Shown: positions 1-25,265 of the stretch, one piece after another
How the letters are laid out: each line of letters begins with the position of its first letter
Numbering within the stretch: position 1 is the first letter of the stretch
DNA from: a virus
DNA: 25,265 bases
IMG/VR virus record: IMGVR_UViG_3300028031_000013
Location: 1 to 25,265 of that record
Strand: one strand, 5' to 3'
Position numbers and translations under genes: made by a program
The notes under the pieces: model-generated
What the model saw: only the letters and a program-made list of their open reading frames with translations
The model's database searches: none
Told to the model about the DNA's origin: nothing

Positions 1-1
1 A

Positions 2-925
2 GACGATTTAAAAACGGGCGCTAACCAAGCTATATTCGAAATAACGTTCTGGCAGACGATAGGTTTAATCTATCCGAAGTCACAGAGTGATCCGGCGTCG
101 GAGGTTATAGAATCGGTTGACGAGTATAACGTAGCGGCTTCCGAAGCTTTCGAGGAGGCGGTAAGCCTCGATAGCGCAGTTGAAGAAGTAACTTTTAAAA
201 ACGAATACTTGGCTATTTTAGATACCGTATCAGCGGGTTTGCAAGCTATCGCAGACACCGAAGAAGCCGTTAAAAAACAATTTGAAGCCGTAGTTGATTC
301 AATTAACCAGGGCATAGACGTCTTGATATCTCAGCCTTTAACGTTAGCTTTCCAAACCGCGATATTAATACAAGCACCGGCTCGGGCCTTGACGAGTATC
401 ACGGCGAGGTTATCAGCGTATAGAGATTTAGCCCTTAGCATAATTTCAGGAGACGGCGGGGTCGTAAGCCCAAGCACGGACAGCAGTGCGTCAAATGAAT
501 TCCACACTAACGACCTATATGTCTCCACGTACTCTACTGGCTCTGTGGTTTCAGTAGTAAACCACGAGTTTACCACTAAGTCCGAAGCTATCGAAGCGGC
601 AGAGTTTGTGTTAGAGCAGTTGGATAGCGTTACGAATTGGCGGGATGCTAATTTTCAATCTTTAGGTGAGATCGACACCGGCGGCGCATACCAGCAACTA
701 CAAAGCGCGGTTGCGCTAACGGCGGGTTTCCTGGTTGAGCTGTCGTTCTCACTCAAGCAAGAACGCCGTGTGGTATTATCTCGGGATAGAACTATTATAG
801 ATTTAGTTGCTGAATTTTATGGAGAGGTAGATACACAGTTAGATTTTTTCATAAACTCAAACGATCTCAGCGGGTCGGAGATACTAGAAGTTAAAAAGGG
901 CCGAGAGGTCGTGTACTATGTATAA
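2..925 (+). CDS. Mu gp43-like DNA circularisation/tail protein (5' partial)
   Basis: The frame is open from base 2 with no stop, so the gene begins upstream of the window; an internal TTG at 209 is not a convincing start. The product resembles the C-terminal part of Mu-type 'DNA circulation' proteins (Mu gp43 family). It has a helical, Ala/Glu-rich middle with a region reading LTLAFQTAILIQAPAR, and a typical ending (LVAEFYGEVDTQLDFFINSN, then a closing GREVVYYV). In Mu the gene lies between the tape measure and the gpP-type hub; here it is followed by the hub with an 8-base overlap, which supports the assignment. The name is historical: in Mu-like phages this is a baseplate/tail structural protein, and any link to DNA circularisation is uncertain. 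Confidence 0.75.
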   Translation, partial: DDLKTGANQAIFEITFWQTIGLIYPKSQSDPASEVIESVDEYNVAASEAFEEAVSLDSAVEEVTFKNEYLAILDTVSAGLQAIADTEEAVKKQFEAVVDSINQGIDVLISQPLTLAFQTAILIQAPARALTSITARLSAYRDLALSIISGDGGVVSPSTDSSASNEFHTNDLYVSTYSTGSVVSVVNHEFTTKSEAIEAAEFVLEQLDSVTNWRDANFQSLGEIDTGGAYQQLQSAVALTAGFLVELSFSLKQERRVVLSRDRTIIDLVAEFYGEVDTQLDFFINSNDLSGSEILEVKKGREVVYYV

Positions 926-2144
926 AGTAATTGCGGGCGATACTTTCGACAGTGTATCCCGTAAGACCTACGGCACAGAGATATATTCTAGCAGGATAGC
1001 TAGCGCTAACCCGGGGGTAGTTGAGCCTCTACCTGTTGGTGTGACTATAGTTACGCCAATAATCCCCGAAGACCCAAAGAACCTACCGCAAGCCCCCCAA
1101 TCGGATAATATAGACGAGGTCGCTATTTCAATAGAGGGCGTTAGGTTTAGATTTTGGGATCGTCTGCGAATAGTTAGATCTATAGATTCTATGGACACTG
1201 TGGAGATGTCAGCGCCATTCGACCATGAAGCCCCGGGATTTAGAGAAACTTTCGTACCCTTCTCATTTAAACCCATGTCTATAACCGTAGGCGGGGAGCC
1301 TTTATTCACGGGGACTATGGTAGCCGTGGACCCCGTCATTGAGAAAGATAAAAAAGTTGTGGCTGTTAGTGGCTACGCGTCTCCCGGAGCGCTAAACGAC
1401 TGCACACCCCCGGCCAGTTCATTCCCGCTAGAGTTTGATAACTTAGGTTTACGAGACATAGCGGCGACTATGCTGGGCCCGTTTGGACTCGGCGCGGTGT
1501 TTGAGTCGGACCAAGGCTCAGTATTTGAGCGGGTGGCGTGCGAACCGGGGAACAAGGTCTTGGCGTTCCTAATAGACCTTGCCAAACAAAGAAATCTTGT
1601 TATGTCCAGTTCTCCCAAGGGGGAACTCGTATTCCTACGAGCTATCGAGGGGGGCGTACCTGTTGCTAAGCTACGTCAAGGGGAATCCCCGTTACTATCC
1701 GTAACGCCGAGGTTTAACCCCCAGGAATACTACAGCCACATTACAGGGCTAGAACCCGTGATATTAGGTCTGAAGGGCTCTCAATTCACGGTACGCAACC
1801 CTAGATTACAGGGCGTTATACGACCCTTCACTTTTAAAGCCCCCGATACTTTAGACGCGGATGTGAAAGCCACAGTCGAAGCAAAAGCGGGGCGTATGTT
1901 TGGGGGCATGGCGTCGTACTCCGTAACTGTGGCAACGTGGCGCGATCCGTCGGGCAACTTGTGGACGCCGAATACAGTTGTAAATCTACTAGCCCCGGAT
2001 GCTATGGTTTACGAAGAGTACAGTTTTATAGTGCGCTCTGTCGAGTTTAACAGGGATAGCGTATCAGAAACGGCCCTATTGGATTTAGTTGTACCCGGGT
2101 CGTTTAGTGGAAAAATACCGGAGGTTCTACCGTGGGACGCATAG
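918..2144 (+). CDS. Baseplate hub protein, Mu gp44/gpP-like with N-terminal LysM-like segment
   Basis: A 408-residue protein. Residues 1 to about 46 resemble a LysM-like fold (MYKVIAGDTFDSVSRKTYG ... PLPVGVTIVTP). The rest has the look of a T4 gp27/Mu gp44 hub: early beta-rich VEISIEG-type strands, FEPMSITVGGEPLFTG-like strands, and a late segment reading WRDPSGNLWTPNTVVNLLAP, which is frequent in gpP-type hubs. The hub trimer would hold the central spike and form the top of the cell-puncturing device. The ATG overlaps the end of the upstream gene by 8 bases, and its own stop overlaps the GTG of the spike gene. Identity rests on motif recognition and on Mu gene order. Confidence 0.8.
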   Translation: MYKVIAGDTFDSVSRKTYGTEIYSSRIASANPGVVEPLPVGVTIVTPIIPEDPKNLPQAPQSDNIDEVAISIEGVRFRFWDRLRIVRSIDSMDTVEMSAPFDHEAPGFRETFVPFSFKPMSITVGGEPLFTGTMVAVDPVIEKDKKVVAVSGYASPGALNDCTPPASSFPLEFDNLGLRDIAATMLGPFGLGAVFESDQGSVFERVACEPGNKVLAFLIDLAKQRNLVMSSSPKGELVFLRAIEGGVPVAKLRQGESPLLSVTPRFNPQEYYSHITGLEPVILGLKGSQFTVRNPRLQGVIRPFTFKAPDTLDADVKATVEAKAGRMFGGMASYSVTVATWRDPSGNLWTPNTVVNLLAPDAMVYEEYSFIVRSVEFNRDSVSETALLDLVVPGSFSGKIPEVLPWDA

Positions 2145-2719
2145 CATCTATACTATCATTCGTCAAGGTCGTTAGAAATACCGCAAACATAATAGACGTT
2201 AAAGCGGACCCTGGCGGCGGAGCGAATATAACCGCAGAGAACTTTTCGGCACCAGGTGACGACTCTCACCCCCTAATTGGGGACTATGTATCGTTAATGC
2301 CTGGAAGTGGCGCGGGACGAGAGTTAGCCGTCGGGTACTTGGACCCTCTAAACGAGGCCAAAGCAGACGTCGGGGACAAAAGGATATACGCACGCGGACC
2401 CGATGGCGTATCAATCGTGGACGTGTGGCTTAAAAATACGGGGGAGGCGACGGTATCTAATAGCTCGGCGTCGTTCACGATGTCCCCCACAGGGTCAATA
2501 AAGGGCGAAAATAGCGCGGGGAGTTTTGAATTGTCGGTAGGTGGTGACTTTTTGGTCAATGGCGTTATAATAGATACACTGGGTAATATAACCAGTCCGA
2601 CTACTATAACGGCCGGGACTATAATAGGGACCACGTCTGTCACTGCGGCAGGCAAAGAAATAGCGAACCATGTACACCCGGCGGGTACTCCCCCGGGGAA
2701 CACAGGAGTCAACACGTAA
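2132..2719 (+). CDS. Baseplate central spike / puncturing protein, Mu gp45-like
   Basis: A 195-residue protein with a GTG start inside the end of the hub gene. The N-terminal half reads as an OB-fold type domain (NITAENFSAPGDDSHPLIGD, then a GYLDPLNEAKAD strand region and GPDGVSIVDVWLKNTGE). The C-terminal half is a Thr/Gly/Ile-rich beta-helix type repeat region (SPTTITAGTIIGTTSVTAAG). It ends in NHVHPAGTPPG, an HxH near the tip as in P2 gpV and Mu gp45, where the apex His residues bind iron. The role is the membrane-piercing tip of the contractile tail. It lies directly between the hub and gp46-like genes, as in Mu. Confidence 0.85.
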   Translation: MGRIASILSFVKVVRNTANIIDVKADPGGGANITAENFSAPGDDSHPLIGDYVSLMPGSGAGRELAVGYLDPLNEAKADVGDKRIYARGPDGVSIVDVWLKNTGEATVSNSSASFTMSPTGSIKGENSAGSFELSVGGDFLVNGVIIDTLGNITSPTTITAGTIIGTTSVTAAGKEIANHVHPAGTPPGNTGVNT

Positions 2720-3165
2720 TGGCGGGTCAACAAGGCGACGTAAGCTTATTCCAAACGAATGACGGCGGGGAAATAACTGTCGAAGGTGGGATCGTGACTA
2801 TGAGCGGAGGCCTTGAAACATCGGCGTATCTATCCTTATTCGGGGGGAATGAAGACGACGACGGACGCGCGGATAATCCTTTCAATTGGTGGGCTAACAT
2901 ATCCGAAGTCGAAACGGCTAAACAGTATCGAAGCGAGACACAGAACTTACTACAAGCACTACCCGCTACCACTGGGAACTTAAGAAGAGTTGAAGACGCC
3001 GCAAACCGTGATTTAGCGTGGTTTATAACGGAACGTGTCGCCTCCGCGGTGAATGTAACGGCGAGTATGCCAGGGTTAAATAAACTTAAATTAACAATAG
3101 ACATCGAAGCACTAGGCGCAGACGCCGACTTCGAGTTTGTAGAAAATTGGAAGGCTGGATCATGA
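2719..3165 (+). CDS. Baseplate wedge protein, Mu gp46-like
   Basis: A 148-residue protein starting one base inside the upstream stop (TAATG). It has the pattern of the phage gp46 family: an early GDVSLFQTNDGGEI, a strand LETSAYLSLFGGNEDDDGR, the family-typical NPFNWWAN, then a helical segment ending in DLAWFITERVASAV and a C-terminal ADFEFVENW. In Mu and P2-like tails this protein (the gp25/gpW class) links the sheath and baseplate wedge to the hub. The gene ends in an ATGA overlap with the gp47-like gene, consistent with coupled translation. Confidence 0.8.
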   Translation: MAGQQGDVSLFQTNDGGEITVEGGIVTMSGGLETSAYLSLFGGNEDDDGRADNPFNWWANISEVETAKQYRSETQNLLQALPATTGNLRRVEDAANRDLAWFITERVASAVNVTASMPGLNKLKLTIDIEALGADADFEFVENWKAGS

Positions 3166-4364
3166 GTTTACAGACACCTACAACTAAGGAAATAAGCGAC
3201 AACACAATAGCGCAACTCGAGTCGTCACTAAATCAAACGATACCGAGTGCGCCTAAGTCTTTTATGCGCGTGCTATCTAAAGCTATAGCGGGCGTTTTCG
3301 TCCTCTTGTATAAGTATGGCGGGTTTATATTCTTACAAATGTTCGTACAAACTGCGAGTGCTAAAGACACGGTCGTAAATGGCGTAACTGTGAACCCTCT
3401 TACATTTTGGGGGAGGCTTATAGGTGTCGGAGATCCTACGGCAGCAACTCAGGCAGAACTATTAATCGACATCACTGTGGAGACCCCGTCGGGGACTCTG
3501 CCGTCGGGGTCTCAGCTTGTTAGCTCATCGAACGGGGTTACGTATATCACGATCGGTGCGGTACTACTTAATGCCCCCGTGGTTCAAGCTTCCGCACGGG
3601 CCGTATCTGACCAAGCGGGAGGTGGCGGCGCGGGTGTTATAGGGAACCTAGACGCCGGTGCGATCCTCTCGTTTGCAAACCCTCTCGCTAATGTGGACCG
3701 AAACGCTACGGTGGTTTCTCAGGTAGTTACCGGAGCCGACGGAGAATCCACGGCGGCGTATAGACAGCGCGTTATTGATAGGTTTCAGAAAAGACCACAG
3801 GGTGGGGCTTACGCCGATTATGAGCAGTGGGGTGAAGAAGCAGCGGGTATTATAAATGTTTATCCGTACACAGGGGAACCTGGACAAGTAGACGTCTATA
3901 GTGAAGCGACGGTCGCTAGTAGCGGATCTCCTGACGGCATACCTACCCTAGCCCAATTACAGTCGGTGCTAGATATTATAAATTTTGATTCTAATGGATT
4001 AGCTAACAGACGGAACGCTAACGCATTCGTGAATTCCCTACCCATAACCCGAACTAGCTTCGACGTGGTCGTTACGGGTATTGTCGGGGTGTCATCTTTA
4101 GCAGAAGTTCAAGCTAATGTCACCACTGCGTTAACCGAGTACTTCCTATCCGTCGCACCATTCATCGTGGGGTTGACTATTCCCCCGCGTGCGGATCAGA
4201 TAACTAGAACTCGCGTATCATCTATAGTCGAGGACATAGTAACCGCCTCAGGTGGGACTTTCACGTCGGCCGTATTTTTTGAAACAGGTATCCCCGCGAT
4301 ACTAACAACTTATGTTTTGGGTGAAGGCGAAAAAGCCAAAGCCGATGACGTGACCTTTAATTAA
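3162..4364 (+). CDS. Baseplate J-like protein, Mu gp47-like
   Basis: I chose the ATG at 3162 (ATGA overlap with the upstream stop, GGAAGG seven bases before) over a TTG at 3147. The product of about 400 residues matches the baseplate J family: an early LLYKYGGFIFLQMFVQTAS, the strand TVNPLTFWGRLIGVGDPTAAT, the family signature GADGESTAAYRQRVIDRF with KRPQGGAYADYEQW, and a C-terminal TIPPRADQITRTRVSSIVED. Baseplate J proteins build the baseplate wedges that trigger sheath contraction. The neighbours are gp46-like and gp48-like genes, exactly as in Mu. Confidence 0.88.
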   Translation: MSLQTPTTKEISDNTIAQLESSLNQTIPSAPKSFMRVLSKAIAGVFVLLYKYGGFIFLQMFVQTASAKDTVVNGVTVNPLTFWGRLIGVGDPTAATQAELLIDITVETPSGTLPSGSQLVSSSNGVTYITIGAVLLNAPVVQASARAVSDQAGGGGAGVIGNLDAGAILSFANPLANVDRNATVVSQVVTGADGESTAAYRQRVIDRFQKRPQGGAYADYEQWGEEAAGIINVYPYTGEPGQVDVYSEATVASSGSPDGIPTLAQLQSVLDIINFDSNGLANRRNANAFVNSLPITRTSFDVVVTGIVGVSSLAEVQANVTTALTEYFLSVAPFIVGLTIPPRADQITRTRVSSIVEDIVTASGGTFTSAVFFETGIPAILTTYVLGEGEKAKADDVTFN

Positions 4365-5182
4365 TGAACTGGCTAAATATATTTAAGCATCTGTTGCCTA
4401 ACGCACGAGCGTGGAAGGTTACAGTGACCAAGCAACTACGACAATTCTTTGAAGGGTTGACCGGGCTAGGGGCGGACTCAAAGACGTTTTTTGATGGGGT
4501 GTATGAAGACTTAGACCCTCAGAAGACACGCGAGCTTACAAAATGGGAGCTACAGTTTGCCCTTCCTAACACCCCGCTTACAGAACAAGAACGCCGTGAT
4601 AGACTCGACGCGACGTGGAAAGCCGTCGGCGGGCAAAGCCCACGGTATATACAGGATACTTTGCAAGCTGCAGGTTTTGATGTGTTTATTCACGAGTGGT
4701 GGGTCCCATCAGTAGAACACCCGACAGGCGGGTCGGTAAATGGCGACGTGACACCTACGGCGAGAAATCCGTTTACGTACCTATGGGATGGGGTTAGCCC
4801 TAGAGTATTCGTAGGGTCGGGCCACGACGACGCTTATTGTGGCGGCGACTTGATGTTTGCTAACTCTCAAAATACGCCCCCCGGGTATCCTCTGGTGAAC
4901 AAGGTCGTAGAGTCAACGTCGGGTCCTATAGGGTGCGGCAGTTCTCAGCTATTCGCCGGTGGACTGAATGCCTCCAGTGGCGCGACGCTAGTATCATACG
5001 GGCTAAAACAGTACGTTATACCCGCCGATCCCACAAAATACCCTTACTTTCTATACATAGGCGGGGCGTCTTTCCCCGATCAAGCTATGGTTTTGAATTC
5101 AAGAAAAGACGAATTTGAAGAACTATGCTTAAAAATTTGTCCTACTGAGCAGTGGCTCGGTATTTTAGTTAACTACACATAA
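4364..5182 (+). CDS. Mu gp48-like (YmfQ/DUF2313) tail protein
   Basis: A 272-residue protein. It begins MNWLNIFKHLLPNARAWKVT with FFEGL shortly after, the usual entry of the gp48/YmfQ family. Next comes a helical stretch with TRELTKWELQFALPN, EQERRDRLDATWKAVGGQSP and a YIQDTLQAAGFDVFIHEWW segment. A Cys-containing middle (YCGGDLMFAN, GCGSSQLFAG) and the C-terminal PTEQWLGILVNYT complete it. In Mu the homologue joins the baseplate to the tail fibre. The ATG shares a base with the gp47-like TAA stop. Its C-terminus lies just before the fibre gene, which has its own good ribosome-binding site. Confidence 0.8.
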   Translation: MNWLNIFKHLLPNARAWKVTVTKQLRQFFEGLTGLGADSKTFFDGVYEDLDPQKTRELTKWELQFALPNTPLTEQERRDRLDATWKAVGGQSPRYIQDTLQAAGFDVFIHEWWVPSVEHPTGGSVNGDVTPTARNPFTYLWDGVSPRVFVGSGHDDAYCGGDLMFANSQNTPPGYPLVNKVVESTSGPIGCGSSQLFAGGLNASSGATLVSYGLKQYVIPADPTKYPYFLYIGGASFPDQAMVLNSRKDEFEELCLKICPTEQWLGILVNYT

Positions 5183-5194
5183 GGAGTCTATGAC

Positions 5195-5893
5195 ATGGCA
5201 ACAAACCCAAGTACCCTACCCGAAAACGCGGGGCGCATAACAGGGCCAAACGCGGCGTACCCGTATGGCTCGGCGAAAGACGATACTACGGGGACCACCG
5301 GAGACGGCACACCAATAAAGTCGGCGCTCATGAACGACTCATACGGCTTTTTCCAGTGGCTTTTAACTCAGGCTAATATTGTCCCGAGTGGCACCGCAGA
5401 TACGGCTTTGGTGTCTCAGCTAGGTGACGCAATGGTATCAATATCGGGTACTATATCAGGCTCTCCTCTACCGTGGCCGCTTGGGACTGCACCGACCGGG
5501 TACTTAGAGTGTGCGGGACAGGCGTTTAATATCGTTACGTTCCCCGTTTTAGCTGTAGCCTACCCAGGGGGAGTTTTACCCGATCTAAGGGGTGAATTTA
5601 TTCGTGGGTTTGATAATGGTAGAGGGCTTGATATTGGTCGAGTTATCGGGACGGCTCAAGGAGATGCAATCCGAAACATTACGGCTTCAATTGATGCTTT
5701 AAATGGGACAAACATTGGTCAGTCTCCATCAGGCGCGTTTGCGCATGCAGGGCCTTTGGTTGGAACAGGAAACCCGCCTGTCACGACATCAACCTCTCGG
5801 ACACTTGCATTTGATGCTTCGACCGCAGTCCCAACCGCAGCAGATAACAGACCAACAAACGTCGCATTTATGTACATAGTGAGGGCCGTATAA
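5195..5893 (+). CDS. Tail fibre with phage tail-collar domain
   Basis: A 232-residue protein with a strong AAGGAG at 5181-5186. The N-terminal 80 residues (MATNPSTLPENAGRIT ... MNDSYGFFQWLLTQANIVPS) are the attachment type common at the base of short fibres. About residues 90-150 form a tail-collar domain (PLPWPLGTAPTGYLECAGQA, VLPDLRGEFIRGFDNGRGLD). The C-terminal segment ends RPTNVAFMYIVRAV, the usual collar-fibre ending. This is the likely receptor-contacting tip. Codon use changes after about 5590: ATA and CTA, frequent upstream, almost vanish. This suggests the tip was exchanged by recombination. At 232 residues the fibre is short. Confidence 0.8.
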   Translation: MATNPSTLPENAGRITGPNAAYPYGSAKDDTTGTTGDGTPIKSALMNDSYGFFQWLLTQANIVPSGTADTALVSQLGDAMVSISGTISGSPLPWPLGTAPTGYLECAGQAFNIVTFPVLAVAYPGGVLPDLRGEFIRGFDNGRGLDIGRVIGTAQGDAIRNITASIDALNGTNIGQSPSGAFAHAGPLVGTGNPPVTTSTSRTLAFDASTAVPTAADNRPTNVAFMYIVRAV

Positions 5894-6600
5894 TGAGCTT
5901 TGAATTTTCAGATCATGACAGAGAAATGGACCTATACGATTTTAACCCGGGTACAGGTGAGTTTACCCGTGAGGTATTAACACTTATTAAAGCTAATGAG
6001 GGTTTACCCGCGTATACCACTAACACGCCTATACCGGACCTCCCTGAAGGTTATGTCGCGGTGTTCGACACGGTGTTAAAAGAGTGGGAAACCGTCGAAG
6101 ATAATAGGGGCGAAATAGCGTACTCAAAAGACGGGGATTCCAGCAAGGATTATGTGGTCGCGACTCTGGACCCGATTCCAGATACGCATACTTTAGTGGT
6201 GAAGCCCGCAGGACCGGACTATTCATTTTCGAACGGTGCCTGGTCCCTAAATCCTGATTTAGTAGCAGCTACGCTCGCGGAATGTAAGAAAGAAAAATGT
6301 GCTGAGTTAAGACAGCTGTGTGGTGATGGCATATGCACGGGTTTTAACTCCGACGCTCTGGGGGAAGACCTATCGTATAGATGCCGACAAGATGATCAAG
6401 AGAAGATGTGGGTGGCTTCTGAATCCGCAGCGGGCGGGAAGATATGGGCGGGTGAGTTGTATACACATCACACACAAGCTCAAGGCACGACGGTATACGC
6501 GTTAGGATTGGCTCTCATTGAGTCCTGTACGACGGTGTATGCGGACAAGCTGTTGGAAGTAGCCGCCGCAACTACAGTCGCAGAAGTCGAAGCTATATGA
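5893..6600 (+). CDS. Fibre-associated protein, DUF4376-like; possible fibre assembly factor
   Basis: A 235-residue protein beginning in a TAATG overlap with the fibre gene. The first half has short strands typical of fibre-assembly chaperones (YDFNPGTGEFTREVL, LPEGYVAVFDTVLKEWETV, YSFSNGAWSLNPDL). The second half resembles DUF4376: a helix CKKEKCAELRQLCGDGICTG, then FNSDALGEDLSYRCRQDDQE, and a final helix (VYADKLLEVAAATTVAEVEA). Proteins of this layout directly follow fibre genes in many phages and are annotated as fibre assembly or fibre proteins. The chaperone role is inferred from position. It could equally be a second structural fibre component. Confidence 0.6.
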   Translation: MSFEFSDHDREMDLYDFNPGTGEFTREVLTLIKANEGLPAYTTNTPIPDLPEGYVAVFDTVLKEWETVEDNRGEIAYSKDGDSSKDYVVATLDPIPDTHTLVVKPAGPDYSFSNGAWSLNPDLVAATLAECKKEKCAELRQLCGDGICTGFNSDALGEDLSYRCRQDDQEKMWVASESAAGGKIWAGELYTHHTQAQGTTVYALGLALIESCTTVYADKLLEVAAATTVAEVEAI

Positions 6601-7172
6601 AACTCTGGGATATATTGAAAACTGTCGGGAGTGTGGCTTTACAAGTCGCTCTACCGGGGGCGGGGTCTGCTATAGTCGCCGCCGTTAATGCGTTTCTACC
6701 AGATGATTCCAAGCTACCGGCCGCCGCCACGGGTAACGAGATAAACGACGCTATCGCTAAATTGCCACCTGAGCAGCAAGCGGCCGTACTTGAAAAACAG
6801 TTCGACGTCAGCATAACGGAGATACGCGAAAGTAACTCGACGATACGTGCTATGCTTGAAAGCGACGCTAAGAACCCGCAGACCACGCGGCCTTATATCG
6901 CCAAAGGTTCTTTTTTAGTTGTAGCGTTTGTTTCAATACTATCTATGTCGATGTGGTCTTATGGGGTGTTGTCGGGGAACGCCAGTCTAGTGTCCGTCGT
7001 CATGGGAGGGTGGCAGTTTATACTCGCTCTTATAGCACCCTTAGTAACTTTACTTTGGGCGTATTTCGGAGTCTTGAAAAAAGAACATAAGGACCGTTTA
7101 GACGCGGCGAATGGAAATACCACATTGTCGGGGATTTCTGGTATACTTACTAGCATATTAAACAGGAGATGA
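6597..7172 (+). CDS. Holin-like membrane protein (3TM/GTA-holin type)
   Basis: A 191-residue protein starting in an ATGA overlap. It has a hydrophobic N-terminal segment (about residues 10-35), a soluble middle (LPPEQQAAVLEKQFDVSITE, SDAKNPQTTRPYIAKGSF) and two strong membrane segments at roughly 103-125 and 131-156, followed by a basic/charged tail. The order 'Ala-rich entry, helical linker, TRPY-I-KG, two TM segments' is that of the 3-TM holin family described in gene transfer agents and phages. It would permeabilise the inner membrane at lysis. No endolysin is visible nearby, so the lysis role rests on the family resemblance. Confidence 0.65.
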   Translation: MKLWDILKTVGSVALQVALPGAGSAIVAAVNAFLPDDSKLPAAATGNEINDAIAKLPPEQQAAVLEKQFDVSITEIRESNSTIRAMLESDAKNPQTTRPYIAKGSFLVVAFVSILSMSMWSYGVLSGNASLVSVVMGGWQFILALIAPLVTLLWAYFGVLKKEHKDRLDAANGNTTLSGISGILTSILNRR

Positions 7173-7179
7173 ATATAAC

Positions 7180-7320
7180 ATGAGTGATAAAATAGGGAAA
7201 ATATCAGCTGTTGGCGGAAGAGGCAAACAACGAGAACGCGCGGCTCCAATCAAGGACGAGAAACCTATAGAAGTCGTGGGCGGACGTGGGAAACAACGGG
7301 CCGCAGTTCCGGTACGATGA
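7180..7320 (+). CDS. 46-residue basic protein with duplicated VGGRGKQR motif
   Basis: A short ORF with AGGAGA about 10 bases before its ATG; its TGA overlaps the next ATG (ATGA at 7317). The product is very basic and carries the octamer VGGRGKQR twice (residues about 11-18 and 33-40), each followed by a small Ala/Pro-rich stretch. It has no membrane segment or signal. Family unknown to me. The tight coupling to the neighbouring membrane-protein genes and the good ribosome site support real coding. The duplicated RGKQR could bind nucleic acid or acidic phospholipid, but that is speculation. Confidence 0.6.
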   Translation: MSDKIGKISAVGGRGKQRERAAPIKDEKPIEVVGGRGKQRAAVPVR

Positions 7321-7799
7321 TTTCCGAGACCATAACGCTACTGTTATACGCCCTTGTGGCTATGGCAGCGTTACAGCCTAACTCTCCTAGATTTTTTGCC
7401 GCGATTCTTTTCACAGGTGTAACCCTAATCCACGAGTGGGTGCTGGGCTCATATGGGGGTTTTGAGTACTACGGTAGTGCCGCTATTTTTGACCTTTTCA
7501 TAATAATCGTCGTAGGGAGGGTACGTCCCCTATCGGGTATGGTCCTAGGTCTTCAAAAGATATGTGTCGTATCTATATTTTTAAATCTCGTGGGGTGGCT
7601 AATGTGGGTTTTATACCTTCCGCCCCTCGTGTATGACACGTCATACGCGGGCCTTTACCTATGGTCACTTATTATAATGATGAAAAGGGATACTGACGAT
7701 GCTATGGGAAGTACTGGAGTGGTTGGCGGTTTTACTAGCGTTTGGTTCTATGGCCTCGAAAGGCGTTCGGGTGATGCTAAAAACAAAGGTGGAGCATGA
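7317..7799 (+). CDS. Multi-pass membrane protein in lysis-type cassette, function unknown
   Basis: A 160-residue protein with about four to five hydrophobic segments: residues 5-20, 27-45, 56-68, 82-102 and 108-121. Loops carry RVRPLSG and a final basic MMKRDTDDA. After residue about 125 the sequence becomes Gly-rich and ends KNKGGA. It starts in an ATGA overlap with the 46-residue ORF and ends in another ATGA overlap with the 99-residue gene. I do not recognise a family; similar multi-pass proteins sit near holins in other phages. A second ORF in another frame covers its last 100 bases. Confidence 0.65.
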   Translation: MISETITLLLYALVAMAALQPNSPRFFAAILFTGVTLIHEWVLGSYGGFEYYGSAAIFDLFIIIVVGRVRPLSGMVLGLQKICVVSIFLNLVGWLMWVLYLPPLVYDTSYAGLYLWSLIIMMKRDTDDAMGSTGVVGGFTSVWFYGLERRSGDAKNKGGA

Positions 7800-7887
7800 A
7801 CGTCAAAGAATTATTACTAGAATTAACAAAGAGCCAGAAAGCCGCTTGCGTGGTGTCAACAGTAACGACGGGGACGGGGCTAGGTAA
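7699..7887 (+). CDS. Possible overlapping 62-residue membrane peptide
   Basis: An ORF in a third frame bridging the end of the 160-residue gene and the start of the 99-residue gene. AAAAGGGA at 7683-7690 is 8 bases before its ATG, a better ribosome site than that of the downstream gene. The product has one hydrophobic segment (about residues 3-20, LWEVLEWLAVLLAFGSMA) and then a charged tail (KTKVEHERQRIITRINKE). A membrane anchor with charged tail would suit a small lysis component. Full overlap with two neighbours makes this uncertain: it may be a shadow ORF. Confidence 0.3.
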   Translation: MLWEVLEWLAVLLAFGSMASKGVRVMLKTKVEHERQRIITRINKEPESRLRGVNSNDGDGAR

Positions 7888-8095
7888 GTTTCTAAACATG
7901 CTCCCGCATTACACCGGTCAAATTGCCACGGTAGCGGGGATAGTTCTAAGTATAGTCCTGATATACACCCATTGGCGAAAAGGGCGAGTGGAGTACCGAA
8001 AGACTCGTTTAGAGATACGGATACTCAGAGAAAAAGAAGCGGAGAGCATAGAGGCCGCGCTAGAAAGAGACGAAAAGGAAGAGCTAGAGGGTTAG
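7796..8095 (+). CDS. Small holin-like membrane protein
   Basis: A 99-residue protein with an ATGA overlap to the upstream gene. It has a short amphipathic start (MNVKELLLELTKSQKAA), one or two hydrophobic segments (about 18-33 and 41-58, IATVAGIVLSIVLIYTHW), and a long highly charged C-terminal helix (RKTRLEIRILREKEAESIEA ... EKEELEG). This plan, membrane hairpin then charged tail, is that of class II holins, but an accessory antiholin or other membrane protein is possible. Its TAG at 8093-8095 overlaps the stop of the minus-strand reading frame that comes the other way. Confidence 0.55.
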   Translation: MNVKELLLELTKSQKAACVVSTVTTGTGLGKFLNMLPHYTGQIATVAGIVLSIVLIYTHWRKGRVEYRKTRLEIRILREKEAESIEAALERDEKEELEG

Positions 8096-8313
8096 ATGAC
8101 TTTTGTTACGGGTTTAAAACTTAAAAACCGAACTAACTCTTGTGCGTCCTCTAAGGTATCCAATTCAAAAGGGTCTTTTCCGGCCTTTGTATAGTGAAAG
8201 TTGGTATACCCAGGATCGGACCCCGGTGCTAAAAACCTCTTACACTGGACTCTAAACGAGTCTTTCTTTTTATACCCTGTGGTCCGTACTACCCTATACT
8301 TCGTATAATTTAT
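8092..8313 (-). CDS. Reading frame after the polymerase gene with no canonical start
   Basis: On the minus strand a frame of about 72 codons stays open from the polymerase stop to a TAA at 8094-8092. The peptide looks like a real protein: YTKYRVVRTTGYKKKDSF, FLAPGSDPGYTNFHYTKAG, DPFELDTLEDAQELVRFLSF. It has no ATG or GTG and only a late TTG. Two explanations are visible. One is initiation at ATA in the ATAA that overlaps the polymerase stop. The other is a -1 slip on AGA_AAA_GGA just before that stop, which would give the polymerase a C-terminal extension. It could also be a gene that has lost its start. Family unknown. Confidence 0.4.
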   Translation of the reverse strand: MNYTKYRVVRTTGYKKKDSFRVQCKRFLAPGSDPGYTNFHYTKAGKDPFELDTLEDAQELVRFLSFKPVTKVI

Positions 8314-11303
8314 CCTTTTCTATATCGTTTTCCGCGCCAACCGCCAGCCGCTTTTATAGGCCAGTCAGAAGCCCACGCGGGCATTGTGGCCATGATAGTC
8401 TCAAACTCATCTACGGAACCAAACCCTTTCGGTACTTCGCTCACTATTTCATCATGGACGTGCAAAACTATAGGGTATCCGGCCGCATCTAAAGCGGGCA
8501 TAGCATGGGTTAGTATATCCCGGGCTACGGCTTGGCATACGTTCTCGCATAACTTACCCCCGTGCGTATCGAGTCGGGTCCAACCCATAGGCCCTTTTGT
8601 ATAGTCCGAATTCCACGCCATATAAGTCAGTTGTAAAACTTCTTTACCCCAAGGCATCACCCGCATTAGAAGTCGGGGGTTATGGTACGCTAGGCTTCTA
8701 CCGCTCGGTAACAAGCAGTAGAGCACGTCGTCTTTTACGCCATATGTTATGTCTCGATAAGAGAAGCACTCACCAGGATGTTCTACCGCTTGGAATGCCG
8801 CGCGTTCTAATCCGTACCATAAGTCTACAATCGCCGGAGATTCCTTACGCCACGCTTTGACGGACTCTTTTATTTCGTCATCTTCCATGAAATCACCAGC
8901 CCCGAACGCTTTCCATGCGCCTATAGCTCCACGATAACCACTGTTATGGACGATGAGATGGCCACTATCTGTCTTAATCGTAAAACGATTTCTAGGCCCC
9001 GCATTTACAATGTCGTATACGTCTCTCGAGTTCGTCCACTCTTTTTTGTAGAGTGACGATCGACCTTTTGTTTTTTGAGTTTTCAGATCTAGTGACAAAT
9101 CTGATATTCCCCGGGGTGTACCCACCGTCGGGGTCGATCCTATCCATGTCAAGGCCCGCGTCATCCCACCCCGGCAGGCCCTTAACATAGGTGAGAAAAG
9201 GTCTCTTAGACGCCCGCCACTCGTCGCACACGTGTACCCCACGACCTCCATAGTTTTTAAAAGCCCTATTTCCTGAGTTGTGGCACCGGCCGATTGCGGA
9301 GCTAAGTCGATTGCAAAGCCTCCTTCGGTCCTCAGTGTCGGGGATGGCATCAGCGTACGTAGAGTATTTTTTGAAATAGGTCTCCCGCCCTTTACGACGC
9401 CCACAATCCCTACAGCGGGTAGCTTTGCCCATGTGGAGGTTAGAGTCCGTAACGAAATAGGGTTCTTTTCCGCAGGAGCATTTGACGATCGCTCCGTATG
9501 TACCCCCGTATTTAGAGTCTCGCACGACGGTAAGTTCTCCGAACCTATCGCCAGGGCAAGACGCAGCGTGTTTTCGTTTGAAGCGAGTTTTTTTGCCGCC
9601 TTCCAAGAACGCCCCAAGCTTATCGGATGATCCGGGGTCACATCTATGCCATCCACGTTTATAGTCCCCCTCGCACCTTTGTGTATCGACCCGTAACTTT
9701 GTACCCATTCTATGCCATCCCATAAATAGTCTTCACTAGTAACACCCACTATATCCACGTACCCGCGCTTTGTCAAAACTTGCGTACCGGGGCCAAAACA
9801 GGCCAATTCAGCAATTTTTCCGACCTTCTTCCGTAGCGGATGGTGCTCCCCAGTTTCTTTCTTGTGGCTTATGAACTCCTCGAACGGAATGCCCGTTATT
9901 TTAGAGGCGGACATCTCATAGATCATACCGTGAGTTTTGAACACCTCTATGCGCCACTGTTCGCCCGCTAACTGGGCTAAAACCACGGCTTCTATGGCAG
10001 AGTAATCCGATGCTATAAGATCGTAGCCGTTGGGTGCGCTGAATAACCCCCGTAAACACCCCGAAACCGCAGCCACTGCGTCGCCGTACTCGCCTTCGAC
10101 CGTTAGCAAGTCGCGGGAGGCGATAACGCTTAGCGCGTGGTCTACTTGAGCAACCCCCCAAACTTTAAGAGGGCCCGAGTTTGGTAAATTTTGAGGCTGT
10201 GGACCTCGGCCCGCAAAACGCCCCGTGCGATCCGCGCCACAAAATGCGAATAAGTCCCGAAGTCGGCCGTCTTTAGATACGCGTCGATCCATAGCAAATA
10301 GCTTTTTAACGCTAGCGGCGCCAAGCGACGCACGTATTTCTAGTACTCGTTTAGCGGCAGGGGGTAAGTCGTCACGCTCTAGCGCGGCCGCTACGTGCGC
10401 CGAGTCTAGGCTGTCCATGTGGACCCCATTAGCGCCCAACCACCCGCTAAGTTTTCCTATTTCCCCCGCGCTTTTAACAACCCCTCCCGTTATAGCCACG
10501 AGCTCGGCTGTGTACCTGGCGTGGGCTTCCTCTACTACAGCGATACAATCCGCTAGCGCTTCGGGGTCTATATGAACCCCCCTATAGTTTATTCCTTGAT
10601 CTAATAGCCACAGGTTTAACTCCGCAGTGCTTAAATCGGGTATGAGCGCGGATGCCGCAGACTCCGAGCGAATATCGCCCCGGTTATAGTCATAAAATTT
10701 AACTGCGTCCTCGTGGTCTTCTTCGGGCTTAATCCGACGGCGTGGGTCTTTCTTAGTGGGCTTGCGTGGCTTACTAAATTTATTAATCAATCGTTTACCA
10801 TCGGCAATTTTTTGATCGTCTAGTTGAAGAACTTCCGCCATTTTGCCCAGGGCCCCAGGAAGTGAGAACGCCCGGGCTTTTGCCGCAACGTCGCGTAGCT
10901 GTTCGAAGGGGAGAGGGGGCCAGCCCATCGGCTCACACACGTTTTTCCATATGTACCACTCGAAAGCGCTATTACATGCTTCTAATAAACCGCCGCTTGC
11001 TATGTGGTCGAATAGATCCGTCGGCGGTTGCATACCAGGAACCCACATTCTCGGTCCGAGTCCGTCTTTAAAATCGTATGCTAGGCTTAAAACTTCAGTA
11101 GAGGGGTGTTCTGAATATGCCGCCGCGCCAACAGCCGGTAAGCCGTGCGGCGGGGACTTAGTGATAGACACCCACTTGTTATCGGCATCCGACCATAAGT
11201 AACCTGCGGAGCTATACGTCTCGAAATCGAAGTCAGGTAAGACCTGGGCCGAACCACATCCGGCGGGTAATTGTTGTCCGGAACGTAATGCATTTAAATT
11301 CAT
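8310..11303 (-). CDS. polA: Family A DNA polymerase with 3'-5' exonuclease, interrupted by an intein
   Basis: A 997-codon precursor; the polymerase itself would be 711 residues after splicing. The N-terminal exonuclease shows LPDFDFETY (D26/E28), an NSAFEWY motif and YDYNRGD. Polymerase motif A is SDYSAIEA (D433). Motif B/O helix is KKVGKIAELA joined to SGYRGAIG. Motif C is HVHDE (H950-E952). The intein splits motif B after residue 501 and ends at residue 787. Splicing would be needed for activity, because the split separates the catalytic Lys region from the O-helix Tyr. The ATG has AAGGAC about 7 bases upstream. It lies in the minus-strand replication operon with the DUF2815 and DUF2800 genes. 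The product would be the phage's replicative polymerase. Confidence 0.93.
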   Translation of the reverse strand: MNLNALRSGQQLPAGCGSAQVLPDFDFETYSSAGYLWSDADNKWVSITKSPPHGLPAVGAAAYSEHPSTEVLSLAYDFKDGLGPRMWVPGMQPPTDLFDHIASGGLLEACNSAFEWYIWKNVCEPMGWPPLPFEQLRDVAAKARAFSLPGALGKMAEVLQLDDQKIADGKRLINKFSKPRKPTKKDPRRRIKPEEDHEDAVKFYDYNRGDIRSESAASALIPDLSTAELNLWLLDQGINYRGVHIDPEALADCIAVVEEAHARYTAELVAITGGVVKSAGEIGKLSGWLGANGVHMDSLDSAHVAAALERDDLPPAAKRVLEIRASLGAASVKKLFAMDRRVSKDGRLRDLFAFCGADRTGRFAGRGPQPQNLPNSGPLKVWGVAQVDHALSVIASRDLLTVEGEYGDAVAAVSGCLRGLFSAPNGYDLIASDYSAIEAVVLAQLAGEQWRIEVFKTHGMIYEMSASKITGIPFEEFISHKKETGEHHPLRKKVGKIAELACFGPGTQVLTKRGYVDIVGVTSEDYLWDGIEWVQSYGSIHKGARGTINVDGIDVTPDHPISLGRSWKAAKKLASNENTLRLALAIGSENLPSCETLNTGVHTERSSNAPAEKNPISLRTLTSTWAKLPAVGIVGVVKGGRPISKNTLRTLMPSPTLRTEGGFAIDLAPQSAGATTQEIGLLKTMEVVGYTCATSGGRLRDLFSPMLRACRGGMTRALTWIGSTPTVGTPRGISDLSLDLKTQKTKGRSSLYKKEWTNSRDVYDIVNAGPRNRFTIKTDSGHLIVHNSGYRGAIGAWKAFGAGDFMEDDEIKESVKAWRKESPAIVDLWYGLERAAFQAVEHPGECFSYRDITYGVKDDVLYCLLPSGRSLAYHNPRLLMRVMPWGKEVLQLTYMAWNSDYTKGPMGWTRLDTHGGKLCENVCQAVARDILTHAMPALDAAGYPIVLHVHDEIVSEVPKGFGSVDEFETIMATMPAWASDWPIKAAGGWRGKRYRKG
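8992..9723 (-). CDS. HNH homing endonuclease nested out of frame inside the intein
   Basis: A 243-codon ORF on the polymerase strand but in the -1 frame, wholly inside the intein. From about residue 55 it is a complete phage HNH nuclease. First comes PGDRFGELTVV, then a zinc-ribbon-like pair (KCSCGKE ... CRDCGRR). Next are RLCNRLSSAIGRCHNSGNRA, YGGRGVHVCDEW and FLTYVKGLPGW, and the catalytic region DMDRIDPDGGYTPGNIRFVT with NSKNKR. A short helix (LQKRVDELERRIRHC) ends at TAG. The first about 50 residues, which overlap intein blocks A/B, have no family look. An ATG at 9723 has only a weak GAAG site; a -1 shift at the A7 run (9594-9588) would also enter this frame just before the nuclease. It would spread the intein by cutting intein-free polymerase genes. 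Confidence 0.85.
   Translation of the reverse strand: MGWHRMGTKLRVDTQRCEGDYKRGWHRCDPGSSDKLGAFLEGGKKTRFKRKHAASCPGDRFGELTVVRDSKYGGTYGAIVKCSCGKEPYFVTDSNLHMGKATRCRDCGRRKGRETYFKKYSTYADAIPDTEDRRRLCNRLSSAIGRCHNSGNRAFKNYGGRGVHVCDEWRASKRPFLTYVKGLPGWDDAGLDMDRIDPDGGYTPGNIRFVTRSENSKNKRSIVTLQKRVDELERRIRHCKCGA
9588..9594 (-). promoter_or_regulatory. Candidate -1 frameshift site (A_AAA_AAA) between intein and nuclease frames
   Basis: In the intein frame the codons read GCA AAA AAA CTC, which contains the heptamer A_AAA_AAA in the phase required for -1 slippage. After a slip, reading continues ACT CGC TTC in the HNH frame, about 12 codons before the PGDRFGELTVV start of the nuclease. A GGAAGG lies four bases upstream. 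A7 can also cause transcriptional slippage. That this site is used is an inference. Confidence 0.45.
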
Positions 11304-11315
11304 GGGTGTCCTTAT

Positions 11316-11642
11316 TTATAAGTCTAGGTCAGAGACTACTTTAAGACCTAGGGGCGTTATGTATAGTATGTTTGACTCGTATGAATCCGCTTCCGCTAAT
11401 CCTTTTTTAAGTAATCCCACCGTTTCTACCATGCGGAACCTATGCGACGTGGTGGTCATGAGTATAGATAAAGCTTCTTTCTCATGGGCTGTGAGGCACG
11501 GCGATAAAAGGCCGGCCTCGTATTCCCCACAGTTTTTGCATACAGCTAGACCACCCTCGGCCACGGCGTCCTCTAGCCCGGGGCAGTAGGGGACATAGTT
11601 GCTTGAGAAGTCCGTGGCAGTGTATAGAACGTGGCCGCCCAT
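11316..11642 (-). CDS. Small protein with CxxC motif, function unknown
   Basis: A product of about 108 residues. I chose the ATG at 11642 because it forms a TAATG junction with the stop of the upstream membrane peptide; a GTG at 11669 is possible. Visible features are a single CKNCGEY motif near residue 44, a mid-protein HEKEALSILMTTTSHRF, then a helix VGLLKKGLAEADSYES and the C-terminal strand NILYITPLGLKVV. The C-terminal half reads like a compact winged-helix-type layout (helix, helix, YITPLG strand), but I would not name it a regulator. It is co-transcribed directly upstream of the polymerase, 12 bases away. Confidence 0.6.
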   Translation of the reverse strand: MGGHVLYTATDFSSNYVPYCPGLEDAVAEGGLAVCKNCGEYEAGLLSPCLTAHEKEALSILMTTTSHRFRMVETVGLLKKGLAEADSYESNILYITPLGLKVVSDLDL

Positions 11643-11824
11643 TACGTAAGGAATATGAGCACCGCCCACCCTATTAGATTTAAAGCGGATTGCTTCGTGT
11701 ATAGCGGTACGCGATTGCGCCCCGACTTAATAGAGTGCGCGTCTTTTTGCGCCCACAGTGCTAAAGCAAAACCCACCCCTACGAGTAGGTACGACGTGAC
11801 TAGTATTGATACAGTTACTAACAT
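11642..11824 (-). CDS. 60-residue membrane peptide, function unknown
   Basis: A short minus-strand ORF between the ssDNA-binding-like gene and the CxxC protein. AGGGAAA lies several bases before its ATG. The product has a hydrophobic N-terminal segment (residues 2-24, VTVSILVTSYLLVGVGFALAL), a basic middle (KSGRNRVPLYTK) and a second hydrophobic end (LNLIGWAVLIFL). Coupling of its stop to the next ATG (TAATG) supports real translation. No family recognised. Confidence 0.55.
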   Translation of the reverse strand: MLVTVSILVTSYLLVGVGFALALWAQKDAHSIKSGRNRVPLYTKQSALNLIGWAVLIFLT

Positions 11825-11854
11825 AATATTTTCCCTATTTTATGTGTGTTTTAG

Positions 11855-12559
11855 TTACTTAGGCCCCGCTAAAAAGCTAGGTGCCGGTTGTACCGCCGCT
11901 ACAGGTGCTGCGATAGCGACCGCAGGTGTGACCGGTATTGCACTAGCTCCGGCGGGCATAGCGCCAACCGGGGTCGCTCCAAATACCGCGTCGGCGGCAG
12001 GTCCGGTTATTATCTCTTCGCCGAAGCCCACGAGTTCCACCATGCTGTGATTCAAATATACGCCCGGCTGTTGCATAGACCCGTTACCCTTAACGCTCCC
12101 GTATATTCGGATGTAGTAGCCGCGTTTAATTCTCTCCGGGTCTGTTATAACTTCGGCGCCTCCAAGCGTGTAACACTTAGGGGCATAACCCCCGCTAAAG
12201 TTTAGAATCCAATTACCTGGGAAGTTTTCACGAGTGCAGGGCGCGACGCCTTTCTTATTAGGGACGGTACTGTCTCCGTCCGTAACTTTAAAAGCAAAGG
12301 CCGGATTAAGACACGCACCATCGGGACCAAAGAGTGTCGGGGCGCCTGCTACTGCCGCCGCGTGGATTTTAGCCCATAGCTCGGGGTACGCTGGATCAGT
12401 CTTAGGGATAGCGATAGACATAAAATAATCTACTCTAGATTGGCCCGCGTTCGGTCCGTGCTTTACTATAAGCGGGTTGTTCTCGCTGTCCGTTGTTTGT
12501 GGTTCGAAGCAGCTACCTTGTAGCAAACGCCCGACGGGGGTAAGTATTTCTGTTGACAT
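11855..12559 (-). CDS. DUF2815 ssDNA-binding-like protein
   Basis: A 234-residue protein of the DUF2815 family. The start LTPVGRLLQGSCFEPQTTD, the central VDYFMSIAIPKTDPAYPELW, the stretch RENFPGNWILNFSGGYAPKC, and RIKRGYYIRIYGSVKGNG with GVYLNHSMVELVGFGEEI are typical. The family has an OB-like fold related to phage T7 gp2.5-type ssDNA-binding proteins. The last 50 residues are Ala/Pro/Val-rich and low in complexity, as in SSB tails. It would coat single-stranded DNA for the adjacent polymerase and recombination nuclease. AAGGA precedes the ATG. Confidence 0.85.
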   Translation of the reverse strand: MSTEILTPVGRLLQGSCFEPQTTDSENNPLIVKHGPNAGQSRVDYFMSIAIPKTDPAYPELWAKIHAAAVAGAPTLFGPDGACLNPAFAFKVTDGDSTVPNKKGVAPCTRENFPGNWILNFSGGYAPKCYTLGGAEVITDPERIKRGYYIRIYGSVKGNGSMQQPGVYLNHSMVELVGFGEEIITGPAADAVFGATPVGAMPAGASAIPVTPAVAIAAPVAAVQPAPSFLAGPK

Positions 12560-12589
12560 GGTTTTTATCCTTTTGGTTGGTGGGTTGGT

Positions 12590-12862
12590 TTATTTTATTG
12601 AGTAAATAGTGTTACCGCGTATTTCTGAGTTTCGAATTAGCCAAGACTCCCCGGATAGGCACGCGGTGTCGTACACCTCGGCATCGTCTGGTATAGTCGC
12701 ATTTCCAGAAACACGGCCGTTATCGTATACCCAGGATTTGCCGGATTGACTTAGATTTTTAAGACTTTCTACGAATCCACGGGTATCACCCCTTTTAACA
12801 TCGCCGAAGTCTTTCAAGGCGACACAGCGTCCGTCGTCGTTAATAAAATATTTATCTGACAT
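12590..12862 (-). CDS. Small beta-helix-like repeat protein, function unknown
   Basis: A 90-residue protein with GGAGGA before the ATG. After MSDKYFINDDGRCVALKDF comes a run of short turns: SWVYDNGRVSGNATIPDDAE, then VYDTACLSGESWLIRNSEIRG. This resembles the 'WVYGNARVSGNA' turns of left-handed beta-helix phage proteins, which usually have many more repeats. The present one is a short version with about six to seven turns. The function of the family is not known to me. It sits between the DUF2815 and DUF2800 genes in the replication operon. Confidence 0.65.
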   Translation of the reverse strand: MSDKYFINDDGRCVALKDFGDVKRGDTRGFVESLKNLSQSGKSWVYDNGRVSGNATIPDDAEVYDTACLSGESWLIRNSEIRGNTIYSIK

Positions 12863-12876
12863 AGTTTCCTCCGCAG

Positions 12877-12954
12877 TTATATGTTAAATAACATGTGTTG
12901 ATACATAGCCGCGTTATGATACGCACGTGAGTCTGGTATAGATTTTTCATTCAT
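12877..12954 (-). CDS. 25-residue peptide ORF coupled to the DUF2800 gene
   Basis: A minus-strand ORF whose ATG overlaps the DUF2800 stop (CGATGA). GAGG lies about 11 bases upstream. It starts MNEKSIPDSRAYHNAAMYQH and ends at TAA 12879-12877. It fills the gap between two well-supported genes and has the junction type used throughout this phage. No function can be assigned from so short a sequence. Confidence 0.4.
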   Translation of the reverse strand: MNEKSIPDSRAYHNAAMYQHMLFNI

Positions 12955-14120
12955 CGTTTAAATACCTCTTTTGCTCTGTTAACGTCACAAGGGGCTAGCT
13001 TCATGCCAGACCTCAGTTTTGTACTATACGCCTTAATGACGCTCTCGTCAATACCGAGCTTACATGCTTGTTTCGGTGTTATAACTTCGACCGGTTTTCG
13101 AAGGTCAATATTTAGCATATCCCCGAGTGCAATAACTTCCGTATGCGGTGTGACCCATGAGTCTTTTCCGTATCCTTCTTCCATACCCCAGCCTGCTATC
13201 TGTTTGCCGGACCGAAGCAGACCCTTAACCTGTTCCTCGAATCCAGACTCAAGATACTCTAGTTGCTTACGTGCTCGCTTAACTATAGATAGCTGCACGC
13301 CTACCGCTTCGGGGCTCAATTCCACGGGTGTCGGTTCCGATGTGGACTCGTACATACTCATCCCGGCTTTAAGTGCTGCGGGGCAAGCGTGGCGTCCCGG
13401 GCAGTTCGCGCAGTGTGAACCCGTATTAAACGTAGCCCCCGAACTTAGGGCGGTAGAGGCGTTCGATGCCAGAGTGTTTATGTGCCCCCTTATGTCGCTA
13501 GCCTTTACGGACCACTCACGAATGCGACCATCCCTGTGAAACGCTCGGGGCTGAACGATGCGTATGTGTAGCGTCGTGTATTGATCGACGTGCCCATTTA
13601 TGTCGTATGCGTCGAGTAGTCCCGCAGCGTAGTTTATAGCCTGCCAATTCTCGAAGGCTTCTACGACGGTAAATCCGAACTTATAGTCCCAGATGTATAG
13701 GTCGCTATTCGCTTTGTCGTATATAACGCAATCCGCTTTACCTCCATTGGATTCGTGTATACGCGGCGACTCTATACGCTCCTCTATTCGAAGCTTAGGC
13801 CCGCCGAATACTCCCGTACTTAGCATCACGTTTATAACGTCGTCGGCGTATATTTTCGCACCGTCAAACATCGCTTCCGTGAATACCACACCGTTTGTGG
13901 CCGTAGACCCCACCCAATCCGACGCTTTATGCCGGTTGCGATTGCGAGTCGTGGCGTCCGATATAAGACCCTCGGCTATCTCATGCGACGCGGTACCGTG
14001 CATCGCGGCTTCGGAAGTCACCGTCTCGGGGTACGTCTGGGACATAAGCACCCATCCGGTACAGCCGTCGGGTTTACCCCATATTCCAGCAGAGGATGGC
14101 GGTAGTAATGAGCGGGCCAT
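12951..14120 (-). CDS. DUF2800 Cas4/RecB-like nuclease
   Basis: A 389-residue protein of the PD-(D/E)XK class, close to the phage DUF2800 family. Motifs seen are HGTASHEIAEG (H46), RIEERI (E113/E114), GGKADCVIYD (D130), the catalytic DLYIWDYKFG (D145, K147), and the downstream NWQAINYAAG (Q160). Four Cys residues match an Fe-S cluster arrangement as in Cas4/AddB: C20, then C237, C240 and C246 (CANCPGRHAC). A function in 5'-end resection or recombination next to the ssDNA-binding-like protein fits. The C-terminal region (about 270-389) is helical and is also typical of DUF2800. Confidence 0.88.
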   Translation of the reverse strand: MARSLLPPSSAGIWGKPDGCTGWVLMSQTYPETVTSEAAMHGTASHEIAEGLISDATTRNRNRHKASDWVGSTATNGVVFTEAMFDGAKIYADDVINVMLSTGVFGGPKLRIEERIESPRIHESNGGKADCVIYDKANSDLYIWDYKFGFTVVEAFENWQAINYAAGLLDAYDINGHVDQYTTLHIRIVQPRAFHRDGRIREWSVKASDIRGHINTLASNASTALSSGATFNTGSHCANCPGRHACPAALKAGMSMYESTSEPTPVELSPEAVGVQLSIVKRARKQLEYLESGFEEQVKGLLRSGKQIAGWGMEEGYGKDSWVTPHTEVIALGDMLNIDLRKPVEVITPKQACKLGIDESVIKAYSTKLRSGMKLAPCDVNRAKEVFKR

Positions 14121-14122
14121 TC

Positions 14123-14944
14123 TTATAGACCTAGGTGCTTAGCTACGGCCGGTATTAGATCCGGTCGCGCCGCAAGTAGGGGCAGGGATTGTAAGCCCAC
14201 GGAGGCCACGGCTTCTTGTACGCGGTCCGCTGATACACCCGATCCAGTCGTCGCTTGCATTAATCCTGGAAATGTGGTTATAGGGGCTGATACTGAGTGG
14301 TTAGGGTCTTCTTGAGGCTCAGGCTCCTCGCCAAAAGGAATAGGCGGGGCGCTAAAAGGGTTACTCGGTGCGGGAACCACGACAGGTGACGGGGCCGGAA
14401 CGGACATGGCTTGTCTTAACTCGTCCTCGACTTCTGCTACTACCTCTGCGTCAAGCCCGCGTTTCTTTTTCCAACCTTGAGGTGACTTAACTAGTAGAGC
14501 TTTACTGCTCGAGTGGATTCTAGGGTCCCACGGTAAACCTTCACCATCTAGAGATACCGTGTCCCTCGCATCCGGGGCAGCGTCCGGAGTGTCCGCCGTT
14601 ACAGTCGGGGCAAACTTCGAGCCGTGGGTTTCCTCTCCAATAGTCTCACTAACTAGTTCGCCGACCTCGGAAGTGTCCTCACCTACTGAGCCAACTATAG
14701 GCTTACCGTTCAGAGTCCACCCCGCGAGGGTACCGTTCCCCGTCTCGGGTACAAGTGTGTCCTTAACTAGTTCCGCTTCTGGTTCGGTAGTCCGGGTGAA
14801 CCGTCCGGTTACTTGCCCGTGCATACGGTCCTTAACTGAGCCTAGCCCCGGCGTGGACATATCATCCGCCATCCCCGATAGCATACTAGAAGCGTTACGT
14901 AGTGCGCTCTCTAATAAAGGTATAGTTAAACTTAAGTTTTCCAT
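14123..14944 (-). CDS. Acidic phage protein with LPWDPRIHSSSK motif
   Basis: A 273-residue protein, first gene of the minus-strand operon. The N-terminal about 120 residues are acidic, Ser/Thr-rich and probably disordered. Residues 132-180 hold a motif seen in many phage early proteins: LDGEGLPWDPRIHSSSK, then a QGWKKKRGLD and EVEDELRQAM helix. A Pro-rich linker follows, and a C-terminal helical module ends LLAARPDLIPAVAKHLGL. AGAGGA lies before the ATG. Biochemical function unknown to me; the association with replication genes is consistent. Confidence 0.7.
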   Translation of the reverse strand: MENLSLTIPLLESALRNASSMLSGMADDMSTPGLGSVKDRMHGQVTGRFTRTTEPEAELVKDTLVPETGNGTLAGWTLNGKPIVGSVGEDTSEVGELVSETIGEETHGSKFAPTVTADTPDAAPDARDTVSLDGEGLPWDPRIHSSSKALLVKSPQGWKKKRGLDAEVVAEVEDELRQAMSVPAPSPVVVPAPSNPFSAPPIPFGEEPEPQEDPNHSVSAPITTFPGLMQATTGSGVSADRVQEAVASVGLQSLPLLAARPDLIPAVAKHLGL

Positions 14945-14966
14945 GTTGTCATTCCTCTGTTTGTTG

Positions 14967-14995
14967 TTGACCGCTTCGATAATATCTAGTATTGT
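14967..14995 (+). promoter_or_regulatory. Sigma-70-type promoter for the helicase arm
   Basis: Plus strand: TTGACC (14967-14972), 17-base spacer, TATTGT (14990-14995), for the helicase gene at 15035. The -10 hexamer is weaker than in the opposing promoter. The -10 of that promoter lies within this spacer, so both cannot be occupied at once. Confidence 0.55.
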
Positions 14996-15007
14996 TCATT
15001 GCGTCAA
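14979..15007 (-). promoter_or_regulatory. Sigma-70-type promoter for the minus-strand replication operon
   Basis: Minus strand: TTGACG (15007-15002), 17-base spacer, TATTAT (14984-14979). The start site would be near 14972, shortly before the gene that starts at 14944. The spacer and both hexamers are near consensus. It overlaps the oppositely directed promoter. Confidence 0.7.
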
Positions 15008-15034
15008 TAGCGAATACGGAGATTTTTCTAAAAT

Positions 15035-16675
15035 ATGTTAAGGCCATATCAATTACAAGCTAAGCAGGATATACACGCCGCTTGGGACTCCGGGTATCTT
15101 AACGTGCTAGCGGTACTCCCTACCGGAGCGGGAAAAACTGTTTTGTTCTCGGATATAATAAAAGACCACGGTCGGGCTTCATGCGCCATTGCCCATCGTC
15201 AAGAATTAGTCAGCCAGATTTCCCTCGCTCTCGCTAAAGATAAAGTGCGTCATAGGATAATAGGCCCGCGTTCCGTCGTGGCGCTGTGCGTATCTCAACA
15301 CATGGCCGAGCTTGGCGCGAGTTACTACGACCCGTCTTCACTTTGCGCCGTAGCGGGTGTTGACACTCTAGTACGACGCGGGGCGGAGCTAGCCGCTAGC
15401 GGTTGGCTAGATTCTGTTTCACTGTGCGTACAAGATGAATGTCATCATTCCCTCGCCGAAAATAAGTGGGGGACGGCTTTCGGAATGTTTAAGAACGCTA
15501 AGCTATTAGGCGTGACGGCCACACCAGAGAGAGCGGATGGCAAAGGGTTAGGACGCCATGCGGACGGGATATTTGACTCGATGGTAGTCGGACCTGGAAT
15601 GCGTGACTTGATAAACATGCAGTACTTAACAGAGTATCGGGTATTTGCGCCGCCTTCGGATTTCATACGACCCGGGGCTGATGCGGTAGGTTCTACTGGA
15701 GACTTCGGCCACGCTAAACTTAAATCCGCCGTTAACAAATCTCAAATAGTCGGCGACGTGGTAACGCACTATTTAAGGATAGCACCTGGTAAGCTGGGAG
15801 TGACATTCACCAACAGCGTCGAAACAGCCACCGAGATAGCGGAGCAATTCAACGCCGCAGGAGTCCCGGCGGAAGTCGTGAGCGCCAAGACCCCAACAGC
15901 GGACCGTATATCTATACTTAGGCGCTTCAAGAAAAGAGAGTTAATGCAACTTGTTAATGTGGATTTATTCGGCGAGGGGTTCGATCTCCCCGCTATCGAA
16001 GTCGTGAGCATGGCGCGTGCTACGGAATCATACCCACTTTACATACAACAGTTCGGCAGGGCGTTGCGACTACTCGACGGTAAACAGTTTGCGCTAATAA
16101 TAGATCACGTCGGTAACGTGATGCGTCACGGGCTACCCGACGCGCGTCGAGAGTGGACCCTTGATCGTAGAGAGAAGCGGGGTAAATCTAAGCCTAACGA
16201 CTCTATCCCGGTTAGAGCCTGTATCCAGTGCTCCGCCGTTTACGAAAGAATACACGCCGCTTGCCCCGCGTGTGGCCACATTCTAGTGCCCTCGGTCCGA
16301 AGCGCCCCGGAACATGTAGACGGGGATTTAATAGAACTCGACCCCGAGACGCTCGCGGCGATGCGTGGAGAAGTTGAAAAGATGGACTCCACCGTCGAGG
16401 AATACAGGCACGAGATGGCGCGCCGGTACGTTCCGAAAATAGGGCAGATGGCCGCCGTTAAACGCCACGTTGCAAACCAAGAAGCACAGGAAGCACTCAG
16501 GGCTTCTATATCATGGTGGGCCGGGTACCAGCGCGCACAGGGGCGAAGTGATAGCGAGAGTTACAAACGATTTTACTTCCGTTACAACGTGGACGCCCTT
16601 AGCGCACAGGCACTCAAGGCGGCGGATGCTATGGAGCTCGCGGAGCGTGTAAATAAAGATTTAGCGAAATTTTGA
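15035..16675 (+). CDS. SF2 DExH-box helicase with C-terminal zinc ribbon
   Basis: A 546-residue protein. Motif I is LPTGAGKT (residues 28-35), motif II DECH (134-137), motif III TATPERADG (161-169), and motif VI QQFGRALR (338-345). Residues 396-413 carry a zinc ribbon: CIQC, then CPAC. The C-terminal about 90 residues are helical (SWWAGYQRAQGRSDSESYKR, KAADAMELAERV). This is the RecQ/UvsW-like SSL2-type helicase common in phages with family-A polymerases. It would unwind or branch-migrate DNA during replication or recombination. The start has ACGGAG 13 bases upstream, which is rather far. Confidence 0.92.
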   Translation: MLRPYQLQAKQDIHAAWDSGYLNVLAVLPTGAGKTVLFSDIIKDHGRASCAIAHRQELVSQISLALAKDKVRHRIIGPRSVVALCVSQHMAELGASYYDPSSLCAVAGVDTLVRRGAELAASGWLDSVSLCVQDECHHSLAENKWGTAFGMFKNAKLLGVTATPERADGKGLGRHADGIFDSMVVGPGMRDLINMQYLTEYRVFAPPSDFIRPGADAVGSTGDFGHAKLKSAVNKSQIVGDVVTHYLRIAPGKLGVTFTNSVETATEIAEQFNAAGVPAEVVSAKTPTADRISILRRFKKRELMQLVNVDLFGEGFDLPAIEVVSMARATESYPLYIQQFGRALRLLDGKQFALIIDHVGNVMRHGLPDARREWTLDRREKRGKSKPNDSIPVRACIQCSAVYERIHAACPACGHILVPSVRSAPEHVDGDLIELDPETLAAMRGEVEKMDSTVEEYRHEMARRYVPKIGQMAAVKRHVANQEAQEALRASISWWAGYQRAQGRSDSESYKRFYFRYNVDALSAQALKAADAMELAERVNKDLAKF

Positions 16676-16683
16676 TTTTTCTA

Positions 16684-16712
16684 TTGACGGCCGGGTCAGT
16701 AGGGTCTAATGT
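16684..16712 (+). promoter_or_regulatory. Early promoter (TTGACG-N17-TAATGT)
   Basis: TTGACG at 16684-16689, 17-base spacer, TAATGT at 16707-16712, within CTATTGACGG. It is the same -35 as the promoters at 18035 and 21059. An AGTTAAC follows at 16721-16727, as it does downstream of the 18035 promoter. It would drive the small-ORF cluster and VRR-NUC gene. Confidence 0.65.
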
Positions 16713-16747
16713 TAGAGGTGAGTTAACAAAACCACGAGGATTATGCG

Positions 16748-16942
16748 ATGAAACTTAGGGATATAATGTACGAAAGCGGGTGCGGGGTATATTTTGTTTT
16801 TAAAACTAAGCGAGGTAATTTTGAAGTGTATAGAAATGGGAGGTGCGGCCACCACAGTGTTAGGGTGGCACCGGTAGGTTACACCGGCCAAAACGGTATA
16901 GACAAGTGCAAACTAGAGATCCAGGGGAGACTTTCGAAATGA
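16748..16942 (+). CDS. 64-residue protein, function unknown
   Basis: First ORF after the 16684 promoter, with GAGG 9 bases before the ATG. The product starts MKLRDIMYESGCGVYFVFKT, has a Gly/His/Arg middle (NGRCGHHSVRVAPVGYTG), and a helical end. Two Cys and two His residues are spread through it, not in a finger spacing. The stop overlaps the next ATG (ATGA). A two-codon ATGCGATGA sits at 16743 directly before the start. Confidence 0.55.
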   Translation: MKLRDIMYESGCGVYFVFKTKRGNFEVYRNGRCGHHSVRVAPVGYTGQNGIDKCKLEIQGRLSK

Positions 16943-17031
16943 AAACGACAAAATATATTATTGCAGAAGTTAACAGGCACGAACAAAACTGGGTGCGGGA
17001 TCTAAGTAGCCGTGTTCCTAATGATAAATAA
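16939..17031 (+). CDS. 30-residue peptide ORF
   Basis: Starts in an ATGA overlap with the upstream gene and ends at TAA 17029-17031, inside the following ORF. It begins MKTTKYIIAEVNRHEQNW and ends RVPNDK. Only coupling and context support it; no function can be named. Confidence 0.4.
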   Translation: MKTTKYIIAEVNRHEQNWVRDLSSRVPNDK

Positions 17032-17209
17032 CGCCTGGGCGTTGAAAGTTAAACATAAAAGGGCGTGGGTAGCGAATCTAAGGCTACTTGTCCTCGGAGA
17101 ATTAACCGCAGCCGAAGTGCTGCATGTACACGGGGGTGGAAAAATGAACGAACAACTAGTACTCGATTTAACACGTAAATTAAAATTATTAGAGGGGGTG
17201 GAAAAATGA
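17021..17209 (+). CDS. 62-residue basic protein, function unknown
   Basis: I prefer ATG 17021 (a GTG at 17012 is possible). The product starts MINNAWALKVKHKRAWVANL, followed by a Leu-rich helix RLLVLGELTAAEVLHVHGG and a second helix EQLVLDLTRKLKLLEGVEK. AEVLHVHGG may be part of a small helix-turn-helix, but that is weak. Its stop overlaps the ATG at 17206. Confidence 0.45.
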   Translation: MINNAWALKVKHKRAWVANLRLLVLGELTAAEVLHVHGGGKMNEQLVLDLTRKLKLLEGVEK

Positions 17210-17370
17210 TAGTGTATTTTATACTGGCCGCATTTATATCCGTATTAATAGTAGCGGAGTCTATTAGGTACTTTTTCGCGGGGGGTAAACGACGTGGGCG
17301 CATGATAAGACGGGCGTATCTCAGAAAGAATTTCCCGGGTCTAAGAGTTAAAAGGAGTTGGTTCAAATGA
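17206..17370 (+). CDS. 54-residue single-pass membrane protein
   Basis: An ORF in an ATGA overlap with the upstream gene. It has one hydrophobic segment at residues 1-22 (MIVYFILAAFISVLIVAESI), then a strongly basic tail (GGKRRGRMIRRAYLRKN, VKRSWFK). The tail end carries the AAAAGGAGT that serves as the ribosome site of the next gene. No family recognised. Confidence 0.5.
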   Translation: MIVYFILAAFISVLIVAESIRYFFAGGKRRGRMIRRAYLRKNFPGLRVKRSWFK

Positions 17371-17558
17371 ACGCAAAAATAGTCAGGGACCGCGAAGGTC
17401 TACTAATAAGTTTCGACAGCGTAGGATATGCCCGGGTATCAGATCTAGAGAAGGTATTAAAAAATGCCAAGGCGCTAGAAAAGAGCAGGGCGCGTATGTG
17501 CCGTAAGTTCGAGGGCGTGGAAATCCACATACCACATGCCAACAGGGGGGCCGCATGA
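17367..17558 (+). CDS. 63-residue protein, function unknown
   Basis: The ATG at 17367 (ATGA overlap) is preceded by AAAAGGAGT ending ten bases upstream; a longer TTG start at 17358 is unlikely. The product starts MNAKIVRDREGLLISFDSVG. It has a helix VSDLEKVLKNAKALEKSRAR and a basic middle; its stop shares the ATGA with the VRR-NUC start. Function unknown. Confidence 0.55.
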   Translation: MNAKIVRDREGLLISFDSVGYARVSDLEKVLKNAKALEKSRARMCRKFEGVEIHIPHANRGAA

Positions 17559-18028
17559 ATCTAATACAGTGGTCTATAAAATGGTCGATACCACTTGAGG
17601 CTATAGAAGACCTTCGCCGTGAATTCGGAATGACAGATACCGACCCTGAACATATGGGGGGTGAGAGTGAGGCCGCTATACAAACTCGTATACGACTCGA
17701 AGCCACGTGCAAAGGAGGGCGTCTCTGGCGTAATAACGTAGGCGGCACGTACACCGTGGACGGGGGGTTCATACGATACGGGCTAGCTAATGACTCTAAA
17801 CAAATGAACTCTAAGATAAAATCCAGCGATCTAATAGGATTAAAACCTGTGGCTATCACTCAAGGCCACGTCGGGGGGGTTATAGGGCAGTTCGTAGCGC
17901 GTGAAGTTAAAGCCGAAGGATGGTCCTTCAGCGGAACGCCACGAGAACAAGCACAACTTACCTTTCTAGAAATAGTCGTCGCCCTTGGTGGAGACGCCGC
18001 GTTTGCTAATAGGAGCGGTACACTATAA
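17555..18028 (+). CDS. VRR-NUC domain nuclease
   Basis: A 157-residue single-domain VRR-NUC protein. Visible motifs are SEAAIQTRIRLEA (E39), RLWRNNVGG, GFIRYGLAN, then SSDLIGLKP (D92), REVKAEGW (E117, K119) and REQAQLTFLEIV, finishing GGDAAFA. This is the restriction-endonuclease-like fold of stand-alone phage VRR-NUCs, a Holliday-junction/branched-DNA nuclease class. It would resolve replication or recombination intermediates with the SF2 helicase and polymerase. It starts in an ATGA overlap. Confidence 0.9.
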   Translation: MNLIQWSIKWSIPLEAIEDLRREFGMTDTDPEHMGGESEAAIQTRIRLEATCKGGRLWRNNVGGTYTVDGGFIRYGLANDSKQMNSKIKSSDLIGLKPVAITQGHVGGVIGQFVAREVKAEGWSFSGTPREQAQLTFLEIVVALGGDAAFANRSGTL

Positions 18029-18034
18029 TCACTA

Positions 18035-18063
18035 TTGACGGTGGTGGCATTAGCGGGTATTAT
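18035..18063 (+). promoter_or_regulatory. Early promoter (TTGACG-N17-TATTAT)
   Basis: TTGACG at 18035-18040, 17-base spacer, TATTAT at 18058-18063: the best-scoring of the plus-strand set. It lies in the gap between VRR-NUC and the TetR-like gene. AGTTAAC follows at 18074-18080. Confidence 0.75.
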
Positions 18064-18094
18064 CCACTTGAGCAGTTAACAGAGAGGTATTCCG

Positions 18095-18133
18095 ATGTTC
18101 AATTTTTACACGTTACACTTTAGGGGTTTATAA
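18095..18133 (+). CDS. 12-residue leader peptide ORF
   Basis: AGAGAGG (18081-18087) lies seven bases before ATG 18095. The ORF encodes MFNFYTLHFRGL and its TAA overlaps the ATG of the TetR-like gene (TAATG). It is positioned as a leader between promoter and gene, and would couple that gene's translation to its own. It could be an attenuator or simply a coupling device. Confidence 0.45.
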   Translation: MFNFYTLHFRGL

Positions 18134-18453
18134 TGACTACCGAAAGACGACGCCGATTAAGTCCAAAACTAAGATCTGTACAAATTTTAGAGATAGCCGT
18201 AAGCATGGCAAAAAATACGGGGTACATACACTTAACTCGCGAAGACCTAGCGGCTAAGGCTTGCGTATCCCCTGCTTTAATATCTTTTTACTTTAAATCT
18301 ATGACGCACCTTCGCCACGAAATTATGACGGAGGCAATAACACTCGGAATCCCCGAGATAGTAGCCCAGGGCCTAGCCCTAGGTGATCAACAAGCCCGGG
18401 ACGCGCCGGCGTTATTGAAAGCGAAAGCCGCGACACTTCTAGCCAATTTTTAA
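18133..18453 (+). CDS. TetR-type HTH protein lacking the ligand domain
   Basis: A 106-residue protein. Residues about 15-65 form a TetR N-terminal helix-turn-helix (ILEIAVSMAKNTGYIHLTRE, then DLAAKACVSPALISFYFKSM, then HLRHEIMTEAI). The usual 120-residue ligand/dimer domain is missing; only about 40 helical residues follow. Such short TetR-like proteins occur in phages next to primase genes. Likely a DNA-binding regulator, possibly of the TTGACG promoters (inference). AGGGG lies six bases before the ATG. Confidence 0.8.
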   Translation: MTTERRRRLSPKLRSVQILEIAVSMAKNTGYIHLTREDLAAKACVSPALISFYFKSMTHLRHEIMTEAITLGIPEIVAQGLALGDQQARDAPALLKAKAATLLANF

Positions 18454-18462
18454 GGATAGTCA

Positions 18463-21051
18463 ATGCATAATCTACCAGAATCTCTGCGGCCTCTTGCTGC
18501 GTATAAACAGTTCATTTTGTGGACTATAGCGACCCGAGACGGGAAGCAAGTTAAATTACCGGTGGATTACCGAACCGCTAAAGTTGCGGACGCTCACGAC
18601 CCTAAAATATGGGTAGACGCGGACGCGGCGGTCACGGCGGCGGCGGCCTATGGTGTAGGTTACGGTGTGGGGTTTGTATTCACAGAAAAAGACCCGTTCT
18701 TCTTTGTAGATCTAGATAAATGCTTAAATGCAGACAACGCCACGTGGTCGAGCGTTGCAATGGACATACTCCACCGGTTCCCTGGTGCGGCGGTCGAAGT
18801 GTCGCAGTCAGGGCGTGGACTTCATATATTCGGTCAGTACGTAGGAGACGAGCCCGACCACGCATGTAAGAACGTGCCGCTTGGCTTAGAACTCTACACA
18901 TCGGGGCGCTTCGTTGCGTTGACGGGTACTAGCGCAATGGGTTCTGCGGATCTTGATTTCACGGGTCACTTGTCCGGTTTAATTAGTAGTTACTTTCCGC
19001 CTAAGTCTACGACCAAGGACCAAGACTGGACATCCGAACCCGTAGCATTTTGGACAGGGGCGACTGACGACGACGAACTAATAGCACGTGCACTTAAAGC
19101 CGAGAGCGCGGGTTCAGTATTCAGTGATAAAGCTTCTTTTCGTAACCTATGGGAATGCGACGAAGACGCACTCGCGGCAGCGTATCCAGACCCGGAGGGA
19201 AACAGAACATACGACGGGAGCAGCGCGGATGCGGCACTAGCGCAGCATTTAGCCTTTTGGACAGGGAACGATTGCGAACGAATACTAAAAATAATGGGGT
19301 TAAGCGGGTTAGTAAGGGATAAGTGGGAGAGGGAGGACTACCTGGTACGCACGATAACACGTGCGGTTTCAATGCAGGAAACTGTATATTCTGTGGCGGC
19401 TATAGATGACTCTATCGCCCAAGAATTCGGCGCGGTGGATATGAAAGGGAGCGATAAACAGAGAGAATACGCAACCAACATACGCGCCGAGAAACTAGTG
19501 GCGTGCCAGGGAGACCTTGAGACCATAGAGATGTTTTGTAAAGAAGCCAACGCTAAATTTTGGTTAGACAATAAGAACGACAGTGTAGATGAATTGAAAG
19601 CGAAGCTTAAACCACTAGAGGCCATACCAGCCCACGTGGTTTCGGCTCCCGAAGTACAAGTCGGTGCTATGTTTATAGGCGCTAATCTACAAATGGAACT
19701 GTTCGATAAATGCGTGTACATACAAGAACTACACCGAGTATTCACCCCCTCCGGGGCGTTACTCAAAGCGGAGCAATTCAACGCGACGTATGGCGGGTAT
19801 AATTTTCAGTTAGACTTCGATGGTGCGAAATCCACACGTAAAGCGTGGGAAGCGTTCACCGAGTCACAGCTGGTACGCTACCCGAAAGCCGAAGCTATGG
19901 CATTTAGACCGCTTTGCGAACCCGGAGCATTAATAGAAGAAGACGGGCGTGTGTTAGTCAACGCCTATATACCGGTGGCTACTAAACGTACTAAGGGCGA
20001 CGCGTCACCATTTACTAATCACTTAGAAAAAGTATTACCCGTTAAGAAAGACCGCGACATATTGTTAGCATATATGGCGGCGTGTATTCAACATAAGGGC
20101 GTTAAATTCCAATGGGCGCCGCTTATTCAAGGTGTCGAAGGGAACGGAAAAACACTATTCACGCGCTGTGTGGCTTTCGCTATCGGTGACAAGTATACCC
20201 ACATGCCGCCGTCCAATGAGATCGCGGAGAAGTTCAACGAGTGGCTATTCAATAAAATATTTATAGGCGTGGAAGATATCTACGTACCGGATCACAAAAA
20301 AGAAATTATAGAAGTACTCAAGCCGATGATCACGAACGACAGGCTAGCGAAGCGTGCGATGCAGCAATCGCAGGTTATGGGTGATAACTACGCGAATTTT
20401 ATACTTAACAGCAACCACAAGGACGCTATACGCAAGACACGCAACGACCGTCGATTCGCTGTGTTCTTCTCTGCACAACAAGAAGATACGGACCTCAAGC
20501 GGGACGGGATGGATGGGAATTATTTCCCCAAGATATACACGTGGCTAAAAGCCGATGGGTACGCGATAGTCGCCGACTACCTAGCGTCCTACGAAATACC
20601 CGAGGAACTGAACCCCGCCACACTATGCCACCGAGCACCCGAGACAAGCAGCACGCACGAAGCGGTTTCCGAGTCTATGGGCGGAATAGAGCAAGAGATC
20701 CAAGAAGCTATCGAAGAAGGACGTATCGGATTTGCTAACGGCTGGGTGTCATCTGTCGCAGTTGAAAGGCTACTCCAGGGGATGCACGCTACTAGAGCAA
20801 TACCACGTAATAAACGGCGTGAAGTTCTTAAGACACTAGGGTACGAATGGCACCCGGCGTTACACCAGGGACGGACAAATAACCCCGTACCCATAGATGA
20901 TAATAAGAAACCGCGACTGTTTATACGGCGTGGCCACATAAGCGCCGGACTTACCACAGCGGCAGACGTAGCGCGGGTTTATCAAGAGGCTCAACGCGTC
21001 GGAGCGGAGTCTGTAGGGAGTGCTGCCGAAATATTTAAAATTAATTCATAG
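18463..21051 (+). CDS. Primase-polymerase / SF3 helicase, NrS-1-like (DUF5906)
   Basis: An 862-residue protein. The N-terminal archaeo-eukaryotic primase domain has FFFVDLDKCL (D83, D85) and VSQSGRGLHIFG (SGRGLH 116-121), then LELYTSGRFVALTG. A linker with AFWTGNDCERILKIMGLSGL follows, typical of NrS-1/primase helix-bundle regions. The C-terminal helicase (DUF5906) has Walker A GVEGNGKT (557-564), Walker B GVEDIYV (602-608), and FILNSNHKDAIRKTRNDRRF. It would prime and unwind DNA for the phage polymerase. It starts ten bases after the TetR-like gene. Confidence 0.9.
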   Translation: MHNLPESLRPLAAYKQFILWTIATRDGKQVKLPVDYRTAKVADAHDPKIWVDADAAVTAAAAYGVGYGVGFVFTEKDPFFFVDLDKCLNADNATWSSVAMDILHRFPGAAVEVSQSGRGLHIFGQYVGDEPDHACKNVPLGLELYTSGRFVALTGTSAMGSADLDFTGHLSGLISSYFPPKSTTKDQDWTSEPVAFWTGATDDDELIARALKAESAGSVFSDKASFRNLWECDEDALAAAYPDPEGNRTYDGSSADAALAQHLAFWTGNDCERILKIMGLSGLVRDKWEREDYLVRTITRAVSMQETVYSVAAIDDSIAQEFGAVDMKGSDKQREYATNIRAEKLVACQGDLETIEMFCKEANAKFWLDNKNDSVDELKAKLKPLEAIPAHVVSAPEVQVGAMFIGANLQMELFDKCVYIQELHRVFTPSGALLKAEQFNATYGGYNFQLDFDGAKSTRKAWEAFTESQLVRYPKAEAMAFRPLCEPGALIEEDGRVLVNAYIPVATKRTKGDASPFTNHLEKVLPVKKDRDILLAYMAACIQHKGVKFQWAPLIQGVEGNGKTLFTRCVAFAIGDKYTHMPPSNEIAEKFNEWLFNKIFIGVEDIYVPDHKKEIIEVLKPMITNDRLAKRAMQQSQVMGDNYANFILNSNHKDAIRKTRNDRRFAVFFSAQQEDTDLKRDGMDGNYFPKIYTWLKADGYAIVADYLASYEIPEELNPATLCHRAPETSSTHEAVSESMGGIEQEIQEAIEEGRIGFANGWVSSVAVERLLQGMHATRAIPRNKRREVLKTLGYEWHPALHQGRTNNPVPIDDNKKPRLFIRRGHISAGLTTAADVARVYQEAQRVGAESVGSAAEIFKINS

Positions 21052-21069
21052 CCTCGTATTGACGAGGCT
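21050..21069. promoter_or_regulatory. Perfect palindrome centred on the -35 of the 21059 promoter
   Basis: AGCCTCGTATTGACGAGGCT: 8-bp arms and an ATTG centre. The -35 TTGACG lies within it. It is placed just after the primase stop. There is no T-run after it, so an intrinsic terminator is unlikely; an operator or a terminator-like stem is possible. Confidence 0.5.
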
Positions 21070-21087
21070 GTCAGTAAGTCTTATAGT
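21059..21087 (+). promoter_or_regulatory. Early promoter (TTGACG-N17-TATAGT)
   Basis: TTGACG at 21059-21064, 17-base spacer, TATAGT at 21082-21087. It would drive three small genes after the primase. Its -35 is inside a palindrome. Confidence 0.65.
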
Positions 21088-21117
21088 TAAATCGCACACA
21101 ACGAAACAGGATGAACT

Positions 21118-21219
21118 ATGATTACCACACTAAACAAACTAAAGGCGCACGGGGTGTGCGGCGACAGTTGGGACGTAGTAGAACGGTTATTTATTAAACA
21201 CTTTGAGGTAGAGTTATGA
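21118..21219 (+). CDS. 33-residue peptide ORF
   Basis: ATG at 21118 with AACAGGAT upstream; the stop overlaps the next ATG (ATGA at 21216). It begins MITTLNKLKAHGVCGDSWDV and ends FIKHFEVEL: a compact helical peptide. First ORF after the 21059 promoter. No function can be named. Confidence 0.5.
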   Translation: MITTLNKLKAHGVCGDSWDVVERLFIKHFEVEL

Positions 21220-21650
21220 ATGTTAACGAATACATGGACCCGGACGAGATCAGGGAGATACTCGCGAATAGGATTGATAAGCACCTCAAGGATGAGTCGG
21301 AGCTAAATAGGGCTATCTCGAATTGTTCCTATAGCATCGTATACAAAATGGTAGATAGTGTTTTCGGGGAGTCACTAGAAAAGATACTGTCCGAAAAGGT
21401 AACGGGACTCGTACAGGGTCTAACTGAGTTCTCAGTATTTAAAAAAGCCGACGCGTGGGATAGGCCATCTAATACGGCGTATAAGGTCCTTGAAAAAGCG
21501 GTAGCGGATAACGAGCAGAAGATAAATGACCGCGTGGCCACTATTATAGATAATCTAGACCCGTCCAAGCTCCCGGGGCTTGACGAGACCGGATTATCCG
21601 AGCGTCTGGACGACATAATCAGAGATAGGCTATTTGGGGGTAAATCATGA
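21216..21650 (+). CDS. 144-residue helical protein, function unknown
   Basis: A mostly helical acidic protein (MNVNEYMDPDEIREILANRI, ELNRAISNCSYSIVYKMVDS, AYKVLEKAVADNEQKINDRV, SERLDDIIRDRLFG). One Trp and one Cys only, no catalytic motif. It starts in an ATGA overlap with the 33-residue ORF and ends in another with the 246-residue gene. Phages carry many such helical early proteins; I do not recognise this one. Confidence 0.6.
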   Translation: MNVNEYMDPDEIREILANRIDKHLKDESELNRAISNCSYSIVYKMVDSVFGESLEKILSEKVTGLVQGLTEFSVFKKADAWDRPSNTAYKVLEKAVADNEQKINDRVATIIDNLDPSKLPGLDETGLSERLDDIIRDRLFGGKS

Positions 21651-22387
21651 AAAAATTATTAGCACTACTAGGGTTTACCTCAAAAAGAACGGATCACCAA
21701 GAGTTAGGGGATAAAGCTATGGATAACTTACAGGACCCGGGGGTTAAAGCGTCGGATTGGGATGTTCCTCTGGTTAATGGTCTTCGGGATAATGTGATGG
21801 GTGGATCACAAGAACCGTTTACTGATATCAAAGCATTGGATGTCCCGGTGTTTACGGGTATACCCGATCCTGATCTTAAATCAACTGATGGTATGTTTGA
21901 TTTCGCAGAAACATGTGGAGATCCATATATTAAGAACGGCCTGGAGGTCGGGGATTACATGTGGACCGTGGAGTTTATAGAAGCCCACTACCAGTACGGG
22001 GAGTTTATTGGGTGCCATTATGACGTGGACCGTCGTACCTATATAGATAATGTTTTTCAAAAAGACCGTATCGCGGCGCTAGGTGTCTATCAGACCCGAG
22101 AACTCGCCACGGTAGCGGCCAATAAACTAAACGCCGAGATGCGGGTAGAGGCCGAAGTACGGCGCTTGAATGGTGACTGGGTGCCGGATTGGTCAGATAA
22201 AAGTGATAGTCAGCCTAAGTACATCATTAAATTAGGTGCTATTGAGAACTGCCTGGAGGTCGATTTCTGTTGGTCCATGAATCTCTTGGGTACGCGGTAT
22301 CTAAAGTCGAAAGATTCGGCGGTAGGACTAGTGAATTCACACGGTGACGATATCCGACTTATGCTAGGGGTGAGTAATGACTTGTAG
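21647..22387 (+). CDS. Phage/prophage protein with C-terminal DWVPDWSD module, function unknown
   Basis: A 246-residue protein. Residues 1-95 are acidic and repetitive with Asp/Pro/Asp turns (DVPLVNGLRDN, DVPVFTGIPDPDL). A module from about residue 115 resembles one often seen in prophage proteins: FIGCHYDVDRRTYIDN, an ALGVYQTRELATVAANKLN helix, then RRLNGDWVPDWSDKSDS and PKYIIKLGA. It would be a beta-strand plus helix domain of unknown role. The stop TAG is at 22385-22387, and the transcript probably ends at the terminator at 22534-22558. Confidence 0.6.
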   Translation: MKKLLALLGFTSKRTDHQELGDKAMDNLQDPGVKASDWDVPLVNGLRDNVMGGSQEPFTDIKALDVPVFTGIPDPDLKSTDGMFDFAETCGDPYIKNGLEVGDYMWTVEFIEAHYQYGEFIGCHYDVDRRTYIDNVFQKDRIAALGVYQTRELATVAANKLNAEMRVEAEVRRLNGDWVPDWSDKSDSQPKYIIKLGAIENCLEVDFCWSMNLLGTRYLKSKDSAVGLVNSHGDDIRLMLGVSNDL

Positions 22388-22429
22388 CAAGAACGGGGAG
22401 CACTCACACCCATGTGGTCTTACGTGGAG

Positions 22430-22465
22430 CCCGTTAGTTCAAGACCCTCACTAGTCCCTAACGGG
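22430..22465 (+). repeat. 8-bp inverted repeat with 20-base loop
   Basis: CCCGTTAG (22430-22437) and CTAACGGG (22458-22465) are perfect complements. They lie between the last gene of the plus operon and its terminator. It may be an RNA hairpin of the mRNA 3' end or an extra pausing site; only a few T follow. Confidence 0.35.
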
Positions 22466-22533
22466 TTTCAGTAAGAAAAGCTTAGATCAGATATTAAGAG
22501 AGCGTGAAACTCGACAGCTTATACAACGAAACG

Positions 22534-22558
22534 AAACCTGGTAACGCGGGTTTTTTTT
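22534..22558 (+). terminator. Intrinsic terminator of the plus-strand replication operon
   Basis: Stem AAACCTG / CGGGTTT (one G-T pair) with loop GTAACG, followed by a run of eight T (22551-22558, partly shared with the stem). It sits 147 bases after the last plus-strand gene and 11 bases before the minus-strand zinc-ribbon gene ends. It should stop readthrough into that gene. Confidence 0.75.
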
Positions 22559-22568
22559 ATGTCTGCGG

Positions 22569-23825
22569 CTAAAGTATTCCGGGATGGCAGGACGTACAAC
22601 GGCTATCTTTAGTGCGTCTCGCCGCTATATAACCACATTTATTACAAGCGCTCGCGGGTACGTAGTACTTCTCACCCCCAGCCTTAGCTAACTTACGGGG
22701 ATGTTCATGGTCTGGTGCCGCCCCAGGGTGACACGCCGTACAACGGCTATCTTTAGTTAAGCGCGCCGCGATGTAACCGCACGTGTTGCACGCTCTCGTC
22801 GGTACGTAATACTTCTCACCCGAAGACGTAGCCCGCTTACGTGGGCTTGGACCTTTATCAATTCCGGGATGGCAGGACGTACACACGCTATCTTTAGTAC
22901 GGCGCCTCGCAGTCTTACCGCACAACCGACACGGTTCGTCGGAGATGTAGTACTTCTCACCTTCTGCGATAGCAGCGGTGCGGGGGTGAACAGCATCAGA
23001 AACCGCGCCGGGGTGACATACCGTGCATCGACTATCTTTAGTTACCCTCGCAGCCACAGCTCCGCAGGTGTTACACGGCTTCTTAGGTACGTAGTACTTC
23101 TCGCCTTCTGCCACAGCTAACTTACGAGGGCTTTGAGGCGCTATAATACATGGACGGCACACCGTGCACACGCTATCTTTAGTACGCCGGGGTGATATCG
23201 TACCGCACAACCTACAGGGTTCGCCCGAGGTGTAATACTTCTCACCGGCGGCCTTAGCAAGAGTACGAGGGTGCACCGCTTCCGAAGCAGCCTTTGGATG
23301 ACACACGGTGCATCGGCTATCTTTAGTTAAGCGCGCCGCCATGTTACCACACGTGTTGCACGGCTTCTTAGGTAAGTAGGTTCGTTTCGAGTCGTCCCTT
23401 GCCAACTGTCTGGGTGATTTCTCTTTGCAGAAGTAACAGCCCCCACGAACAGACATCACACCCATGTGGCCTTTAGTTTTGCACGGCTTCCTACTTAAGT
23501 ATACATCATCGCCACGAGCGAGAGCCTTCGACCGTGTATCGGCCGGATTCATACCCAGCAAAGCCACAGCATCTCCAAACTTATACACATAGGCGCCATC
23601 AACAGTGTACGGTGCCGTCGCAGCACCCACCTTAAACCGGAATATATTAAGCCCCTCAACCTCAAAACGCGCGTCTTTCTGCGTTACTAGCATGCTTAAC
23701 TGCCTAGCGTCTATCATTGAACAGGCAACACAGGTGCCTCTAGCCGCTTCGTAACGCTTTGTAGCCGCTCCAGCGGGCCTATTCCTCTCTACACAGGTCT
23801 TGCACTCCACATTACAGTCGAACAT
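22569..23825 (-). CDS. Tandem zinc-ribbon repeat protein
   Basis: A 418-residue protein of arrayed zinc ribbons; AAGGAGAG lies before the ATG. Six repeats of 47-48 residues run from residue 139 to the end (the last one is 42 residues), each C-X2-C-X12-C-X2-C. One unit begins RKLAVAEGEKYYV, then PCNTCG, TKDSRCTVCHPG. Two unit types alternate: PCNTCG...AARLTKDSRC and PCRLCG...RRTKDSVC, so the period is two units. A degenerate seventh unit (residues about 100-138) has KTKGHMGV and GGCYFC. The N-terminus has another Cys pair set (CKTC, CVAC) and a unique strand region (about 50-95). Units resemble the ribbons of phage HNH proteins, but no HNH motif is present. Function unknown; nucleic-acid binding is plausible. 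Confidence 0.8.
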   Translation of the reverse strand: MFDCNVECKTCVERNRPAGAATKRYEAARGTCVACSMIDARQLSMLVTQKDARFEVEGLNIFRFKVGAATAPYTVDGAYVYKFGDAVALLGMNPADTRSKALARGDDVYLSRKPCKTKGHMGVMSVRGGCYFCKEKSPRQLARDDSKRTYLPKKPCNTCGNMAARLTKDSRCTVCHPKAASEAVHPRTLAKAAGEKYYTSGEPCRLCGTISPRRTKDSVCTVCRPCIIAPQSPRKLAVAEGEKYYVPKKPCNTCGAVAARVTKDSRCTVCHPGAVSDAVHPRTAAIAEGEKYYISDEPCRLCGKTARRRTKDSVCTSCHPGIDKGPSPRKRATSSGEKYYVPTRACNTCGYIAARLTKDSRCTACHPGAAPDHEHPRKLAKAGGEKYYVPASACNKCGYIAARRTKDSRCTSCHPGIL

Positions 23826-24361
23826 TTTACTCTCCTTGGGTATGTATTTGGGTAATCGTAGCCGCTACGGGGAGGAAAATCAAGTAATTTCCCAAACCCC
23901 TGGTTAACTTTCGATCAATCCCATCCACCCCACACCTAAGGGGGTTAAAAACGGGGGGTAGGCCGTTGTAGCCTTATTCCATATGGTACGCAGGGGTGTA
24001 GAAATCACGTGGTACCCCACACCCCACACAAGCCCCTATCCCCCATACTCTCTTTACCGCTATATACGAGATGTCGCATACGTATACCGCTACGTGTACC
24101 TCGTGTACCTCGTGTACCTCGTGTACCGCTACGTCCCGCTACGCTATACGCTACGCTACGTCAGGCTGTCCTTTATACGGCGGGGTATATATGTACTATA
24201 CTATACTATACTAATTATAAGAATATAAAGGGTATAGGGGGTATAGGGAGGTCGAAGTCCCGTATCGTATGGATCGGTGAGTACCCCGGATGTCTGGGGT
24301 ATTGCGGGGTATTGCGGGGTATTGTAACCCTGTGGTATTGTAGGTGCTGGAGGTACGATTC
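23826..24361. repeat. Non-coding, repeat-rich block before the virion gene
   Basis: I see no convincing gene in these 536 bases. Repeats include four 9-bp units [A/T]CGTGTACC (24092-24127), GCTACG steps (about 24128-24150), a 5-bp ACTAT array (24195-24213), two GGTATAGGG (about 24231-24249), and three 10-bp GGGGTATTG[C/T] units (24296-24325) with a further GTGGTATTGT at 24332-24341. It could hold an origin, terminase site or late promoter; none is proven. Confidence 0.6.
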
Positions 24362-25069
24362 ATGTTTTTCATAAATACTGACGACATTAAGAAGCTCGAG
24401 GGAGACTTACACCACTTTGCGCGTCGCGCGGTGCCCTTTGCTACAAAGAAGACGCTCAACGACTCCGCGTTTGCGGCTATGTCGATAGCACGCACAGACA
24501 TCAAGCGGACGCTGATCAACCGTAACCGCTTTACAGCACAGAGCATACAGGTAGACCCTGCGCGAACGTTGAACATCTCGCGGCAATCGGCCACCGTGGG
24601 ATCAACAGCGGACTACATGGAGACGCAAGAGTTCGGCGGGATAAAGACCAAGACCAGAAAGGAGGGTGTGGGCATCACGACGTCATACGCATCTGGAGAA
24701 GGGGAAAACGCACAACCGAGGTCAAGACTACCCCGAAAAGCGAACAGCATGGCGTCCATAAAGCTCTCTAAGCGACGCAATAAGGGAAACGGACGTAAGC
24801 AGCGGAATTTGGTTTCGATCCAACAGGCGGCTTCTACGGGCCGTAAATTTGTATTCCTGGATCTGGGAAAGACCCAAGGGATATTCAAGGTAATTGGTGG
24901 CAAGCGAAGGCCCAAGATCAAGATGGTGCGCGACATGACTCGACAATCTGTGGTCATACCTCGGAACCCGTGGCTACGCCCCGCTTTCGACGAAGCGCTA
25001 CGGATGCAGCCCGCTTTCTATGCGGACGCTCTACGCTTCCAGATACGCAGGGGACGATTGTTTCGGTAG
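24362..25069 (+). CDS. Probable virion/head-tail morphogenesis protein
   Basis: The ATG at 24362 has GGAGG eight bases before it, a better start than the GTG at 24344. The product has 235 residues. A helical N-terminus (DDIKKLEGDLHHFARRAVPF, ATKKTLNDSAFAAMSIARTD) is followed by a GSTADYMETQEFGG segment, a basic middle (KRRNKGNGRKQRN), and FVFLDLGKTQGIFKVIGG then RQSVVIPRNPWLRPAFDEAL. This organisation resembles phage neck, tail-completion or minor structural proteins (the lambda gpZ / HK97 gp10 functional class) that are annotated only as structural. It restarts the structural genes on the plus strand. Exact role uncertain. Confidence 0.55.
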   Translation: MFFINTDDIKKLEGDLHHFARRAVPFATKKTLNDSAFAAMSIARTDIKRTLINRNRFTAQSIQVDPARTLNISRQSATVGSTADYMETQEFGGIKTKTRKEGVGITTSYASGEGENAQPRSRLPRKANSMASIKLSKRRNKGNGRKQRNLVSIQQAASTGRKFVFLDLGKTQGIFKVIGGKRRPKIKMVRDMTRQSVVIPRNPWLRPAFDEALRMQPAFYADALRFQIRRGRLFR

Positions 25070-25082
25070 CCATGATGCGTCG

Positions 25083-25265
25083 GTGTTACGGAAAGCGACA
25101 AACGAAATGCGACGACGGTGGCATAACTTCCAAGTGTTCGCCAATTGGTACACGGATAATTACCCACGCAACCTAGCTAGCGGCGAGTATCAATTGGACA
25201 AAGACATACGTATCGAAGGCAACAAAGAGTACGGGCCGGACGCTTGCAAGTTTGTATCCCGCTCC
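25083..25265 (+). CDS. Homing-endonuclease-like gene, partial and perhaps frameshifted
   Basis: The frame runs off the window end. It contains RRRWHNFQVFANWYTDNYP, YQLDKDIRIEGNKEYGPDAC and KFVSRS. This is the W-NFQ-FA-W / LDKD-GNK-Y-P-C-FV pattern common in phage HNH/NUMOD-like proteins. The expected upstream part (a RCY-type segment) is in another frame at 25072-25116 (MMRRCYGKRQTKCDD), so the gene may carry a frameshift near 25110-25119. I give the GTG at 25083 as a nominal start; ATG codons at 25020 and 25107 are alternatives. Confidence 0.4.
   Translation, partial: MLRKATNEMRRRWHNFQVFANWYTDNYPRNLASGEYQLDKDIRIEGNKEYGPDACKFVSRS

Follow-up and report, generated by a model that had tools for sequence, protein, structure and literature searches.

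An intein in a phage DNA polymerase gene with an HNH-type endonuclease reading frame nested out of frame within it

Organization of the polymerase locus

The window analysed here is a stretch of 25,265 nucleotides, positions 1 to 25,265 of the IMG/VR virus record IMGVR_UViG_3300028031_000013. The ORF list placed a 997 amino acid ORF for a family A DNA polymerase (PolA) on the minus strand at 8310-11303, and this ORF contained an intein insert of 286 codons (9800-8943, minus strand). A second ORF, of 243 codons and a stop, lay wholly within the intein and one base out of frame with it. The principal features are listed below, with the evidence for each in brackets.

9801..11303, minus strand: polymerase N-terminal extein (ORF; Pfam DNA_pol_A, E 5e-12; PHROG phrog_17, E 3e-86)
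8943..9800, minus strand: intein, C1 to N286, followed by Ser+1 (blocks kept in 62 relatives; absent at the same site in SppYZU01 and Scuro)
9519..9800, minus strand: N-terminal half of the Hint (splicing) domain, residues ~1-94 (pLDDT 97-98 up to residue ~90; third codon positions of the intein change fastest in most of this half)
9045..9518, minus strand: intein-frame linker, residues 95-252, overlapping the HNH core (predicted disordered, pLDDT mostly 30-46; no stops in 68 relatives)
8943..9044, minus strand: C-terminal half of the Hint domain, residues 253-286 (pLDDT 97-98; D263, H285 and N286 conserved)
8992..9723, minus strand: HNH-type endonuclease ORF nested in the -1 frame of the intein, coordinates including the stop (PHROG HNH families, E 3e-35; folded model; codon-phase purifying selection)
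8995..9552, minus strand: HNH core from GDRFG, with zinc-binding cysteines and then the DR...YxPGN motif (family alignments)
8310..8942, minus strand: polymerase C-terminal extein (ORF; PHROG polymerase matches)

Elsewhere in the window, positions 918-4364 gave PHROG matches to baseplate hub and baseplate wedge proteins, which suggest a contractile tail. A 418-codon ORF at 22569-23825 on the minus strand is probably repetitive, since four stretches of it matched PHROGs of unknown function.

The intein frame

The intein started with C/FGPGTQVLT and ended with VYDIVNAGPRNRFTIKTDSGHLIVHN/S, the C-terminal end also being given as RFTIKTDSGHLIVHN/S. The features by which inteins are recognised were present, namely a nucleophile at position 1, a block B T..H motif and a C-terminal HN followed by C, S or T. 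In the 62 relatives C1, T55, H58 and N286 were invariant and H285 nearly so, while the +1 residue was S or C. The insertion site was empty in Shewanella phage SppYZU01 and Acinetobacter phage Scuro, whose polymerases (72% and 65% identical, respectively) are continuous at this point. The two halves of the intein were modelled using AlphaFold as a complete Hint fold, which superposed on the splicing domain of the Mtu RecA intein with a Z score of 14.2 over 112 residues at 2.3 Å. Protein splicing of the polymerase precursor would be expected of such an insert. No endonuclease was visible in the intein frame, the middle of which was predicted to be disordered, in agreement with the initial annotation, which had described a 286-codon frame with splicing blocks and no endonuclease.

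NCBIfam had no match to the intein of the window and gave a weak intein_Nterm match in 10 of the 62 members. The intein frame (8943-9800) matched PHROG phrog_93, named 'endonuclease', over nearly its whole length (E 6e-30); the source of this name may be the hidden HNH or other inteins.

The nested HNH-type endonuclease frame

The nested ORF (9723-8992) matched PHROG HNH families with E values of 3e-35 to 3e-20, bearing out the earlier description of a complete 243-codon HNH that is read in the -1 frame and contained entirely in the intein. Pfam returned no HNH family for this ORF or for any of the 62 members, NCBIfam had no match to the HNH ORF of the window, and significant matches were found neither in a PDB sequence search with the HNH profile nor in a Foldseek search with the HNH model. 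The structure predictions that had been proposed for both products gave a Hint fold with a disordered linker for the intein frame and a folded protein with a mean pLDDT of 83 and a disordered N-terminal tail for the HNH frame. Among solved structures PacI was the only nuclease to reach a Z score of 5 against the HNH model, at a modest 5.2. In the 62-member alignment D194-R195 and N206 were invariant; as the family contains no invariant histidine, it is uncertain whether the canonical HNH residues carry out catalysis, and the chemistry may be non-canonical.

Relatives sharing the nested arrangement

Searching IMG/VR with the single HNH protein returned nothing, and relatives were obtained with an alignment-based profile search, which gave 301 HNH relatives of which the best 80 were kept; a few close ones were in bacterial genome contigs. 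Using tblastn, the same intein/HNH pair was found in Vibrio phage 97.13, Pseudomonas phage MR14, EBPR siphovirus 2 and phages of Kagunavirus and Dhillonvirus, and about 145 records of Salmonella phages contained the intein. Nesting was common to more than 100 phage loci overall, with the same nesting and offset in every close HNH relative examined (~90 loci). A sequencing slip is ruled out, because these independent genomes share both the arrangement and the offset. For detailed tests 68 distinct inteins and HNH cores were used.

HNH relatives of at least 150 bits all lay within a second long open frame and always at the same offset; those below 130 bits were mostly free-standing, with a second long frame only exceptionally. 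The frame surrounding the nested HNHs had intein ends in nearly all cases. The usual insertion was after GK-x-x-E-L-A (or GK-T-x-I-L-G), or four codons earlier after GK-A/V/T, and one locus had its insert in a helicase-like gene (L092). One intein family was seen at two polymerase sites four codons apart, GK/CELGLG and GKVAELA/SGY. A second intein end or intein was present within the same host gene at L070 (polymerase) and L220 (SNF2-type helicase). The polymerase or intein frame of SS3e (L005) and SE2 (L001) was broken with the HNH frame open, which could reflect sequencing errors or real breaks.

No relative examined had the HNH in the intein frame, and no case was found of stops piled in one frame, these being the two patterns which the initial annotation had named as counting against its reading. 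At L070 the HNH was truncated and the intein frame was still open, as would be predicted for endonuclease decay in a homing cycle; the relatives were found through their HNH, and copies lacking it are under-sampled. HNH identity exceeded extein identity in distant hosts, for example 78% compared to 32%, as expected for mobile elements, and faster evolution of the polymerases could contribute to this difference.

Open frames and the division of constraint

The expected number of stops was obtained from a null model in which the HNH protein was held fixed and its own codons were shuffled among synonymous positions. The 68 distinct HNH cores contained no intein-frame stops, compared to 247 expected, while the third, unused frame was ordinary (903 stops, 875 expected) and the same frame of 63 free-standing relatives contained 451 stops where 443 were expected. 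For the window alone the absence of intein-frame stops gave P = 0.0002 over the whole ORF (4.5 stops expected) and P = 0.0009 over the HNH core (3.8 expected). The earlier claim that both frames are unlikely to have stayed open by chance is upheld by these figures.

Changes were counted by codon position using parsimony on a tree of the 68 inteins. Over most of the first part of the intein third positions were the fastest, with ~20 changes per site compared to 9-13 for position 1 and 7-9 for position 2. This intein-type pattern faded at about codons 60-80 and then switched to an HNH-type pattern. Over the 190-codon HNH core the HNH third positions changed fastest (22.4 compared to 11.8 and 9.0), and since these are the second positions of the intein, the intein-frame amino acids are not conserved there. 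In the outer parts the intein frame was conserved and the HNH frame formed a variable tail, and the AlphaFold models gave the same partition as the switch in selection.

The constraint is partitioned, the ends of the element evolving as intein and the middle as HNH. The part of the intein frame that overlaps the HNH core is predicted to be a disordered linker, and the only visible demand on it is that it contain no stops. The initial annotation had proposed that the two frames are dual-coded and that each constrains the other; the arrangement is real, overlapping, old and conserved, while the idea of mutual constraint gave way to the partition seen in the codon-phase counts.

Candidate expression signals within the intein

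Three candidate signals for separate expression of the HNH were located in the first part of the intein.

9748..9776, minus strand: predicted embedded sigma-70-like promoter, TTGACA-17-TATAGT (11/12 match; 30/68 relatives at 9/12 or better; codon choice)
9715..9721, minus strand: weak Shine-Dalgarno-like GGGATGG before the 9708 start (duplex energy -6.4; weak evidence, as it follows from the intein WDG residues)
9706..9708, minus strand: likeliest HNH start codon, the ATG of GAATGG, with an alternative ATG at 9721-9723 (start codon in 68/70 relatives; synonymous choice)

The HNH-frame start codons fall within the W-D-G-x-x-W motif of the intein. The second start site, GAATGG in the window, was ATG, GTG or TTG in those 68 relatives. 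With the codon usage of the flanking polymerase as baseline, the A-ending codon that gives ATG at the start site was used in 45 of 56 cases (18.8 expected), and in a subgroup starting six bases later valine was encoded by GTA in 12/12 (2.8 expected). A strong Shine-Dalgarno sequence is usually found upstream in this late-start subgroup, for example GGGGAGGAG in the layout GGGGAGGAG-TGGGT-ATG. The mean duplex energy of shuffled sequences was dropped as evidence, as the shuffles add HNH-frame stops and GGGAYGG follows from the intein amino acids.

The predicted promoter sits at a constant position in the coding sequence of the intein, within its first 65 bases and ending 24 bases before the first ATG. 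Synonymous shuffles reached the 9/12 threshold in 12.2 ± 2.5 relatives, compared to the 30 observed, and about half of the relatives lacked a promoter of 9/12 or better. Leucine codon 8 was TTG in 45/67 (9.1 expected), compared to 110/515 for other leucines of the region, and codon 15 was T-ending in 51/68 (14.3 expected). The ATA of the -10 element was no commoner than elsewhere in the intein, and only the TTG and the -10 T were counted. Shared ancestry inflates all of these codon-choice figures and P values, and those for the promoter hold when a single Jerseyvirus is kept. Synonymous codons in the intein are biased toward a sigma-70-like promoter and HNH start codons, consistent with a nested gene that has its own predicted signals.

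Other clades and their origins

A second group of nested elements, clade B, contained SFCi1, APSE-1, Caulobacter RW, an Oscillospiraceae contig and about 20 viral contigs, with the HNH within inteins at the opposite offset. The host genes, named from reading the sequences, were polymerase (at another site), SNF2-type helicase and terminase. Clade B contained no stops where 146 were expected and displayed HNH-type selection, and no promoter was found at a conserved position. A small clade C (Streptococcus Javan101, Gardnerella AB1) combined the insertion site of the window with the offset of clade B. The lack of stops seen in the clade of the window recurred in the independent clades with this other offset. 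On a tree with free-standing HNHs, clade A, which contains the window, formed one group with clade C as its sister, and clade B was placed among the free-standing genes. Since clade A is a single group and clade B falls among free-standing HNHs, the tree suggests that nesting began at least twice, and that between A and C either the frame changed or nesting began once more; the root was not inferred, which leaves room for reversals.

Discussion

In canonical mobile inteins such as PI-SceI the endonuclease is an in-frame fusion located between blocks B and F. The element described here shares with them a splicing domain, endonuclease sequence between the two halves and expected homing. It differs in that the endonuclease lies in another frame and would form a separate protein, and the in-frame segment is a linker predicted to be disordered, so that it was not classed as a mobile intein with an in-frame endonuclease.

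Caution over precedent in the initial annotation was apt, as out-of-frame HNH insertions have been described in the ShiLan domain and the Pacc40 insertion (Arsenault, Gosselin, Gogarten 2025, PMC11855218). These resemble the present element in having an HNH ORF out of the host frame, no host-frame stops, a patchy distribution in phages and proposed internal translation. Their authors' analysis revealed no splicing domains of inteins or introns in them, and they are believed to remain part of the methylase, whereas the window has a complete intein around its HNH, with a predicted promoter and start inside it, and the hosts are polymerase, helicase and terminase genes. A ShiLan-type insertion was rejected given the complete intein. 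ShiLan was the only direct precedent found in a literature search that excluded one same-group preprint on non-canonical intein architecture; the search also gave an announcement of an out-of-frame HNH in a phage methylase. Group I introns of phage polymerases with HNH ORFs (such as I-PfoP3I, PMC3428280) likewise nest an HNH gene in a splicing element. In the present case splicing is expected at the protein level, which requires both frames to stay open, and no intron RNA was found.

Several public records belong to the same nested clades and have the HNH or the intein annotated (APSE-1 P45/P46, SO-1 gp38/gp39, SS3e orf41-43 and the vB_SenS-Ent1 polymerase intein). Each is partial: SO-1 has a group I intron, APSE-1 lists the overlapping HNH, and Ent1 has an intein without the HNH. 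The Sodalis phage SO-1 polymerase (L176, NC_013600.1), annotated with a type I self-splicing intron, has an intein frame with a nested HNH and no Rfam group I match, and the intron is probably a misannotation.

The element is very probably a mobile intein carried in two overlapping genes, with the HNH made separately and serving in homing. This reading draws on the two ORFs and their conservation, the phase-specific selection, the absence of stops, the predicted folds, codon choice and patchy distribution; splicing, HNH expression, DNA cutting and homing are proposed from sequence and from known families. The long frame would be translated into a precursor of the DNA polymerase that includes the whole splicing domain, and the intein would then excise itself. 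The HNH, of a free-standing type, would be a distinct protein, translated from an internal start of its own and probably also expressed from its own promoter in the first 65 bases of the intein. It would then cut or nick intein-free polymerase alleles, and repair of the cut allele would copy the whole intein into the intein-free polymerase.

The best surviving alternative, an unlikely one, is that both products are expressed and that the HNH does not serve homing, acting instead elsewhere as a general endonuclease of phage competition or as a nicking enzyme. Nicking at sites distant from the enzyme's own gene is known for some HNH enzymes, and many free-standing HNH relatives occur without an intein. 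Patchy insertion at fixed polymerase sites and an HNH similarity above that of the exteins fit homing.

Programmed -1 ribosomal frameshifting, by which the N-terminal intein half would be fused to the HNH, has in its favour the -1 offset of the window clade and the heptamer A AAA AAA within block B of the window. It is nevertheless very improbable: a search before the frame switch found slippery heptamers in only 9/68 relatives, scattered and with no shared position, synonymous choice favours start codons, and the opposite offset of clades B and C would call for +1 shifting. There is a similarly small chance that the HNH ORF is a relic with a lost frame and the intein the sole working product. 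Endonuclease decay does belong to the homing cycle, as the truncated HNH of L070 illustrates, yet HNH-type purifying selection extends over 190 codons across the clade, the ORFs are open in nearly all relatives and the start codons are under selection. A group I intron with an HNH ORF, as the SO-1 record (gp38/gp39) has it for a homologue and as is common in phage introns, can be dismissed almost completely, given the lack of an Rfam match in the window and nine other loci, the complete intein blocks and Hint fold, and a polymerase frame open through all inserts.

Beyond the mobile intein of the window, the comparison with other clades moderately favours a widespread and unnamed intein class, in which a complete gene for the homing endonuclease is nested in another frame, with promoter, ribosome site and start in the clade of the window. 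Nesting of free-standing HNH genes would have occurred on at least two separate occasions, with both offsets used, and the resulting elements would have spread among polymerase, helicase and terminase genes of phages.

As a rule mobile inteins are presented as a splicing domain with an in-frame endonuclease, and hundreds of viral sequences, including those of well-studied Salmonella phages, appear to use two overlapping genes instead. The arrangement accounts for a series of confusing annotations, among them split polymerases, a supposed intron and an 'endonuclease' family that matches the intein frame. With cultivable phages among the carriers, splicing, expression and homing are directly testable. 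Nesting would uncouple endonuclease expression from polymerase expression. It illustrates how two proteins of a selfish element can be packed into a single stretch of DNA, and it provides a natural system for the study of overlapping genes whose two constraints divide the DNA between them.
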